Below are positions 1 through 64,000 of a stretch of 64,000 nucleotides of DNA, in pieces (within the stretch, counting starts at the first letter, position 1; the number at the start of each line of letters is the position of its first letter). The position numbers and the translations under genes are program-made. The notes under the pieces are model-generated. The model ran no database searches, was not told the DNA's origin, and saw nothing but the letters and a program-made list of their open reading frames with translations. The stretch is from Collinsella aerofaciens (GTDB taxonomy: Bacteria > Actinomycetota > Coriobacteriia > Coriobacteriales > Coriobacteriaceae), in the NCBI RefSeq assembly GCF_015557435.1, contig NZ_JADNOH010000099.1, positions 1 to 64,000 on the forward strand. Reading direction: 5' to 3'.

Positions 1-6
1 AAGAGA

Positions 7-30
7 AGAGGCGGGGCATGCCCCGCCTCT
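7..30. terminator. Palindromic terminator candidate after the ABC exporter operon
   Basis: A perfect 24-bp palindrome of AGAGGCGGGG and its complement lies downstream of the minus-strand exporter genes. Read on the minus strand it is followed by a pyrimidine run (TTCTCTT), which fits a weak intrinsic terminator. A second small dyad (TTTTTCTC/GAGAAAAA) lies near 60-83. No gene is seen in bases 1-151. Confidence 0.5.
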
Positions 31-151
31 TACACCACATCTCTGCGCGCTACCCGATGCTTTTTCTCAAAATCGAGAAAAACGTCGAATGTTGGGACGG
101 TTTGAGGCGGGGTGAGGAGCATGGAGGGCCAAAGCACCGTGCCCGAACGGG

Positions 152-2050
152 TTAATCCAGCTCTTTTAAGCCGTGCGCCAGCTGCCAGTACTCGCCGTGC
201 TGGGCGAGCAACTCTTCGTGGGTGCCGCGTTCGATGATGCGGCCGTGTTCGAGGACCATGATCGCGTCGGCGTCGCGGACGGTGGACAGGCGGTGCGCGA
301 TCATAAACGTGGTACGGCCGCGCATGATGCGGTCCATGCCGCGCTCGATGAGCTTTTCGGTACGCGTGTCAATGGAGCTCGTAGCCTCGTCCAGAATGAG
401 TACCGGCGGATCGGCCACGGCCACACGCGCGATGGCGAGCAGCTGGCGTTGGCCCTGTGACAGGTTGGCGCCGTCCGCCGTGACCGGCGTGTCGTAGCCT
501 TGTGGCAGGCGGCGGATAAACGAGTCGGCGCAGGCGGCCTCGGCGGCAGCACGAACCTCCTCGTCGGTCGCGTCGAGCTTGCCAAAGCGGATATTCTGCG
601 CAATGGTGCCGCTAAACAGGTGCGTATCCTGCAGCACAATGCCGAGCGACCCGCGCAGGCTGGCCTTGGCGATATGCTTGACGTCGATGCCGTCGTACGT
701 GATCTCGCCGTCATCGACCTCGTAGAAGCGGTTGATAAGGTTGGTGATGGTCGTCTTTCCGGCGCCCGTCGAACCCACAAAGGCGATCTTTTGCCCCGGC
801 TTGGCAAACAGATTGAGGTCCGTGAGCACGCGCGTGCCCAGCACATAGGAAAAGTCCACGGCATGGAAGCGTACGTCGCCGGCAAGCGGCACCAACCCGG
901 TCACAAGTTCGGTGCCGTCGGCAGCCACCGCGCGACCCGCATCGTCGACCGAGGCCACGTCGTGCAGATGCCCGTACGCGCCCACGCCACGGCCCTCGGG
1001 AATCTTCCACGCCCACGCGGACTCGCCCGTCTGCACCAGCTCCACGCAGCCCTCGTCCACCTCGGGCTCAAGGTCCATCGCGGCAAACAGGCGCTCGGCA
1101 CCGGCCAGCGCGTTGAGCAAGAAGTTGCCCAGCTGCGTAAACTGGTTGATGGGCATGGCCGCCTGGCGCACAAAGACCAGGTAGCTCGCGAGCGCTCCCA
1201 CGTCGGCCAGGCCGTTGATGCAGAGCATGCCGCCCGCCACCGCAACGATGGCGTAGTTGGCATACCCGATCACCACGGTCATGGGCACCATCGAGTTGGC
1301 GTAGGCCTGCGCGGCGCCACCGGTGCGGCGCAGCTCATGGTTGCGCGCGTCAAAACCGGCAACGTTGGCCTGCTCGTGGTTGAAGACCTTGATGACCTTT
1401 TGACCCGACACCATCTCCTCGACATATCCGTCTAGGTCGCCGAGCGATGCCTGCTGGGCGGCAAAGAAACGCTTGGATCGAATACCCGAGTAGCGCGCAT
1501 ACAGCACGATGGCCGCATCGCACACGAGCGTGATGATCGTGAGCTGCCAATTGAGGATGATGAGCATAGCCGTGGTGCCGATCACCTGGATTGTCGCCTG
1601 GATCACGTTGGCAAAGCTGTTGTTGAGCGCCTCGGAGACCGTGTCGACGTCGTTGGTGAAAAAGCTCATGATGTCGCCCGAGCGCGTGCCGTCGAAGTAG
1701 CTGAGCGGCAGCGTCTGGATGTGCGCGAACAGGTCGCGGCGAATGTCGGACACCACGCACTGGGCTGCGCGCACCATGATCTGCGAGTAGCCCAGGGCCG
1801 ACAGCACGCCCGCGGCATAGATGGCAGCCGTAAAGAGAACCTGCTTGGCGAGCAGCTCCTCCCCGCCCGTAGCCAGGCCGTTGACGATGGGGCGCACCAT
1901 ATAGGTGCCGGCAAGGCTCGCGATGGCGGCGATAGAAGCGAGCACACCTACCGCAAGCAGCGAGAACTTGGCGTGGCCCATATAGCTGAGCAGGCGGCGG
2001 AGCGTCTGCCCTAGATTGGCCGGGCGGGCCTGAGCGGATGTTTTAGGCAT
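152..2050 (-). CDS. ABC exporter subunit, membrane domain fused to catalytic ATPase
   Basis: Multidrug-type ABC half-transporter of 632 residues with an N-terminal six-helix membrane domain and a C-terminal nucleotide-binding domain. The ATPase domain has an intact Walker A (GSTGAGKTT), signature (LSQGQ), Walker B with catalytic Glu (LILDEATS) and H-loop (IAHRLSTV). Between the two domains is an extra acidic linker of about 55 residues, longer than usual. The ATG at 2050 overlaps the stop of the upstream subunit (ATGCCTAA), which predicts translational coupling. An upstream in-frame start lies inside the partner gene and is unlikely. With the partner it should form a heterodimeric exporter in which this subunit carries the hydrolysing residues. 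The substrate is unknown. Confidence 0.9.
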   Translation of the reverse strand: MPKTSAQARPANLGQTLRRLLSYMGHAKFSLLAVGVLASIAAIASLAGTYMVRPIVNGLATGGEELLAKQVLFTAAIYAAGVLSALGYSQIMVRAAQCVVSDIRRDLFAHIQTLPLSYFDGTRSGDIMSFFTNDVDTVSEALNNSFANVIQATIQVIGTTAMLIILNWQLTIITLVCDAAIVLYARYSGIRSKRFFAAQQASLGDLDGYVEEMVSGQKVIKVFNHEQANVAGFDARNHELRRTGGAAQAYANSMVPMTVVIGYANYAIVAVAGGMLCINGLADVGALASYLVFVRQAAMPINQFTQLGNFLLNALAGAERLFAAMDLEPEVDEGCVELVQTGESAWAWKIPEGRGVGAYGHLHDVASVDDAGRAVAADGTELVTGLVPLAGDVRFHAVDFSYVLGTRVLTDLNLFAKPGQKIAFVGSTGAGKTTITNLINRFYEVDDGEITYDGIDVKHIAKASLRGSLGIVLQDTHLFSGTIAQNIRFGKLDATDEEVRAAAEAACADSFIRRLPQGYDTPVTADGANLSQGQRQLLAIARVAVADPPVLILDEATSSIDTRTEKLIERGMDRIMRGRTTFMIAHRLSTVRDADAIMVLEHGRIIERGTHEELLAQHGEYWQLAHGLKELD

Positions 2051-3821
2051 GGCGCTCACCCCCTTCTCGGGCCAGGGCATCTGCGGTCGTATCCCCCGCG
2101 AACTCCATCTGCGAGGCATAAATCTCCTGGTAGATGTTGTCACCCGCCAGCAGTTCCTCATGCGTGCCCACACCGTGAACACGCCCGTCGTCCAGAACCA
2201 CAATGCGATCAGCGTCCATCACGCTCGCGATGCGCTGGGCGATGATGATCACGGTCGTATCGGGAATCTGCGCGATATGCTCGCGGATCTTGGCGTCGGT
2301 CGCCATATCGACCGCACTGGTCGAGTCGTCAAAAATGAGCACGCGCGGATGCTTGAGCAGCGTGCGCGCGATGCACAGGCGCTGCTTCTGCCCGCCCGAA
2401 ACACCGGCGCCGCCCTGGCCCAGCTCGCCGTCGAGCCCGCCGATGCGGTCCAGGAACTCGTCTACACACGCCGCACGGCAGGCACGTAGCAGCTCCTCGT
2501 CGGTGGCATCGGGCGCGCCCCACTGCAGGTTCTCGCGCACGGTGCCCGTAAACAGCACGTTCTTTTGCAGCACAATGCCCACGGCATCGCGCAGGGCGGC
2601 CAGGTCGTAGTCACGCACGTCGCGCCCGCCCACGAGCACGTCACCCTCGGTCGCGTCGTACAGACGCGCGATGAGCTGCACGAGCGAGCTCTTGCCCGAG
2701 CCCGTGCCGCCGAGCACGCCCACCGTGGAGCCCGACTCGATGCGAAGGTCGATATGCTCGAGCACGTCCTCGGCAGCATCCGCGCGGTACTTAAACGACA
2801 CGTCGCGGAACTCAATGCTTCCGTCGGCGGCCTCGCGCACAGCCACGTCTGCCGCGGGCGCCTGGATGAGCGACTGCTCGTCGATCACCCGCGAGATGCG
2901 CTCCACGCTGGCAAGCGCGCGCGTGAGCAGCAAAAACACGTTGGAAATCATCATGAGCGAGTTCATGATCAGCAGCACGTAGCTCATAAAGCCCGTGAGC
3001 GAGCCCACACCTAGCTCACCGGCAATAATCATGCGCCCGCCGATCCACAGGATGGAGATGGCGGCCACGTACATCGACAGCTGAAACACCGGCAGGTTGA
3101 GCACGGCATTGCCGAAAGTCTTCGTCGCCGTGTGCGCGAGCTCGGTATTGACGGTATCGAACTTGGCTTCCTCGTGCTCGGCGCGCACATACGCCTTGAC
3201 GGCGCGCACGGCAGTGAGGTCCTCCTGCACCACACCGTTGAGGTGATCCATCGAGGTCTGCAGCTGGCGGTAGAGCGGACTCACACGGTAGGTGATAACA
3301 CCCAGCACAATCGCCAGTACAGGCAGGATAATCGCGAAGACCGTGGCGAGCGGGCGCGACAGTACCAGGGCATAGACCAGGCCGACGATGAGCGTCACCG
3401 GTCCACGCACCATGGGGCGGAAGCCGTTGCCGATGGCGTTTTGGATAACGGTGATGTCGGTGGTCATGCGCGTGACGAGCGAGCTGGCGTCGTAGTTGTC
3501 CAGATTGCCAAAAGCGAGCGTCTGAATCTTACGATACTCGGCCTCGCGCAGGTTGGCGCCCAGACCCGAGGCCACGCGAGCGGACGTGCGGGCATAACCC
3601 AGGCCCAGTACCAGCGAAAACGCCGCGCACACCAGCATGCACGCGCCTTGCAGCAGCATGTAGTTGACGTCGCCCGCGGGCACGCCCACGTCGATGATGT
3701 TGGCCATGATGACTGGGATAAACAGCTCGAGCGCCGTCTCGGCCGTAACAAAGAGCACGCCGAGCATGGCGTCGCGACGGTATTCCCCCAAGTAGGAAAA
3801 CAGGATTTTGAGATTGCGCAC
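2043..3821 (-). CDS. ABC exporter subunit with degenerate ATPase site
   Basis: Half-transporter of 592 residues with membrane domain then ATPase domain. Walker A (GGTGSGKSS) and signature (VSGGQ) are normal. The residue after Walker B is Asp instead of Glu (LIFDDSTS), and the H-loop His is Gln (IIAQRIASV). This pattern is known for the non-hydrolysing partner of heterodimeric exporters such as TM287/288 and BmrCD, so the pair is read as one heterodimer. The start is GTG at 3821, nine bases after GGGGGA. The last 8 bases overlap the next gene. The substrate is unknown; the neighbouring MATE pump suggests a drug-efflux neighbourhood. Confidence 0.9.
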   Translation of the reverse strand: MRNLKILFSYLGEYRRDAMLGVLFVTAETALELFIPVIMANIIDVGVPAGDVNYMLLQGACMLVCAAFSLVLGLGYARTSARVASGLGANLREAEYRKIQTLAFGNLDNYDASSLVTRMTTDITVIQNAIGNGFRPMVRGPVTLIVGLVYALVLSRPLATVFAIILPVLAIVLGVITYRVSPLYRQLQTSMDHLNGVVQEDLTAVRAVKAYVRAEHEEAKFDTVNTELAHTATKTFGNAVLNLPVFQLSMYVAAISILWIGGRMIIAGELGVGSLTGFMSYVLLIMNSLMMISNVFLLLTRALASVERISRVIDEQSLIQAPAADVAVREAADGSIEFRDVSFKYRADAAEDVLEHIDLRIESGSTVGVLGGTGSGKSSLVQLIARLYDATEGDVLVGGRDVRDYDLAALRDAVGIVLQKNVLFTGTVRENLQWGAPDATDEELLRACRAACVDEFLDRIGGLDGELGQGGAGVSGGQKQRLCIARTLLKHPRVLIFDDSTSAVDMATDAKIREHIAQIPDTTVIIIAQRIASVMDADRIVVLDDGRVHGVGTHEELLAGDNIYQEIYASQMEFAGDTTADALAREGGERHA

Positions 3822-3897
3822 GCAGGTTCATCCCCCATCAAACGTTGTTCGCAAACGCACGTATTATTGCGCGCCGAGCGATGGTGTCAAGTGTTCC

Positions 3898-3910
3898 GAA
3901 ATCGATTTCT
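3898..3910. promoter_or_regulatory. Possible LacI-type dyad CGAAATCGATTTC
   Basis: GAAATCGATTTC is a perfect 12-bp palindrome in the divergent region between the ABC exporter and the MATE pump. It resembles the CGAAACCGATTTCG sites near kdgK. A single match of this length could be chance. Confidence 0.25.
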
Positions 3911-4008
3911 ATAAGGCCGGCGCAGGCGCTAAGCCCGCGCGGCGCGCGACCGTATTCAAATGGAAATGATTGTGGGCGAGAAATTTTCTCCCTACTGGCA
4001 CATGAACC

Positions 4009-4039
4009 TTGACTCTACAATCGTTGTAGGGTTTTCACT
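4009..4039 (+). promoter_or_regulatory. MerR-type operator/promoter of the MATE-merR operon
   Basis: A 21-bp dyad at 4012-4032 has half-sites ACTCTACAA and TTGTAGGGT (8 of 9 pairs) around TCG. It overlaps a TTGACT -35 hexamer (4009-4014) and a poor -10 (TTCACT, 4034-4039) set 19 bp away. A long spacer containing a dyad is the classic arrangement of promoters that MerR proteins activate by untwisting. The MerR gene two places downstream is the obvious regulator. Confidence 0.6.
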
Positions 4040-4080
4040 ACACTGGTACGTAAACGAACCAAGCCAGAAAGTGCCCGCCC

Positions 4081-5427
4081 ATGGAACACGACCTCACACG
4101 CGGTAATGTCCTCAAGACCATCGCGGTCTTCGCCCTGCCTTATATGCTCTCGTACTTTTTGCAGATGCTCTACGGCATGGCCGACCTGTACTTTATCGGA
4201 CAGTTTAGCGGTGCCGCCGGCATCACCGCCGTGGGCAACGGCGCGCAGACGCTTTACATCATTACCGTGACGCTCGTAGGCCTGGCCATGGGAACGACCG
4301 TCATCGTCGGCCACGCCGTGGGCTCGCGACGCTTCGACCGCGCCGAGGCCGCCATCGGCAACACCATCACGCTTTTTATGGGCGTCTCGGTGGTACTGGC
4401 CGCGCTTCTGCTCGCACTGTGCCCGCAGATCGTGGCACTCATCGGCACGCCGGCCGAAGCGGTCGAAGGCACTGCCGCCTACCTGCGCATCTGCTTTATC
4501 GGCATACCGTGTATCGCCGCATACAACATCCTTTCGGCCATCTTCCGCGGCCTGGGCGATTCGCGCTCGCCCATGTACGTGATCGGCGTGGCGTGCGTCA
4601 TCAACATCGCGCTCGATTTTCTGTTTATTGGCCACATGGGGCTCGGCCCCGTGGGCGCGGCGCTCGGCACGGTGATCGCGCAGACGGCAAGCGTGGCCCT
4701 CGCGCTCGTCTGGCTCAAGAGCCGCCGCACAAACATCCACGTTAAACGTAGCGACCTGCGTCCGCAGCCCGAGGTGCTCAGCAGCATCCTTAAGATTGGC
4801 GTGCCCGTGGCCGTGCAGGACGGCTGCATCCAGGTGGCGTTTATGTTCATCACCGTTATCGCCAACCACCGCGGACTGGTCGACGCCGCCGCCGTGGGCC
4901 TGGTCGAGAAGATGATCAGCTTTTTGTTCATTGTGCCGAGCTCCATGGGCGCCACCGTCAGCGCGCTCACGGCGCAAAACGCCGGTGCGGGCAAGGGCGA
5001 CCGCGCGCGTCAGGTGCTCAAGGACGCCATGACCATCTCGGTGGTGTACGGCTGCCTGATCACAGCCCTCATGTGGCTGGTGGCACCAGCGTTTCTCGGC
5101 TTTTTTGCCAAGGACGCCGCAGTGGTCGCCGCCGGCACCGGCTATATGCGCAGTTACATTTTCGACGCGATCTTCGCCGGCATCCACATTTGCTTTAGCG
5201 GCTTTTTCGCTGCGTACGGCAAGAGCTACATCGGCTTTGCGCACAACGTGCTGGCCGTCGCGCTCATTCGCGTGCCGGGCGCATGGTTGTTGTCGAACGC
5301 CTATTCCGACACGCTGTTTCCCATGGGCATCGCCTCGCCGTGCGGGTCGATTCTTTCGGCAGCCATTTGTGTGGTGGCGTTTACGGCACTCAACCGACGT
5401 GGCACTTTTGACAAGCTGGTGGCGTAG
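4081..5427 (+). CDS. MATE family multidrug efflux pump
   Basis: Polytopic membrane protein of 448 residues with the MATE opening pattern: a short cytoplasmic start (MEHDLTRGNVLKTI), then helices carrying YFIGQFSGAAGITAVGNG. Twelve hydrophobic segments form two homologous halves. MATE proteins export cationic drugs and other compounds in exchange for Na+ or H+. It is the first gene behind a MerR-type promoter, and the MerR gene follows 56 bases downstream. The pair is therefore probably one operon in which the regulator senses a substrate of the pump. Confidence 0.9.
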   Translation: MEHDLTRGNVLKTIAVFALPYMLSYFLQMLYGMADLYFIGQFSGAAGITAVGNGAQTLYIITVTLVGLAMGTTVIVGHAVGSRRFDRAEAAIGNTITLFMGVSVVLAALLLALCPQIVALIGTPAEAVEGTAAYLRICFIGIPCIAAYNILSAIFRGLGDSRSPMYVIGVACVINIALDFLFIGHMGLGPVGAALGTVIAQTASVALALVWLKSRRTNIHVKRSDLRPQPEVLSSILKIGVPVAVQDGCIQVAFMFITVIANHRGLVDAAAVGLVEKMISFLFIVPSSMGATVSALTAQNAGAGKGDRARQVLKDAMTISVVYGCLITALMWLVAPAFLGFFAKDAAVVAAGTGYMRSYIFDAIFAGIHICFSGFFAAYGKSYIGFAHNVLAVALIRVPGAWLLSNAYSDTLFPMGIASPCGSILSAAICVVAFTALNRRGTFDKLVA

Positions 5428-5483
5428 CGGGGCGACGCAAGCCTAGCAACCCTGTCCCGCTTTCTGCCGAAAGGAGCGATCCC

Positions 5484-6329
5484 GTGACTGACACGTCCAA
5501 CGAACATACCGACGGCCTGCTCCGCATTGGCGAGGTGGCGCGCCTGTTTAACCTGAGTGTGGGCACGCTACGCCATTACGAGCAGATGGGCTTGCTGGAG
5601 CCGGCGCATATCGACCCCGCAAGCGGCTATCGATACTATGGAGCGCGACAGCTCTCCACCCTCAACACCATCAGCAACCTGCGCGTTCTTGACTTGCCAT
5701 TGGCGCAGATACGCGAGTTTGTCGCCACGCGCGACGTGAATCTGATGCAGCGGCAACTGGCCCAGCAGCAGGAGCTCATCGAGCGCAAGCGCCGCGAACT
5801 CGAACGCGTGTCGCGCAAGATCGATGACCGGCTTGTCTTGTTGCGAGACGCTTTGAATGCCGAGCTCGACACCATCCGCGAGACCGAGGCACCCGAGCTT
5901 CGATGCGCCGTACTACGTGAACGCGTCAACCCTACCGACGCCTATGCGCTGGAGTGGCAGATCCGTCAGCTGCAAAAAGGGCAGCACGAGACCTTCGTCT
6001 TTCCCGGCAACTTGGGCGTGGGCATCGCGCCCGAGCGCCTTGCCGCCGGCGACTTCGATGGCTACGACGAGGTCTTTCTGCTGCTGGATGACACGGACGA
6101 TTACCTGGGGGACGTCGAGGTTCGGTCCGCCGCACGCTGTTTGACCATTAGCTTCCGCGGCACGCACGGGCAGGCGGCGCTGCGCTACGAGCGCTTGCTC
6201 GATTACATGCGCGAGCGTAACCTATCCCCCGCCGGTCCCTCGCGCGAGATCGCCCTCATCGACGACATCATCAGCGACGACCCGGCGACCTACGTCACGC
6301 AGATCACGGTGCCTGTGTCGCTAGGCTAG
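5484..6329 (+). CDS. MerR family regulator with effector-binding domain
   Basis: 281 residues. The N-terminal winged helix (about residues 10-80) has the MerR signature LRIGEVARLFNLSVGTLRHY followed by GLLEPAHIDPASGYRYY. A coiled-coil of about 40 residues follows, rich in Gln, Glu and Arg. The C-terminal 150 residues resemble the GyrI/BmrR-type ligand-binding fold. The start is GTG at 5484, seven bases after AAAGGAG. It follows the MATE gene and probably acts on the dyad at 4012-4032. Its end overlaps the end of a convergent small gene by nine bases. Confidence 0.88.
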   Translation: MTDTSNEHTDGLLRIGEVARLFNLSVGTLRHYEQMGLLEPAHIDPASGYRYYGARQLSTLNTISNLRVLDLPLAQIREFVATRDVNLMQRQLAQQQELIERKRRELERVSRKIDDRLVLLRDALNAELDTIRETEAPELRCAVLRERVNPTDAYALEWQIRQLQKGQHETFVFPGNLGVGIAPERLAAGDFDGYDEVFLLLDDTDDYLGDVEVRSAARCLTISFRGTHGQAALRYERLLDYMRERNLSPAGPSREIALIDDIISDDPATYVTQITVPVSLG

Positions 6330-6499
6330 ACCGAGCTTCGCTTCTAGCTCGGCCAACGCCTCAAATGCATCGCGAGATATGCCTGCCGCGCGCTCGCACT
6401 CGGCAACGCGAATTCGCGCCATCAGGTGCTCTTTTGCCTGCGTTTGGGAGCGCCTCGTGCGCCCTTCCGCCTGCGAGTAATTGTGGTTCTCGATATCCA

Positions 6500-6500
<1 letters not shown>
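6321..6500 (-). CDS. Small 59-residue protein translationally coupled to ligA
   Basis: An open frame of 59 codons starts at an ATG sharing one base with the ligA stop (TAATG), the classic re-initiation overlap. The predicted protein is hydrophilic and charged, begins MDIENHNYSQAEGRTRR, and should be mostly helical with no signal peptide or membrane segment. Its end overlaps the convergent merR end by nine bases. I recognise no family. The precise TAATG junction, Ala-rich helical composition and usual codon use support a real gene, but no homology could be checked. Confidence 0.55.
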
Positions 6501-8800
<2,300 letters not shown>

Positions 8801-8836
8801 TCAAACCGCACCGAATCGGCAGCCGTCGGATCGGGG

Positions 8837-9040
8837 TGGACAGTTAGTTCAGATACGTATAAATCTGCGAACCGAATCGAGCTCAAATGGCGCCATTTCG
8901 CTCAATTCGATCGTCCCGGAGCGGCACGATCGGCTTATTTCTCCTTCCGAGCACCCATCCGAGCCTCATTTCCATCCCAAAACAGCTCCAAACACATCCC
9001 AGACTGCCCCAGATTTATACGTATCTGAACTAACTGTCCA
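8837..9040. repeat. MITE-like element with 31-bp perfect terminal inverted repeats
   Basis: The sequence starting TGGACAGTTAGTTCAGATAC at 8837-8867 is repeated exactly in inverted orientation at 9010-9040. About 142 bp of non-coding sequence lie between. A 204-bp unit with long perfect ends and no gene looks like a miniature inverted-repeat element. No clear target duplication flanks it, so an unusual regulatory palindrome is the alternative. It fills the ligA-htrA intergenic region (8729-9177), which holds no gene. Confidence 0.5.
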
Positions 9041-9073
9041 GGCCCTTCCGAACAAAGCTGCTCGCCAGCTCAA

Positions 9074-9108
9074 AATGATCCGTTTTCCTCCGTCCCCGGG
9101 GGATCATT
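9074..9108. repeat. GATCC-type hairpin related to the one at 61178-61239
   Basis: AATGATCC (9074-9081) pairs with GGATCATT (9101-9108). The interior TTTTCCTCCGTCCCC is shared with the hairpin between the MFS gene and hisS, which suggests a dispersed palindromic repeat. Confidence 0.4.
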
Positions 9109-9110
9109 AT

Positions 9111-9151
9111 GAAAAGAGGGGCTGTCCCGCGCTGGCGGAACAGCCCCCTCT
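9111..9151 (-). terminator. Intrinsic terminator of htrA
   Basis: On the minus strand AGAGGGGGCTGT pairs with ACAGCCCCTCT (one bulge) and is followed by TTTTC. It lies 27 bases after the htrA stop. Confidence 0.75.
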
Positions 9152-9177
9152 GGCATTGGTATGTGCGAAACGGTTCG

Positions 9178-10641
9178 TTAGTAACCCTGGCCGTAACCCT
9201 GACCCTGGCCCCGCTGGCCCAGCAGCTCCTCCAGATACTGGCGTAGTTGCTCGTCGGTGATGCTACCGTTGCCGGTGTCGGTCGCGCTGTCGTCCTGCTG
9301 CTGGCTCTGCAGCTCCTCGTCGGAGCCCAGCTCGACGGTGACCTTCTTCTCGTCCTTGCCGCGCACGAGCGTGATCTCGACCTTCTCGCCCACCTCGTGG
9401 CTACGCAGCGCGATGATCAGGCCGTCGGCGCTCGTGATCTCGTCATCGCCCAGCTTGGTAATGACATCGCCCTCCTGGATACCGGCCTTGGCAGCGGGAC
9501 CGTCCTCGACAACGCTCGCCACATACGCACCGCTATCGGTGCTCAGCTTGTTGGTACGGGCGTTGAGTGCGTTGACGCTCGAAAGCGTGGCGCCCAGGTA
9601 CGGATGAACCGGCGTCTTGCCGTCGATAATCTGGTCGGCGATATTCTTGGCGTAGTTGACCGGAATGGCAAAGCCAACGCCCGAGCTAGAGCCCGAGTAG
9701 CTCTCGATGAGCGAGTTGATACCCACGAGTTCGCCGTTATCGTTGACGAGCGCGCCGCCGGAGTTACCCGGGTTGATGGCGGCATCGGTCTGAATCATGT
9801 TGGCATAGATGGTGTTGCCGCTGGTAGAGCTCATGGCCGTGGAGCGGTAGAGCGCTGACACAATACCCGTGGAGACGGACTGCTCGTTGCCGAACGGCGA
9901 GCCGATCGCCATGACCCACTCACCTACGTTGAGCTTAGAGGAGTCACCGATCTCGATCGGGGTGAGCTTGGAGGAGTCGGCGTCCTTGAGCTTGATGACC
10001 GCCAGGTCGCTCGAAGCATCGTTGCCCACGAACTCGGCCTCGTAGGTGGTGCCGTCGTCCATGGTCACCACGTACTGGTCGTAGCCGTCGACCACGTGGT
10101 TATTGGTGAGGATATGGCCCTCGGTATCGAGCACCACGCCCGAGCCGACGCTACCCGAGCTATCCGACTCGTCAGCGGACTGCGAAAGCGAACCACTCTG
10201 GCTGCCGCTCGAAGTAGCGGTAATGGAAACCACGGAGGGCAGTGCCTTGGCAGAGACGGCCTCGGCCAGCGTAGTGTCCTCGGAGTCGATCGTGATCTTT
10301 TGCGTCGACGATCCCGAAGCACCCGCCGTCACGGCATTCTTGCCGCCACCGATATCGAGTGTGCCGCTCATGATAAGCGCGATGACCAGCAGGGCGCCGC
10401 ACGCGCAGCCGGCGAGTGCCGTAATGAAGATCGGCAGCTTTTTGGTCTTGGTCTTGACCACCGTGTGCTTGTTCACGACCTGCTGGCCGCCCAGCGGCTG
10501 GCCGGTCTGCGTGTCGTAGGCCTGCACATAGGGAATGTTGTTGCCACCGGCAGGCGTCGACTCCACCTGCACGCGCGGCTGCTGCTGGGTCTCGCCGGCG
10601 TTGCCCGCATCCTGGGGACGCTGGGAATCGTACTCGCTCAT
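9178..10641 (-). CDS. HtrA/DegP-like membrane-anchored serine protease with PDZ domain
   Basis: 487 residues. About 68 cytoplasmic residues rich in Gln and Pro precede one membrane helix (about 69-92). A Ser-rich linker follows, then a trypsin-like domain with the triad His182 (LTNNHVV), Asp212 (SSDLAVI) and Ser294 (NPGNSGGALV). A C-terminal PDZ domain (about 385-465) ends in a Gly/Gln/Tyr-rich tail. Such proteins degrade or refold damaged proteins outside the membrane and regulate stress responses. ATG at 10641 follows AAAGGA by nine bases. A strong hairpin terminator just upstream separates it from the GlnR-like gene, so it is probably expressed from its own promoter. Confidence 0.92.
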   Translation of the reverse strand: MSEYDSQRPQDAGNAGETQQQPRVQVESTPAGGNNIPYVQAYDTQTGQPLGGQQVVNKHTVVKTKTKKLPIFITALAGCACGALLVIALIMSGTLDIGGGKNAVTAGASGSSTQKITIDSEDTTLAEAVSAKALPSVVSITATSSGSQSGSLSQSADESDSSGSVGSGVVLDTEGHILTNNHVVDGYDQYVVTMDDGTTYEAEFVGNDASSDLAVIKLKDADSSKLTPIEIGDSSKLNVGEWVMAIGSPFGNEQSVSTGIVSALYRSTAMSSTSGNTIYANMIQTDAAINPGNSGGALVNDNGELVGINSLIESYSGSSSGVGFAIPVNYAKNIADQIIDGKTPVHPYLGATLSSVNALNARTNKLSTDSGAYVASVVEDGPAAKAGIQEGDVITKLGDDEITSADGLIIALRSHEVGEKVEITLVRGKDEKKVTVELGSDEELQSQQQDDSATDTGNGSITDEQLRQYLEELLGQRGQGQGYGQGY

Positions 10642-10669
10642 AGCTGCGATCCTTTCGTCTAATAACCAA

Positions 10670-10693
10670 AGGCCCGCCAAACATGTGGCGGGC
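10670..10693 (-). terminator. Hairpin upstream of htrA
   Basis: GGCCCGCCA pairs with TGGCGGGCC around a six-base loop. On the minus strand it is followed by TTTGGTTATT. It insulates htrA from the upstream regulator gene. Confidence 0.6.
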
Positions 10694-10807
10694 CATCATT
10701 GTTCACGTTGAGTTGTACCCCAATATGCGGGCGCACGTGTATGAAAACGCAATCTTTTAGGAAGGCTTAAGTTCTGTTGCAAACCCGAAAGGGACCCGCA
10801 CCTGCGG

Positions 10808-10845
10808 TAAAACCACCACAAAGGTGCCTGTCCCCTTTGTGGTGG
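10808..10845 (-). terminator. Intrinsic terminator after the GlnR-like gene
   Basis: CCACCACAAAGG (10813-10824) and CCTTTGTGGTGG (10834-10845) form a 12-bp perfect stem followed on the minus strand by TTTTA. It begins a few bases after the stop of the regulator gene. Confidence 0.75.
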
Positions 10846-10849
10846 AAAT

Positions 10850-11512
10850 CTAGTCCTTAAACAGGTAGCCCACGCCGCGGACGGTGGTGATGTGCGCCGC
10901 AATCTGCGGGCCCACCTTGGAGCGGATACGACGGATGTGCACGTCGACGGTACGCGTGCCGCCGCAATACTCAAAGCCCCACACGCGGTGCAGCAGCACC
11001 TCGCGGCTGTAGGCGCGGTTGGGGTGCGTTGCCAAAAAGCTCAGCAGCGAGTACTCCATCAGCGTCAGATCGATGGGCTCATCGTCGAGCGTCACCTGGT
11101 AGGTAGCCAGGTTGATCTCGAGGTTATCGATGTTGAGCACGTCATCGGCGGTGACGGTCTCCTCCTCGCCCATCAGGCGCTGCGCACGAGCCTTGAGCTC
11201 GTTGGGCGTCGCCGTGGGGCATACGAAGTCGGCATGCGCGTGATTCGGCAGGCGCAGGGTGCCGAGCGCCTCGTCGTCGACAATCACCAGCATGGGAACG
11301 CCGCCGCGATCGTCGAGCCACTTGGCAATCTGATCGATACGGTCGCTGCGGATGCCGTCGGAATCGAGGATCAGCAGGTCAAAGTCGTGCGCCGCAGTCG
11401 GCGAATCGGGGGTGGCAAGGCTCACCTCGACACCCAGGGTGGTCGTCAGGCTGCGGGCAAACTCGTGGAAGCGCGTCGTGCGCGCCATGAACAGGGCACT
11501 CTTTTCGGACAT
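10850..11512 (-). CDS. GlnR-like orphan response regulator (nitrogen regulation)
   Basis: 220 residues with two domains. The N-terminal receiver-like domain is atypical: DLLILDSDG is at the phosphoacceptor place, but the usual acidic pocket and Lys are not evident. The C-terminal OmpR-type winged helix ends VWGFEYCGGTRTVDVHIRR...VRGVGYLF, which closely follows actinobacterial GlnR. GlnR proteins are kinase-less regulators of glnA, amtB and related genes. Two facts support that role: glnA lies 50 bases upstream in the same direction, and a GlnR-box-like sequence precedes glnA. ATG at 11512 follows TTGGAGG by seven bases. Confidence 0.8.
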   Translation of the reverse strand: MSEKSALFMARTTRFHEFARSLTTTLGVEVSLATPDSPTAAHDFDLLILDSDGIRSDRIDQIAKWLDDRGGVPMLVIVDDEALGTLRLPNHAHADFVCPTATPNELKARAQRLMGEEETVTADDVLNIDNLEINLATYQVTLDDEPIDLTLMEYSLLSFLATHPNRAYSREVLLHRVWGFEYCGGTRTVDVHIRRIRSKVGPQIAAHITTVRGVGYLFKD

Positions 11513-11562
11513 ATCGGCCTCCAAGGAAATGAGCTCAATCGTACTGGAACAAGTCAGCGCGA

Positions 11563-12900
11563 TTAGGAGTTCGCCAGGTAGTGCTTGATCTCCCATTCGG
11601 TGATCGTAGACTCAAACTTATGCCACTCGTCGCGCTTCTTTTTGAGGAAGAAGCTGTGGATGTGCTCGCCGAGGGCATCCTTCATAAACTGCGAGTCCTC
11701 AAACACGTCGAGCGCCTCTTTGAGCGAGCGCGGCAGCGGCGTGTAGCCGGCCTCGACCATCTGACGGTCGGTAAGCTTGAGCGTCTCGGCCGTGGCCTCG
11801 GGCGGGAGCTCCAGCTTGCGCTCAATGCCGTCCAGACCAGCCGCCAGCGTGACGGCGTTGACCAGATACGGGTTAGCCATGGGATCGGGACTGCGCAGCT
11901 CGATGCGCGTGGACAGCTGCTTGCCGGGCTTGTAGACCGGGATGCGGACCATGCTCGCGCGGTTGCGCAGGCCCCACGTGGCGTACTGCGGCACGGAGTC
12001 GCCACCGGTGGTGATGCGCTTGTACGAGTTGACGGTGGGGTTGGTGATGGCGCTGATCTCGCGCGCGTGCGCCAGGATGCCGGCCATGTAGTGTTTGGCG
12101 ACGTCGGAGAGATGGTACTTATCGTCGTCCTCGCCCCAAAAGACGTTGTTGCCGTCGTGGTCGAACAGCGATTGGTGCAGGAACATGGCGCTGCCGTCCT
12201 CGCCCGCCAGCGGCTTGGGCATAAAGGAGGCGTGGCAACCGCTCTCGTAGGCCTGCTGCTTAATGATGAGCTTGGCCGTGGTGATGGCGTCGGACATGCT
12301 CAGGGCCTCGGCGTGGCGCAGGCTCATGCCGTGCTGCGAGCGGCCGGCGGCGTGGAAGGTGTACTCCACGGGCACGGACATCTTCTCGAGCGTAAGGACC
12401 GTGTTGCGGCGCAGGTCGCGGGCGGCGTCGCTCACCGAAAGGTCAAAGTAGCCAACGTTGTCGAGCGGCTCGGGCGTGCGCTCGTCGGGGAAGTAGTAAT
12501 ACTCCAGCTCGGCGCCCACGTTGAGCAGGTAGCCGGCCTTCTCGGCCTTGTGGAACATGCGGCGCAGGGCATCGCGCGGGTCGCCGGCGAAAGGCTTGCG
12601 ATCGGGAGTGCACACGTCGCAGAACACGCGGGCGACGCCGTTGTGGCTCGGGCGCCACGGCAGGATCTGGAAGGTCGAGGCATCGGGGAACGCGAGCATG
12701 TCGGCTTCCTCAGGCGTGGCAAAGCCCTCGATGGCCGAGCCGTCAAAGCCAATGCCCTCCTCAAAAGCGACCTCGAGGTCCTCGGGACTGATGGCAAAGT
12801 TCTTGAGGCGACCGAGAATGTCGACAAACCACAGACGAACAAAGCGGATGTCACGTTGCTCTACGGAGCGGAGTACGTAATCGATGTTCTGCTGGTTCAT
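11563..12900 (-). CDS. glnA: Glutamine synthetase, type I
   Basis: 445 residues. It makes glutamine from glutamate, ammonia and ATP. Visible signatures include the beta-grasp start (VRLWFVDILGRLKNFAI), FDGSAIEGF, metal and glutamate site residues (ELEYYYF, FHAAGRSQHGMS) and the ATP site region (NPTVNSYKR). The length matches the shorter GSI-alpha form, and the adenylylation-site Tyr loop of the longer GSI-beta form is not recognisable. The ATG at 12900 follows AAGGGGAGCG. It leads a two-gene unit with the GlnR-like regulator and has a GlnR box upstream. Confidence 0.95.
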   Translation of the reverse strand: MNQQNIDYVLRSVEQRDIRFVRLWFVDILGRLKNFAISPEDLEVAFEEGIGFDGSAIEGFATPEEADMLAFPDASTFQILPWRPSHNGVARVFCDVCTPDRKPFAGDPRDALRRMFHKAEKAGYLLNVGAELEYYYFPDERTPEPLDNVGYFDLSVSDAARDLRRNTVLTLEKMSVPVEYTFHAAGRSQHGMSLRHAEALSMSDAITTAKLIIKQQAYESGCHASFMPKPLAGEDGSAMFLHQSLFDHDGNNVFWGEDDDKYHLSDVAKHYMAGILAHAREISAITNPTVNSYKRITTGGDSVPQYATWGLRNRASMVRIPVYKPGKQLSTRIELRSPDPMANPYLVNAVTLAAGLDGIERKLELPPEATAETLKLTDRQMVEAGYTPLPRSLKEALDVFEDSQFMKDALGEHIHSFFLKKKRDEWHKFESTITEWEIKHYLANS

Positions 12901-12965
12901 GTCGCTCCCCTTTCTTTCGGGCGGGTTTCGACTGTTCTATATCGCAGATACTATCGCAGAAAAAT

Positions 12966-12981
12966 GTTTCCGCAGGGTTAA
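12966..12981 (-). promoter_or_regulatory. GlnR box upstream of glnA
   Basis: On the minus strand the sequence is TTAAC-CCTGCG-GAAAC, which fits the actinobacterial GlnR consensus GTnAC-n6-GAAAC with one mismatch. It lies 66 bases before the glnA start, and a TATAGA-like -10 follows nearer the gene. Confidence 0.55.
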
Positions 12982-13035
12982 AGCGTGTCCGGCGCTCAAA
13001 AAACGTGCGCGAGCAGGCGAGTGCGGGTCGGTGGC

Positions 13036-14058
13036 CTAGCGCGAAGTGGAGGCTCGGGACTCGATGTGGCCGGGGATCTCGATGTGTTTGGGCGCGAGCC
13101 TTGCGGCTTCGCCTACCGTGGTGGTGACGATGTCGATGCGCTCGGATAGGCGCTCGACCACGCGCTCGGCGATCGCCAGAGTGTCCTGCGCGGCTGTGGT
13201 CACACCGCCAAAGAGCACGTGGTTCCAGGGATAGTCATCGAACGTCGCGATCTTAAGGCCTGCCGGCAGCGAGGGGCCAAGCTGGGCCAGCGCCTCGGTC
13301 AGGCGCAAGAAGACCAGGCCGTTGACGGCGATAAGGCCGAGCTTTTTACCCGCATAGCCGCGGATGGTCTCGTCCAGGCGACTGACACCCTCGACACCAC
13401 CGTCCGCCAAGGTGACGACCTCGCCGGCCAGGCCGCGGCGCGAGAGCTCATCGGCAAACGCCTCGGCGCGTTCGCGACGCACGGGGCTGTCGTCGCTTGC
13501 CTCGGTGAGCAGGCACAGGCGCTCGCTGCCCGCAGAGGCCAAGGCGTCTACCAGGCCGGCGACCAGCTCACGGTTGTTGGAGGTCACCAGATCGACACCG
13601 CCGTCGGCAACATCGCGGTCGAGCAACACGACCGGTAGGCGACCCGCAGCCGCGGCGATCGCCGCGTCGTTGCCGCCGCAGGTGTTGACGACCAAGCCGT
13701 CCACGCCCGCATCGATGAGCCTGGTGAGCGACTCGCCCTCCTTGGCAGGGTCGTTGCCGCTGATGGCCGTCATAAGCGAGCAGCCGCGTGCGGCGGCGCT
13801 GGCGGAAAGGCCCTCGAGCATGGCGCTCGAGAACGGGTTGGCGATGTCGGCCAGGATCACGCCGATGAGGTTGGTGCGCGAGCTGCGCAGGTTGCGCGCG
13901 GCGGCACGGGGACGATAGCCGGTGCGCTCGATAACCTCGGCGATGCGGGCGCGAGTCTCCTCGGTCATCTGCCCAGGGCGGTTGTTGAGATAGCGCGAAA
14001 CGGTGGCCGGGCTCACGCCCGCCTCGGCAGCAATGTCCTTGATTCTCATATGCGCCAT
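13036..14058 (-). CDS. LacI family repressor, probable KDG-pathway regulator
   Basis: 340 residues. The N-terminal helix-turn-helix is canonical (IKDIAAEAGVSPATVSRYLN), with the hinge region ARNLRSS. A periplasmic-binding-like sugar sensor domain follows. It is divergent from kdgK-eda, and two copies of a LacI-type palindrome lie between. It therefore probably represses kdgK, eda and the other CGAAACCGATTTCG genes until KDG or a relative binds; the ligand is inferred. The ATG at 14058 (MAHMRIKD) has GAGGGG four bases upstream. The next ATG at 14049 is too far from that site. Confidence 0.85.
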   Translation of the reverse strand: MAHMRIKDIAAEAGVSPATVSRYLNNRPGQMTEETRARIAEVIERTGYRPRAAARNLRSSRTNLIGVILADIANPFSSAMLEGLSASAAARGCSLMTAISGNDPAKEGESLTRLIDAGVDGLVVNTCGGNDAAIAAAAGRLPVVLLDRDVADGGVDLVTSNNRELVAGLVDALASAGSERLCLLTEASDDSPVRRERAEAFADELSRRGLAGEVVTLADGGVEGVSRLDETIRGYAGKKLGLIAVNGLVFLRLTEALAQLGPSLPAGLKIATFDDYPWNHVLFGGVTTAAQDTLAIAERVVERLSERIDIVTTTVGEAARLAPKHIEIPGHIESRASTSR

Positions 14059-14122
14059 AGCGCCCCTCGTTTCCCACTTAACGGCAATCCTTAGCCATTT
14101 AAGCATTTTTTAAAAATCTCGG

Positions 14123-14149
14123 TTGCAAAACGTTGTAGGTGAGTATACT
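14123..14149 (+). promoter_or_regulatory. kdgK promoter
   Basis: TTGCAA (14123-14128) and TATACT (14144-14149) form a plausible sigma-70 promoter with a 15-base spacer. A TTGTAG/CTACAA dyad (14133-14153) overlaps the -10. The repressor site begins 11 bases after the -10, where it would block initiation. Confidence 0.5.
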
Positions 14150-14160
14150 ACAAGCTGAAA

Positions 14161-14188
14161 CGAAACCGATTTCGTAAACCGATTTCGG
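14161..14188. promoter_or_regulatory. Tandem LacI-type operators at kdgK
   Basis: CGAAACCGATTTCG (14161-14174) is followed at once by a second copy of its core, TAAACCGATTTCGG (14175-14188). The 14-mer recurs identically at 20045-20058 and in reverse complement at 19919-19932. The divergent LacI gene is the probable binder. Confidence 0.7.
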
Positions 14189-14191
14189 TAA

Positions 14192-14249
14192 GCGTTGGCA
14201 CGGAGGTGCAAAGATGCACCCTACCGTCTTGGCACCTCCGTGCCAACGC
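14192..14249 (+). ncRNA. Leader element A, copy 1 (conserved-loop hairpin before kdgK)
   Basis: GCGTTGGCACGGAGGTGC (14192-14209) pairs perfectly over 18 bp with 14232-14249. The 22-base loop contains AAGATGCACCCTACCGTCTT. The second copy (20066-20117) has a different stem sequence, also fully paired, but 19 of 22 loop bases are the same. Conserved loop plus covarying stem indicates a functional RNA structure in the kdgK leader. I do not recognise a known riboswitch class. Confidence 0.65.
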
Positions 14250-14291
14250 CATATCAAAGGTGTACGCACAGACAAAAGGAGCTACGCGACC

Positions 14292-15326
14292 ATGGGTAAA
14301 ACGGTTCTTACCTTCGGCGAGATCATGATGAGGCTCTCGCCCAAAGATCACCTGCGTATTGAGCAGGCCACCGAGTTCGACGTCCGCTACGGCGGCGCCG
14401 AGGCCAACACCGCGCTTTCCCTGGCCTATCAGGGCGACAAGGCCGCTTACGTTTCCGTCGTTCCGGCCAACCGCCTGGGCGAGTGCGCCCTGCGCTCGCT
14501 GAAGGTCTACGACGTCGACACCACGCGCGTCGTGCGTCAGGGCGACCGTCTTGGCTCCTATGTGTTTGAGGTCGGTGCCTCGCAGCGCGGCAACGGCTGC
14601 GTCTACGACCGCAAGTACTCCGCCATCAACATGGCCAAGCGCGACGTCTTTGACTGGGACGAGATCCTCAAGGGCATCGACGTCTTCTACTTCTCTGGCG
14701 TGACGCCCGCCGTCTCCGACGAGATGGCTGCCGCCTGCAAGGACGCTCTCACCGCTTGCCGCGCCAAGGGCATCACCACCGTGTGCGACGTTAACTACCG
14801 CGGCAAGATGTGGTCGCCCGAGAAGTCGCAGGCAACCATGAAGGAGCTCCTTCCGCTCGTCGACATCTGCATCGCCAACGACGAGGACGCACCTGCCGGC
14901 CTCGGTATGACCTGCGTCTCCGGCTCCCTTGCCCACGGCATCGAGGAGCGCGACACCTACGTCGAGATGGCCCGTCAGATCTGCGCCGAGTACGGCTGCA
15001 AGAAGGTCGCCTCGGTCGTCCGCAACATCTCCTGCGTCGAGCGCTCCATCTGGATGGGCATGCTCTATGACGCCGAGAGCGGCGAGCACTGGTTCTCCCC
15101 TGCTCACGACGTGCACGTGCTCGAGGGCGTTGCCGCCGGCGACGCTTTCAACGCCGGCCTCGTCCATGCCCTCATCAACGACTTCGACCCGCAGGATGCC
15201 GTCAACTACGCCATCGCGGCCTCGATCCTCAAGCTCACCATCAAGGGTGATTCCAACCTGGTGACCGCCGACGAGATCGCTGCCGTGGCCAACGCCGCCG
15301 ACGGTGGCACCCGCGTCGCCCGTTAA
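14292..15326 (+). CDS. kdgK: 2-keto-3-deoxygluconate kinase (PfkB family)
   Basis: 344 residues of the ribokinase/PfkB family. It begins VLTFGEIMMRLSP, has the substrate-side YGGAEANTALSLA motif, and carries the C-terminal anion-hole motif GVAAGDAFNAGL with the catalytic Asp. It would phosphorylate KDG, the product of both uronate branches in this window, to KDPG. The next gene, eda, encodes the following enzyme. The ATG at 14292 follows AAAAGGAG by ten bases. It sits behind two LacI operators and leader element A. Specificity is inferred from context; other PfkB sugar kinases look similar. Confidence 0.88.
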   Translation: MGKTVLTFGEIMMRLSPKDHLRIEQATEFDVRYGGAEANTALSLAYQGDKAAYVSVVPANRLGECALRSLKVYDVDTTRVVRQGDRLGSYVFEVGASQRGNGCVYDRKYSAINMAKRDVFDWDEILKGIDVFYFSGVTPAVSDEMAAACKDALTACRAKGITTVCDVNYRGKMWSPEKSQATMKELLPLVDICIANDEDAPAGLGMTCVSGSLAHGIEERDTYVEMARQICAEYGCKKVASVVRNISCVERSIWMGMLYDAESGEHWFSPAHDVHVLEGVAAGDAFNAGLVHALINDFDPQDAVNYAIAASILKLTIKGDSNLVTADEIAAVANAADGGTRVAR

Positions 15327-15341
15327 TTCGTTCCCCATTCC

Positions 15342-15381
15342 GCGGGCTGCAGTTTCCCATACCCATACCTCTGCAGCCCGC
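15342..15381 (+). terminator. Intercistronic hairpin between kdgK and eda
   Basis: GCGGGCTGCAG pairs with CTGCAGCCCGC (11 bp) around an 18-base loop. No U-run follows, so it is more likely an mRNA end-protecting or attenuating structure than a full terminator. Confidence 0.45.
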
Positions 15382-15396
15382 TCCCCGATTTCTCCG

Positions 15397-15437
15397 GCCA
15401 GGTAGAACCACTTAGTCCCATTCCGGCTCTGCCTGGC
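15397..15437 (+). ncRNA. Leader element B, copy 1 (before eda)
   Basis: GCCAGGTAGA (15397-15406) pairs with TCTGCCTGGC (15428-15437), 10 bp with one G-U. The loop contains TTAGTCCCATTCCGGC. Copy 2 at 20142-20181 has an unrelated 9-bp stem but the same 16-base loop core. Confidence 0.65.
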
Positions 15438-15450
15438 ATTCCTTCACGAC

Positions 15451-15529
15451 TGGCCTCGTAGCCGGTTCCGAAATTGCTTGTGACCCAAGCAGTGCCTCCG
15501 ATAACCAATCCGGAACCGGCTCATGGCCA
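15451..15529 (+). ncRNA. Leader element C, copy 1 (before eda)
   Basis: Three nested helices. P1 is TGGCC/GGCCA. P2 is GCCGGTTCCG (15461-15470) with CGGAACCGGC (15511-15520). P3 is TGCTTG/CAAGCA with a five-base loop. The 3' strand carries GCAGTGCCTCCGATAACC, identical in copy 2 at 20195-20266, while every helix differs in sequence and remains paired. It lies 52 bases before the eda start. This is riboswitch-like; the ligand is unknown. Confidence 0.65.
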
Positions 15530-15581
15530 ATCTTCTTTAGCAATTACGCGCACTCGCGCGCCGCACATCGAAAGGAACATC

Positions 15582-16223
15582 ATGTTCGATCAGTTCTACA
15601 CCACGCTTGAGTCCCTGGGCATCGTGCCGGTCGTCGTGCTCGACAAGGTCGAGGACGCCGCTCCGCTCGCTCACGCCCTGATGGCCGCCGGCATGAAGTC
15701 CGCCGAGGTCACCTTCCGCACCGCTTGCGCTGCCGAGTGCATCGCCGCTATGGCCGAGGCCGAGCCCGAGATGTGCGTGGGCGCCGGCACCGTCCTGACC
15801 GTCGAGCAGGTTGAGCAGGCCCGTGCCGCCGGCGCTAAGTTCATCGTCTCCCCGGGCTACAACGAGGACGTCGTCAAGCACTGCATCGACATCGACCTGC
15901 CTGTGCTGCCCGGCACCGTGACCCCCTCCGAGGTCACCGCCGCCGTCAACCTGGGCCTCAAGGTCACCAAGTTCTTCCCGGCAGCCCTGTACGGCGGCCT
16001 CAACACCATCAAGGCCCTCGCCGCCCCGTTTGTCGGTCACCGCTTTATGCCCACCGGCGGCGTGAGCACCGCTAACGTCGAGGAGTACCTGAGCTCCTCC
16101 GCCATCATCGCTTGCGGTGGCACTTGGATGGTCAAGCCGGCCCTGTTCGCCGACGGCGACTTCTCCAAGGTCGAGCAGATCGCCCGCGAGGCCATGGACG
16201 TCGTCAAGAAGGTCCGCGGCTAG
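15582..16223 (+). CDS. eda: KDPG aldolase (2-dehydro-3-deoxy-phosphogluconate aldolase)
   Basis: 213 residues, the usual length. Family motifs are visible in order: catalytic Glu region (EVTFRTACA), VGAGTVLTVEQ, KFIVSPGYN, LPGTVTPSE and the Schiff-base Lys in TKFFPA. The enzyme splits KDPG into pyruvate and glyceraldehyde-3-phosphate, the last step of the uronate pathways here. The ATG at 15582 follows GAAAGGAAC. It is separated from kdgK by 255 bases that hold a hairpin and leader elements B and C, so it can be regulated independently of kdgK. A strong terminator follows. Confidence 0.95.
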   Translation: MFDQFYTTLESLGIVPVVVLDKVEDAAPLAHALMAAGMKSAEVTFRTACAAECIAAMAEAEPEMCVGAGTVLTVEQVEQARAAGAKFIVSPGYNEDVVKHCIDIDLPVLPGTVTPSEVTAAVNLGLKVTKFFPAALYGGLNTIKALAAPFVGHRFMPTGGVSTANVEEYLSSSAIIACGGTWMVKPALFADGDFSKVEQIAREAMDVVKKVRG

Positions 16224-16240
16224 GGTTAGCTCTCTATCGT

Positions 16241-16278
16241 GAAAGGGGGCGTGTCCTAGACCTCGCCCCCTTTCTTTT
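16241..16278 (+). terminator. Intrinsic terminator of eda
   Basis: GAAAGGGGGCG pairs with CGCCCCCTTTC (11 bp), followed by TTTT. Confidence 0.85.
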
Positions 16279-16511
16279 AAAGCGGCTCGGAAGCGCGCCG
16301 TTTCCGTCACGAGCAAGAACCAAAACCGTCTTGCATGCTGATAGAACGTGACGGAAGCGACACGCCCCCGAGCCGCTTTGTCTACTCGGCTGGCAGTCGC
16401 GCTCAGCTGAGCCACCTCGACAAAAGCCAGTCCACCAAAACAGCTGCGGCGCCGTCTGGAGGAATGGACCCTTGCTTCCGGTCTTTTCCTCCAAGCGGCG
16501 CCGCAGCTTTT
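16279..16511. repeat. Stacked palindromes in the eda-gntR convergent region
   Basis: AAAGCGGCTCGG (16279-16290) pairs with 16368-16379 and encloses TTCCGTCACG (16302-16311) paired with 16347-16356. A 22-bp nearly perfect hairpin follows, with arms 16443-16464 and 16486-16507. T-runs on both sides make it a probable bidirectional terminator for eda and the GntR gene. No gene lies in 16224-16615. Confidence 0.55.
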
Positions 16512-16535
16512 CATGCCCCGATTGCACCCCCGCAC

Positions 16536-16598
16536 TTGCGGTGAAATACGGACTGTTTACGCCACCAGAGCCGCAAAACAGTCCGTATTTCACCGCAA
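16536..16598. repeat. GCGGTGAAATA palindromic repeat, copy 1
   Basis: TTGCGGTGAAATACGGACTG and three further bases (16536-16558) pair perfectly with 16576-16598. This is the most complete copy of a family with six members in the window. Confidence 0.7.
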
Positions 16599-16615
16599 CT
16601 AAGTAAGGGAACGAG

Positions 16616-17308
16616 TTAGATTGCCGAGTCTTTGGACAGCTCAAAGTAGTCGGGATGCAAGGCGATAACCGGGCCCTGCTCCTCGGGCATTAGATGCAGG
16701 TGCGTCTCTGCCAGGTAGCTCGCCGTGTCGGTATCGCCCTTCTTAATGGCCTCAAGAATCCGGCGATGTTGCCCACGGATCGGCTCCCAGTCCAGATCCT
16801 GCGACACCATACGCAACCAGTTGTATCGCTCGAAATGCGTGTTGACGCTCTTCATCCAATCCCACAACATGTGGCGGCCGGCAATCTCAAAACATGTCTC
16901 ATGAAACAGGTTGTCCAGGTCAAAAAAGCGACGCGTTTCGCTGTGGTCGAGCGACTCGGACTCGGCAAGAATCTGCTCGAGCCGATGCTTTTGCTCGGGC
17001 GTGGCGGCAGAGCAGCATTTAATGAGCACACTTCTCTCGAGTTTCTCGCGCAAGAAACAGGCGTTCTCGGCGCGCTCCATGCTGATTTTTGAGACATAGG
17101 TGCCGCTTTTGGGACGCGTTTCCACCAGCTCTTGCTCGCGCAGGCGCACAAAGGACTCGCGAATGGGCGTGCGCCCGATTCCCGTCTCCTTTTCCAGACC
17201 AATCGCCGAAAGGCGCGTGCCGGGCTTGAGCTCGGCATAGATGATCTTGGAGCGCAATGCGTTGTATGCCTGATCTTGCAGGCTCTGATAATGCTGGTGC
17301 TGTTCCAT
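16616..17308 (-). CDS. GntR family regulator with FCD effector domain
   Basis: 230 residues. The N-terminal winged helix (about 10-75) has the GntR pattern (LRSKIIYAELKPGTRL...IGRTPIRESFVRL). The C-terminal all-helical FCD domain has metal-ligand style His residues (DNLFHETC and AETHLHLM). This FadR subclass includes uronate regulators such as ExuR and UxuR. That fits the location next to kdgK-eda, but the ligand cannot be read from sequence. ATG at 17308 is chosen because GAGGG lies six bases upstream; an earlier ATG at 17350 has no ribosome site. Confidence 0.85.
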   Translation of the reverse strand: MEQHQHYQSLQDQAYNALRSKIIYAELKPGTRLSAIGLEKETGIGRTPIRESFVRLREQELVETRPKSGTYVSKISMERAENACFLREKLERSVLIKCCSAATPEQKHRLEQILAESESLDHSETRRFFDLDNLFHETCFEIAGRHMLWDWMKSVNTHFERYNWLRMVSQDLDWEPIRGQHRRILEAIKKGDTDTASYLAETHLHLMPEEQGPVIALHPDYFELSKDSAI

Positions 17309-17381
17309 AAAGCCCTCGAATGAAGCCCACGGTTTGTCGAATCTCATCACGTAATACTATCGCATCCCCCATCCCCACAGT

Positions 17382-17401
17382 TGCGGTGAAATAGTTCCTG
17401 C
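17382..17401. repeat. GCGGTGAAATA repeat, copy 2 (left arm only)
   Basis: TTGCGGTGAAATAGTTCCTG occurs here without its matching right arm. The IS110 element begins nearby, so the partner arm may have been lost or displaced during rearrangement. Confidence 0.5.
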
Positions 17402-17573
17402 TCGCAGCCTTCAGCAGCAAAACCAGGCAGTCTTTTTGGGACGGGGCTCTTTTAGCTACCCTGGCCCTCAGATCGGCCCCCTTGCCACAAAAGGGGCCGA
17501 TCTACTACGTTAACGCGGATAGCCCCGACCATGCCGAAAAATGAGAAAACAAAACCGACGCTCCTATAAGTTG

Positions 17574-18812
17574 TCAAGAGGCAGTTTGCGGGAGCGCTCC
17601 CTTCAATTCGCACAGGAGCTCGTAATACCTCCTCTCCAGTTTCGTCGACCGCCGTTTCCCCCGCTCCAAGTGCCCGAGTGTGGCTGCGGACAGGCCGAGC
17701 TCCGCGGCGGCCTGCTTCTGAGTCACCCGCATCGCCTTGCGCATCTTCGCGAGCTCGGGCCCTTCCGGCGCGGCGCCGTCGGGGTTCGGGTCCATGAGCA
17801 CGCGGTACACCTCCCGCGCTATGTAGCGCTTCAGGCAGCGGACCGCCTCCCGCCGGGACTTCCCCTCGGAGGTCCGCCTCGCCACGTACCTCCTCGTCCT
17901 CTCGTCGTACGCCATGCGCTTGATCGCGATCTCGTAGAGCGCCCAGTTCGCCTGCCGGTTGCCGCCGCGGTTGAGCCTGTGCCGTTCCGTCTTCCCGCTC
18001 GACGCGGGGATCGGGGAGACGCCGCACAGCATCGAGAACGCCGCCTCGCCCTTCAGCCTGCCGGGGTTGTCGCCGGCGGCCACGACCAGGGCGGCGGCGG
18101 TCGTCGTGCCGCAGCCCTCGACGCCGAGCAGCGCGGGCGCGTTCGCCTCCAGCAGCGCGCGGATGCGCTCGTCGAGGAACTCGACCTGGCTGCGGGCCTC
18201 CTTCCAGACCGTCGCGACGGACCGCAGCGAGGCCAGCACGCTCTCCTCGAGCGCGCTGGCCGCCTTCCTCCCGCGCGCGAGCAGCGGCATGAGGTCCTTC
18301 GGCCGCTCGCGGCCCCTGAACCGCTCCCTCAGGGCGCTCGGGGCCGTCGTGAGCATCGACTTCGCGCAGGCCACGCAGGACGTGGACGTCGCGACGGCCA
18401 GCCTGCGCGCGACGTAGAGCTGGCGCACCGCCTCGACCCAGCCGTCCTGCGACTTCGGCACGGAGCAGCCCCTCCCGGACGCCGCCTTGCGCGCCGCGCG
18501 CTCGGCGTCCAGCGGGTCGCTCTTCCCCTCGCCGGGCCTCACCTTGTCCCTCTTGGGCCTGAGCACCTCGACCACGTTGTACCCGAGCTCCACGAGCCTC
18601 CTCGTCAGCCCGGCCCCGTACGACGCCGTGCCCTCGACGCCGACGACCACGCAGCTCCCCGGGTCGCCTATCGCCTCCGCCAGCCTGTCGTAGCCCTCGG
18701 GGTCGGCCCCGAAGCTCCCGCTCCGGATCTTCCTCCCGAGGCCGTCGAGCAGGCACAGGACATGCACGTCCTTGTGCGTGTCGACGCCCGCGATGACCGT
18801 TTCGCCTTCCAT
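17574..18812 (-). CDS. IS110-family transposase with extra C-terminal HTH domain
   Basis: 412 residues. The N-terminal RuvC-like DEDD domain shows Asp in IAGVDTHKD, Glu in VGVEGTASYG and Asp-Asp in KSDPLDAERAA. The C-terminal Tnp20 domain includes GVEGCGTTTAA and the Ser-containing SSGKTERHRLNRGGNRQAN. After this comes an additional XRE-type helix-turn-helix of about 55 residues (TQKQAAAELGLSAATLGHLE), which ordinary IS110 transposases lack. The enzyme recombines DNA guided by a bridge RNA. ATG at 18812 follows GGGGAG by seven bases. It looks intact. Confidence 0.9.
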   Translation of the reverse strand: MEGETVIAGVDTHKDVHVLCLLDGLGRKIRSGSFGADPEGYDRLAEAIGDPGSCVVVGVEGTASYGAGLTRRLVELGYNVVEVLRPKRDKVRPGEGKSDPLDAERAARKAASGRGCSVPKSQDGWVEAVRQLYVARRLAVATSTSCVACAKSMLTTAPSALRERFRGRERPKDLMPLLARGRKAASALEESVLASLRSVATVWKEARSQVEFLDERIRALLEANAPALLGVEGCGTTTAAALVVAAGDNPGRLKGEAAFSMLCGVSPIPASSGKTERHRLNRGGNRQANWALYEIAIKRMAYDERTRRYVARRTSEGKSRREAVRCLKRYIAREVYRVLMDPNPDGAAPEGPELAKMRKAMRVTQKQAAAELGLSAATLGHLERGKRRSTKLERRYYELLCELKGALPQTAS

Positions 18813-19071
18813 TTTCGCTCCCCTCGGTCTGCCGCCTGCTCCGCGCCCGGGTCTCCCAGACATTGCACTGACGGGAGCGCTACAATCCAATTGGCTTGTC
18901 CGATTGTCCGCGCTCATGCTCCTATTAGGTCATGGCAGGACTCCGGGACGCGGATGCCGGGGCGAGACAGGTCGGATTTGAGGACGGCCGAAGAGGCGTC
19001 AGCAGGTCAGTGGGTCATCGTCCCGGCATTCAGCATCAGGGTAGCGCTGCGACGCGGAAATCGCGCGCCGT

Positions 19072-19159
19072 TGCCGCGCCCCGCAGTGCCCGCTTCCCCC
19101 GAGAACAATTATCAGTGCCGCGCCCCGCAGTGCCCGCTTCCCCCGAGAACAATTATCAG
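19072..19159. repeat. 44-bp perfect tandem duplication
   Basis: The 44-bp unit starting TGCCGCGCCCCGCAGTGCCC occurs twice head to tail (19072-19115 and 19116-19159) with no mismatch. It lies at the distal edge of the non-coding region upstream of the transposase. Confidence 0.85.
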
Positions 19160-19292
19160 TGCAGGTAGACGGCTTGCCGATTTTCAAAAAAGCCGGCTAT
19201 GGTTGACCCCTACGGCTTAAACGTAGTAGATAGCCCATTTTCGTGGCACAGCACTATTCCATCCCAAATTGGCGCCCCGGGCCAACTATAAT

Positions 19293-19355
19293 TTGCGGTG
19301 AAATAGGGACTGATGGCGCCGCTGGAGCCGCTTAACAGTCCGTATTTCACCGCAA
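19293..19355. repeat. GCGGTGAAATA palindromic repeat, copy 3
   Basis: TTGCGGTGAAATAGGGACTG (19293-19312) pairs with 19336-19355 with one mismatch. It ends 20 bases past the stop of the HIT gene and could serve as its terminator. The rest of 19166-19375 holds no gene. Confidence 0.65.
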
Positions 19356-19375
19356 CTTATGAGGGACTAAGGGTT

Positions 19376-19810
19376 TTACAAGTTGGCGATGATTGCCTGG
19401 GCGACCTCGTCGTACTGAGCCGGCTCGAGCGTGACGCGACCGGGATTCATGGCGAACACATCGCCAAACTCAAACGGGTCATCCTTGTACTTGGGGACGA
19501 TATGCACATGCAGGTGATGCATGGTGTCGCCATAAGCACCAAAGTTGATCTTGTCGGGGTTGAACGCCTTGTGCAGCGCGGCGGCGACGTGGCGGACATC
19601 GGCCATAAAGGCGGCGGCGTCCTCCTCGGACATGCAGGAGATGTCGTCGACGTGCTGCTTGGAGGCCACGATTACGCGACCCTTGTGGCTCTGCTCCTTA
19701 AACAAGATGAGCTTGCTGGCGGGCAGGTCGAGCATGGGGACGCCAAAGGCATCGACGAGCGTGTTGTCGGTCCCGCACATGCAGTACGAGCAATCGGTGT
19801 GCTGTTCCAT
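19376..19810 (-). CDS. HIT family nucleotide hydrolase/transferase-like protein
   Basis: 144 residues with the histidine triad motif HLHVHIVPKY near residue 96 and the N-terminal pair CSYCMCG, probably a metal site. HIT proteins hydrolyse or transfer nucleoside monophosphates; branches include Hint, Fhit and GalT. Its promoter region carries a CGAAATCGGTTTCG operator, the reverse complement of the kdgK site, and the intergenic region also holds an AGGTGAACGTTCACCT palindrome. It may therefore be co-regulated with uronate genes, an unexpected association. ATG at 19810 follows AAAGGACC. Confidence 0.85.
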   Translation of the reverse strand: MEQHTDCSYCMCGTDNTLVDAFGVPMLDLPASKLILFKEQSHKGRVIVASKQHVDDISCMSEEDAAAFMADVRHVAAALHKAFNPDKINFGAYGDTMHHLHVHIVPKYKDDPFEFGDVFAMNPGRVTLEPAQYDEVAQAIIANL

Positions 19811-19918
19811 GGTGGTCCTTTCGATCCGGGTGAAAGCGTTCGCCGCAATGCGACCGACGGGCGCAACCAAGCTGGCCGGCAGTCCACGACGAACACACGA
19901 TGCGCTCTCCAACCGTTG

Positions 19919-19932
19919 CGAAATCGGTTTCG
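19919..19932. promoter_or_regulatory. LacI-type operator at the HIT gene
   Basis: CGAAATCGGTTTCG is the exact reverse complement of the kdgK operator. On the minus strand it directly follows a CATACT -10-like hexamer (19933-19938), so it would cover the HIT gene start site. Confidence 0.6.
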
Positions 19933-19974
19933 AGTATGTCCTTGCCATGATACCGCCAACGAGTTGTTGCAATT

Positions 19975-19990
19975 AGGTGAACGTTCACCT
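19975..19990. promoter_or_regulatory. Uronate-type operator AGGTGAACGTTCACCT
   Basis: Perfect 16-bp palindrome in the divergent region between the HIT gene and the membrane-protein locus. The same site occurs before uxaC, the symporter, GH105 and dhuD. Confidence 0.65.
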
Positions 19991-20006
19991 TTTTATTATT
20001 TTTCTC

Positions 20007-20058
20007 TTTGCAAAAGGAATCCCATGCGTATACTAAGGCTCAAACGAAACCGATTTCG
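20007..20058 (+). promoter_or_regulatory. Promoter and LacI-type operator of the membrane-protein locus
   Basis: TTTGCA (20007-20012) and TATACT (20029-20034) with a 16-base spacer form the promoter. The operator CGAAACCGATTTCG (20045-20058) begins ten bases after the -10. Sequence and geometry match the kdgK promoter, so both should respond to the same repressor. Confidence 0.6.
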
Positions 20059-20065
20059 TTAAGCA

Positions 20066-20117
20066 TGGGCAATAGGATGCTAAGACGCACCCTACCATCT
20101 TGGCATCCTATTGCCCA
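20066..20117 (+). ncRNA. Leader element A, copy 2
   Basis: TGGGCAATAGGATGC (20066-20080) pairs perfectly with 20103-20117. The loop contains AAGACGCACCCTACCATCTT. The stem is unlike copy 1 (14192-14249), yet 19 of 22 loop bases are shared. Confidence 0.65.
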
Positions 20118-20141
20118 CGTCCTGTCATTCACTTTTCTCCC

Positions 20142-20181
20142 GTCTCGTTGGCCCTTTAGTCCCATTCCGGCACAGCGAGAC
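20142..20181 (+). ncRNA. Leader element B, copy 2
   Basis: GTCTCGTTG (20142-20150) pairs with CAGCGAGAC (20173-20181). The loop holds TTAGTCCCATTCCGGC, identical to copy 1 at 15397-15437. Confidence 0.65.
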
Positions 20182-20194
20182 ACTTTCTAGACGA

Positions 20195-20266
20195 CTGACC
20201 GTGGGGCCGGCTTTTCTGCTTTTACAGCAGTGCCTCCGATAACCCTCTTTTGCCGGCCCAGGTCAG
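20195..20266 (+). ncRNA. Leader element C, copy 2
   Basis: P1 is CTGACC/GGTCAG. P2 is GGGCCGGC (20204-20211) with GCCGGCCC (20252-20259). P3 is CTGCT/AGCAG with a five-base loop. It carries the invariant GCAGTGCCTCCGATAACC. It ends 34 bases before the membrane-protein start. All helices differ in sequence from copy 1 and stay paired. Confidence 0.65.
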
Positions 20267-20300
20267 CCCAATTCCTTACAACCGAAAGGACGGCAGCAAC

Positions 20301-20981
20301 ATGCGACCGCTCATCATCATGAATGGCGAGAAGATCGACTGGTGCCATACCGTCATCAGAATGCTGATGTATTTAGCAGGTGTCGCGACGCTCGCCCTCG
20401 GCATGAGCATCCAGACCGCATCGGGCCTGGGCGTTGCCGCACTTACCTGTTTTGCCACGACGCTGTCCATGCTCACCGGCAAGACACTCGGCTTTTGGAT
20501 CACCGCGACCTACGTCGCATACATCGCCGCACAGGCAGCCATCTTGCGCCGCGAGTTCCAGCCGCGCATTTTGCTCGAGCTCTTTTTCTCAACACTGATC
20601 GGTGGCTTTACCGACTTCTTTATGGACGTCAACCCTCTGCACCCCACCGCGTTGCCGGCACAGGTTGCGACCATGCTGCTCTCGCTTGCCATCACTGCGT
20701 CTGGTGTAAGCCTCGTCGTCAACATGGGAGTCGTTCCCAACGCGCCCGACGGTCTGGTGCAGGTCATTGCCGAAAAACTCAAACGCCGCTTTGGCGATGT
20801 GAAGGTCGTATTCGATTGCTCGCATGTCGCCGCCTCGCTCGCACTGTCGCTGGTTTTTATGCACAACCTGGGCGGCTTTGGCGTCACGACCGCCATCTCG
20901 GCATTATTCCTGGGCCATGTCATCAACATCGCCAACAAGCTGTTCGCCCAGCGCTTTATCCGCGCGGCATTCGGAAAATAG
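20301..20981 (+). CDS. YczE/YitT-like integral membrane protein
   Basis: 226 residues with about five or six hydrophobic segments. The first is LMYLAGVATLALGMSIQ, followed by the family-like SGLGVAALTCFATTLS. A cytoplasmic loop rich in Lys and Arg (EKLKRRFGDVKVVFD) separates the halves. Related proteins (YczE, YitT, DUF6198) have no firmly known function; a transport role is often suspected. The ATG at 20301 follows AAAGGA by 13 bases. It has a LacI operator and leader elements A, B and C in tandem, exactly the signals that serve kdgK and eda. It may therefore handle a compound of the KDG route. Confidence 0.75.
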   Translation: MRPLIIMNGEKIDWCHTVIRMLMYLAGVATLALGMSIQTASGLGVAALTCFATTLSMLTGKTLGFWITATYVAYIAAQAAILRREFQPRILLELFFSTLIGGFTDFFMDVNPLHPTALPAQVATMLLSLAITASGVSLVVNMGVVPNAPDGLVQVIAEKLKRRFGDVKVVFDCSHVAASLALSLVFMHNLGGFGVTTAISALFLGHVINIANKLFAQRFIRAAFGK

Positions 20982-21010
20982 CACCACCGCAAGAACCCGC
21001 GAGCAGCGCT

Positions 21011-21080
21011 ATACGTTGCTATATCTCACTATACGTTGCTATATCTTGCTATACTTTGCTATAACTTGCTATATCTTGAG
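21011..21080. repeat. Seven 10-bp helically phased direct repeats
   Basis: Seven consecutive 10-bp units of consensus ATATCTTGCT run up to the ribosome site of the next gene: ATACGTTGCT, ATATCTCACT, ATACGTTGCT, ATATCTTGCT, ATACTTTGCT, ATAACTTGCT, ATATCTTGAG. The period equals one turn of DNA, so a protein could bind them all on one face. TATACT and TATAAC cores inside may act as -10 elements. Confidence 0.75.
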
Positions 21081-21094
21081 CAAAGGTGGCTCAC

Positions 21095-22186
21095 ATGCAA
21101 ACAAACCCTTTTAAGCCCACGGCAGGCAAAACACCTCCCACGATTATCGGCCGCGAAGATGTACTCGAGGAATTCAATGAAGGCCTCGTCAACGGGCCTG
21201 GTGCCCCGGGGCGCCTTATGCGCATAGCCGGCGTCCGCGGAACGGGCAAGACAGTCCTCCTTGACGAGTGCTCACGTTTGGCGCAAAGCCATGGTTGGAC
21301 GGTCATAAGAGAGGTCGCAACTGAGGGGCTTTGCCAGCGCATTCTCGAACAGCTGCAGCCCAAATTCCAGGCCAAACACGCCAGATTTGAGCCCACCGTA
21401 GCTGGCATATCCATCGGCAGCATAGACATTGAGCGAATCGGTCCATCGCTGCGCGACGCCATGAGGCAGGCTATATCCAAGGATGGAAATGGCCTGCTCA
21501 TCACCCTCGACGAGGTTCAAGACGCAGAGCTCGAAGAGGTCCGAACACTCTCCATTGCGATTCAGCAGGTTATCGGCGAAGACCTTGATATCGCCTTTGT
21601 TTTTGCGGGGCTGCCTTCGATGATCGAAAGTGTCATCAACGGAAAGACACTTACGTTTTTGCGCCGCGCCCTCCCCTTTGACCTGAAGGCTGTGGCAGTA
21701 ACCGAAGTGTCGTACTCCCTCGAGGAAACCATTGAAGCGTCTGGCATGGAGCTACAGCCAGGTATTGCCGGGCAGCTTGCCGAGGCAACGCAGGGCTATC
21801 CTTTCATGATCCAACTCGTTGGATATTACGCATGGCAGCTGGCAAGACGCGCCCATACAACTGTTATTGGAGAGGAAGAGGCAAGGCGAGGCATCGCAAC
21901 AGCGCGCGAACGCTTCTGCGCCATGGTGATTGAGCCCGCGCTGCAGCGCATTCCACCCACGTGCATCGCTTATCTGCTGAGCATGGCATCTTTGGGGCAG
22001 ACGAGCTCGACCAGCATGGTTGCCGATGACTTAAACAAGACGCCTCAGCAGGTGAGCTCCGTCCGTAGCCGACTGCTCAGAGAGTCGATTATCGAGGCAC
22101 CTTCGTACGGCAAGATATCGTTTGCCATCCCCTACATGCGCGACTACCTCAACGAACACAAAGCCGAACTGGAAGTTGAACTGTAG
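21095..22186 (+). CDS. AAA/STAND-like ATPase with winged-helix C-terminus
   Basis: 363 residues. The ATPase core has Walker A (GVRGTGKTVLL) near residue 47 and Walker B (LLITLDEVQD) near 133. A sensor/lid region with FVFAGLPSM follows, and the C-terminal 80 residues look like a winged helix (TSSTSMVADDLNKTPQQVSSVRSRL in two pieces). This resembles archaeal-type AAA ATPases and Orc/Cdc6-like stand-alone ATPases found near mobile DNA; function is unknown. The ATG at 21095 follows CAAAGG; a GTG nine bases earlier is possible. It is monocistronic between the phased repeats and a 20-bp perfect terminator. Confidence 0.7.
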   Translation: MQTNPFKPTAGKTPPTIIGREDVLEEFNEGLVNGPGAPGRLMRIAGVRGTGKTVLLDECSRLAQSHGWTVIREVATEGLCQRILEQLQPKFQAKHARFEPTVAGISIGSIDIERIGPSLRDAMRQAISKDGNGLLITLDEVQDAELEEVRTLSIAIQQVIGEDLDIAFVFAGLPSMIESVINGKTLTFLRRALPFDLKAVAVTEVSYSLEETIEASGMELQPGIAGQLAEATQGYPFMIQLVGYYAWQLARRAHTTVIGEEEARRGIATARERFCAMVIEPALQRIPPTCIAYLLSMASLGQTSSTSMVADDLNKTPQQVSSVRSRLLRESIIEAPSYGKISFAIPYMRDYLNEHKAELEVEL

Positions 22187-22204
22187 AAGCGGCAACCGCC
22201 CTGC

Positions 22205-22259
22205 AAGACGAAAACCGTTTGCGTACGGTTTTTAACCAGACGCAAACGGTTTTCGTCTT
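22205..22259 (+). terminator. Terminator of the ATPase gene
   Basis: AAGACGAAAACCGTTTGCGT (22205-22224) pairs perfectly over 20 bp with 22240-22259. A related AGACGAAAAG motif recurs at 22351. The following T content is modest. Confidence 0.65.
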
Positions 22260-22356
22260 ATTTGCGTACGGAAATGAGACGCAAATTTCGATTTCGTCTG
22301 ATTATTCGCCAGACGTAACACACTTTCGTCCGGCAATACGTCCGCAATCCAGACGA

Positions 22357-22392
22357 AAAGAGCCCCGAGCTCGTATGAACTCGGGGCTCTTT
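22357..22392. terminator. Bidirectional terminator beside the dehydratase remnant
   Basis: AAAGAGCCCCGAG pairs with CTCGGGGCTCTTT (13 bp) with A/T tracts on both sides. Confidence 0.75.
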
Positions 22393-22435
22393 GTGCTACG
22401 CATCTATGAGAGGAGAAATTCGATGCGTACGGGCG

Positions 22436-22690
22436 CTACTCCATGTAGCCACCCTGAATGGCGGAAACTGCATGCTCGGTAAAGAACTTGAGCGTGCCGG
22501 AGGTATAGCGGTTAGCCTTGGGCTTCCAAGCGGCGCGGCGCTCGGCCAGGACGGCATCGACCTCGGCCGGCTCCATCTCCTTGCCGGCGATGCCCACAAC
22601 GGACAGCGAGCGCTCGGGAATGTTGAACTGGATAAGGTCGCCCTCCTCGATCAGGGCAATCGGACCACCCACGGCGCTACAACCGCAACA
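22436..22690 (-). pseudogene. C-terminal remnant of an IlvD/Edd-family dehydratase
   Basis: About 80 codons encode VGGPIALIEEGDLIQFNIPE and the LAERRAAWKPK segment typical of the last part of IlvD/Edd sugar-acid or dihydroxy-acid dehydratases, ending in a normal stop. These enzymes are about 550-650 residues long. Upstream of GGPIAL the reading frame loses similarity and meets a stop near 22695, and the iron-sulfur and substrate domains are absent. Most of the gene has therefore been deleted, with dhuD regulatory DNA now abutting the break. A sugar-acid dehydratase would fit this region's metabolism. It is unlikely to be functional. Confidence 0.65.
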
Positions 22691-22765
22691 TGATCACGGA
22701 AGGCGCACAGACGAAAAGCAAATAACTGGCATCGCAACAACCAATTTCAACCGTTCGCCTTTTAA

Positions 22766-22781
22766 AAGTGAACGTTCACCT
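22766..22781. promoter_or_regulatory. Uronate-type operator before dhuD
   Basis: AAGTGAACGTTCACCT contains the perfect core GTGAACGTTCAC. A weaker copy, TGAACGTTTC, lies at 22859-22868. A TATACT -10-like hexamer sits between them (22822-22827). Confidence 0.6.
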
Positions 22782-22884
22782 ATTTTTAAGGAAATAGGGG
22801 CGTTAGTTCCTCCGCTTCTCCTATACTGAGCTTGTATCAGAAGCAAGACTTATATAGATGAACGTTTCTTTTGAAAGGATCGCT

Positions 22885-23694
22885 ATGTCTGATCTTATGG
22901 ACAGCTTCCGCCTGGATGGCAAGGTCGCACTCGTGACCGGCGCCACCTATGGCATTGGCATGGCCATTGCCGAGGCGCTCGGCGAGGCCGGCGCCAAGAT
23001 CGCCTTTAACGCACGTCACGCCGACAAGGTCGCCGAGGCCGAGAAGCACTATCGCGAGCTGGGCTTTGAAGCTCACGGCTACGTGGCCGATGTTACCGAC
23101 GAGGCCGTTGTCGCCGAGCTTGTCGCCAAGATCGAGGCCGACTTTGGCACCACGCCCGATATCCTGGTCAACAACGCCGGCGTTATCCAGCGCACCCCCA
23201 TGCTCGACATGAGTGCCGAGGACTTCCGTCGCGTCGTCGACATCGACCTTAACGCCCCGTTCATCGTCTCCAAGGCCTGCCTGCCCGGCATGATCGCTAA
23301 GGGTCACGGCAAGATCATCAACATCTGCTCGATGATGAGCGAGCTTGGCCGCGAGACCATCGCCGGCTACGCCGCCGCCAAGGGCGGTCTGAAGATGCTC
23401 ACCAAGAACATCTGCTCCGAGTTTGGCGAGGCCAACATCCAGTGCAACGGCATTGGGCCTGGTTATATCGCCACGCCGCAGACCGCACCGCTGCGCGAGA
23501 CGCAACCCGATGGCAGCCGTCACCCGTTTGACCAGTTCATCATCGCCAAGACCCCGGCCGCCCGTTGGGGCACGCCCGAGGACCTGAAAGGCCCCGCCGT
23601 GTTCCTGGCCTCCGACGCTTCCAACTTCGTCAACGGCCACATCCTCTACGTCGACGGCGGCATTCTCGCCTACATTGGAAAGCAGCCCCAGTAG
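22885..23694 (+). CDS. dhuD: SDR dehydrogenase of unsaturated uronate catabolism (DhuD/KduD type)
   Basis: 269 residues, classical short-chain dehydrogenase. It has the cofactor motif TGATYGIGMAIA, NNAG, a catalytic Ser in ICSMMSELG, the YAAAKGG catalytic Tyr/Lys, and IGPGYIATPQT. Members of this branch reduce 3-deoxy-D-glycero-2,5-hexodiulosonate to KDG with NAD(P)H, or act on gluconate. The next gene is DhuI-like, as in streptococcal clusters for unsaturated uronates, which favours the DhuD role. ATG at 22885 follows GAAAGGA. A TGAACGTTCA operator lies upstream. Confidence 0.85.
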   Translation: MSDLMDSFRLDGKVALVTGATYGIGMAIAEALGEAGAKIAFNARHADKVAEAEKHYRELGFEAHGYVADVTDEAVVAELVAKIEADFGTTPDILVNNAGVIQRTPMLDMSAEDFRRVVDIDLNAPFIVSKACLPGMIAKGHGKIINICSMMSELGRETIAGYAAAKGGLKMLTKNICSEFGEANIQCNGIGPGYIATPQTAPLRETQPDGSRHPFDQFIIAKTPAARWGTPEDLKGPAVFLASDASNFVNGHILYVDGGILAYIGKQPQ

Positions 23695-23758
23695 GCTGCG
23701 GCCGCGTGAGCCACGCCATCTCGCTCACCGCGCTCCCACATTTAGGTTCATTTAGTAG

Positions 23759-23820
23759 TTGCGGTGAAATAGTTCCTGTATAGGCCATCTATCAGGATGA
23801 ATAGGAACTATTTCACCGCA
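23759..23820. repeat. GCGGTGAAATA palindromic repeat, copy 4
   Basis: TTGCGGTGAAATAGTTCCT (23759-23777) pairs with AGGAACTATTTCACCGCA (23803-23820). It sits between dhuD and dhuI within what should be one transcript, so it may stabilise or attenuate the mRNA. Confidence 0.7.
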
Positions 23821-23846
23821 GGTTAGAAATAGGAAGGTATTTCGCA

Positions 23847-24488
23847 ATGAAGATCGCTCTCATCAACGAGAACTCTCAGAACTCCAAGAACCCCATGATC
23901 GAGGCTGCCCTTAAGAAGGTCGTCGAGCCCATGGGCCACACCGTCTTTAACTACGGTATGTATGCCGACGCCGACTCCAAGCCGCTCACCTACGTTCAGA
24001 ACGGCATCCTTGCCGCCGTGCTGCTCAACTCCGGCGCTGCCGACTACGTCGTGACCGGCTGTGGCACCGGCGAGGGCGCCATGCTCGCCTGTAACTCCTT
24101 CCCTGGCGTGCTTTGCGGCCATGTCGCCGATCCTCTGGATGCCTACACCTTTGCCCAGGTCAACGACGGCAACGCCGTCGCCATGCCCTTCGCCCTCAAG
24201 AACGGCTGGGGCCAGGAGCTCAACCTCGAGTACACCTTCGAGAAGCTCTTCGGCTTTGGTTCGGGCAACGGCTACCCGGCTGAGCGCGTCGAGCCCGAGC
24301 AGCGCAACAAGAAGATTCTCGACGGCGTCCGCGCTGTGACCATGCGTCCGCTCGTCGACGTCCTGGGCAAGATCGACCAGGACCTGGTCAAGGGCGCCCT
24401 GGCTGGTGAGCACTTCCAGGAGTACTTCTTCGCCAACGCCACCGACGAGGCCATCATCGCCAAGGTCAAGGAGCTCCTGGGTCTCTAA
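23847..24488 (+). CDS. dhuI: RpiB/LacAB-family isomerase of unsaturated uronates (DhuI type)
   Basis: 213 residues. The start MKIALINENSQNSKNPMI and the core YVVTGCGTGEGAMLACNSFP place it in the RpiB/LacAB fold, and it resembles streptococcal DhuI from memory of that protein. DhuI converts 4-deoxy-L-threo-5-hexosulose uronate to 3-deoxy-D-glycero-2,5-hexodiulosonate, the role of KduI in other bacteria. DhuD acts next. The RpiB-type active-site Cys (GCGTG) is present. The ATG at 23847 follows AGGAAGGTATTTCGCA. A strong terminator ends the pair. Confidence 0.85.
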   Translation: MKIALINENSQNSKNPMIEAALKKVVEPMGHTVFNYGMYADADSKPLTYVQNGILAAVLLNSGAADYVVTGCGTGEGAMLACNSFPGVLCGHVADPLDAYTFAQVNDGNAVAMPFALKNGWGQELNLEYTFEKLFGFGSGNGYPAERVEPEQRNKKILDGVRAVTMRPLVDVLGKIDQDLVKGALAGEHFQEYFFANATDEAIIAKVKELLGL

Positions 24489-24511
24489 TCGCGACCCATC
24501 GCATCTAACGC

Positions 24512-24552
24512 AAGCGGCGGCCGCCCCAAACACGGGACGGCCGCCGCTTTTT
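24512..24552 (+). terminator. Terminator of dhuD-dhuI
   Basis: AAGCGGCGGCCG pairs with CGGCCGCCGCTT, followed by TTT. Confidence 0.85.
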
Positions 24553-24561
24553 GCTATCGAC

Positions 24562-24592
24562 TGGTGCAATGGGGTCAGGTTTGCATGCACCA
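24562..24592. repeat. GGTGCAA-GGGGTCAGG repeat, copy 1
   Basis: TGGTGCAATGGGGTCAGGTT runs on to TGCATGCACCA. GGTGCA and TGCACC pair. Two fuller copies occur at 25508-25575 and 44666-44732. Confidence 0.6.
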
Positions 24593-24612
24593 AAACCGCA
24601 AGGGCAGCCCGT

Positions 24613-24978
24613 TTAAGATTCCTCGATAATCTGCCGGCATGCCGCTGCAAGAGTGGGAAACTCTGATGTCACCGCGTCCCAAACCACGGCGCGATCGACG
24701 TTGCCGTAATCATGGGCAAGATAGTTACGCATCCCGATGATACCGCGCCACTCAATCTCGGGATGCAGTCGCTGCGCCTTCTCGGACAGCTTACCCGCCT
24801 CCTCCGTCACCCTAAGGGCACACATAAGGAGAGAATCGGCGAGCGTCCTGGCCTTGATGTCATCCGCATGGAGGAACTCGTCTTCCGTCACACCGAACGC
24901 TTTGATTCTCTCGGTCGTCTCATCAATCGCCTCGAGAATCTCCTGAGCGCGCAACGCATCTGATTTACGGGCGAACAT
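24613..24978 (-). CDS. HepT-like HEPN toxin
   Basis: 121 residues, mostly helical, with the HEPN ribonuclease motif RX4HXY as R84-NYLA-H89-D-Y91 (RNYLAHDY). HepT toxins cleave RNA and are neutralised by a MntA partner that adds AMP to the motif Tyr. Its start overlaps the end of the upstream antitoxin gene by 14 bases, which implies coupled translation. ATG at 24978 is the first start that keeps the family's usual N-terminus. Motif and neighbour support the assignment; activity is inferred. Confidence 0.82.
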   Translation of the reverse strand: MFARKSDALRAQEILEAIDETTERIKAFGVTEDEFLHADDIKARTLADSLLMCALRVTEEAGKLSEKAQRLHPEIEWRGIIGMRNYLAHDYGNVDRAVVWDAVTSEFPTLAAACRQIIEES

Positions 24979-25453
24979 ACAGCACCACGCCCTCCCTCTC
25001 GATAGCCTGCGCAATATCTTCTCGCAAGTGTTCGCTCGAAACGACGTCGACCTGCTTGCCTGTGGCCTCTTTGATCTCATCCGCGAACGAAGAAAGAGCG
25101 AATAACCCAAATGTCACATCGGGATCGACCTCTATACGCAGGTCGATATCACTATCGGCATTTGCGTCACGCCGGGCATACGAGCCGAACAACGTGACCG
25201 ACCGAATCGCCTTTCGAGTACCCGCCGCGCGAATAACGGCATCCTTGATTTCGCCAACGGTCAAAACGTCGGTCTTACCCCCGCCCCTTTCGACTGAAAG
25301 AGAAGGGGTGAATGGAAGCGACCGCTCCCGCAGCATCTGTCGCATGAACATGTTGACCGCCACGGAAGACGTCATGCCGAGCTCCTCGCAGAGCTCGGCA
25401 AACGATTCCTTAATTGATGCATCAACACGGACGCTCAAAACTGAAGCACTCAT
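24965..25453 (-). CDS. MntA-like nucleotidyltransferase antitoxin fused to a RelB/DinJ-type RHH domain
   Basis: 162 residues. Residues 1-48 look like a ribbon-helix-helix antitoxin DNA-binding domain of the RelB/DinJ type (VRVDASIKESFAELCEELGM...FMRQMLRERSLPF). Residues 65-160 are a minimal nucleotidyltransferase with GS at 90-91, Asp102, Asp104 and a third Asp near 136. MntA proteins normally consist only of this second domain. The extra RHH domain would let the antitoxin repress its own promoter, where a dyad lies. ATG at 25453 follows AGGAGG by seven bases. Confidence 0.8.
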   Translation of the reverse strand: MSASVLSVRVDASIKESFAELCEELGMTSSVAVNMFMRQMLRERSLPFTPSLSVERGGGKTDVLTVGEIKDAVIRAAGTRKAIRSVTLFGSYARRDANADSDIDLRIEVDPDVTFGLFALSSFADEIKEATGKQVDVVSSEHLREDIAQAIEREGVVLYVRP

Positions 25454-25462
25454 CTTAGCCTC

Positions 25463-25494
25463 CTGTATGACAGTAGCTATACAATATCATACAG
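25463..25494. promoter_or_regulatory. Operator-like dyad at the toxin-antitoxin promoter
   Basis: CTGTATGA and TCATACAG form an 8-bp perfect inverted repeat 16 bases apart, placed just before the antitoxin ribosome site and over the likely promoter. It is the natural target for the RHH domain. Confidence 0.5.
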
Positions 25495-25507
25495 AGAAGC
25501 AAGATGA

Positions 25508-25575
25508 CTGGTGCAAAGGGGTCAGGTTTGTATGCACCAGATTGGTGCAAAGTAACCTGACCCCCATGCACCAAG
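25508..25575. repeat. GGTGCAA-GGGGTCAGG repeat, copy 2
   Basis: CTGGTGCAAAGGGGTCAGGT and its inverted relative ending ACCTGACCCCCATGCACCA form a hairpin about 67 bp long. It is immediately downstream of the minus-strand flavoenzyme gene and may terminate it. Confidence 0.6.
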
Positions 25576-25582
25576 GGGTTGA

Positions 25583-27532
25583 CTAGAGTTCGCAGGCAAC
25601 CTTGTAGCCATCGCCGATGGCATCGCGGATGTTGCCGCACTTGTTGGCATCGCCCAGCACGTGGGTGGCAACGCCGGCAGCGGCAAGGTCGTCGGCCAGC
25701 TTGGTATTGGGACGATAACCCATGGCAAGCACCAGCGTATCGGCACCGGTGATGGTGTGGACCTCGCCGTCCTTCTCGTAGCTGATAGTATCCTCGGTGA
25801 TCTCGGTCACCTTGGCCTCGGTCAGCACGTGAACGCCCTTGGAGAGCATGCGCGTGATGAGCACCGCGCGGCCGGCGCCGCCCTCGTTGGCGGCAAGGGT
25901 CTTGGTCATCTCGATGACGGTGACGTCGCGGTTGGCCGGCGACAGGTCGTTGACCAGCGGAGCCAGATAGTCGGCCGTCTCGCAGCCGACGGTGCCGCCG
26001 CCCACAATGACGATCTTCTTGCCCGGGAAGGCATTGCCGCCCAGCAGGTCGTCAGCCGTCATGACCTGCTTAAAGCCCTGCATAAAGGCCGGAGCGATAG
26101 GCTCGGCGCCATAGGCCAGGACAACCTCGTACCCGGCGTAGTCGCGCTGAATGTCCTCGGCCGAAAGCTCGGTACCAAAGACGCACTTCACGCCGGCCTC
26201 GGCCAGACGACGATACTGGTACTTAATCACGCGGGTGAGCTCCTGCTTTGCCGGCGGGACGGCCGCGATGCGCATCTCACCACCCGGCTCGTCCTGCTTG
26301 TCCACGAGCACCACGTTGTGTCCGCGCTTGGCGGCAATGAATGCCGCCTCCATGCCAGCGGGACCGGCGCCCACAACGAGCACGTTCTTGGCCTCGGCGG
26401 TAGGCTCGTAACCGGCCTCGTCGCGCTCGACATCGGGGTTAACGGTGCAGGAGATGCGCTTGCCAAACATGATGCCGTTCAGGCAGCGCAGGCAGCCGAT
26501 GCAGGGGCGAATCTCGTCGGCGTTGCCGGCAGCCGCCTTGTTGCAGAACTCGGCATCGCACAGGTTGGCGCGACCCATCATGCAGATGTCGGCGGCACCG
26601 TCCTCGATCAGCTCCTCGGCAATCCATGCCTCGTTAATGCGGCCGACCGTGGCGACGGGAATGTTCACGTGCTTTTTGATCTCACGCGAGCAGGCGGCGT
26701 GCGAGGCCTGCTGGGTACCGGCGGCGGGAATCGCGGAGCCGCGCTTGATGGTGGTGCCGCCCGACACGTGGATCATGTCGACGCCGGCCTTCTCCAAGCG
26801 ACGCGAGACGTAGATCATGTCGTTGAGGGTCAGGCCGCCGTCGGTGTACTCGTCGCCCGAGATGCGGACGTCGATGATGAAGTCCTTGCCGCAGCGCTCG
26901 CGAATCTCGGCGATGACCTCGAGCAGGAAACGCATGCGAGCATCGAGCGAACCGCCGTACTCGTCGGTACGCTTGTTGTAGAGCGGGGTCAAGAAGCCAC
27001 CGAGCATGCCGTGGGCGTGGGCAGCATGGACCTCGACGCCATCGACGCCGGCCTTCTGCATACGCACGGCAGCGTCGCCAAACTGGTGCGTGAGCTCATG
27101 GATCTCATCAACCGTAATGGGGCGCGGTGCCTCGCGGGCATAGGACGGGCCCACGAAGGACGGGGCGATCAGGCGCGGCGTGCCCGGGATATTAAAGGCC
27201 ATGTAGGCGGGGTGGAAGAGCTGCGGCATGATCTTGCAGCCGTACTCGTGCACGGCGGCGGCGAGCTTTTCCCAACCGGGAATGAACGTGTCGTCATAGC
27301 AGCACATGTCGCCCGGCAGGTAGGTATAGGTGGGCTCGACCGTCACGACCTCGGTAATGATGAGGCCCACGCCGCCCTTGGCGCGAGCGCGGTAGTGGTC
27401 GACCAGGTCGTCGGTCACATAGCCATGGTCGGCCAGGTTAGTGGATACCGGCGGCATAAAGACACGGTTCTTAACCTCGGTCGTACCAACCTTGATGGGG
27501 CTAAAGAGCATCGGATAGGCGGAGGACTCCAT
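25583..27532 (-). CDS. FMN/FAD iron-sulfur enoate or dienoyl-CoA reductase family oxidoreductase
   Basis: 649 residues. The N-terminal Old Yellow Enzyme TIM barrel (about 1-340) contains HAAHAHGMLGGFLTPLYNKR and GGSLDARMRF. A four-Cys iron-sulfur cluster (CIGCLRC...ISC) follows, then FAD and NAD(P) domains (VVGAGPAGMEAA; VIVGGGTVGCE). This architecture is shared by 2,4-dienoyl-CoA reductase, 2-enoate reductase and bile-acid BaiCD/BaiH-type enzymes. The substrate cannot be told from sequence. The ATG follows GAAAGGAAG. Its place between the toxin-antitoxin pair and the pectin cluster gives no clear functional link. Confidence 0.85.
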   Translation of the reverse strand: MESSAYPMLFSPIKVGTTEVKNRVFMPPVSTNLADHGYVTDDLVDHYRARAKGGVGLIITEVVTVEPTYTYLPGDMCCYDDTFIPGWEKLAAAVHEYGCKIMPQLFHPAYMAFNIPGTPRLIAPSFVGPSYAREAPRPITVDEIHELTHQFGDAAVRMQKAGVDGVEVHAAHAHGMLGGFLTPLYNKRTDEYGGSLDARMRFLLEVIAEIRERCGKDFIIDVRISGDEYTDGGLTLNDMIYVSRRLEKAGVDMIHVSGGTTIKRGSAIPAAGTQQASHAACSREIKKHVNIPVATVGRINEAWIAEELIEDGAADICMMGRANLCDAEFCNKAAAGNADEIRPCIGCLRCLNGIMFGKRISCTVNPDVERDEAGYEPTAEAKNVLVVGAGPAGMEAAFIAAKRGHNVVLVDKQDEPGGEMRIAAVPPAKQELTRVIKYQYRRLAEAGVKCVFGTELSAEDIQRDYAGYEVVLAYGAEPIAPAFMQGFKQVMTADDLLGGNAFPGKKIVIVGGGTVGCETADYLAPLVNDLSPANRDVTVIEMTKTLAANEGGAGRAVLITRMLSKGVHVLTEAKVTEITEDTISYEKDGEVHTITGADTLVLAMGYRPNTKLADDLAAAGVATHVLGDANKCGNIRDAIGDGYKVACEL

Positions 27533-27651
27533 GCAGGCTTCCTTTCGTTTGGGCCGCGCAAGGCGGCATTTGCTAACTCACCTATCGTATCAGCATCCGC
27601 CCGGCGCACGGCCGCACGCACTCCCCCGGCTTTCGCTCGACGCACAAAAAG

Positions 27652-27714
27652 TTGCGGTGGAATACGGAGCAATTGAGGCTTTTGACAGCAAAAACAGTCC
27701 GTATTTCACCGCAA
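27652..27714. repeat. GCGGTGAAATA palindromic repeat, copy 5
   Basis: TTGCGGTGGAATACGGA (27652-27668) pairs with TCCGTATTTCACCGCAA (27698-27714), one G-T pair. It lies just after the stop of the next minus-strand gene. Confidence 0.65.
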
Positions 27715-27733
27715 CCAATAAGGGTGGGATGGG

Positions 27734-28951
27734 TTAGAGGCCCAGGTAGGATGTCATGCCTTCGACGGCGAGTTTGGCGCCGGCCACGGCATGGACCACG
27801 GTAAGCGGGCCGTTGACCACGTCGCCGGCGGCAAAGACGCCCGGCACAGTGGTCATGCCGTGCTCATCGACCGAAAGCAGGCCGCGATGGTCGGTCTCCA
27901 GGCCGCCCGTCGTAAGCACGAGCTTGTCCTTGGGCACCTGCGAGGCCGCGATGACGATGGTATCGGCCGCGGCATGGTCGAGCTCTTCCTCGTAGCCCAC
28001 CACGTTGTTGTCCTCGTCAAAGATAGCCGTCTCGAACACGGGGCCGTTATCGTCGATAGCGCAGATGGCCTTGCCGCACACGATCTCGGCACCGTCGAGC
28101 TCGGTCAGCTCGACCTCGTCGTCAATTGCCGAGATGTGGCGTGAGCGGGCATACACGGTAACCTTACGAGCGCCCGAGCGCAGTGCGGTACGGGCAACAT
28201 CCATAGCGACGTTACCGGCGCCGATAACCGCCACGTTCTGTCCGATCGCCACACTTGTGGGGTCGACCAGATAGTCGATGCCAAACAGCACGTTGCCGCG
28301 CGACTCACCGGGAATCCCCAGCTTGCGAGCACGCCAAGTGCCGGTACCCACAAAGACCGCGTCATAACCGTCGCGCAGTAGATCGTCGATATGCAGTGCG
28401 CCGCCGATAGTCGTCGAGGGGCGCACGCGCACGCCGAGCGAGCACATCACGTGGCGGTACTTTTGCACCAGCGAACGCGGCAGTCGGAACTCGGGGATGC
28501 CGTACTCCAGCACGCCGCCGATCTCGGGGCGCTGCTCAAACACGGTGACCGCGCAGCCCAGCTGGGCCATCTTGATGGCCACGGTAATACCGGCAGGACC
28601 CGAGCCGACCACGGCGACCTGTTTGCCGCACGACGGCGCAGGCTTCCACTCCTTGCGATCGAGGTAGGCCGTGGAGATATAGTTCTCGATGCTCGAGAAA
28701 TGCACCGGCGTACCCTTGCGGCCTTGAACGCACGAACCCTCGCACTGGCCCGAATGGTTGCACACCATGGAGCAGACCGCGCTCATCGGGTTGTTCTGGA
28801 ACAGCAGCTCGCCCGCTTCCTCCAGACGACGCTGCTTAAACAGATCGATGACCTGCGGAATGGGCGTCTGCACCGGGCAGCCCTTGATCTGGCAGAACGC
28901 CTTTTTACAACCCAGACAACGATTTGCTTCCTCGACAATGTGGATAGCCAC
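27734..28951 (-). CDS. GltD/PreT-like FAD and NAD(P) iron-sulfur oxidoreductase
   Basis: 405 residues. The Cys-rich N-terminus (CLGCKKAFC, GCPVQTPIP, CSMVCNHSGQCEGSCVQG) should hold two 4Fe-4S clusters. FAD (VVGSGPAGITVA) and NAD(P) (VIGAGNVAMDVART) domains follow. It matches the small subunit of glutamate synthase and stand-alone relatives such as PreT or NADPH-dependent electron-transfer subunits. No large subunit lies next to it, so it probably passes electrons to another partner. It is the last gene of the leftward pectin region, 96 bases after the isomerase gene, and co-transcription is possible. Confidence 0.82.
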   Translation of the reverse strand: MAIHIVEEANRCLGCKKAFCQIKGCPVQTPIPQVIDLFKQRRLEEAGELLFQNNPMSAVCSMVCNHSGQCEGSCVQGRKGTPVHFSSIENYISTAYLDRKEWKPAPSCGKQVAVVGSGPAGITVAIKMAQLGCAVTVFEQRPEIGGVLEYGIPEFRLPRSLVQKYRHVMCSLGVRVRPSTTIGGALHIDDLLRDGYDAVFVGTGTWRARKLGIPGESRGNVLFGIDYLVDPTSVAIGQNVAVIGAGNVAMDVARTALRSGARKVTVYARSRHISAIDDEVELTELDGAEIVCGKAICAIDDNGPVFETAIFDEDNNVVGYEEELDHAAADTIVIAASQVPKDKLVLTTGGLETDHRGLLSVDEHGMTTVPGVFAAGDVVNGPLTVVHAVAGAKLAVEGMTSYLGL

Positions 28952-29047
28952 GCGATTCCCCTCTGATTTGCATCAACACAATAGCGGGCAGTTCCAGATG
29001 CTGCCCAGTACCGTCTAGCCGTCCGCCCGTAGCGACCGTCGGCCACG

Positions 29048-29953
29048 CTACATCTCCCGATGCGCGCCTTCGCAACGGGCAGACATACGCTCGAGCGTCG
29101 TCAGACAACCAGCTGCTGTCGCCGGCACGCTATTCTCGACCACACACGGAATGCCCGGGCAGGCAGCGGCAGCCCAGGCAACGACAGGCTCAAAGTCGTA
29201 ACGACCCGTCTCGCCCACGCCGTGGCACACCAGACGCGAGCCCGTGCCATCGCACCAGCCAGCCTCATCCTCGTTATCCACGACCTCGTAGTCCTTGGCA
29301 TGTAGCACGCGAACCTTGCTGCCGCACAGATAGAGCATGTCCGATGTAATCTCCTGTGCCTCGCCGACAACGCTCGGATGCAGCAGCGACACCGGGTCGT
29401 AAATCACGCCGAGTGCCGAGCTCGGCACGCGCTCAAGCACCTCGCGGCAACGCTGGGGCGTGTTGACCGTCTCGTTCCAGCCGGGCTCAATCAAAATCTG
29501 ACCGCCCGTTGCCTCGGCACGACCACAGACATACTTGAGACCCTCAACAAACGCATCGAGCGCCTCGTCGGTCATGCGATCGTCCGCCACGTTATTCTGC
29601 ACGTTGGGGCGACCGGTCTCGGTGCCCACCGGGCAGCCGCCGAGCATCTTGGCAAAGTTCAGGCATGCCTCGTACTCGGCAAAGTTATCCATGAGCTGTT
29701 GACGATCGGGGGTCGCCAGGTTTTTATAGCAGCCGAACACGGCGACCGAAACGTCTGCCTCGTCGAGCACCTCGCACAGGTGGTCGGCGAGCTCGCGGGT
29801 CAGACCGCATCGATCGATTCCCATTGATGCGTAGAGCACCTTGCTCGGCAGCTGAATGCACGAAAAGCCCAGCTCTCCTGCCATGCGAATGCGTTCCTCG
29901 ACGGTCCCCTGCGGAAGGTCGTGTAAACGCACGCCCGGAGTAATGGCCCCCAC
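29048..29953 (-). CDS. TIM-barrel sugar isomerase/epimerase-like protein
   Basis: About 301 residues of the xylose-isomerase-like TIM barrel (AP endonuclease 2) superfamily. Visible strands carry LGFSCIQLPS, VAVFGCYKNL, GGQILIEPGWNE and VIYDPVSLL, with metal-ligand type acidic and His residues (IEPG, VLHAKDYE). It follows GH105 almost without gap. GTG at 29953 is favoured because AAGGGG lies ten bases upstream; ATG at 29977 is possible and would overlap GH105. The substrate is unknown; the location suggests a rhamnose- or uronate-derived sugar. Confidence 0.75.
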   Translation of the reverse strand: MGAITPGVRLHDLPQGTVEERIRMAGELGFSCIQLPSKVLYASMGIDRCGLTRELADHLCEVLDEADVSVAVFGCYKNLATPDRQQLMDNFAEYEACLNFAKMLGGCPVGTETGRPNVQNNVADDRMTDEALDAFVEGLKYVCGRAEATGGQILIEPGWNETVNTPQRCREVLERVPSSALGVIYDPVSLLHPSVVGEAQEITSDMLYLCGSKVRVLHAKDYEVVDNEDEAGWCDGTGSRLVCHGVGETGRYDFEPVVAWAAAACPGIPCVVENSVPATAAGCLTTLERMSARCEGAHREM

Positions 29954-29954
29954 G

Positions 29955-31193
29955 CTATTCACGCCCCTTATGAGCATTGATGCCCGGGGTGTATCCGCCA
30001 AACGGGTCGTCGATGGAGCACACGCCCGAAGGGGCAAGCGGATCGCGCTTACCGGCAAGCTTGTCATGATGCATGGTCTCGATATAGGCAAGCACCAGCG
30101 GCGCCACGCCCTTCGCGTCGTTTTTGACAACGGGCTCGCTCATGTAGTAGCCAAACGTGCCCTCGCGGTGCGTGGTGTTGCCAAGGCCCGCCACCAGGCA
30201 GATGTTGTCGAGCGCCAGCTGTCCGTCGCGCTCGGACAGGCACGTGTCGCAGATGCCGTCAAACGCACGGCGGCCGTACTGGTAGTAACGCTCGCCCAGC
30301 ACGCCCAGACGCACACCCTTCATGATGGCATTGGCAAAAATCGCGCTGCCCGACTCCTCCAGATAGTTGGGGGCGATATTGGGCAGGTTGATGACCTGGT
30401 GCCACATGCCGGTCTTCTCATCCTGATACGGCAGCATAGCGTCAATCAGGTCGTGGAACATCTTGCGAATCTCGTCCTTTTCCGCCGACATCGAGGGCGG
30501 CATGAGCTCCCAGGTATCGATGAGCGCCATGGCAAACCAGCCCTCGGCGCGCAACCAGAAGTTGGCCGAAAGGCCGGTGACGGGATCGCACCAAAACTGC
30601 TTGCGGCTCGCGTCGTAAGCGTGATAGTACAGACCGTTGAGGGGGTTGCGCATCAGGTCGTGCACCACTTGGAACATATGGAAGCTATCCGAGCAGGCAC
30701 GGCGGTTGTGGAAGCTCAGCTCGTACTGCATGTAGAACGGCTGCGCCATGTACATGCCGTCGAGCCAGATCTGGTTGGGATAGACGGCCTTGTGCCAAAA
30801 CACACCCTCTTTGGTACGCGGCTGGGTCTCGAGCTGGCGATAGATCGTGTCCATGGCGGCACGGTACTTGGGCTTGCCCACCAGGTCATAGAGTTTGTAG
30901 AGGGTTTTGCCCGCGTTGACGTTGTCGAGGTTGTACTCCTCGGGGTTGTAATGCTTGATGGTGCCGTCATCCTGGACAAAGAAGTCGATATAGTCGTCGG
31001 CGAAGGTCAGGTAACGCTGCTCGCCGGTGATCTCGTACAGCTCGATGAGTGCCTTGATCATGCAGCCGTCAATGTAATTCCAGGTGTTCTCCTTGCCGGC
31101 GCGAAGCTTTTCGATATTCCAGGCCGGCGCCTGCGGCGTCGATGTCTCGATCAACTGCTCGATGTAGCTATCCAGAATCTGATTGCAACCCAT
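29955..31193 (-). CDS. GH105 unsaturated rhamnogalacturonyl/glucuronyl hydrolase (YteR-like)
   Basis: 412 residues with the (alpha/alpha)6-barrel features of GH88/GH105. It includes WLDGMYMAQPFYM with the catalytic Asp, FWHKAVYPNQIW, LRAEGWFAMALIDT and GTFGYYMSEPVVKNDAKG. No signal peptide, so it is cytoplasmic. It removes the unsaturated uronate left at oligosaccharide ends by pectate or rhamnogalacturonan lyases, feeding DhuI. ATG at 31193 follows AGAGGGG. Its promoter region holds TGAACGTT-type operators, one inside a 40-bp palindrome. Confidence 0.88.
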   Translation of the reverse strand: MGCNQILDSYIEQLIETSTPQAPAWNIEKLRAGKENTWNYIDGCMIKALIELYEITGEQRYLTFADDYIDFFVQDDGTIKHYNPEEYNLDNVNAGKTLYKLYDLVGKPKYRAAMDTIYRQLETQPRTKEGVFWHKAVYPNQIWLDGMYMAQPFYMQYELSFHNRRACSDSFHMFQVVHDLMRNPLNGLYYHAYDASRKQFWCDPVTGLSANFWLRAEGWFAMALIDTWELMPPSMSAEKDEIRKMFHDLIDAMLPYQDEKTGMWHQVINLPNIAPNYLEESGSAIFANAIMKGVRLGVLGERYYQYGRRAFDGICDTCLSERDGQLALDNICLVAGLGNTTHREGTFGYYMSEPVVKNDAKGVAPLVLAYIETMHHDKLAGKRDPLAPSGVCSIDDPFGGYTPGINAHKGRE

Positions 31194-31218
31194 TGCTGTC
31201 CCCTCTGACGTTGGTGAT

Positions 31219-31234
31219 GGGTGAACGTTTCCCC
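31219..31234. promoter_or_regulatory. Uronate-type operator before GH105
   Basis: GGGTGAACGTTTCCCC is a near-palindromic version of the TGAACGTTCA site, 26 bases before the GH105 start. Confidence 0.5.
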
Positions 31235-31247
31235 TAGTGTAACGCGA

Positions 31248-31287
31248 ACGGGGATTATAGGGTGAACGTTAACCCTATAATCCCCGT
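31248..31287. promoter_or_regulatory. 40-bp palindrome with operator core
   Basis: ACGGGGATTATAGGGT (31248-31263) pairs perfectly with 31272-31287 across GAACGTTA. The centre reads AGGGTGAACGTTAACCCT, a variant of the uronate operator. It could serve as the operator for GH105 and as a 3' hairpin for the upstream esterase gene. Confidence 0.6.
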
Positions 31288-31300
31288 GAACGGCAAACTT

Positions 31301-31969
31301 TTAACGGCAAACGGCGGTGAGGCCCGCAGCGATGCGATGCGCCAGGCGCTCATAGCCGGCAGGGCTGTAATGCAGACCGTCCGGCATGTAGAGCTCGCGG
31401 TGCTCCGGCAAAAACGGGCTGATGCCGCTTTGCGCATACAGGTCGATCACCGGCACCGAGTAGCGATCGCAGACCTCCAGCATCGCGCGCACATAGGCGT
31501 CTTGCGTCAGGCCCAGATGGTTGGCCTCGTTGCTTGCCGGAATATCCTTCTCGTGTTTGCCGCTCGTCTTGCACGGCGTCATAAACATCAGCTTTGCCTG
31601 AGGCGAGCGCGCCGTGATGGTGCGGATCAGGTAGTCGAGCGCACCGTAGAACTCGTGCACGTCCGTGCTGCCCAGCTCTCCCAGCGGCACGTTACGGCTA
31701 AAGTCGTTAACGCCGCCAAAGACGATGCAGATATCTGCCGTGTGATCGATGCCGTCCAAGCGCTCAACAAACGAATCGCTACGGTCGGCCTTGACGGCAA
31801 TACGCGAACCCTTAATACCAAAGTTCTCGATCGTAGCGCCGCCCAGCAGCGCACCCAGGTGCGAGGTCCAAGAGATGTCGTTGCCTCCCCCGCCGCATCC
31901 GTTATCGCCCCAGGTGGTCGAATCGCCAAAGCAGCAGACGGTCGATTCGCTCAAGTTTTTCGTTTCCAT
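31301..31969 (-). CDS. SGNH/GDSL-family esterase
   Basis: 222 residues with the SGNH blocks in order: nucleophile Ser in CFGDSTTWG, Gly in block II, Asn in VFGGVNDF, and the Asp-His pair in MPDGLHYSPAGYE near the C-terminus. No signal peptide. Rhamnogalacturonan and other pectin acetylesterases belong to this family, which fits the cluster. ATG at 31969 follows GAGGAG. The gene lies 69 bases after the pectin methylesterase fusion in the same direction. Confidence 0.85.
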   Translation of the reverse strand: METKNLSESTVCCFGDSTTWGDNGCGGGGNDISWTSHLGALLGGATIENFGIKGSRIAVKADRSDSFVERLDGIDHTADICIVFGGVNDFSRNVPLGELGSTDVHEFYGALDYLIRTITARSPQAKLMFMTPCKTSGKHEKDIPASNEANHLGLTQDAYVRAMLEVCDRYSVPVIDLYAQSGISPFLPEHRELYMPDGLHYSPAGYERLAHRIAAGLTAVCR

Positions 31970-32038
31970 ATTCTTCTCCTCACCCGCACACCGGCGGTCA
32001 TACAGGTACATACCGTTCATTCACAACATACCGAGGGA

Positions 32039-34204
32039 CTATGCGTGGGCGTATTCCGCAACTTGCGAATCGAGCCATTCGATATCCTCGGCAAGATGCG
32101 CCACGCCCAGGTGGTGTCCACCCGGGCAGACCTCGTGCAGAAGGTTTTCGTCCTTGCCCAGCAGCGCGTAGGCGTCGCGAACGATATCGAGCTGCTCGTC
32201 TACGTTCGCAAGCCCGCGGGCGCCGTTGAGATGGTCTTTCTCGCAGCTCTGAACCAAGAGCGGCCGTGGCGCGACAAGCGATGCAATGTCGCCCATGTCG
32301 AGCAGACGCCAGAGTCCAGGCGTGTAATTGCAGCTGCAATTGCCGTTGAGGTGCAGTAGCGAATCATCAACGCCGTACAGATAGCCCGAGACAAACGCCT
32401 TGCGCACGCGCGGGTCGAGCGCGGACAGGTACAACGTCATGTAACCGCCGCCCGAAAAACCAAAGCAGCCCAGGTCGTCCATGGCAATGTCACCGCGTGT
32501 CTCCAAGTAATCAATCAAGCGCATGTTGTCCCATGCGTTGAGGCCCGCGACCGTAAGACCCAGCGGCTCGGCCATACGTGCTTGATTCAGACACGTACCG
32601 CGCAGGTAGCTGTTCTCGTCGTCGCCCTGACCCTTCCAGTCACGACGGTATCCCCAACCACGCGCATCGGGGCAGACGGTCACATAACCCATGCGCGCCA
32701 AACGCAGACCGTAGTCGTAATTGAACTTACGCACGGCATCGTCGACCGCCGGCACGCCCGCAACGCCGGCTATGCTTGCAGCACCCGCCCCCTGGTGACC
32801 ATGCGGGCAGATATAGCAGCGCTTGAGTCCCCGCTCGTCAAGCTTGGGGCGGGACGGCTCCAACAGGTAAAACGGCATCCACACATCGTGCTCAACCTGC
32901 AGCACCGCATGAGTACGCACGATGCTGCCGGCAACCCGCACGCGATTGAGCTCACGAATCTCAATCGGGGCGCGGTCCATAAGCGAAAGACCCAAAATAT
33001 CGTACAGACGAGTCCTGGTCGCAGCCTTCCATGCCTCAAAGTCTGTGGGAGTCTTGCCCGTAAATGCGGCCGAGCGCCCCTCGCGCTTCAGTCGGGCGCG
33101 CAGCGCAGGTTCGTCCTCGTAGTACGTCTCGATGTGCACGGTGCGGCCATTGGCAGATAGCCCGGCCGTCTCTACCGCATCACCGTCGCCGCCCTCGGGA
33201 TCCCAACCATCCGTGCCGGCAAGCACTCGGTCACGCGCATAGCGTTCGGAATCCTGACCGGTCAGGCAATGCGCCCACGGCACCCAAGCGGCAGTATCAC
33301 CCGCCGGGCCAAACAGGGCACCGCCGGCATACAGGGTGCCGTCATGTGCCGCTGGCTTATTCCAATCCCACCAACCCTCGAGTGAAATATGGGGGCCCAG
33401 CCAGCATTCGAGCAAAACGGTCTGGGCCCACTCGCGCCATGGACGACCCAGATAGACCGATCCGGGGGCAATGCCCTCATCGGCTGTAAACGAACAGCCA
33501 TGAAACACAAATCCGTACGGCTCGCCCTGGGGCGTGGAGGCTGCCGTTACATACCCGTTGACATCCATATCGCGGTTGAGCGAGCGAATCTCACACCCCT
33601 CAAAGTAGGCACGCGCGCCGCCAAAGATAAAGTCGACATCGCCCTCGATCCGGCAACGTCGAAAATACTGCCGCCCCACGCGGCGCGGGGCGAACTGCTT
33701 GGGGCCTATAAAGCCGCCCGGCTTGGTCTCGCGCGGCGGCAGCGGCCCCAAAAAGAGCGTGTCCTGGTGTCCCTTAATGCAGCAGGCATCGACAACCAGG
33801 CGGTCACCATCGGCATACAGGGCAATCGCCTGGCCGACCTCGCGCCCATCACCGGCGTTGTTTTCGATTGTTAGACCCGCAAGCGTCACGTCGTCGGCAT
33901 CGACCAGCACCGTGTACGTACGGAAGGTGCCGAGTCTTCCATCCTGGCCGCTACCATCTTCCGAAGGCATCTTGGCACCCAGGCCTCCCACGATACGCAC
34001 GCTGTCGGCCGTCTCGCCCTCGAGCGTCACATGCGGACGACGAATTTCGACCTGCTCGCGATACTCGCCCGGCTCCACCAGCACACGCACCGGCACGGTC
34101 GTATCGGACACGCACCGCTCCGCCGCCTCGAGCGCCGCCGAAATGCTGCGATACGCGCCTTCGCGTTCGAGCGATACCTCAAAGAGCTGCTCTTTACCAC
34201 TCAT
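32039..34204 (-). CDS. Pectin methylesterase fused to an acetyl-esterase-like alpha/beta hydrolase
   Basis: 721 residues in two catalytic halves. Residues 1 to about 330 form a CE8 right-handed beta-helix with the signatures GHQDTL (145-150), GDVDFIFGG (188-196, catalytic Asp) and YLGRPWR (251-257). Residues about 385-721 form an alpha/beta hydrolase with nucleophile Ser584 (FGFSGGGY), probable Asp657 and His697 or His698 (CPGGHHLG), similar to acetyl-xylan-esterase/dienelactone-hydrolase types. No signal peptide is seen, so it should demethylate, and perhaps deacetylate, imported oligosaccharides. The frame is continuous with no sign of an assembly join. ATG at 34204. Confidence 0.85.
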   Translation of the reverse strand: MSGKEQLFEVSLEREGAYRSISAALEAAERCVSDTTVPVRVLVEPGEYREQVEIRRPHVTLEGETADSVRIVGGLGAKMPSEDGSGQDGRLGTFRTYTVLVDADDVTLAGLTIENNAGDGREVGQAIALYADGDRLVVDACCIKGHQDTLFLGPLPPRETKPGGFIGPKQFAPRRVGRQYFRRCRIEGDVDFIFGGARAYFEGCEIRSLNRDMDVNGYVTAASTPQGEPYGFVFHGCSFTADEGIAPGSVYLGRPWREWAQTVLLECWLGPHISLEGWWDWNKPAAHDGTLYAGGALFGPAGDTAAWVPWAHCLTGQDSERYARDRVLAGTDGWDPEGGDGDAVETAGLSANGRTVHIETYYEDEPALRARLKREGRSAAFTGKTPTDFEAWKAATRTRLYDILGLSLMDRAPIEIRELNRVRVAGSIVRTHAVLQVEHDVWMPFYLLEPSRPKLDERGLKRCYICPHGHQGAGAASIAGVAGVPAVDDAVRKFNYDYGLRLARMGYVTVCPDARGWGYRRDWKGQGDDENSYLRGTCLNQARMAEPLGLTVAGLNAWDNMRLIDYLETRGDIAMDDLGCFGFSGGGYMTLYLSALDPRVRKAFVSGYLYGVDDSLLHLNGNCSCNYTPGLWRLLDMGDIASLVAPRPLLVQSCEKDHLNGARGLANVDEQLDIVRDAYALLGKDENLLHEVCPGGHHLGVAHLAEDIEWLDSQVAEYAHA

Positions 34205-34266
34205 CTGTCATTACGCTTTCTGTCACAGAACACCCACCATGCAATGCCGGCACCTATAGATTGCGT

Positions 34267-34300
34267 GCGACAGCCGGGCAGACCCGACCGTCGCACGCCT
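34267..34300. terminator. Hairpin between GH28 and the methylesterase fusion
   Basis: GCGTGCGAC pairs with GTCGCACGC, with CGGG/CCCG inside. No T-run follows, so it may be an mRNA-processing hairpin. Confidence 0.4.
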
Positions 34301-34335
34301 CAACATGCCGTATTCACTTGTGCAGGAGCACTACC

Positions 34336-35931
34336 CTACGCGCGGATAACCTTGTCGACGTTTTGCAGCTGCAGCTCGTCGCCATCCTGACCCTCGATGC
34401 GCACGTTCTGCAGGTCGAGGACTTTCACGTTCTGCGCGATGATGCCCTGGCGCACCATGGGCTCCACGCCGCAGGCCATGGCCGGCACAAAGGGCTCGGC
34501 ATCGGCGGCAAAGGTCACATGGACATCCTGGAACGTCAGACGCGTCACCTTGCTCTCGGGCAGGCCCGTAATGTAGGCCGCAGCGGCATGGCAGTTGGTG
34601 GCCTCGATATCGCAGAACGTCGTGGCGCCAAAGCCGGGCGTGCGGTCGTCGACGGGCAGTGCCTCGCGGTTCTGGACGTAATCGGTCTTGCCGTCCTTGT
34701 CGCAGAAGTAGAACGAGTTGACCACGAAGGGCGTAAGCACCTTGTCCATGCGAATGTGCTCGAAGGTGATGCCCTCGTTGACGGCGTCCTTACCGCGACC
34801 GCGACGGGTCTTGACGCGCAGACCGCGGTCGGTGCGCTCGAACAGGCACTTGCTCACGGTGAGGTCCTTGATGCCGCCGGCCGCCTCGGAACCCAAGACC
34901 ACGGCGCCGTGGCCATCGTGCATGTAGCAGTGCGAGATCAGCACGTCGTGCGTTGCGGGGCGGAGCTCGGGCTCAATACCCAGCTTGCCGCTCTTGATGG
35001 CGATGCAGTCGTCGCCCACCGAGAACTGGCAGCCCAGGATACGGACAAAGCCGCAGCTCTCGGGGTCGAAGCCATCGGTGTTGTGGGAGTTCTTGGGACC
35101 CTCGATGGACAGGCAGAGCGCATCGACGTGCTCGCACAGGATGGGGTGGATGTTCCATGCCGGGCTGTTGCGGACGGTAAAGCCGACCAGACTCACGTTC
35201 TCGCACTCGGACAGGAAGATCATGCGCGGACGGGCGACCTCGCGGCCCTCCTCGGGACGGAAGATGTTCTTAAAGTCCTTGTTCCACCAGTTGTCCTCAG
35301 CAAAATCGGTCTGGCCATCGATCGCGCCGCGGCCATAGATGCACACGTCGTGCACGCTTAAGCCGGTAAAGGTGGAGCAATAGGTCGAGAAGCTCTCGCC
35401 CTCCCAGCGGCCCAGCGGGGTCATGTCGGTACCGGCGTAACCGGCACCCTCGTCGCCCTTGACCGTACCGGGGATGTAGGCAAGCGCCGCGCGGTCGTGA
35501 CGGGCCAGCAGCACGGCACCCTCGGCAAGCTCGATGTTGATATTGCTCTTGAGGAAGAGCGACTTGATGCGGTAGTTGCCGGCGGGGATCAGCACGCGGC
35601 CACCCTTGGGGCAGGCCATGATGGCAGCCTGGATGTTGGTGGTGTCGTCGTGCTCGGCATCGCCCTTGGCGCCGCAGTCGCGAACGTTAATGGTGAAAGG
35701 CTCTGCCGGCGTAGTGACGCCCACGCTCAGCTCGCGCTCGCTGCAAACAAAGCGGATCAGGTTGCGCTTGCCGGGAACCAGACCGTCGACATAGGTCTCG
35801 ACCGTGTTCGTGGTGCCGGCGGGCTCGTCGTTGACAAAGATCTCCCACGTATCGGCGCAAGTAAAGTAGCCGCCGTCGTCGAGCTCGATCACGGCCGCGC
35901 GGGCGTTGCGCCAGATAACGTTCGTCTCCAT
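34336..35931 (-). CDS. GH28 polygalacturonase/exo-polygalacturonase
   Basis: 531 residues. An N-terminal segment with fibronectin-like strands (about 1-85) precedes the GH28 beta-helix. Catalytic motifs are present in order: NTDGFDPESC, GDDCIAIKSG, GHGAVVLGSE and the RVKTRRG site. No signal peptide, so it probably acts on imported oligogalacturonides and releases galacturonate for UxaC. ATG at 35931 follows GAGGGAG by seven bases; a TTG 15 bases earlier is less likely. It follows the symporter gene across a terminator. Confidence 0.9.
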   Translation of the reverse strand: METNVIWRNARAAVIELDDGGYFTCADTWEIFVNDEPAGTTNTVETYVDGLVPGKRNLIRFVCSERELSVGVTTPAEPFTINVRDCGAKGDAEHDDTTNIQAAIMACPKGGRVLIPAGNYRIKSLFLKSNINIELAEGAVLLARHDRAALAYIPGTVKGDEGAGYAGTDMTPLGRWEGESFSTYCSTFTGLSVHDVCIYGRGAIDGQTDFAEDNWWNKDFKNIFRPEEGREVARPRMIFLSECENVSLVGFTVRNSPAWNIHPILCEHVDALCLSIEGPKNSHNTDGFDPESCGFVRILGCQFSVGDDCIAIKSGKLGIEPELRPATHDVLISHCYMHDGHGAVVLGSEAAGGIKDLTVSKCLFERTDRGLRVKTRRGRGKDAVNEGITFEHIRMDKVLTPFVVNSFYFCDKDGKTDYVQNREALPVDDRTPGFGATTFCDIEATNCHAAAAYITGLPESKVTRLTFQDVHVTFAADAEPFVPAMACGVEPMVRQGIIAQNVKVLDLQNVRIEGQDGDELQLQNVDKVIRA

Positions 35932-35980
35932 GGGTTTCTCCCTCAAAAAGATTCTCTAAAAGTTAATTGTACGCTGTTGT

Positions 35981-36025
35981 AAAAAAGGGCCGTACCTGCC
36001 GGCGGATATCCGGTGGCACGGCCCT
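35981..36025 (-). terminator. Intrinsic terminator after the symporter
   Basis: On the minus strand an imperfect 16-bp stem (AGGGCCGT with ACGGCCCT at the base) is followed by TTTTTT. Read-through would join GH28 to the symporter transcript. Confidence 0.8.
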
Positions 36026-36048
36026 GTGATGTGGACGATGCGCTTGCC

Positions 36049-37608
36049 TTACTCGGCGGGCGTCACGCTGCCGTCCTGGAAGCCAACGTTATTGTGAGCG
36101 AAGCAGTCCTCATACTTGAAGCCGGAGAGCTCCTCGCAGAGCGCCTTGACCTCGGGCTGGACGTCGGCCATCTTGCCGCCCTCCTTGACGCGCTTGATCT
36201 CGTCGCAGAGGATGTCGCACTGCTCCTTGTCGATCTTGATGCCGCGGGCAAGGACAGCCGCGAGCAGGAAGAAGCCGGCGCAGCCGATGAGCATGTAGCC
36301 GCAGATGTACAGAGGCACGGTAGCGGGCTGGGTCACAGCGTCGCTGTTGCCGGCGGTCTGAATGAAGCCGGAGGCAGCGAGGACGATAGCCCATGCGTTG
36401 ACGGCGACAGCCTGGGCGATCTGCTGGCAGAGCTGCTGAGCGGAGCTGTAGATTCCCTCGCGACGACGCAGGGTGATGAGCTCATCGACATCGGGGATGT
36501 AGTTGAGCAGAACATCGGGCAGATACTGGAAGCCAACGTAGAAGAACTTCCAGATGGCGAAGATGATGGGGTAGGCGATCATGGCAATGGCGACCGTAGA
36601 GGTGCCGTTGATCTGACCAAAGGCGAAGTAGTTGTACGCAATGATGCACGCAGCGCAACCGACGTTGGCCAGGTACCAAGACTTGTGGAAGCCCTTCTTG
36701 GCCATGAGGGCAACCCAGATAGCGGTGCAGACGATAGCGACGACCTTGCCGGGCATCTCCATCACGGACTCGTAGGACTTAGGAATCTGCAGGCAGTAGA
36801 CGATGAAGAAGGACAGGCAGGCAGACCAGCAGGCAGCAGCGAGCTTCGTGGAGACCTGTGCGTACAGAACCTTACGGAAGGACTTGTTGCGGAAGGTGGA
36901 AACAACGTCGATGAAGAACTTCTTGATGCCCTCGCCGACGCTCTCGATCTTCTCCTGGGCAACCTCCTCGGGGGTGTGCTCCCAAGTGGACAGGTACACG
37001 CAGAGCAGCGAGATTGCCATGACCGAAGCGTTAATCGTAGCGATGATGAAGTAGCTGAACGGGTTGGTCTCGCCGAAAGTACCAAAGCCGAAGCCGACGA
37101 GTGCAGCCATCAGGAAGCCGGCAGCGTTACCAAAGAGGTGCTTGTAGCCGGTGAGGTACGTACGCTCCTTGAAGTCGTCGGTCATCTCGATGGTCAGCGG
37201 CGACAGGTTGGCGGTGCAGAACGTGTACGCGACGTTGTAGATCAGGTACAGCGCGAAGTAGTACGGGAAGCCAAACGGCGTAGCCACGAAGATGAGCGGC
37301 TCGGCGACCATCATCGGGATAGCCAGCAGAATCCAGAAACGGCGACGACCGAAGATACGGCCGACCTTGGTGGCGTAGAAGTTATCGGCCACGAAGCCCA
37401 TCAGCGGGCAAAGGATGGCGTTGAGGTAAATGGCGAACGAGCTGATCAGAGCAGCCTCGCCTGCGGACAGGCCACACTCCGTGGACAGGAACAGCACCAT
37501 GTAGCTGTGCGTAAAGCTCAGGGCACCGGAGTTGAGCATGCCGCCCATACCAAAGCCCAGGCGCGTCCAGAATGTGATCTTGCGCTTTTTACCGATCTTG
37601 TTAGTCAT
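36049..37608 (-). CDS. GPH-type (glycoside-pentoside-hexuronide) symporter of the MFS
   Basis: 519 residues with about 12 membrane helices. The first part (FGMGGMLNSGALSFTHSYMVLF, seen as two segments) and VGRIFGRRRFW in the loop between helices 2 and 3 match the cation symporter family for oligosaccharides and hexuronides. It probably imports uronates or short pectic oligosaccharides. ATG at 37608 follows GAGGGAGC. Three TGAACGTT operators lie upstream, so it should be induced together with the uxa genes. Confidence 0.85.
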   Translation of the reverse strand: MTNKIGKKRKITFWTRLGFGMGGMLNSGALSFTHSYMVLFLSTECGLSAGEAALISSFAIYLNAILCPLMGFVADNFYATKVGRIFGRRRFWILLAIPMMVAEPLIFVATPFGFPYYFALYLIYNVAYTFCTANLSPLTIEMTDDFKERTYLTGYKHLFGNAAGFLMAALVGFGFGTFGETNPFSYFIIATINASVMAISLLCVYLSTWEHTPEEVAQEKIESVGEGIKKFFIDVVSTFRNKSFRKVLYAQVSTKLAAACWSACLSFFIVYCLQIPKSYESVMEMPGKVVAIVCTAIWVALMAKKGFHKSWYLANVGCAACIIAYNYFAFGQINGTSTVAIAMIAYPIIFAIWKFFYVGFQYLPDVLLNYIPDVDELITLRRREGIYSSAQQLCQQIAQAVAVNAWAIVLAASGFIQTAGNSDAVTQPATVPLYICGYMLIGCAGFFLLAAVLARGIKIDKEQCDILCDEIKRVKEGGKMADVQPEVKALCEELSGFKYEDCFAHNNVGFQDGSVTPAE

Positions 37609-37690
37609 CGAGCTCCCTCTCTTTTCTCGATTGTCTTGTAACAAGACATTGGAGTCCATACCGATGTCTGTCTGCATATCGCCCACTCGT

Positions 37691-37867
37691 AGGGTGAACG
37701 TTTAGCTAGATTATGCGCGATTGCATATGATAGGTGAACGTTCACTTGTATATTATCCTTGAACGGTCGTTTTTTGCCGTTAAACGGATATCTGACTTGA
37801 AAAAAATCACGATTACATAGGTATTGAGTGGGTTTAAATTTGAGGTCGATTAGGTGAACGTTTATTG
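37691..37867. promoter_or_regulatory. Three uronate-type operators before the symporter
   Basis: AGGGTGAACGTTTAGC (37691-37706), AGGTGAACGTTCACTT (37732-37747) and AGGTGAACGTTTATTG (37852-37867) share the AGGTGAACGTT half-site. Spacing of 41 and 120 bp could allow looping. The rest of 37609-37987 is AT-rich promoter DNA without a gene. Confidence 0.65.
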
Positions 37868-37919
37868 TTTTCGCCGCTCCCGTACCCTCAGGAAGACACG
37901 CCCGAACAGACAGAACAAA

Positions 37920-37955
37920 CATGGCCCCGCCGGGAACACTCCCGACGGGGCCATG
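37920..37955 (-). terminator. Terminator of the uxaCBA operon
   Basis: CATGGCCCCGCCGGGA pairs with TCCCGACGGGGCCATG (one mismatch) and is followed on the minus strand by TTTGTT. Confidence 0.75.
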
Positions 37956-37987
37956 GTCAATAGCGCCCTATGCGAACCCATTTACCG

Positions 37988-39472
37988 CTACAGGCAGACG
38001 CCATCCTTCCAAATGCTGATCTCGTGGCAGCCGCGACGCTCGGCACTCGTAAGCTTGCCGCTCGCCGTGTCCAGCACCATCTGATACAGGTCGTCGGCAG
38101 CCTCATCGAGCGTGCGCTCGCCCGTAGCCACCACGCCGGCGTTAAAGTCCATCCAGTTGGCCTTGTGGTCGCACAGACGCTGGTTGGTGAACACCTTGAG
38201 TGTAGGCGCCGGTGCGCCAAACGGCGTGCCGCGGCCGGTCGAGAACAGGATTACGTGGCAGCCGGCAGCCGTCAGGGCCGTGGTGGATACCATGTCGTTG
38301 CCCGGACCGCACAGCATGTTCAGGCCATGCTTGGTAGCCTGACCGGCATACGGCAGCACGTCGACGATGGGGGCAGATCCGCCCTTTTGCACGCAGCCGC
38401 AGCTCTTGTCCTCGAGCGTGGTAATGCCGCCGTCCTTGTTGCCGGGGCTCGGGTTCTCATAGACGACCTCGCCGTGGCTGATAAAGTAGTCCTTAAAGCC
38501 GTTGAGCATGTCGGAGGCGGCATTGAAGACGTCCTGGCTCTCACAGCGATCGAGCAGAATGCTCTCCGCGCCAAACATCTCGGGAACCTCGGTGAGCACC
38601 GACGTGCCGCCGCGGGCGACAACCATATCGCTCACGCGACCGATCGTGGGGTTGGCGGTAATGCCCGAAAGACCGTCAGAGCCGCCGCACTTAAGGCCAA
38701 TGACCAGCTCGGAGGCAGGAATGGGCTCACGCTTGGCCTGCTTGGCCAGGTCGGCAAGCTCGGACAGGATCTTGTGACCCTCGACCTGCTCGTCGGCTAC
38801 ATCCTGGCAGGCGAGGAATCGAACGCGCTCGCGATCAAAGTCACCGAGCTCGTCGAGTACCTGCTGGTGCGTGCAGTTTTCGCAACCGAGGGACAGGAAC
38901 AGCACACCCGCAGCGTTTGCGTGACGCGAGAGCGCCACCAGCAGACGGCGCGTCTGGGCATGGTCGGCACCGGTCTGCGAGCAGCCAAAGGGATGCGGGA
39001 AGTAGTAAACGCCCTCCAGCGAGCCCTCGACCAGATCCTGAGCCTGCTCGCACATGGCACGTGCGACCTCGTTGACGCAGCCGACCGTGGGGATGATCCA
39101 CAGCTCGTTGCGCGTGGCGGCGCGGCCATCGGCGCGACGGAAGCCCATAAAGGTCTCGGGCTCAACCGGCTCAACGACCGGATGCGTCGGGTTGTAAGCG
39201 TACTCGACCTCGCCCGAAAGGTTGGTCTTGACGTTATGCGTATGAAGCCACTGACCGGGCTGGATGTCGCCCGTCACGTGACCGATAGGAAGACCGTACT
39301 TGACGACGTCCTCCCCCGCCGCAATGGCACGCACGGCCATCTTGTGGCCCTGCGGAATATCCTCCGCGGCAACGACCTCGCCCACCCCGGGAACCGCGAC
39401 GGCGGTGCCCTTGGCAAGCGGCGACAGCGCGACGATCACGTTGTCGGCCGGATTGATCTGGATAGTATTCAT
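37988..39472 (-). CDS. uxaA: Altronate dehydratase
   Basis: 494 residues, the usual length. An N-terminal SAF domain (ALSPLAKGTAVAVPGVG...GHKMAVRAIAAGE) is followed by the catalytic domain with GCSQTGADHAQT, LGCENCTHQQ, LKCGGSDGLSGITANP and FSTGRGTPFG. The conserved Cys residues probably bind Fe2+. It dehydrates altronate to KDG, completing the galacturonate branch. Last gene of uxaC-uxaB-uxaA; a small hairpin (39513-39540) separates it from uxaB. Confidence 0.95.
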   Translation of the reverse strand: MNTIQINPADNVIVALSPLAKGTAVAVPGVGEVVAAEDIPQGHKMAVRAIAAGEDVVKYGLPIGHVTGDIQPGQWLHTHNVKTNLSGEVEYAYNPTHPVVEPVEPETFMGFRRADGRAATRNELWIIPTVGCVNEVARAMCEQAQDLVEGSLEGVYYFPHPFGCSQTGADHAQTRRLLVALSRHANAAGVLFLSLGCENCTHQQVLDELGDFDRERVRFLACQDVADEQVEGHKILSELADLAKQAKREPIPASELVIGLKCGGSDGLSGITANPTIGRVSDMVVARGGTSVLTEVPEMFGAESILLDRCESQDVFNAASDMLNGFKDYFISHGEVVYENPSPGNKDGGITTLEDKSCGCVQKGGSAPIVDVLPYAGQATKHGLNMLCGPGNDMVSTTALTAAGCHVILFSTGRGTPFGAPAPTLKVFTNQRLCDHKANWMDFNAGVVATGERTLDEAADDLYQMVLDTASGKLTSAERRGCHEISIWKDGVCL

Positions 39473-39550
39473 TACAAAGAGTCCTAACCCTACAGGTTGA
39501 GCAGAAGTCAGCGGGCGCCCGCCAGTTGCCCGGCGGGCGCACAGAAGGAT

Positions 39551-41065
39551 TTAGGCCTGGGCGTTGGCAAATGCCTGCTTGGCGCCCTCGGCGCGCACAA
39601 CGGCAAGCGCGTTGACGACAAACTCCTCAAGGCCGGCGATCTGCGTAAGGTCCTCGCCCCACATCTGCTCGTTGCTGAGCACGTCGTGCACCAGCTCGGC
39701 ATCGTCTGCACCGGCGTGGGCGGCGTAGAAATCGAGCACGAAGGCATCGTCCTGAGCGGTGTACTCGGTGCCGTCGGCGCGGCGCAGGTGCAGGCCATCG
39801 CCCTCGCGAGCAACGAGCTCCTGCGTATAGAAGGCAATGAGCGTAGCGAGGCTCGTCGCCAGGCACTTGGGCAGGTTGCCGGTCTCGGCAACATAGTCCT
39901 TGAGCGTGGGCAGGTCGCGAGCACGCCATTTGGCGGTTGAGTTGAGGCAAATGGAGAGCAGCGCGTGGTCGATAAACGGGTTGTCGAAGCGGTTCTCGAC
40001 GGCGGCGGCAAAGGCCTTGCAGTCCTCGACATCAAGATCGGCGGCAAGCGTCGGGATGACCTCGTCGTAGAGCATGGTGTTCATGAAGCCGCGAACGGTC
40101 TCGTCATGCATGCAATCGCGCACGATGTCAAAGCCGGCAACCCAGGAACCCGGAACAAAGGCAGTGTGGGCGCCGTTGAGGATGCGAACCTTGCGCTTCT
40201 TGTACGGGGTGACATCGGGGGTCACAAAGACGCCCGGCAGGCCGGCCTTCACGAAGGGCAGACGCTCCTTGAGCGACTCATCGCCCTGGATACCCCACAT
40301 CTGGAAGGGCTCGCGCACGGCCAGGAAGGGATCCTCGTAGCCCAGGCGCTCGGCCACGGCAGCGGCCTCCTTGGGGTCGCGGATACGGCCGGGGACGATA
40401 GTGTCGACGAGCGTGGTGCAGACGGTGCAGTCGTTGGCCATCCACTGCGCAAACTCGTCCTCCCAGCCCCAGTCGCTCACGTACTGGTTCATGATGCGCA
40501 GCAGCTCCTCGCCGTTGTGATCGATGAGCTCACAGGCGAGCACGATGACGCCCGGCTTGCCGGCGGCCCAGCGGGTGTGGAGCACCTGGGCAAGCTTGGC
40601 GGGGAAGCTCGCGGGCGGCATGTCGTCGGCCTTGCAGGACGGATCGTAGGCGATACCGGCCTCGGTGGTGTTGGAGACGATAATCTCCAAATCGTCGGAG
40701 ACGGCGACCTCCATCATGGCGCGGTAGTCGTCCTCGCGATACGGATTGAGGCAGCGGCTGCAGGCGCTGATCACACGGGACTCGTCGACCGTGTTGCCGC
40801 TCTCCTTGCCGCGCACCAGCACGGTGTACAGGTCATCCTGAGCGTTAATGCCGTCGGCAAAGCCAAAGGCACCGCTGATGGGCTGGACCATGACAACCTT
40901 GCCGTTCCAGCCGGTTGCCTCGTTGCCCATGTCAAAGAAGCGGTCGACAAAGGCGCGCAGGAAATTGCCCTCGCCAAACTGCAGAACCTTCTCGGGCGCG
41001 TCCTTGGGCAGCAGGTAGCCCTTGTAGCCGATCTTCTCGAGCGTCTCGTAGCTGATGTTCTCCAT
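39551..41065 (-). CDS. uxaB: Tagaturonate reductase (altronate oxidoreductase)
   Basis: 504 residues of the mannitol dehydrogenase-like family, with the opening VLQFGEGNFLRAFVDRF NAD-binding region. The catalytic Lys region is KKRKVRILNGAHTAF, typical of UxaB. It reduces tagaturonate to altronate with NADH. ATG at 41065 follows AGGAGAG. A hairpin (41105-41136) lies between uxaC and this gene. Confidence 0.95.
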   Translation of the reverse strand: MENISYETLEKIGYKGYLLPKDAPEKVLQFGEGNFLRAFVDRFFDMGNEATGWNGKVVMVQPISGAFGFADGINAQDDLYTVLVRGKESGNTVDESRVISACSRCLNPYREDDYRAMMEVAVSDDLEIIVSNTTEAGIAYDPSCKADDMPPASFPAKLAQVLHTRWAAGKPGVIVLACELIDHNGEELLRIMNQYVSDWGWEDEFAQWMANDCTVCTTLVDTIVPGRIRDPKEAAAVAERLGYEDPFLAVREPFQMWGIQGDESLKERLPFVKAGLPGVFVTPDVTPYKKRKVRILNGAHTAFVPGSWVAGFDIVRDCMHDETVRGFMNTMLYDEVIPTLAADLDVEDCKAFAAAVENRFDNPFIDHALLSICLNSTAKWRARDLPTLKDYVAETGNLPKCLATSLATLIAFYTQELVAREGDGLHLRRADGTEYTAQDDAFVLDFYAAHAGADDAELVHDVLSNEQMWGEDLTQIAGLEEFVVNALAVVRAEGAKQAFANAQA

Positions 41066-41104
41066 CGATGTCTCTCCTTAGATTGCTGTTAGCGTGCAGG
41101 CAAA

Positions 41105-41136
41105 ACGGGGGCGCCGCGTGTGGCAACGGCGCTCCC
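41105..41136. terminator. Intercistronic hairpin between uxaC and uxaB
   Basis: CGGGGGCGCCG pairs with CGGCGCTCCCG (one mismatch). There is no T-run, so it may reduce rather than stop read-through. Confidence 0.4.
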
Positions 41137-41161
41137 GAGTTCGGTGTGATTCGATGCGGGT

Positions 41162-42589
41162 TTAGGCCTCGACGGTATCCAGGTCAAAGCCAAAGTAGCG
41201 GACCGCGTTGTTGTAGCTAATGTCGCGCACGATGGCTCCCAGCAGCTCCATGTCGACCGGATACTTGCCCTGCTCGACCCACTCGCCGATCACGCCGCAC
41301 AGCACGCGACGGAAGTACTCATGACGCGGGTAGGACAGGAAGGAGCGGGAATCGGTAAGCATGCCCACAAAGTTGCCCAGCACGCCCTCGTTAGCCAGAG
41401 CCGTGAGCTGCTCGCGCATACCGATCTCGTTGTCGTTGAACCACCAGGCAGAGCCGTTCTGGATCTTACCGGCGGTCGGAGCCTCCTGGAAGCAGCCCAT
41501 CACGGTATCGATCATGGTGTTGTCGATGGGGTTCAGGCTGTACAGAATGGTCTTGGGCAGACCCGTGGCCTCCTGGATGGAGTTGAGGAAATCGGCCAGC
41601 TGGTCGGACGGCGTGTAGTTGGAGATGCAGTCGTAGCCGGTGTCGGGACCGAGCTTGGCGAACATAGCGCGGTTGTTGTCACGCTTGCAGCCAAAGTGCA
41701 GCTGCATGGCCCAGCCAAGGCGGACATACTCGCCGGCGACGAACTGCATAAAGGCCGTCTTGTACTTGAGGACCTCGTCCTCGGCAAGCGGCTCGGCGGC
41801 AAGGCCCTTGGCAAAGATAGTCTCGATCTCGTCGGCGGTAGCCGGAACGTACATAACGTAGTCGAGCGCGTGGTCGGAAGCGCGGCAGCCCAGCTCGTGG
41901 GCAACGTCGTAGCGCTTGGAGATGGCAGCCTTCATGCCCTCGAAGTCGCTGATCTCAACGCCAGCAACCTCGGAGAGATGCTTGCAGTAGTCGGCGAACT
42001 CCTGGCCACGCTCGATGCGCAGGGCGGCATCGGGGCGCATGGCGGGAACGACCTGAACGTCAAAACTGTCGTCGGCGGCAATCTTCTTGTGCCACTCAAA
42101 GCTGTCGGCGGGGTCGTCGGTAGTGCAGATCATGCGGACGTTGGACTGCTTGATCAGGTTGCGGCAGGTAAAGCTGGCCTCAGCGAGCTTGGCGTTGGCA
42201 AGGTCCCAGACCTCCTGAGCGGTTTTGCCGTTCAGGACGCCCTCGTAGCCAAAGTAACGCTTAAGCTCCAGGTGGCTCCACTCAAAGACGGGGTTGCCCA
42301 CACAACGGCCCAAGGTCTCGGCCCACTTCTGGAACTTCTCGCGAGCAGGGGCATCGCCGGTAATGAAGCGCTCGTCGACGCCGTTGGCACGCATCAGGCG
42401 CCACTTGTAGTGGTCACCGCCCAGCCAAACCTCGGTGATGTTCTCAAAACGCTTGTCGTCCCAGATCTCCTTGGGAGAAATGTGGCAGTGGTAGTCAACG
42501 ATGGGCATGCCCTCGGCAAAGTTGTGGAACAGCTCCTCACCGGTTTTGGTGCTCAGCAGGAAATCCTGATCGTCCATGAAGTTTTTCAT
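41162..42589 (-). CDS. uxaC: Uronate isomerase (glucuronate/galacturonate isomerase)
   Basis: 475 residues, the typical length. Signatures include the metal-site VDYHCHISPKEIW near residue 35, LGGDHYKWRLMRANG, ICTTDDPADS, LHFGCKRDNN and the C-terminal LTDSRSFLSYPRHEYFRR. It converts galacturonate to tagaturonate, or glucuronate to fructuronate. ATG at 42589 follows GAGGGG by seven bases. First gene of the uxaCBA operon, with two strong TGAACGTTCA operators upstream. Confidence 0.96.
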   Translation of the reverse strand: MKNFMDDQDFLLSTKTGEELFHNFAEGMPIVDYHCHISPKEIWDDKRFENITEVWLGGDHYKWRLMRANGVDERFITGDAPAREKFQKWAETLGRCVGNPVFEWSHLELKRYFGYEGVLNGKTAQEVWDLANAKLAEASFTCRNLIKQSNVRMICTTDDPADSFEWHKKIAADDSFDVQVVPAMRPDAALRIERGQEFADYCKHLSEVAGVEISDFEGMKAAISKRYDVAHELGCRASDHALDYVMYVPATADEIETIFAKGLAAEPLAEDEVLKYKTAFMQFVAGEYVRLGWAMQLHFGCKRDNNRAMFAKLGPDTGYDCISNYTPSDQLADFLNSIQEATGLPKTILYSLNPIDNTMIDTVMGCFQEAPTAGKIQNGSAWWFNDNEIGMREQLTALANEGVLGNFVGMLTDSRSFLSYPRHEYFRRVLCGVIGEWVEQGKYPVDMELLGAIVRDISYNNAVRYFGFDLDTVEA

Positions 42590-42641
42590 CAAACAACCCC
42601 TCTGTTGGCGGAGCGGGCGCATCGCGCGCTCGTTATCCTCT

Positions 42642-42697
42642 AGGTGAACGTTCACTATAGTAGTGCAAAATGGCGCGTTAGGTGAACGTTCACCTAA
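42642..42697. promoter_or_regulatory. Two uronate-type operators before uxaC
   Basis: AGGTGAACGTTCACTA (42642-42657) and the 20-bp perfect palindrome TTAGGTGAACGTTCACCTAA (42678-42697) lie 36 bp apart centre to centre. A partial site GGGGTGAACGG follows near 42706. This is the best match to the operator class in the window. Confidence 0.75.
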
Positions 42698-42825
42698 CCA
42701 TCACGGGGTGAACGGTAGGTTTTGGGCGTTTAACGGTTGTCACAAGGATCGCGCCGCACATATTGCGGCCCACAAAGCCATCCGACTATGGGCTCATAGC
42801 GCCTTCCGTCAGGGTGGGTCCCCAT

Positions 42826-43026
42826 GCGACGTGCATTTTTGAGAGTATTCTGCAGCGCAGGGTCCCAAATACAGCCCGAAGCACCTTATTTGCCCCATGC
42901 ACCGTGCTTGATTGGCACAAAGAAGGGCCTTTGATGGCAAAACTCGCCACCAAAGGCCCTCAAAACAGTCGTTATGCCCCTCTCCGGGACCCAACGTTGC
43001 TGAATACTCTCAAAAATGCACGTCGC
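42826..43026. repeat. Palindromic repeat with ACGTGCATTTTTGAGAGTATTC-like ends
   Basis: Arms of 41 bases (42826-42866 and 42986-43026) are inverted copies with about five mismatches. The centre has a smaller hairpin (GGGCCTTTG and CAAAGGCCC). A single related end occurs at 56094-56125, so this looks like a dispersed non-autonomous element rather than only a terminator for the lacI-type gene. No gene lies in 42590-43051. Confidence 0.6.
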
Positions 43027-43051
43027 TGGCGGGGGTACCCGCCCAGACCGG

Positions 43052-44131
43052 CTAGATGCCCGCGAGCTTGCAGTAACGATCGACGTTGCTGGCAAACACC
43101 ATCTCCACGGCGCCCTTTTGCACGGGATCCGCAGGCGCTTTACCCCACAGCAGGTAATCCCCCAGCGTCTTGGCACCGCGATAGGCCAAACCGACCGGGT
43201 CCTTGTAGACGATATTGGTAAAGATGCCGTGGTGCAGGGCAAGCACGCTCTCGGGGAACAGGTCGTTGCCGATCACCATGACCTCCCCCGCCTTGCCGGC
43301 CGAAACGAGTGCATCGGCCACCAGCTCGGAGCCCACGGCGAACACGCTGCAGATCAGCTCGGGGGCATCCGGACCGTTAAGGCGGTTCTTGAGCTCGCGC
43401 TCGAGCTGCTTGACCTGGGCATGAGCGCCGGTAAGATCCTCGACCTGCCAGGGGACGTTGTGCTCGCGCAGGTAATTATGGAAGGCGCGGGCGGTTAGGT
43501 AGTGCGAATCGGTATAGGGGTCGCCCGCTAGCAGGAGCACACGGGCATCGGCGCCGGCGGCATGTACTAGGTTGGCCGCTTGCTCGGCCATCAGGCTGCC
43601 CGCCGTTGAATAATCGGCCAAGCTGGCGCCCAAGCGGTCGAGGTGTGGACGGTCGCCATCGACGAGCTCAATCGCCACGCCCGCCTCGGCAATTTGCTCC
43701 AGTAGATGGGTCGCACGGTCGTCACCCGGGACGTAGGCAAGCAAGCCGTCGATCTTCTCGCCCACTTGCAGGCGCTCATCGATTTGCTCGAGCGCATCGG
43801 CATAACCGCCCACGCCAAATTCAACGCGCTCAACGGTAATACCTTGATCGATGACCTCCTGCTCAAAGCGATTGCATCCTTCCCACAGGTAGCGATAGAA
43901 GTAAGCGCCCTCGCGCGATGCGCACGGCAGGCAAAACACCAGGTTGATATCCTTGCGACGCAGACTCGAAGCACTCGTGTTGCGGTGATAGCCCATCTCC
44001 TCGGCCTTATCGTTGACTTTGGCGCGGACGGACTCGCTCACACCGGCCTTACCCGTCAGGGCTTTGTGCACGGTATTGATGGAAACGCCGAGCTCGGCGG
44101 CTATATCCTTCATGGTTACGCGAGCGCTCAT
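43052..44131 (-). CDS. LacI family repressor, probable uronate/pectin regulator
   Basis: 359 residues. Helix-turn-helix VTMKDIAAELGVSINTVHKAL; the usual TVSRAL recognition helix is TVHKAL, so its operator should differ from the canonical one. The hinge is SSLRRK, followed by a sugar-binding domain. It lies just upstream of uxaCBA in the same direction, and the intergenic DNA contains the strongest TGAACGTTCA sites, so it is the favoured binder of that class. ATG at 44131 follows GGAG by seven bases. The inducer is unknown, probably a uronate. Confidence 0.83.
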   Translation of the reverse strand: MSARVTMKDIAAELGVSINTVHKALTGKAGVSESVRAKVNDKAEEMGYHRNTSASSLRRKDINLVFCLPCASREGAYFYRYLWEGCNRFEQEVIDQGITVERVEFGVGGYADALEQIDERLQVGEKIDGLLAYVPGDDRATHLLEQIAEAGVAIELVDGDRPHLDRLGASLADYSTAGSLMAEQAANLVHAAGADARVLLLAGDPYTDSHYLTARAFHNYLREHNVPWQVEDLTGAHAQVKQLERELKNRLNGPDAPELICSVFAVGSELVADALVSAGKAGEVMVIGNDLFPESVLALHHGIFTNIVYKDPVGLAYRGAKTLGDYLLWGKAPADPVQKGAVEMVFASNVDRYCKLAGI

Positions 44132-44228
44132 AGAGTTACTCCAGTATCGGTAGGCCGTTAATTAACAATACGGTTAACGATACCCCATAATCACCCGTTT
44201 ACTCTCCATGCCTGTCCCCAAATGCGAA

Positions 44229-44262
44229 AAACGCCCCGCGAACGGATGCTCGCGGGGCGTTT
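44229..44262 (-). terminator. Terminator of the Cys-rich protein gene
   Basis: AAACGCCCCGCGA pairs with TCGCGGGGCGTTT (13 bp perfect), followed on the minus strand by TTTCGC. Confidence 0.75.
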
Positions 44263-44276
44263 GAGCCTGGGTTTTA

Positions 44277-44477
44277 TTACTGAACGCCGCGACCCAGATC
44301 CTCGGCGATCTTGTCCACACCTTTAAGTGCAGCGCAAGTCTTTTTGTTGGAGCAATGCCCCGTGCAAGCGCCACCCTGGGCGCAGTCGGCGCAAGTGCCC
44401 TTACGGTAAATACGCACGCACACGGCGACAAACGCAACGCCGATCACAGCCAGAACAACAATATCGATAGGTGCCAT
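44277..44477 (-). CDS. FeoB-associated Cys-rich membrane protein
   Basis: 66 residues. One N-terminal membrane helix (IDIVVLAVIGVAFVAVCV) is followed by a Cys-rich segment CADCAQGGACTGHCSNKKTC. Small proteins of this plan are commonly found after feoB and are thought to assist ferrous iron uptake, a role like FeoC; the mechanism is not established. ATG at 44477 follows AAAGGAGG. It is 315 bases after feoB, across repeats and a terminator, so it may have its own promoter. Confidence 0.8.
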   Translation of the reverse strand: MAPIDIVVLAVIGVAFVAVCVRIYRKGTCADCAQGGACTGHCSNKKTCAALKGVDKIAEDLGRGVQ

Positions 44478-44590
44478 AGCAAGCCTCCTTTAGTTAACCA
44501 TCACTTACTTTACACCATCCCCCACCTGCCAAAAAGGGACAGGTTTATTTTGGTCGGTTTTATCTGCGGAAACGCCACATCTCCCCCATC

Positions 44591-44667
44591 AACTAAGTTG
44601 CGGTGAGATAGTTCCTGGATTCGCCATCCACGCCCTCAAACAGGAACTATTCCACCGCAACTTAGTT
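44591..44667. repeat. GCGGTGAAATA palindromic repeat, copy 6
   Basis: AACTAAGTTGCGGTGAGATA and the following GTTCCTG (44591-44617) pair with 44641-44667 over 27 bp with one mismatch. The longest arms of the family. Confidence 0.7.
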
Positions 44668-44732
44668 GGTGCAATGGGGTCAGGTTTCTTTACACCAACC
44701 TGGTGCAGACTAACCTGACCCCCTTGCACCAA
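44666..44732. repeat. GGTGCAA-GGGGTCAGG repeat, copy 3
   Basis: TTGGTGCAATGGGGTCAGGT pairs with a downstream copy ending ACCTGACCCCCTTGCACCAA. It abuts the previous repeat and the feoB terminator. The region 44478-44792 holds no gene. Confidence 0.65.
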
Positions 44733-44763
44733 AAAGCCCGGGTATCGCGGGGATACCCGGGCT
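44731..44763 (-). terminator. Terminator of feoB
   Basis: AGCCCGGGTATC pairs with GATACCCGGGCT (12 bp), followed on the minus strand by TTTTT. Confidence 0.88.
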
Positions 44764-44792
44764 CGTGGAAAGGGGCTTATTCCCAGTTGGAC

Positions 44793-47120
44793 TTAGGCGG
44801 AAACAGCGGCGGAGGCGGTGTTAGTCTCGTCCTCGTCGGTCCAAGCGTGCTTGGGCATGGGACGGAAGATCTGGAAGAGCATCGCAACCAGCAGCACGAT
44901 GGCCACAACCGTCCAGATACCAAACTGCCCAAGGACAAGCAGGTTATAGAACTGGTTGATGAACAGGCCGATGACCCAAGCGAAAGCGCACTCGTAGCCG
45001 ATGGCAATAGCGGTCCACTTGCCGGAGTCCATCTGGTTGCGGATGGTGCCAATGGCGGCAAAGCACGGAGCGCACAGCAGGTTGAACGCGCCAAAGGCAA
45101 CGCAAGCGCCCATGGTGGGGAACATGCCGGCAAACGCGGTCCACAGGCTCGGGTCGGTCTCGCCCGCGTCGGCGACGGACAGCAGCGAGCCGGCGGTGGC
45201 GACGACGTTCTCCTTGGCGACGAGGCCAGAGACGGTCAGTGCGGTTGCCTGCCAGGTGCTAAAGCCGAGCGGGGCGAAGATCCAAGCGACCAGGTTGCCC
45301 AGCATGGCGAGCACGGAGTAGTCCATGAACTCCTCGGGGATGCCGTCCATCGCAGGCAGGAAGCCAAAGGAGCCGTTGTAGCTACCAAAGTTGGAGAGGA
45401 ACCAAACCACGACGGTGGACGCGAAGATGACCGTGCCGGCCTTCTTGATAAAGGCCCAGCAGCGCTCCCACACGTGCAGCGCCCAAGAGCGGATCGCCGG
45501 GAAGTGGTAGGCAGGAAGCTCCATAACGAACGGCGTCGGGCGGCCGGCGAAGAGCTTCGTCTTCTTGAGCATGAGGCCCGAGGCGATGACGGCAAAGACG
45601 CCCAGGAAGTAGAAGAGCGGGCTGATCCACGCCGCGGTGGTGGAAGAATCGCCGATGATGGAACCCATGAGCAGGGCGATGATCGGCAGCTTGGCGCCAC
45701 AGGGAATGAACGTGGTGGTCATGACCGTCATACGGCGGTCCTTCTCGTTCTCGATGGTCTTGGTGGCCATGACGCCGGGGACGCCGCAGCCCGAGGACAC
45801 GAGCATGGGGATGAAGGACTTACCGGACAGGCCAAAGCGGCGGAACACGCGGTCCATGATGAAGGCGACGCGGGCCATGTAGCCGCAGTCCTCCAAGAAA
45901 GACAGCATCACGAACAGCAGGAACATCTGCGGCACAAAGCCAAAGATGGCACCCAGGCCGCCAACGATACCGTCGCAGACCAGTGAATCGACCAGGCCAC
46001 CGTCCTCGGTGCCGCCCGCCACAAGGGCGTCGTGCACCACGGTGGTGATACCCGGGACATAGGGGCCGTACTGTGCCGGGTCGACCGAGTCGGCATTGTC
46101 GCCCGCAGCCTCGACGGCCGCGTCGTAGGCGTCGCGGCCCTGACCGAGCACGTACCAACCGTCGGTGCCGAAGAGCTGGTCGTTGGTGAAGTCGGTCACC
46201 GTGCCGCCCAAGGTAGAAACGGCGATGTAGTACACGCAGAACATGATGACCACAAAGATCGGCAGGCCCAGGATACGGTTGGTAACCACGCGGTCGATCT
46301 TCTCGGAGGTGCTCATCTTTGCCGGAGCCTTGGCGAGGCACTCGTCAATGATGTGGGCAATCACGCCGTAACGCTCGCCGGTGATGATGGACTCGGCATC
46401 GTCGTCGCAGTCCTGCTCGCACTGGGCGACCAGCTGCTCCACGCGAGCGGCCTTCTCCTTAGTGAGGTTGATGAGCTTGCAGGCGTCCGCGTCGCGCTCA
46501 AACAGTTTGACCGCGTAGTAGCGACGCTTGTTGGCGGGAACGCTCGCCGGCAGGTTGTTCTCGATGTGGTCCAGAACGTCCTCGATGGAGGAATCGAACT
46601 TGTGCTCCGGCACCTGGCCCTTAGAAGCAGCGGACTTCTTGACCTGCTCGAAGAGCTCCTTGATGCCCTTGTTCTTAAGAGCCGAGATCATCATGACCGG
46701 ACAACCGAGCTTCTTGGAGAGCTTGTCTGTGTCGATCTTATCGCCGTTCTTCTCGACCAGGTCGGCCATGTTGAGGGCAACGACCACGGGCAGGCCGGTC
46801 TCGATAACCTGAAGCGCCAGGTACAGGTTGCGCTCGAGGTTGGTGGCGTCGACCACCTGGACGACAACATCGGGCTCGCCGCTCATGAGGTAATCGCGCG
46901 AGCATTGCTCCTCGGGGCTGTAGGGGGAAAGCGAGTAGATGCCAGGGAGGTCCGTGATGGTAACGTTCTTGTCGCTTAGGAGCTTGGCTTCCTTTTTCTC
47001 AACCGTGACGCCGGGCCAGTTGCCAACGTAGCCGTTGGCGCCGGTGATCAGGTTGAAAAGCGTGGTCTTGCCGCAGTTGGGGTTACCCGCCAGCGCGACA
47101 TGGATCTGAGAATCCGCCAT
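44793..47120 (-). CDS. feoB: Ferrous iron transporter FeoB
   Basis: 775 residues. The N-terminal G domain has G1 GNPNCGKTT, switch GVTVEKKEA, G3 DLPGIYSL and G4 NMAD. A helical spacer follows, then the membrane domain with two Gate motifs (LEDCGYMARVAFIMDR and GCGVPGVMATKTIE; later GAKLPI). It imports Fe2+ across the cytoplasmic membrane driven by or gated by GTP. ATG at 47120. A dyad resembling a metal-repressor site lies 76 bases upstream. Confidence 0.96.
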   Translation of the reverse strand: MADSQIHVALAGNPNCGKTTLFNLITGANGYVGNWPGVTVEKKEAKLLSDKNVTITDLPGIYSLSPYSPEEQCSRDYLMSGEPDVVVQVVDATNLERNLYLALQVIETGLPVVVALNMADLVEKNGDKIDTDKLSKKLGCPVMMISALKNKGIKELFEQVKKSAASKGQVPEHKFDSSIEDVLDHIENNLPASVPANKRRYYAVKLFERDADACKLINLTKEKAARVEQLVAQCEQDCDDDAESIITGERYGVIAHIIDECLAKAPAKMSTSEKIDRVVTNRILGLPIFVVIMFCVYYIAVSTLGGTVTDFTNDQLFGTDGWYVLGQGRDAYDAAVEAAGDNADSVDPAQYGPYVPGITTVVHDALVAGGTEDGGLVDSLVCDGIVGGLGAIFGFVPQMFLLFVMLSFLEDCGYMARVAFIMDRVFRRFGLSGKSFIPMLVSSGCGVPGVMATKTIENEKDRRMTVMTTTFIPCGAKLPIIALLMGSIIGDSSTTAAWISPLFYFLGVFAVIASGLMLKKTKLFAGRPTPFVMELPAYHFPAIRSWALHVWERCWAFIKKAGTVIFASTVVVWFLSNFGSYNGSFGFLPAMDGIPEEFMDYSVLAMLGNLVAWIFAPLGFSTWQATALTVSGLVAKENVVATAGSLLSVADAGETDPSLWTAFAGMFPTMGACVAFGAFNLLCAPCFAAIGTIRNQMDSGKWTAIAIGYECAFAWVIGLFINQFYNLLVLGQFGIWTVVAIVLLVAMLFQIFRPMPKHAWTDEDETNTASAAVSA

Positions 47121-47195
47121 TCAATCCTTCTTCCTTGTGTGCCTGCACTGCTTTCTCCGCGCAGGCTGGATAATGTGCTTCAAAGATGCTGCATT

Positions 47196-47215
47196 AAGTT
47201 AGAAAAACCTAACTT
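47196..47215. promoter_or_regulatory. Iron-repressor-like dyad before feoB
   Basis: AAGTTAG and CTAACTT are perfect 7-bp arms around AAAAAC. Sites with TTAG/CTAA halves are typical of DtxR/IdeR/SirR-type metalloregulators, but the spacing is not canonical. Confidence 0.4.
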
Positions 47216-47243
47216 TATCTGCAGAAATATACGTCGCAAGCCC

Positions 47244-47465
47244 TTACTGGACCTCGACGACGGCCGCCTCCTCCTTGCGGATGGAAAGCTCGTAGCCGCG
47301 CACGTTGATCTCGACCGGATCACCGAGCGGCGCGACCTTCACGACCTTGAACGAAGTGCCCTTGATGAGCCCCAGGTCCATAAGGTGGCGGCGAAGCGCA
47401 CCCTCACCGTGAAGCTTGACGATGGTGGAGCTCTCGCCCACCTTAACGTCACCCAACGTCTTCAT
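47244..47465 (-). CDS. FeoA family protein (copy nearest feoB)
   Basis: 73 residues with the FeoA SH3-like fold pattern: VGESSTIVKL, RRHLMDLGLIKGTSFKVVKVAPLGDP, and the closing VRGYELSIRKEEAAVVEV. FeoA binds FeoB and modulates uptake. ATG at 47465 follows AAGGGGG. It lies between a second feoA and feoB in one direction, consistent with a feoA-feoA-feoB operon. Confidence 0.9.
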   Translation of the reverse strand: MKTLGDVKVGESSTIVKLHGEGALRRHLMDLGLIKGTSFKVVKVAPLGDPVEINVRGYELSIRKEEAAVVEVQ

Positions 47466-47505
47466 TTACTTGTCCCCCTTTCAGTGCGTACAGAAATGCC
47501 GTCGA

Positions 47506-47748
47506 CTAACCGACAGTCATGATGTGCATGGCAACCTTGGAATCGATGCCAAAGCGTGCGCCCAGCACCGTGACGATGATATTGGCGCCACTCGAGCTCA
47601 CCACGTGGATTTCGTTGCCCTCGACAAAGCCGAGGTCCTTGAGGTGGTGCTTCATGTCCTCATTGCCCTTTACACGAGACACGCGCACGGTTTCGCCCGC
47701 CTTTACCATCGAAAGCGGCATAGCCGGCATCTGCGGTCCGCAAGACAT
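47506..47748 (-). CDS. FeoA family protein (distal copy)
   Basis: 80 residues. A short N-terminal extension (MSCGPQMPAMPLSM) precedes a FeoA domain with KAGETVRVSRVKG, LKDLGFVEGNEIHVVSSSG and GARFGIDSKVAMHIMTV. It is divergent from the other copy, so the two probably have distinct roles rather than being a recent duplication. ATG at 47748 follows AGGAGCTC. First gene of the feo unit. Confidence 0.88.
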   Translation of the reverse strand: MSCGPQMPAMPLSMVKAGETVRVSRVKGNEDMKHHLKDLGFVEGNEIHVVSSSGANIIVTVLGARFGIDSKVAMHIMTVG

Positions 47749-47791
47749 GAGTGAGCTCCTAACATCGGTTCGTCCTCAATATCGACATGGC

Positions 47792-47845
47792 AAAAGTTAG
47801 CCACGTCTATGTTCCCTTTAGTAAACTAGCACGTGGTTAACTTTT
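47792..47845. promoter_or_regulatory. Inverted repeat upstream of the feo operon
   Basis: AAAAGTTAGCCACGT (47792-47806) and ACGTGGTTAACTTTT (47831-47845) match as a 15-bp inverted repeat with one G-T. The AAGTTAG half-site recurs at 47196, which suggests a shared iron-responsive repressor. Confidence 0.45.
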
Positions 47846-47894
47846 TTGGAAGGGTCCCGATTCAGTTTTCGAAAAAGTTTCCTATACGAAACAA

Positions 47895-47980
47895 AAGAGG
47901 CACCGCAAAGACCATCTCTTTGCGGTGCCTTGTCATACCAATTTATGCAACAAAGGGGCCTGTCCCCTTGTCACATTGTT
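47895..47980 (-). terminator. Terminator region of the HPr gene
   Basis: AGGCACCGCAAAGA (47898-47911) pairs with TCTTTGCGGTGCCT (47917-47930), followed on the minus strand by TTTTG. A second small hairpin (ACAAAGGGG with CCCCTTGT, about 47949-47970) lies nearer the stop. Confidence 0.75.
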
Positions 47981-47984
47981 GAGG

Positions 47985-48233
47985 TTAGAGCGAGAGGTTT
48001 CTGATCGATGTGACGCAGGAGGCCTCATCCACGCCCGAAACGCGGAACACGATGTCTTCGCCACATTCGCCGTAGAGAGCCATGAGCCCCATCACATCGC
48101 GGCCGTCGGTATGGCGATCGCCGATGCTGACCGATACGTCGCTACGATGCTTGGCAATAATGTCATAGAGCAGCGCAACCGGGCGGGCATGCAATCCCAA
48201 CGGATCTTTAATCGTCTTTGTAAACTCGACCAT
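47985..48233 (-). CDS. HPr family phosphocarrier protein with Asp at position 46
   Basis: 82 residues. The active-site His15 is present in DPLGLHARPVA, and the second half has the MGLMAL core, so the HPr fold and phosphotransfer His are intact. The regulatory Ser46 of Gram-positive HPr is Asp here (TDGRDVMGLMAL). Serine kinase HprK could not modify it, and Asp mimics phosphoserine. It may act in the sugar phosphotransferase system or purely in regulation. ATG at 48233 follows GGGAGGGG. It is downstream of aspS across a terminator. Confidence 0.85.
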   Translation of the reverse strand: MVEFTKTIKDPLGLHARPVALLYDIIAKHRSDVSVSIGDRHTDGRDVMGLMALYGECGEDIVFRVSGVDEASCVTSIRNLSL

Positions 48234-48317
48234 GTCCCCTCCCGCGGCATCGCACATTCGGCCGGCAAACCCAGCCACGTGGTAGTTATTGTACGTTACC
48301 GGCGCACCCCCGTCCCA

Positions 48318-48353
48318 CAAAAAACGAGGGAAGGCACACGTCCTTCCCTCGTT
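48318..48353 (-). terminator. Terminator of aspS
   Basis: AACGAGGGAAGG pairs with CCTTCCCTCGTT (12 bp), followed on the minus strand by TTTTTT. Confidence 0.88.
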
Positions 48354-48376
48354 ACAGGCAATAGGTAGCCGCTTGC

Positions 48377-50164
48377 CTACATCAAGCGCAGGCTGACGTC
48401 CTTGAGCTGGGCGCCGGAAACGGCACTCGGGGCGCCCGACATGAGGTCGGAGCCGCTGGCCGTCTTGGGGAACGCCATGACGTCGCGGATGGAGTCGGAG
48501 CCGGTGAGCAGCATGCACACGCGGTCCAGGCCCAGGGCGAAGCCGCCCATCGGGGGCGCACCAAACTTGAGAGCCTCCATGAGGAAGCCGAACTGCGACT
48601 CGGCGCGCTCCTCGGTAAAGCCCAGGAGCTTGAGCATGGACATCTGCATTTCGGCGTTGTGGATACGCATACCGCCGCCGCCGGCCTCAAAGCCGTCCAT
48701 GACAAAGTCGTAGGTGCAGGAACCGGCTGCCAGCGGGTCGGCCTCGATCTTGGCGATGTCGGTCTCGGTCGGCAGAGTGAACGGCTGGTGCTCGGCTGCA
48801 TAGGCCTTGCGGTCCTCGTCCCAGTGGAACAGCGGGAAGTTGACAACCCACAGGAAGTCGTGGCCCTCGCGCTTGATCTCGAGTGTGTTGGCCATGTGAG
48901 AACGCATGCCACCCAGGATCTCGTCAGAGAGCAGGCGCGGGCCGGCGGCGAACATCACAAGATCGCCGGGCTCGACGTCCATGCGCTCGCGCAGGGCAGC
49001 CATCTCCTCGTCCGAGAAGAACTTGACGATGGGGCTGTTGATGGAGCCGTCCTCGCGGAAAGCGATCCAGGCCAGACCCTTGGCGCCAAACGTGGAGGCC
49101 ACGCCGGCGAGCTTATCGATCTTGGCACGTGCCCAAGCACCGGCGCCCTTGGCGTTGATAGCCTTGACGACAGAGCCCTCCTCGTTTGCGGCGGTCGCAA
49201 AGACCTTGAACTTGGAGTTGGCAAAGATGTCGGTCAGGTCGACCAGGTGCATACCGTAGCGGGTATCGGGCTTGTCGGAGCCATAGGTATCCATGGCCTC
49301 CCAGTAGTTCATGCGACGCAGCGGCGTGGGCATCTCAACACCCATGCGACCGAAGGCATCGGACAGGACCTCTTCGAGCGCGCTCATGACATCGTTCTGG
49401 TCCACGAAGGACATCTCGATATCGACCTGGGTGAACTCGGGCTGACGGTCGGCACGCAGGTCCTCGTCGCGGAAGCACTTGGCAACCTGGTAGTAGCGCT
49501 CAACACCACCGACCATGAGCAGCTGCTTCAGGAGCTGCGGGGACTGCGGCAGGGCGTAGAAGTTGCCCGGCTGAATACGGCTGGGAACGATGAAGTCGCG
49601 GGCGCCCTCGGGCGTGGACTTGAACAGGGAGGGCGTCTCGACCTCCATGAACTCACGGTTGTGCAGCGCCTCGCGAATGGCAAAGGTAAAGTCGGAGCGC
49701 AGCTTGAGGTTAGCCATCATCTCGGGACGGCGGAGGTCCAGATAGCGATAGCGCAGACGGGTGTCCTCGCTGGTCTCGATGCCGTCCTCGATCTGGAACG
49801 GCGGAGTGACGGACGTGTTGAGCACCTCGGCATGGTCGGTCAGGACCTCGATCTCGCCGGTCGCGAGCTTGGTGTTGGTGGTCTCCTCGCCACGAGCGCG
49901 CACGACGCCGTGGATCTTGATGGGCCACTCGGGACGCATGGTCTCGGCGATCTTAAAGGCGTCGCCGTCGGAGTGCTCGGGGTCGAAGGTGAGCTGCGTG
50001 ATGCCCTCGCGGTCGCGAAGGTCGCAGAAGATAAGGCCGCCGTGGTCACGGCGACGGCTCACCCAACCGGTGAGGGTGACCTCTTCGCCCACGTTCTCGA
50101 AGCGAAGCTCGCCGCAGGTACGGGTGTGCATGGAATGCTCATCGATGGGACGGGTCTGGCTCAT
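48377..50164 (-). CDS. aspS: Aspartyl-tRNA synthetase
   Basis: 595 residues, bacterial type. An N-terminal OB-fold anticodon domain (VTLTGWVSRRRDHGGLIFCDLRD, in two pieces) is followed by the class II core with motif 2 CFRDEDLRADRQPEFTQ, the GAD insertion domain and motif 3 GGFALGLDRV. It charges tRNA-Asp; whether it also mischarges tRNA-Asn cannot be decided here. ATG at 50164 is nine bases after GGAGG; a later ATG at 50131 is less well placed. Confidence 0.97.
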   Translation of the reverse strand: MSQTRPIDEHSMHTRTCGELRFENVGEEVTLTGWVSRRRDHGGLIFCDLRDREGITQLTFDPEHSDGDAFKIAETMRPEWPIKIHGVVRARGEETTNTKLATGEIEVLTDHAEVLNTSVTPPFQIEDGIETSEDTRLRYRYLDLRRPEMMANLKLRSDFTFAIREALHNREFMEVETPSLFKSTPEGARDFIVPSRIQPGNFYALPQSPQLLKQLLMVGGVERYYQVAKCFRDEDLRADRQPEFTQVDIEMSFVDQNDVMSALEEVLSDAFGRMGVEMPTPLRRMNYWEAMDTYGSDKPDTRYGMHLVDLTDIFANSKFKVFATAANEEGSVVKAINAKGAGAWARAKIDKLAGVASTFGAKGLAWIAFREDGSINSPIVKFFSDEEMAALRERMDVEPGDLVMFAAGPRLLSDEILGGMRSHMANTLEIKREGHDFLWVVNFPLFHWDEDRKAYAAEHQPFTLPTETDIAKIEADPLAAGSCTYDFVMDGFEAGGGGMRIHNAEMQMSMLKLLGFTEERAESQFGFLMEALKFGAPPMGGFALGLDRVCMLLTGSDSIRDVMAFPKTASGSDLMSGAPSAVSGAQLKDVSLRLM

Positions 50165-50420
50165 ACCAGTGATCCTCCTTTATGGATCTGTGCCGCCCCG
50201 TGTCGTTCCGGGCGGCGTCGTACAGATTTGCCCAGCCTGCGTAAACCGCGCAGCCGGACATGGCGTTCTATCTTATCGCACCCGCGTCGATGTGCCGCGG
50301 AAAAGTAGCTCATGCCCAAAGACTTGACGGAGACGAAACAATTGACGCGGCCTGGCCGTCGCCAAGGCACGCCGCGTGCGACAATGTGCCCCAATACAAC
50401 TGCACTCGGAAAGGCCCGTC

Positions 50421-51056
50421 ATGACCGCACGCCTCATCGTTATGGATATCGACTCCACGCTCATCAACCAGGAAGTCATCGACCTGTTGGGCGAGGAGGC
50501 CGGCGTGGGTGAGCAAGTTGCACAGATCACCGAACGCGCCATGCGCGGCGAGCTTGACTTTAAGCAGGCGCTCGAGGAGCGCGTGGGGCTGCTTGCCGGC
50601 TTGGACGAGAGCGTGTTCGAGCGCACCTTTGCGCGCGTGACGTTTACCCCCGGCGCGCTGGAGCTTGTGCGCTCGGCGCACAGCAAGGGCTGGAAGGTCG
50701 GCGTGGTAAGCGGCGGCTTCCACGAGGTCGCCGATAAGATTGTGTCCGCTGCAGGCATCGATTTTTGCCTGGCCAACCGCCTGGAAGTCGTGGACGGCAA
50801 GCTCACCGGCAAGCTGGCGGCAGACATTGTGACCAAGGAATCCAAACTTATCCAGCTGCTGGACTGGGCAGTTGAGTGCGGCGTCGACATGGCCAACACG
50901 GTCGCTATTGGCGACGGGGCAAACGACATCCCCATGATCCAGGCCGCAGGCACGGGCATCGCATTTTGCGCCAAGCCCAAGACGCGCGAGGCGGCCCCGT
51001 TTGCCATCGACGAGCGCAACCTGATGCTCGCCATGGACATCATCCTGCGTGACTAG
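50421..51056 (+). CDS. SerB-like HAD phosphatase
   Basis: 211 residues. HAD motif I MDIDSTLINQEVIDLL, motif II VVSGGFHEVADKI, motif III with the Lys in TKESKL, and motif IV GDGANDIPMI match phosphoserine phosphatase. The N-terminal ACT-like domain of E. coli SerB is absent, as in many bacteria. It would make serine from phosphoserine, though related HAD enzymes have other substrates. ATG at 50421 follows GGAAAGG. It is divergent from aspS and 113 bases before larB, from which a separate operator divides it. Confidence 0.85.
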   Translation: MTARLIVMDIDSTLINQEVIDLLGEEAGVGEQVAQITERAMRGELDFKQALEERVGLLAGLDESVFERTFARVTFTPGALELVRSAHSKGWKVGVVSGGFHEVADKIVSAAGIDFCLANRLEVVDGKLTGKLAADIVTKESKLIQLLDWAVECGVDMANTVAIGDGANDIPMIQAAGTGIAFCAKPKTREAAPFAIDERNLMLAMDIILRD

Positions 51057-51091
51057 CCGATCCATCTAAAAACAGAATCAGTCTGTCCTAT

Positions 51092-51127
51092 AGTTTCCGA
51101 ACAATTTTGTCTTAGTGTTCGGAAACT
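51092..51127. promoter_or_regulatory. Operator-like inverted repeat before larB
   Basis: AGTTTCCGAACA and TGTTCGGAAACT are perfect 12-bp arms 12 bases apart, 42 bases before the larB start. A TAGACT -10-like hexamer lies downstream. The TetR gene at the end of the larB-larC unit could bind it. Confidence 0.6.
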
Positions 51128-51169
51128 TGCCCTTGAGTGCTAGACTTTGCACCGTCGAAGGGAACATAT

Positions 51170-51952
51170 ATGGATAAGCGAGATCTTGAGCAGTTACTGA
51201 GCGATGTTGCCGACGGAGCAGTCACCCCGGCAGTCGCCCTCACGCGCATCCAAACGGCGCCAACCGCCGATCTGGGTTTTGCGCAGCTCGATCTTTCGCG
51301 CGGGGTGCGCCAGGGAGCCGGCGAGGTTGTCTACGGCGCCGGTAAAACCGCCGAGCAGATTGCCGCCATTATCAAAACGCTGCGCGATGCCGGCCAGGAG
51401 CGCATCCTGGTCACGCGCCTGGACGTCGAAAAGGCAGCCCGCACCTCGGAGCTCCTCGGCAACGAAATCGACCTGGGATATGCCCCGGACGCACAGCTCG
51501 CCCTCGCGGGCGGTAAGCCCTCCCCTACCGGCAACGGGCGCATCGTCGTCGCCTGCGCCGGCACGAGCGACTTACCCGTCGCCGAGGAAGCCGCGTTGAC
51601 GGCCGAGTTCTATGGCAACGAGGTCGACCGCCTCTACGACGTAGGTGTCGCCGGCCTGCACCGCTTGCTCGCTCATGCCGAGGAACTTGCCCAGGCGCAG
51701 GTGGTCATCGCCATCGCCGGCATGGAGGGCGCGCTGGCGAGCGTTATCGGCGGTCTGGTGAGCTGTCCGGTCATCGCCGTTCCCACCAGCGTGGGCTACG
51801 GCGCAAGTTTTGGTGGCGTAGCCGCGCTGCTCGCCATGCTCAACTCCTGCGCCAGCGGCGTTTCGGTCGTCAATATCGACAACGGCTTTGGTGCCGCCTA
51901 CCAGGCAAGCCTTATCAATCATTTGAGCGCCGGCACAACCCGCGCCCGTTAA
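51170..51952 (+). CDS. larB: Nickel-pincer cofactor biosynthesis protein LarB
   Basis: 260 residues. The C-terminal half is a PurE-like (AIR carboxylase) domain with GTSDLPVAEEAALTAEFYG and VSCPVIAVPTSVGYGASFGG. LarB carboxylates nicotinic acid adenine dinucleotide in the first step to the nickel-pincer cofactor of lactate racemase. ATG at 51170 follows GAAGGGAA. LarC follows after ten bases and LarA is encoded 2.6 kb away in the opposite direction. LarE is not in the window. Confidence 0.92.
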   Translation: MDKRDLEQLLSDVADGAVTPAVALTRIQTAPTADLGFAQLDLSRGVRQGAGEVVYGAGKTAEQIAAIIKTLRDAGQERILVTRLDVEKAARTSELLGNEIDLGYAPDAQLALAGGKPSPTGNGRIVVACAGTSDLPVAEEAALTAEFYGNEVDRLYDVGVAGLHRLLAHAEELAQAQVVIAIAGMEGALASVIGGLVSCPVIAVPTSVGYGASFGGVAALLAMLNSCASGVSVVNIDNGFGAAYQASLINHLSAGTTRAR

Positions 51953-51962
51953 GGAGCATTCC

Positions 51963-52880
51963 ATGTCCAACCATCAGCACACGCTTATCATCGACGGTAC
52001 CTCGGGCATCAGCGGCGATATGACCGTCGCGGCCCTGCTCGACCTGGGCGCCAGCGAGGAGCGCCTGCGCGAACAGCTCGCCACGCTGCCGGTCGACGGC
52101 TTTACGATCGCCGTGACGCGCGTAAACAAGCATGGCATCGACGCCTGCGACTTCGACGTCCAGCTTGCAGAGGAGCTCGAGAACCACGATCACGATATGG
52201 CCTGGCTCTACGGCAACGAAGAAGCTGCCGAGCACACGCACGAGCATGAGCACCACCATCATGATCATGGCGAGCACGAACACGAGCACTGCCACGAGCA
52301 TGAGCACGAGGCCCACGGCCATGACCACGAGGGCCATCATCACGCCCACCACCATCACCATCGTTCTTTGGCGGAAGTCACCGTCATCATCGATGGCTCG
52401 CAGCTAAGCGATGGCGCCAAACGTCGCGCCCTCGCCATCTTTAACGCGCTCGCCGCCGCCGAGGCCAAGGCACACGGCAAAACGCCCGAGACCGTCATGT
52501 TCCACGAGGTGGGCGCCGTCGACTCCATCGTCGACGTCTGCTCTGTCGCCATCTGCCTCGACGACCTGGGTATTGATGACATCGTGGTCGAGTCGCTCTC
52601 CGAGGGCCACGGAACCATCCGCTGCGCCCACGGCCTCATGCCCATTCCCGTCCCCGCTGTCGTCAACCTGTGCCAGGCGGGCAATATCGCCCTCACGCCT
52701 GCACCGGTCGCCGGCGAGCTCGTGACGCCCACGGGCGCCGCCATCGTCGCCGCGCTGCGCACGTCCGACCAACTGCCCTCACGCTACCGCATCGAAGCCG
52801 TCGGCTACGGCGCCGGCAAGCGCCCCTACGAGGGTTGCTCCGGTACGCTCCGCTGCCTGCTCGTTCACGCGGACGCATAG
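51963..52880 (+). CDS. larC: LarC nickel insertion protein, N-terminal part only
   Basis: 305 residues. Start LIIDGTSGISGDMTVAALLDLG and later FHEVGAVDSIVDV, EGHGTIRCAHGLMPIPVPA and VTPTGAAI match the N-terminal (LarC1) part of LarC. A His-rich insert at residues 91-133 has 25 His in 43 residues and should bind nickel. The frame ends at GTLRCLLVHADA. The C-terminal CTP-binding domain (LarC2), joined by ribosomal frameshifting in Lactiplantibacillus, is not present downstream in any frame, because tetR starts two bases later. Confidence 0.9.
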   Translation: MSNHQHTLIIDGTSGISGDMTVAALLDLGASEERLREQLATLPVDGFTIAVTRVNKHGIDACDFDVQLAEELENHDHDMAWLYGNEEAAEHTHEHEHHHHDHGEHEHEHCHEHEHEAHGHDHEGHHHAHHHHHRSLAEVTVIIDGSQLSDGAKRRALAIFNALAAAEAKAHGKTPETVMFHEVGAVDSIVDVCSVAICLDDLGIDDIVVESLSEGHGTIRCAHGLMPIPVPAVVNLCQAGNIALTPAPVAGELVTPTGAAIVAALRTSDQLPSRYRIEAVGYGAGKRPYEGCSGTLRCLLVHADA

Positions 52881-52882
52881 CC

Positions 52883-53422
52883 ATGGATGCCCGCAAAGAA
52901 AAAAGCCGCGCTGCCATCGTTACGGCGTTCTCCGAGCTGCTGCGCGAGGAAGATTACGGTAAGATCACCGTCGGCGACATCATCGCTCGCGCCCATGTGG
53001 GTCGTGCCACGTTCTACGGCCTCTTCAAGAGCAAAGATGACCTGCTGGCCGAGCTCGTGAGCGATATCTGCACCCATGCCCTCGACGATGACGGTACGCC
53101 CCTCGACGACCCGCTCGTACAGGTCGAGCATATCCTCAACAACCTCTGGGAACGCCGTCAGGGCGTACGGGCACTGGTAGCCGGCGCCGGCTCACGCATC
53201 TTCGCCGACTGCTTACGCAAGACCATCATGTCACGCGCAGCCGAAACCGTCCCTACCGACCCAAACGGCCCCGCCGCCACCATGGACCGAAGCTTCCTAC
53301 TACACCACATAGCCTCAAGCTTCGTAGGAATGGTCCAATGGTGGGCCTGGCACAACTTCCAAGCAGATAAGGCCGACGTAGCCAAAGACTACCTATCAGC
53401 CATAAAACCCCTCTTCAACTAA
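52883..53422 (+). CDS. TetR/AcrR family regulator
   Basis: 179 residues. The N-terminal helix-turn-helix (about 8-55) reads IVTAFSELLREEDYGKITVGDI (in two parts) and RAHVGRATFYGLFKSKDDLL. The C-terminal ligand domain has several helices and a Trp-rich end (MVQWWAWHNFQ). It starts two bases after larC, so it is translationally linked to it and likely regulates the lar genes. The inverted repeat at 51092-51127 is a good candidate operator. Codon use changes in the last third, with many TAC, CTA and AAC codons. Confidence 0.82.
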   Translation: MDARKEKSRAAIVTAFSELLREEDYGKITVGDIIARAHVGRATFYGLFKSKDDLLAELVSDICTHALDDDGTPLDDPLVQVEHILNNLWERRQGVRALVAGAGSRIFADCLRKTIMSRAAETVPTDPNGPAATMDRSFLLHHIASSFVGMVQWWAWHNFQADKADVAKDYLSAIKPLFN

Positions 53423-53579
53423 GTAAACCCCTCATCCCAAAGTTCCGCCCCAACCCAAAGCACAATCATCCCAAAGTATCGACAACAGCCCAACGCCCCT
53501 ACCAGCAACAAGCCCCTCCCATCCAAATTCAGATATATATGTTGGGTTGCTTGTACGAACGCAACAAAGACCCCGCAGC

Positions 53580-53699
53580 TGACCGCATGGGGTAACTTCC
53601 CAGCGCATTCCGCAGGATGCAAAAAGGCTCGCCGCACGAAGTGCGCAGCGAGCCTTTTTGCATGTCCGAGGACGCGCTGGGAAGTTACCCCATGCGGCC
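53580..53699. terminator. Nested hairpins between convergent tetR and MIP gene
   Basis: Outer arms TGACCGCATGGGGTAACTTC... (53580-53606 with 53673-53699, 27 bp, one mismatch) enclose a perfect 16-bp hairpin, ATGCAAAAAGGCTCGC (53617-53632) with 53648-53663. A and T tracts in both directions make it a bidirectional terminator. No gene lies in 53423-53723. Confidence 0.75.
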
Positions 53700-53723
53700 A
53701 GCGGACAACTATGTAGCCTCAGA

Positions 53724-54455
53724 CTAGAACATGCCCAAGAAACCGTGCACAAACAGTGCGGCCAGAGCGGCGCCGACAAACGGAGCGATGCCAGGAACGA
53801 GCAGGCCATACTTCCAGTTGTTGTCAGCCTTGTTCTTGATCGGCAGCACCTGATAGGCCATGCGAGGACCAAGGTCACGAGCCTGGTTCATGGCGAAGCC
53901 GGTGATGCCGCCCATGCCCATGCCAACAGCCCAAACGATCAGACCGACGCAGATGGCGAGCATCAGAACGTTCTCGCCAGCGCGGCTAGCAGCGGCAAGG
54001 ATGGCGCTGATGAACACGAAGGTGCAGATGGCCTCGCAGAAGAAGTTGCGGGCATAGTTCGTGCCCTCGGTGGTGGGGTTGGTCGAGAAGATGTTGCGCT
54101 GGGCAATGGGGTCGACGACGCCCTCGGAAGCCTTGAACTCATCGGCATACATAAGCCAAGCGATTACGGCGCCCACAAAGCCGCCGAGCATATCGGCAAT
54201 CATGAAGGGGATGCAGCTGCTCCACGGCACCAGGCCTACGATGCACTGGGCAAGCACCATGGCGGGGTTCATGCACACGGCGCCGCCAAAGACAAACAGG
54301 CAGACCGAGATGCCAAAAGACCAGGTGGTGATGGCAAACATATGGCCGGAGCCCTGATACTTGGTGCCCTTGAGCACGGTATCGCAGTGCACGCCCACGC
54401 CAAAGACGATCATGAGGGCCGTCGCGCCGAATTCGCAGAGGAGTTTGGTAAGCAT
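53724..54455 (-). CDS. MIP-family channel (GlpF/LarD type)
   Basis: 243 residues with six membrane helices. The first channel motif is normal (MNPAMVL, residues 63-65). The second is NQA instead of NPA (MNQARDLGPR, 190-193) with the selectivity Arg kept. Members next to lactate racemase (LarD) conduct lactic acid; others conduct glycerol or water. It lies 49 bases after larA in the same direction, so the lactate role is favoured. ATG at 54455 follows AGATAAGG. Confidence 0.85.
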   Translation of the reverse strand: MLTKLLCEFGATALMIVFGVGVHCDTVLKGTKYQGSGHMFAITTWSFGISVCLFVFGGAVCMNPAMVLAQCIVGLVPWSSCIPFMIADMLGGFVGAVIAWLMYADEFKASEGVVDPIAQRNIFSTNPTTEGTNYARNFFCEAICTFVFISAILAAASRAGENVLMLAICVGLIVWAVGMGMGGITGFAMNQARDLGPRMAYQVLPIKNKADNNWKYGLLVPGIAPFVGAALAALFVHGFLGMF

Positions 54456-54504
54456 AAAACCTTATCTTTCTTGTCGGTTATAAACGATTCGTTTAGGCCG
54501 CGCA

Positions 54505-55782
54505 CTAGTGCTGCGCAACAACAACGCCCAGGCCATCGGGAATGACGGCAACCTTGGCATCGGCACCCTTCATCTCAAAGGCGAGCTTGAGCGCCTCCTC
54601 GATAGTGTTGACCGGCGTCATGTGCATATCCTTGAGCATCTGGTGATCGCACAGATCGGTAACCATGATCACAGGGTGATGCGCCAGAATGCGGGCAAAG
54701 ATCTGGCTCGTCCACTGGTCGGGCAGGGTCTCGTCCTTAGGACGGCCGATGCAGGCGCGCTCAAACTCTGCCGGATCGTTGTCGGCGATGTTGTGATAGA
54801 AGCCCTCGCCACCGTGACCGTCGGCGCAACCGGCGACATCGATGATCACACCGCCTTCGGGAAGCGTGGCCTCGGCAGCGCACATGCCCTTCACAGCCTG
54901 ATAGATGTTCTGATCGAGCGGGTAGCCGCCGTTGGTGGTAATGGCGATCTCGCACTCAACGGGCTCAACGCCGGCAAGGCTCTTCACGAACTCGCAGCCG
55001 GCCTCGTGCGCCTTGTGGATGTCGCCGGCAAAGGAGCCGATGACCTCGTGCTTGCCGTTGAGCACAACGTTAAGCACAAAGGCAAGGTGAGCCATCTCGG
55101 CGGCGGCAAACATGTCCTCGCTCACGTGGTTGTGGCACAGGTTGCCGGCACGCGAATGGGAATCATTCACAAACTGACCGTTGTGGTTGTACATGATGGT
55201 CTTGTAGCTGGCGATGCCAGGCAGGACGGACTTGCGGCTACCAGAGAAACCGGCAAAGAAATGCGGCTCAATGAAGCCCTCGGCAAGCAGCAGATCGCAA
55301 TCGGCAGCAATCTTGTTGATGATGCACTCGCCACCAGAGGGCAGGGTGCCGATCTTTTTCATCATGCTGTCGTCAGTCGCGACGTGCATAACGATTTCCT
55401 CGTTAGCAACGATCTCCTCGCCATACTTATTGACGAGCTCCTCGTGCGTCGACGGACGGTGCATACCCGTAGCAACCAGAATGCGCACGTGAGCCTCGGG
55501 CGCAGCGGAATGGATGTGATGCAGCAGAATAGGCATCGTCACACGCGAGGGAACGGGACGCGTATGGTCGGAGCTAATGATGACGATATCCTTCTTGCCA
55601 GCACAAAGCTCCTCGAGCGAAGGCGAGCCATAAGGGTTGGCAAGTGACTCCTCTACCAGCTCTTCCTGAGATTTTGTAGTCTTAAACTCGTTTTGATGAC
55701 CTTCCATCACACCCACGAAGTTCTTATCCTCGAGCTCCAGATGCAACGTCTTGTGGTCAAACGGCAGTTCACATTCAAACAA
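54505..55782 (-). CDS. larA: Lactate racemase family protein LarA
   Basis: 425 residues when started at TTG 55782, nine bases after GAGGG. With this start the catalytic residues fall on the same numbers as in Lactiplantibacillus LarA: Asp72 and Arg75 (SSDHTRP), His108 (GMHRPS), His174 (EPHFFAG), Lys184 (SRKSVLPG) and His200 (MYNHNG). Lys184 and His200 hold the nickel-pincer cofactor. It interconverts D- and L-lactate; LarA homologues may act on other 2-hydroxy acids. The longer upstream frame lacks a ribosome site. It forms a unit with the MIP channel. Confidence 0.9.
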   Translation of the reverse strand: MFECELPFDHKTLHLELEDKNFVGVMEGHQNEFKTTKSQEELVEESLANPYGSPSLEELCAGKKDIVIISSDHTRPVPSRVTMPILLHHIHSAAPEAHVRILVATGMHRPSTHEELVNKYGEEIVANEEIVMHVATDDSMMKKIGTLPSGGECIINKIAADCDLLLAEGFIEPHFFAGFSGSRKSVLPGIASYKTIMYNHNGQFVNDSHSRAGNLCHNHVSEDMFAAAEMAHLAFVLNVVLNGKHEVIGSFAGDIHKAHEAGCEFVKSLAGVEPVECEIAITTNGGYPLDQNIYQAVKGMCAAEATLPEGGVIIDVAGCADGHGGEGFYHNIADNDPAEFERACIGRPKDETLPDQWTSQIFARILAHHPVIMVTDLCDHQMLKDMHMTPVNTIEEALKLAFEMKGADAKVAVIPDGLGVVVAQH

Positions 55783-56093
55783 TGATGAGCGCCCTCTTCC
55801 TTTCAACTGACACACCAGATAAACCGTTGGAAGGATACGCCGCTCACCGAAAAACACCACCGTCCACCGACTCATTAACACAACGTTCATATTTGACCCA
55901 CAACAAAACGACCGCGATCCCAAACGAAACCGCGGCCGCCCGTAAAAGACACAATAGAAAGGATGACTTACACAGCGCCGAGGCAAACATCTACCCCGAG
56001 ACGTACGCACGTAAAGCATTTTGCATAAATGCGTCAATAATTGCATAAAATGGCGCATGGATTTCTAGCCGTAACAGGGTAGTACCCTCCGGA

Positions 56094-56125
56094 ACGTGCA
56101 TTTTTACGAGTATTCAGCATCGCGG
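56094..56125. repeat. Solo ACGTGCATTTTT-GAGTATTCAGCA repeat end
   Basis: ACGTGCATTTTTACGAGTAT and the following TCAGCA match the end of the palindromic element at 42826-43026. A GGGTA-ACCC block precedes both. No matching inverted end is seen nearby. Confidence 0.5.
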
Positions 56126-56510
56126 GATAAGATTTTGGTGTCAAAAGTCTTTCAAAAAGTAGATAGTCCTCATGACTCGACCCATCTGGATAGCATGCGG
56201 CGAGAAACCAGCTATATATGGACATCGCCAAGGCCCAATTGTCGTGCAAAAGCATCAACAAAGGCAGCGAAAGCCGGCTATGGCCTTATGCATCAATCTT
56301 TGGCTGCTGAAAACTCCGTTTTTTGCACGTCGCCCCAAGCACCACCCTCACCCAGCGGCCAATCCGCTGAAGACCGGACATCGCAGGGCCCGCCATCAGT
56401 TTACTTTTAGGCACACTCCGCAGGACGCAAGAAGCCCTCGCCGCACTCCACATTGGGCGCGAAGCGCGCTTTATTCCCTTCAGCCCCAATCCCTGAAGAC
56501 CGAGGACGAA

Positions 56511-56637
56511 GGGGCCCGACGGGTTTCCCTCTGAATGCGTTCCGCAGCACGAAGCCCCCTTATCCGTAGCTCCGAAGGAGCAGGATAAGGGGGCTTCAAG
56601 TGCGAGGATGCATCCAGAGGGAAACCCGTCGGGCCCC
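56511..56637. terminator. Nested hairpins downstream of ppc
   Basis: Outer 23-bp perfect arms (GGGGCCCGACGGGTTTCCCT and three more bases, 56511-56533, with 56615-56637) enclose a 15-bp perfect hairpin GAAGCCCCCTTATCC (56551-56565) with 56583-56597. Probably ends the ppc transcript. Confidence 0.65.
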
Positions 56638-56660
56638 GGTGAGAGCCACAGGGTTATCGA

Positions 56661-59474
56661 TTACCCCGTGTTCTGCAATCCTGCCGAGACGCCGGTCACA
56701 GTCGAAAGAATCAGGCTCATGTACTCGGCCTTCTTCTCCTCGGCCATCTCGTCCTGGTTCATACGCACCTCGCGAAGGGCGCGAACCTGGGCGATGGATA
56801 GGGCGTCAACATAGGGGTTACGCACGCGGACGGCGCAGCCGAGCACACGGCGGCGCTGCAGCGGCCATTCATCACCGACGATGGCAAGGACCCACTTACG
56901 GGTGAGCTGCATCTCGGTAAAGACCTTCTCGGACAGATCCTGGCGATCGCCCAGGTGCAGATACATCTTGGCGATGCGCTGGTCGGTCTTGGCGATCGAC
57001 ATCTCGATGTTGTCGATAAAGGTGCGGAAGAACGGCCACTCCTGGTAGGCAGCCTTAAGCTGGTCCAGATCGCCAAACTGCTCGCAGGCGGTACCCAGGC
57101 CGTACCAGGCGGCCAGATTGATGCGCGCCTGGCTCCAGCTGAAGATCCACGGAATGGTACGCAGGTCGTCGAGCGACTTGGCACCCAAACCGCGCTTGGC
57201 GGGACGCGAGCCGATCGGCAGCAGACCGACCTCGGTCAGCGGCGTCACGGTCGAGAACCACGGTGTAAAGTCCTCGGTGTTCAGCAGGTCCAGATAGCGC
57301 TCGTGGCTTACGGCGTTGAGCTTCTCGGCCATATCCCAGAACTTCTGCGTGGTCTCGGTGTTGGTCTTCTCGACGCTCGGGGCCGACTGCAAAAGCGTTG
57401 CGGCGGCAACGGACTCAACATGGCGCTGAGCCAGCGTGCGGTTGCCGTAACGGGCAAAGATGACCTCGCCCTGCTCGGTGAGCTTAAAGAAGCAGTTGAC
57501 CGAACCCTTGGGCTGCGCCAGCACGGCCTTGTTGGCCGGACCGCCGCCACGGCCCACGGCACCGCCGCGACCGTGCATGAGTACCAGGTCGATATCGTTC
57601 TTCTCGGCCCACTTGGCAATGCGCTCCTGCGCGGAGTGCAGCGCGAGCATGGCCGTGGTAGGACCGGCATCCTTGGAGGAGTCGGAATAGCCCAGCATGA
57701 CCTCCATGCGGCGGTTGGTCTGGGCAAGGCGCTTTTGCACTACGGGCAGCGTAAGCATCTGGTCGAGCACGTCGACGCAACCCTCGAGGTCCTCGAGCTG
57801 CTCAAACAGCGGGATCACGTCGAGCTCGGGGACATCCTCCTCGTGTGCGAAAGACAGGTGAGCAAGCTCGAAGACGTCGGCCACATGCTGAGCGCTCTTG
57901 GTGAACGAGATGATGTAGCGGTGCGCCATCTTCTTGCCGTAGCGCTTTTGGATGGAGCCGATAGCGCGGAAGGTGTCGATGACCTCGCGCGTCATGGGCT
58001 GCAAATCACCATGGATACCGTTCTCGTGAATATCCTTGAGGGCGCGGGCGTGCACCACGGAGTGCTGACGGAACTCCATCTCGACCATATGGAAGCCGAA
58101 GGACTCGACCTGCCAGATGATGGTCTGGACCGGGCCGTAGGCAGCACGGACGGCACCGCAGGCGGCCAGGGAGCGCTGAACGACACGCAGGTCATCCAAG
58201 AACTCGTCTGCGCTGTGGTACATGGTGTCGGTGATGCGACGCACGGTGGCGTTCAGACGGTCGGCCATGACGAGCATGACGGCGCGATGCGGCTCGTGCT
58301 CGGAGATCAGCTCAGCGCGTGCGGTGTACTGGGTGCTCATCTCGACCTGATGGTTCCACAGGTTGATGAGCTCGGCAGACGGCTTGCTGTAGGTGGCCTC
58401 GAGCGTCAGGTTGCGGCCGATGCGGCGGCACTTGTCCTCGAGCTTGAGCACCATGTGAGTGAAGTACTTGGCGGCGACCTCGCGGCTCACCTTGGCGGTG
58501 ACGTTGGGGTTACCGTCGCGGTCGGAACCGATCCAGCTGCCGGGATGGAAGAACGCCGGGCACAGCGGCGGCACGGTACCCGCCTTGTCGCCCAGCACCC
58601 AGTCGTCAAAACGACGATAGATAACGGGGATGACGTCGAACAGCGTGTTATCGAAGATGTCGATGATGGTATCGGCTTCCTCGACCGGCGTGGGCTTCTT
58701 GAGCGCGATGGGGCTCGTACGCACCAGGGCGTCGATTTCCTGCAGCATATGGCGCTCGTTCTCCACCAGGTCGGAGCCGCCCAGGCGCGGACGCTCCTCC
58801 AGCAGGTTGGAAATACGGCGAATCTTGCCCTCGACGGCCTTACGACGGGCCTCGGTGGGATGTGCGGTAAAGACAGGGTGGAACTCCAGCTTGTCGAGCA
58901 GCTCGTTGGCGCCCTCGACACCCATCTCGTTTACCAACTGGTGATAGGCGACGGTGAGCTCGTTGGCGGGATCGACCTCGGTATCGGTCGATGCGCCGGC
59001 CTCGCGCTCGCGCAGCTGCGCCACGCGGTAGTTCTCCTCCGACAGGTTTGCCAGATGGAAGAAGCTCGTAAAGGCGCGGACGATAACCTGCTGCTTATCG
59101 AGCGGCAGACTGTCGATCAGATCAACGACCTCGCGAAACGCCACGGCGGTGGGCTCGTCGGCAGTGGGCACGCCCTGCTCGTCGACGGACTCGTCGGCAG
59201 CACGGGTGCCGGGGTTTCCGGCGTTGGCCACAATCTCGGCTGTCAAAATCTTGTCGAACAGGTCCGCGATCTCGGGATCATACTCGCTAAGCACACGGCG
59301 CTCCAGGCGCAAGAACAGCGCCAGATTGTCGCGCAGCTCCTCGGGGATCTCGATCTCAGCGAGACGCTCCTTGGATTCGGCATTCGAGCCGATTCGGTTA
59401 ACGAGGCGGTTGACCACGGCAGCGACGCGCGCCGCGGCTTCGGGTACAGACTGGTTGCTTAGGTTCTCAGCCAC
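56661..59474 (-). CDS. ppc: Phosphoenolpyruvate carboxylase
   Basis: About 937 residues. Catalytic motifs are present: FTAHPTEARRK (catalytic His), GSDRDGNPNVT, MLGYSDSSKDAG, the Gly-rich MHGRGGAVGRGGGP loop and the C-terminal QNTG that closes the active site. It forms oxaloacetate from PEP and bicarbonate, an anaplerotic and fermentative step. GTG at 59474 has GGAGG at a workable distance. ATG at 59486 is possible but its ribosome site is almost adjacent. Confidence 0.95.
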   Translation of the reverse strand: MAENLSNQSVPEAAARVAAVVNRLVNRIGSNAESKERLAEIEIPEELRDNLALFLRLERRVLSEYDPEIADLFDKILTAEIVANAGNPGTRAADESVDEQGVPTADEPTAVAFREVVDLIDSLPLDKQQVIVRAFTSFFHLANLSEENYRVAQLREREAGASTDTEVDPANELTVAYHQLVNEMGVEGANELLDKLEFHPVFTAHPTEARRKAVEGKIRRISNLLEERPRLGGSDLVENERHMLQEIDALVRTSPIALKKPTPVEEADTIIDIFDNTLFDVIPVIYRRFDDWVLGDKAGTVPPLCPAFFHPGSWIGSDRDGNPNVTAKVSREVAAKYFTHMVLKLEDKCRRIGRNLTLEATYSKPSAELINLWNHQVEMSTQYTARAELISEHEPHRAVMLVMADRLNATVRRITDTMYHSADEFLDDLRVVQRSLAACGAVRAAYGPVQTIIWQVESFGFHMVEMEFRQHSVVHARALKDIHENGIHGDLQPMTREVIDTFRAIGSIQKRYGKKMAHRYIISFTKSAQHVADVFELAHLSFAHEEDVPELDVIPLFEQLEDLEGCVDVLDQMLTLPVVQKRLAQTNRRMEVMLGYSDSSKDAGPTTAMLALHSAQERIAKWAEKNDIDLVLMHGRGGAVGRGGGPANKAVLAQPKGSVNCFFKLTEQGEVIFARYGNRTLAQRHVESVAAATLLQSAPSVEKTNTETTQKFWDMAEKLNAVSHERYLDLLNTEDFTPWFSTVTPLTEVGLLPIGSRPAKRGLGAKSLDDLRTIPWIFSWSQARINLAAWYGLGTACEQFGDLDQLKAAYQEWPFFRTFIDNIEMSIAKTDQRIAKMYLHLGDRQDLSEKVFTEMQLTRKWVLAIVGDEWPLQRRRVLGCAVRVRNPYVDALSIAQVRALREVRMNQDEMAEEKKAEYMSLILSTVTGVSAGLQNTG

Positions 59475-59635
59475 GTTTCCTCCCATTCCTCCTTCTATGC
59501 ACGTAACATGCGGTATTCATTATAGGCGCTTGCGAAATACTTTCGACACTGATTGCGCTTTACCACACAAAAGTATTTTCTGCATTGCAAGGGTTTTTGC
59601 TCTAAATGGTCGTATTTCTCGGTGGACGGCATACA

Positions 59636-59673
59636 CAAACGGGGGCATTCCGCATAAATGCGAAACACCCCCG
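59636..59673 (-). terminator. Terminator of hisS
   Basis: An imperfect 14-bp stem (CGGGGG with CCCCCG at the base) around ATAA is followed on the minus strand by GTTTGTG. It lies 59 bases after the hisS stop. Confidence 0.65.
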
Positions 59674-59731
59674 TAACAATCGCTCGCAATGGACGAGACA
59701 CTCAAGCGGACCCGCAGCTCAAAATGATGCG

Positions 59732-61045
59732 CTACAGGCGCTCGCGAACCGCCTCGACGACGTTGGCCAGATCGACGAGAACCTCGTCATGGCTCTGCAT
59801 GTCGCGCACCTTGACCTTGCCGGCGGCAAGCTCGTCGCCACCCAGGACCAAAATGAGCTTGGCGCCAACCTTGTCGGCCTGCTTAAACTGAGCTTTGAGC
59901 GAACGACCCTGGTAGTCGGCCTCGGTCACGATGCCAGCGGCGCGAAGCTCCTGCGTGATGGCAAAGACGTTCTGGCGCAGCTCCTTGCCGGCATTGGCGA
60001 CGTAGACGCACGGGGCCTCCTCGGCACCCAAGTCGTTACCAAAGGCCTGCAGGGCCAGCAGGGCGCGCTCAAAACCGACAGCGAAGCCGACGCCCGCCGT
60101 GGGCTTGCCACCCTCGAGCTCGACCAGACCGTCATAGCGACCGCCGCCACCAATGGAGCCGACACCGGCGCCGGGAGCCTCGACCTCAAAGACGGTACGG
60201 GTGTAGTAGTCCAGACCACGCACCAGTGTGGGATCCTCGACATACTCGATACCGGCGGCATCCAGATAGCGCTTGACCTGCTCGTAGTGCTCGCGGCACT
60301 CGTCGCACAGGTTGTCGCCCATCAGCGGCGCGTCGGCCATGATCTCGCGGCAGTGGTCGTTCTTGCAGTCGAAGGCACGCAGCGGGTTGAGCTCGGCGCG
60401 CTCGCGGCACTCGTCACACATCTCGTCAGCGTGATCGAGGATAAACTGCTTGACCTGCTCGCGGTAAGCCGGACGGCACTGAGCGTCGCCCATCGAGTTA
60501 ATGAGCAGACGGAGCTTGGAAAGATCGAAGCCCAGGCGCTTGTAGAACTCCATGAGCATGATGATGCACTCGGCGTCTGCCGCCGGATCGGGAGCGCCGA
60601 GCCACTCGATACCCACCTGGTGGAACTGACGCAGGCGGCCCTTCTGGGGACGCTCGCCGCGGAACATGGCCTCGGCGTAGTAAGCCTTAAACGGCGTGGA
60701 GCCCTGGGGCACCAGGTTGTTCTCCACGACTGCGCGCACCACACCGGCCGTGCCCTCGGGACGAAGCGCCAGGCGCTGCTTGGGCTTGAGTTTTGTGTCG
60801 GTGCCCTCGGTAAAGACGCGCTCCAGGTTGGCGCCGCTAAAGACGCGGAACATCTCCTTGCGCACGACGTCGGTCGACTGGCCGATGCCGTGGACAAAGA
60901 CGTCCACCTGCTCGATCGCGGGCGTCTCGATGGGTTTAAAACCAAACGGCTCGAACACGCCGGCAGCGATCTGCTGCATCTTTTGCCAAGCGCGCATCTC
61001 GGCGCCGATAAGGTCGCGGGTTCCCTCCGCCTTCTGTGCCTGCAT
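59732..61045 (-). CDS. hisS: Histidyl-tRNA synthetase
   Basis: 437 residues, class II. Motif 2 is YAEAMFRGERPQKGRLRQFHQ, the histidine-specific loops are LVRGLDYYT and GGGGRYDGLV, and a C-terminal anticodon domain follows. A four-Cys arrangement in the insertion (CDECRERAE...CDECREHYE) suggests a zinc site, as in many HisRS. ATG at 61045 follows AAAGG; a TTG six bases earlier is less likely. Confidence 0.96.
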   Translation of the reverse strand: MQAQKAEGTRDLIGAEMRAWQKMQQIAAGVFEPFGFKPIETPAIEQVDVFVHGIGQSTDVVRKEMFRVFSGANLERVFTEGTDTKLKPKQRLALRPEGTAGVVRAVVENNLVPQGSTPFKAYYAEAMFRGERPQKGRLRQFHQVGIEWLGAPDPAADAECIIMLMEFYKRLGFDLSKLRLLINSMGDAQCRPAYREQVKQFILDHADEMCDECRERAELNPLRAFDCKNDHCREIMADAPLMGDNLCDECREHYEQVKRYLDAAGIEYVEDPTLVRGLDYYTRTVFEVEAPGAGVGSIGGGGRYDGLVELEGGKPTAGVGFAVGFERALLALQAFGNDLGAEEAPCVYVANAGKELRQNVFAITQELRAAGIVTEADYQGRSLKAQFKQADKVGAKLILVLGGDELAAGKVKVRDMQSHDEVLVDLANVVEAVRERL

Positions 61046-61110
61046 GGGCAAACACCTTTCTTTTGTATCGCGTCATAGGTAGTGGACATTATACGGCACA
61101 AAGCAGCAAC

Positions 61111-61315
61111 GCGGCGGCGCGTCTGACCGAACGAGGGTATGGGGACTCGTTCGGCCAGACGCGCCGCCGCGGTTTGTGATCCCTTTTCCTCCGTCCCCTT
61201 CGGATCACGTGATCCCTTGGGGACGGAGGAAAAGGGATCATTTCGTAGGCCCGTGGCTGCCCTGGAAACCGAATGACGGTACGAGCATCCATTCGGCTTC
61301 CACGGCAGCCACGGG
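61111..61315. terminator. Three consecutive hairpins between the MFS gene and hisS
   Basis: Hairpin 1 has 25-bp arms 61111-61135/61146-61170 with one mismatch. Hairpin 2 has perfect 21-bp arms 61178-61198/61219-61239 (GATCCCTTTTCCTCCGTCCC at its start). Hairpin 3 has arms 61250-61275/61290-61315 with two mismatches. They should terminate the M20-MFS transcript; hairpin 2 is related to a repeat near 9074. Confidence 0.65.
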
Positions 61316-61348
61316 CAGAACAGACAAACAGGAATAGGCGGCGACCCG

Positions 61349-62653
61349 CTACTCCCCCGCCACGCTCGCGCGCAGCTTGGCGGCAATGGGCTCGGATGCC
61401 AACAGGAACACGAGCATGACCACGGAGCACGCCAGGCACACGATCCAGGTGCTCGCAAAGGAGCCCGTGGCATCGAACAGCACGCCCGAGACAATGGCGC
61501 CCACGGTGCCGCCGACCATCTCGAGCGAGGTGATGGTACCCGTGACCTTGCCGAGGTCGGCCATGCCAAACTGCTTGGACGCGGCGATGGTAGGCGTGAT
61601 GGTGCCCATGCACGTTCCAACACCAAAGCTCACAGCAGCGACAATAGGACCGAGGTCCGTCGTCGGGAAACACAGCGCCACGCAGGCGATAATGCACGCA
61701 ACGGAGCCAAGGATATTGCCAAAGCGCAGGCCAAAGCGGTCGTAGATGGCACCGAGCGAAATCTTGGCGATAACGACCGTGACCATGTAGGCAGAAAGCA
61801 CCGTACCGGCCCACATGGGGTCGTGGCCACCCGTGACGATCTTGGCGCCGTTGACGGTAACGCTCGTCATGTTCGTAACTTGGTTGGGCAGGATGGCGCC
61901 ATTGACAAGCCCCATAAAGAGGAAGGCGACGACAAGCAGCCAAAATGCCGGGCTCTTCTTGATACGAGACCAGCCGACGCTGACCTCGGGGGCTGCCTTC
62001 TCGTTCTTATCACCCGTGGCAGAAGCAGACGGGTCGCCTGGATTCTCGCCGAGCGGCTTAAGGCCGATCTCGGAAGGCTTGGTGCGGAAGGAGTAGGCCG
62101 TGATGGGCAGTGCCGCCACAATGCAGACGGCAGCGAGTACCAGGAACGCAGAGCGCCAGCCAACACTCACGATAAGCGAGCTCACGATCGGCGAGAGAAT
62201 AGCTCCGCCAAAGCCCGAACCCGAAAGTGCGATGGAAATGGCAAGGCCGCGTTTGGCGGTAAACCAGTTGGCGGTCACCAGGCTAATGAGCAGACGGGTC
62301 GAGGCCACAGCGAAGCAGCCCGAAACGGCAAAGAGCACGTAGACCTGCCAAAGCTCACCGACAAAGCTCATGCCGGCAAGAACGGCAGAGGTGGCGATAA
62401 CGGTGAGGGAGCCCAAAACGCGGCCGCTTACTTTATCGGCGACATGGCCAATGACAAGCGAGCCGATAACGCTCACCACGGTGGAGATGGCGTTGGAGAT
62501 GTTGTACTGCGCAAGCGTGATGCCCAGGTCGCTTACGATGAGCGGCTGAAACAGGCTCATGCAGTTAACGAAAATCGTGTAGCACGTGGCCATGATCACA
62601 AAGCCGGAGGCCACCACGAGCCAGCCGGGGAAGAACTTACGCTGCTGGGACAT
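61349..62653 (-). CDS. MFS transporter, oxalate:formate antiporter-like
   Basis: 434 residues, 12 membrane helices. FFPGWLVVASGFVIMATCYT and the loop GHVADKVSGRVLGS are typical of the OFA/monocarboxylate-like MFS branch. A Ser/Glu-rich central loop (about 195-215) separates the halves. The gene starts three bases after the M20 amidohydrolase stop, so the two are co-translated. The substrate may be the amidohydrolase substrate or product, for example an N-acyl amino acid. Confidence 0.85.
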   Translation of the reverse strand: MSQQRKFFPGWLVVASGFVIMATCYTIFVNCMSLFQPLIVSDLGITLAQYNISNAISTVVSVIGSLVIGHVADKVSGRVLGSLTVIATSAVLAGMSFVGELWQVYVLFAVSGCFAVASTRLLISLVTANWFTAKRGLAISIALSGSGFGGAILSPIVSSLIVSVGWRSAFLVLAAVCIVAALPITAYSFRTKPSEIGLKPLGENPGDPSASATGDKNEKAAPEVSVGWSRIKKSPAFWLLVVAFLFMGLVNGAILPNQVTNMTSVTVNGAKIVTGGHDPMWAGTVLSAYMVTVVIAKISLGAIYDRFGLRFGNILGSVACIIACVALCFPTTDLGPIVAAVSFGVGTCMGTITPTIAASKQFGMADLGKVTGTITSLEMVGGTVGAIVSGVLFDATGSFASTWIVCLACSVVMLVFLLASEPIAAKLRASVAGE

Positions 62654-62656
62654 TGG

Positions 62657-63958
62657 TTACTCCTTGTGGTCCGCAATGTATCCGAGAGCGACGGCGACAT
62701 AAGCCGCGGCGCCGAGGGGAAGCTCGGCATCGTTAAAGCGCGCTTTGGGATGGTGCTGGGCAAAGTGTTCGTCCGTATCGGTCACGGCCGCGCCCACCGT
62801 AAAGTATGCACTTGGGATCTCGCTCGAGATAAGCGCGAAATCCTCGCTCGCCATGGCATGGAACAGCGGCAAGAAGGCGGCCTTGGGCAGCACCGCGCCC
62901 ACGTAGCCAAGCGAGGCCTGGGTCATATCGCTGTCGAGCACGAGCGGCGGAACGTCCGAAAGCGTCTCGATGGTTGCCGGCGTACGATATGTTGCGGCAA
63001 CGCCGTTGACGACCTCCGCGATACGCTCCTTGAGATGAGTCATGAGCTCGACATCGAAGCCGCGCAGCGTTCCCTCGAGCACGCAGGTGTCGGGGATGAC
63101 GTTGGCCGCCAAGCCGCCAGCGAACTTACCCACGGTAAGCGCGACCTCCTTGGCCGCCGGCACCTCGCGGGAGATAAGCTCCTGAAGCGCCAGGTGCACA
63201 TGCACGCCGGCCGTGATGGGGTCGATGCAGATCTCGGGGCTCGAGCCATGGCCGCCCTTGCCCTGCAGCGTGATACGGAAACCGTACACGCCCGAGAGCG
63301 CCGGACTCCCATAGAGCACCAGGCCGAGCGGCGACTGGCTGTTGACGTGCATGGCAAAAGCCGCCTGAGGACGCGGGTTCTCGAGCAAGCCGTCGGCGAT
63401 GGCAGCGCGGGCGCCCTCAAAGGTCTCCTCGCCCGGTTGGAACAGCAACTTGACGGTAGCGTTGGCCCCCACAAGGTCAGCCTCGCGGGCCTTGAGCAAA
63501 CGGGCCGCGCCGAGCAGGGCCGTCGCGTGCATATCGTGGCCGCAGGCATGCATGCAACCGTTGGTGGAAGCGAAAGGCTCGCCCGATTCCTCGACAACGG
63601 GCAGGGCATCCATGTCGCCGCGAAGCATGATAACCGTACCGGCCTGCTCGTCCGCGCACGCACCATTGCCCTGGGCGGCCGCGGCCGCACCGGCACCGAT
63701 CAGGCCAACAACACAGGAGCCGTCGACAAGCGTGGTATGGGGGATGTCCATCTCGTCCAGACGTGCCTGGATATAGGCAGACGTCTGCGGAAGATTGTTA
63801 CCGAGCTCGGGCATCTGATGGAGATCGTGGCGCCATGCGGCAAGCTCACCGGCAAATGCCTGGGCTTCTTTGACCAGGCCATCGCCGATAGCGGTCTGCG
63901 CCGCTGCGGTAGCCTGAGGCGCTGGTTGCGGTTGAAGATCGGAAAGAGCTGGTGCCAT
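62657..63958 (-). CDS. M20 family amidohydrolase
   Basis: 433 residues of the peptidase M20D type (IAA-amino-acid hydrolase, hippurate hydrolase or carboxypeptidase-like). Metal motifs are LRGDMDALPVVEE, HACGHDMHATALLGAA and QPGEETFEGARAAI, with a dimerisation domain insertion (GKGGHGSSPEICIDP). It releases an amino acid from an N-acyl conjugate; the acyl group is unknown. About 30 Gln/Pro/Ala-rich residues precede the fold. ATG at 63958 follows GGAGGG. First gene of a two-gene unit with the MFS transporter; its promoter lies at or beyond the window edge. Confidence 0.87.
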   Translation of the reverse strand: MAPALSDLQPQPAPQATAAAQTAIGDGLVKEAQAFAGELAAWRHDLHQMPELGNNLPQTSAYIQARLDEMDIPHTTLVDGSCVVGLIGAGAAAAAQGNGACADEQAGTVIMLRGDMDALPVVEESGEPFASTNGCMHACGHDMHATALLGAARLLKAREADLVGANATVKLLFQPGEETFEGARAAIADGLLENPRPQAAFAMHVNSQSPLGLVLYGSPALSGVYGFRITLQGKGGHGSSPEICIDPITAGVHVHLALQELISREVPAAKEVALTVGKFAGGLAANVIPDTCVLEGTLRGFDVELMTHLKERIAEVVNGVAATYRTPATIETLSDVPPLVLDSDMTQASLGYVGAVLPKAAFLPLFHAMASEDFALISSEIPSAYFTVGAAVTDTDEHFAQHHPKARFNDAELPLGAAAYVAVALGYIADHKE

Positions 63959-64000
63959 AAATGCCCTCCAGTAACGTTTTTGCAGCAAGCACTTTGATAG

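Follow-up and report, generated by a model that had tools for sequence, protein, structure and literature searches.

The array of 10-bp direct repeats that precedes an AAA ATPase gene in Collinsella is probably the cognate operator of that ATPase, read by its C-terminal winged helix and occupied by a head-to-tail oligomer that sets expression of its own gene, most likely through repression. From sequence comparison, we strongly infer that the ATPase physically binds its own array, mainly because the sequence of the repeat unit tracks the recognition helix. In the 64,000-nucleotide stretch of DNA analyzed (the window), which comes from a genome whose nearest records are Collinsella aerofaciens, seven 10-bp units with the consensus GCTATAYSTT occupy positions 21008 to 21077 of the forward strand (unit starts 21008, 21018, 21028, 21038, 21048, 21058, and 21068). 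The units are direct, non-palindromic, and arranged head-to-tail in tandem in the order GCTATACGTT GCTATATCTC ACTATACGTT GCTATATCTT GCTATACTTT GCTATAACTT GCTATATCTT; this confirms the seven repeats of the original prediction, which had placed them 3 bp out of register at 21011 to 21080. An 18-bp double-unit pattern has six matches in the window against 0.04 expected, the phased-repeat score of the array is z = 13.4, and the only match elsewhere in the 2.37-Mb genome is one site with two mismatches. On its 5′ side, 26 bp lie between the array and the stop codon of a gene for a DUF6198 membrane protein (20301–20981, forward strand), and 17 bp separate its 3′ end from the ATG of the 363-residue ATPase (P0001; 21095–22186, forward strand). 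A Shine-Dalgarno-like AAAGGTGG (21082–21089, forward strand), read from the sequence, lies directly 3′ of the array and before the ATG, and an alternative in-frame start, GTG, is found at 21086. The 26-bp gap leaves scant promoter space outside the array, unless transcription enters from the DUF6198 gene.

Several other features of the window were recorded. In an AT-rich block 3′ of the ATPase gene (22200–22375), GACGAAAACCGTTTGCG/CGTACG-like arms recur in several inverted copies; ATPase orthologues are followed by similar sequence, and the block looks like a repeated intergenic element. An IS110-type transposase (PF01548, PF02371) with a C-terminal HTH_3 domain is encoded at 17574–18917 on the reverse strand, with a perfect 44-bp tandem duplication nearby (19072–19162). 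Operator-like AAACCGATTTCGT repeats are present at 14163–14187 and around 19925 and 20045, with sugar-acid catabolism genes in the vicinity.

The ATPase passed the Pfam cut-off for AAA_16 (AAA ATPase domain; 39.4 bits versus a curated 32.6) and missed that for ATPase_2 (PF01637, archaeal ATPases; 13.7 bits versus 33.2); despite the subthreshold PF01637 score, its predicted fold is closest to archaeal ATPases of the ATPase_2 type. Cdc6 and ORC models were absent among its 14 Pfam matches up to E = 1, and no PADLOC anti-phage defence family was matched up to the same E value. The Walker A motif GVRGTGKT (residues 46–53; 21230–21253, forward strand) contains G46, G49, G51, K52, and T53, all invariant in 56 homologues, as are D139 and E140 of the DE pair that ends the Walker B segment (residues 134–140; 21494–21514, forward strand), a strand in the structural model. 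In the AlphaFold2 model (pLDDT 91, from a 56-sequence alignment), an AAA-type core is combined with a helical lid and, at about residues 288 to 355, a C-terminal winged helix; the protein ends at residue 363, just past this domain, with neither sensor nor superstructure repeats beyond it in the model. The helix-turn-helix of the winged helix is modeled at residues 306 to 329 (22010–22081, forward strand), with residues 317 to 329 as the recognition helix. STAND NTPases are defined by an N-terminal hhGRExE-type motif together with a GxP motif, and the ATPase carries IIGRED at residues 17 to 22 (G19 invariant, R20 in at least 90% of homologues) and GYP at residues 234 to 236 (G234 invariant). 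With a dN/dS of about 0.10 between orthologues, the ATPase is under purifying selection. As modeled, the protein is a bare archaeal/STAND-type ATPase with a winged helix and resembles Orc1/Cdc6 and NLR cores closely.

Homologues were gathered from named genomes, 98 relatives, the phylum, plasmids and phages, the order, and the Actinomycetes. By eye, most close homologues have an array of their own just 5′ of the gene, each with a different unit spelling. Arrays were scored with a chained 7-mer statistic against dinucleotide shuffles, for which p ≤ 0.01 is the floor with 100 shuffles. In the first nonredundant set, 45 of 58 upstream regions reached p ≤ 0.01, and the same number reached z ≥ 4, as compared to 3 of 150 and 1 of 150, respectively, for control regions upstream of other genes at the same loci. 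A held-out Coriobacteriales set, fetched once the statistic had been fixed, gave 56 of 71. About a fifth of close homologues failed the test. By the original prediction, homologues without the repeats would have counted against it; within the clade this refutation fails, most close homologues having an array. On a tree of 213 members, arrays were found in 72% of a 165-member clade versus 4% of its 48-member sister (support 99), and the array/no-array labels required 34 changes versus 70 when shuffled. Outside Coriobacteriia, 7 of 29 sampled Actinomycetes members passed and 22 failed, several of them with two to four weaker units. Clear arrays were also found on Arthrobacter and Citricoccus plasmids and, beyond Actinomycetota, at a few loci only, namely a Bacillus plasmid (L182) and a Clostridia MAG (L027).

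The homologous gene family is present in 143 of 245 good Coriobacteriales genomes, and homologues occur in 110 plasmid records. The genes are chromosomal, with several per genome, and 40 of the 98 relatives had no match at the threshold used, a distribution too patchy for an essential role. No conserved gene neighbors were found across 98 loci, the largest clusters having three members. A second type of orphan ATPase, DUF4143-like by eye, adjoins a few members of the family (L121/L132 and L119/L133). Distant homologues (L136, L173, L174, L298, and L302) are preceded by tandem repeats of longer period, either 13 bp (TTGGCATCCAGGG) or about 20 to 21 bp (TTGTGCGCGGGGC or TTGTGCGGCGG), which are perhaps related operators with another layout. 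When viral contigs were searched with the window array, the only matches were five near-identical contigs of one phage (L189–L193), in which an TTTGCTATAA array lies on the strand opposite to a gene start and no ATPase is encoded; this array was judged unrelated, whether it serves another purpose or arose by chance.

Averaged self-similarity of 58 upstream regions, with the lag unrestricted, peaked at 9 to 10, 18 to 20, 28 to 30, and 38 bp, corresponding to a family period of 9 to 10 bp with a mean of 9.5 bp. Individual arrays fell into 10.0-bp, 9.0-bp, and 9.5-bp classes, an assignment made from a chain restricted to steps of 9 to 11 bp and in agreement with the unrestricted lag profile; the array of the window belongs to the 10.0-bp class. 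The 9.5-bp class mostly consists of alternating steps of 9 and 10 bp, i.e., a 19-bp double unit, and among consecutive steps, 260 alternate and 146 repeat. Period class follows the tree (16 changes versus 35 when shuffled). The spacing had been described as exactly one helical turn, with cooperative binding on one DNA face. However, the 10.0 bp of the window and the 9.5-bp family mean both fall below the turn of about 10.5 bp, and many arrays have periods of 9.0 or 9.5 bp, which does not fit strict binding to a single face. Since the period is shorter than the turn of B-DNA, the sites lie near one face but not exactly on it, and either overtwisted DNA or a spiralling row of protein would accommodate the 9- to 10-bp spacing.

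Unit sequence was compared with 352 twelve-residue segments of the protein, correcting for the rest of the protein, with units aligned by best shift and start codons picked by rule. In the first set, the eight highest partial correlations all came from segments within residues 307 to 325, the best of them at 308 to 323, where the helix-turn-helix has its second helix and its recognition helix. The held-out set put the segment at 315 to 326, in the recognition helix, in first place (r = 0.55, partial 0.45); pairs in such Mantel-type correlations are non-independent, a problem that the segment scan and the held-out set lessen but do not remove. At 50 to 60% overall identity, unit similarity was 0.78 between proteins with like helices versus 0.51 between those with unlike helices. 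The pairings of helix and unit, namely RYASK with AGGCGAA, RYAST or RYASS with AGGCAAA, NYASQ with TGCAAAA, NYASK with GGGAAAA, DYAQK with AGGAAAA, and WASK with GGTATAA, look like a recognition code.

Arrays also appear to be private to their genes. Paralogues in the same genome as the window ATPase carry GGTATAA and CTCAAAGA arrays. The GGTATAA array is confined, in this genome, to its own ATPase, and close matches to the CTCAARGA array are found at its own ATPase plus one isolated site; of the arrays tested in this manner, two were cleanly private and the third mostly so. Collinsella orthologues have between four and nine 10-bp units, all of them whole, and both the spacing to the ATG and the register are constant. 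In one orthologue (L018), codon 68 is a stop, and its four-unit array is among the shortest. A Collinsella genome with the DUF6198 gene and without the ATPase retains two degenerate units (L194, 2315–2340), as if the ATPase gene had been lost there.

These patterns bear on other explanations of the array. Neutral slippage, by which a chance microsatellite grows and shrinks without function, would fit the variation among orthologues by whole units. It is nonetheless barely credible, given that independent arrays with differing units occupy the same place in most of the 129 close homologues versus 2% of controls, that unit sequence tracks the recognition helix, and that many arrays alternate regularly between steps of 9 and 10 bp. 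Phased A-tracts or AT-rich repeats could in principle bend DNA or act as an UP element that raises transcription with no cognate protein; arrays are indeed AT-rich, and many units contain A-runs (AGGAAAAAA and TGCAAAA among them). However, the GCTATAYSTT unit of the window has no A-tract, bending requires 10.5-bp phasing rather than the observed periods of 9.0 to 9.5 bp, and the units track the helix-turn-helix, making this reading very unlikely. The array could alternatively be a row of RNA elements in the mRNA leader that controls translation, as the median distance of 24 bp to the start codon would allow if a promoter lies upstream. That the units covary with a helix that reads DNA, and that they repeat at close to one DNA turn, speaks instead for DNA, and the best −10-like site is inside the array in most cases, so that a role in RNA is likewise highly improbable.

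Two further alternatives involve protein binding. As a replication-origin or partition module, the array would load an Orc1/Cdc6-like initiator that starts replication or anchors the replicon. Archaeal initiators are often encoded beside their origin boxes, and both the fold, which is close to ORC2 and Cdc6, and the plasmid-borne homologues are compatible with such a module. Against it, the gene is chromosomal, present several times per genome, and missing from many close relatives; replication neighbors are not conserved; arrays are situated in promoter regions, where no unwinding element distinct from them was seen; and no clear GC skew inflection occurs at 21 kb in the 64-kb window, which is a weak test. 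The origin-like module put forward in the original prediction is consequently improbable, finding no support in skew, patchiness, or neighbors. Lastly, the array might be the target of another DNA-binding protein, such as a nucleoid protein or a separate regulator, with the ATPase merely the regulated gene. Actinobacterial proteins that bind 9- to 11-bp repeats head-to-tail do exist (BldC, PhoP, and SARP), but a separate binder leaves unexplained both the covariation with the ATPase's own recognition helix and the private units of each paralogue, and the ATPase has no conserved regulator gene next to it; we consider it unlikely.

Binding of the array by the adjacent ATPase is thus the reading that we favor. 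The original prediction had suggested an ordered array read by the ATPase itself, possibly in an autoregulated module; array recurrence and the covariation of unit and helix support the former, and autoregulation would be its simplest effect. One protomer would contact each 9- to 10-bp unit and read it with its C-terminal winged helix. Because the repeats are direct and non-palindromic and the reader is a winged helix, protomers would align head-to-tail, one per unit, aided by contacts between ATPase cores, and the core may add nucleotide-controlled contacts between neighbors, as in MalT and Orc-type proteins. The oligomer would then occupy the promoter of the gene or the DNA next to it. In 73 of 108 cases, the best promoter-like site and the array overlap, although AT-rich arrays match −10-like sequences by composition and the overlap is accordingly weak evidence. 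Together with the 26-bp upstream gap, this overlap makes autoregulation the simplest effect and repression its likeliest sign, a sign that we infer, the promoter and array data being alike for repression and activation. A unit and a matching recognition helix for each paralogue would allow several modules to coexist with little cross-talk.

A broader reading, offered tentatively, is that minimal NLR/Orc-type ATPases, reduced to a nucleotide-binding core and a winged helix, are widespread and form ATP-controlled, sequence-specific filaments on private arrays at their own genes, with a readable code that has given rise to many mutually orthogonal, self-addressed modules. If such filaments form, the modules could be molecular guards or systems of exclusion between mobile elements, which is a guess, and origin recognition would be linked to NLR-type switches. 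No description of the phenomenon was found in the literature on these arrays, archaeal ATPases, and origins within an open-access library, and a self-addressed family of DNA-binding ATPases looks to be unreported. If the operator reading is right, the array bound by each of hundreds of uncharacterized "ATP-binding proteins" would be predictable from sequence and testable by swapping a few residues, and the module would provide a small and clean example of an ATPase core of the STAND/Orc type acting directly on DNA, with a bearing on the kinship between NLR immune switches and replication initiators. A large family of orphan genes would likewise be marked out as self-regulated modules that may serve the host or mobile DNA.

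Among known structures, the closest folds to the model are the archaeal STAND-like proteins PAB2304 (2qen) and SSO1545 (2fna), with Z scores of 23.3 and 22.3 over about 303 residues at 14 to 16% identity. Like the Collinsella ATPase, both have about 350 residues and consist of an ATPase core with a C-terminal winged helix; neither a DNA target nor an upstream array is reported for them in the open-access literature searched. Archaeal Orc1/Cdc6 initiators bind DNA sequence specifically, and their genes stand beside their own binding sites. Those matched by the model (1w5t ORC2, 2qby, 2v1u, and 1fnn; Z 16.5–21.5) share the AAA+ core and C-terminal winged helix, and the ORC2 match (Z 21.5 over 332 residues) upholds, at the level of the model, the earlier description of an Orc/Cdc6-like ATPase ending in a winged helix. 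In contrast to Orc1/Cdc6, the Collinsella protein has no Cdc6/ORC Pfam match, has 9- to 10-bp direct repeats at a promoter rather than origin boxes, and is patchy and dispensable in bacteria; it is not filed with Orc1/Cdc6 because it has neither the family match nor origin evidence. NLR and apoptosome cores (Apaf-1/CED-4 and Rx1; Z 16–20 for the NLR/apoptosome matches) and STAND regulators likewise contain an NBD, a helical domain, and a winged helix. Among the STAND regulators, MalT and IniR act as transcription factors of the ATPase type (PMC4381067, PMC5760070), and the NB-ARC core of the plant NLR Rx1 binds and bends DNA (PMC4599002). As the Rx1 core is related to Orc1/Cdc6, a bare core that reads DNA is plausible. 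Unlike MalT, IniR, and the NLRs, the Collinsella ATPase has no sensor, arm, or separate output domain, and its winged helix itself appears to read DNA; lacking a sensor domain, it is not classed among full STAND proteins.

The proposed binding mode is reminiscent of Streptomyces BldC, a solved precedent in which winged helix-turn-helix proteins line up head-to-tail on 9-bp direct repeats in varying number (PMC5859096), which supports such binding by a winged helix. BldC differs in being a 68-residue MerR-like protein that has no ATPase and acts at many promoters rather than one private array, whereas the Collinsella protein combines an AAA ATPase with a winged helix of its own and falls outside the MerR-like BldC family. 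PhoP- and SARP-type regulators use few repeats per site, have target operons elsewhere, and are not known to have a private array per paralogue. They bind tandem direct repeats cooperatively, through 7-bp motifs with 4-bp spacers (PMC4832192, PMC5930380). The Collinsella ATPase is best placed as a probable cooperative regulator on direct repeats, built on the frame of a bare STAND/Orc-type ATPase.
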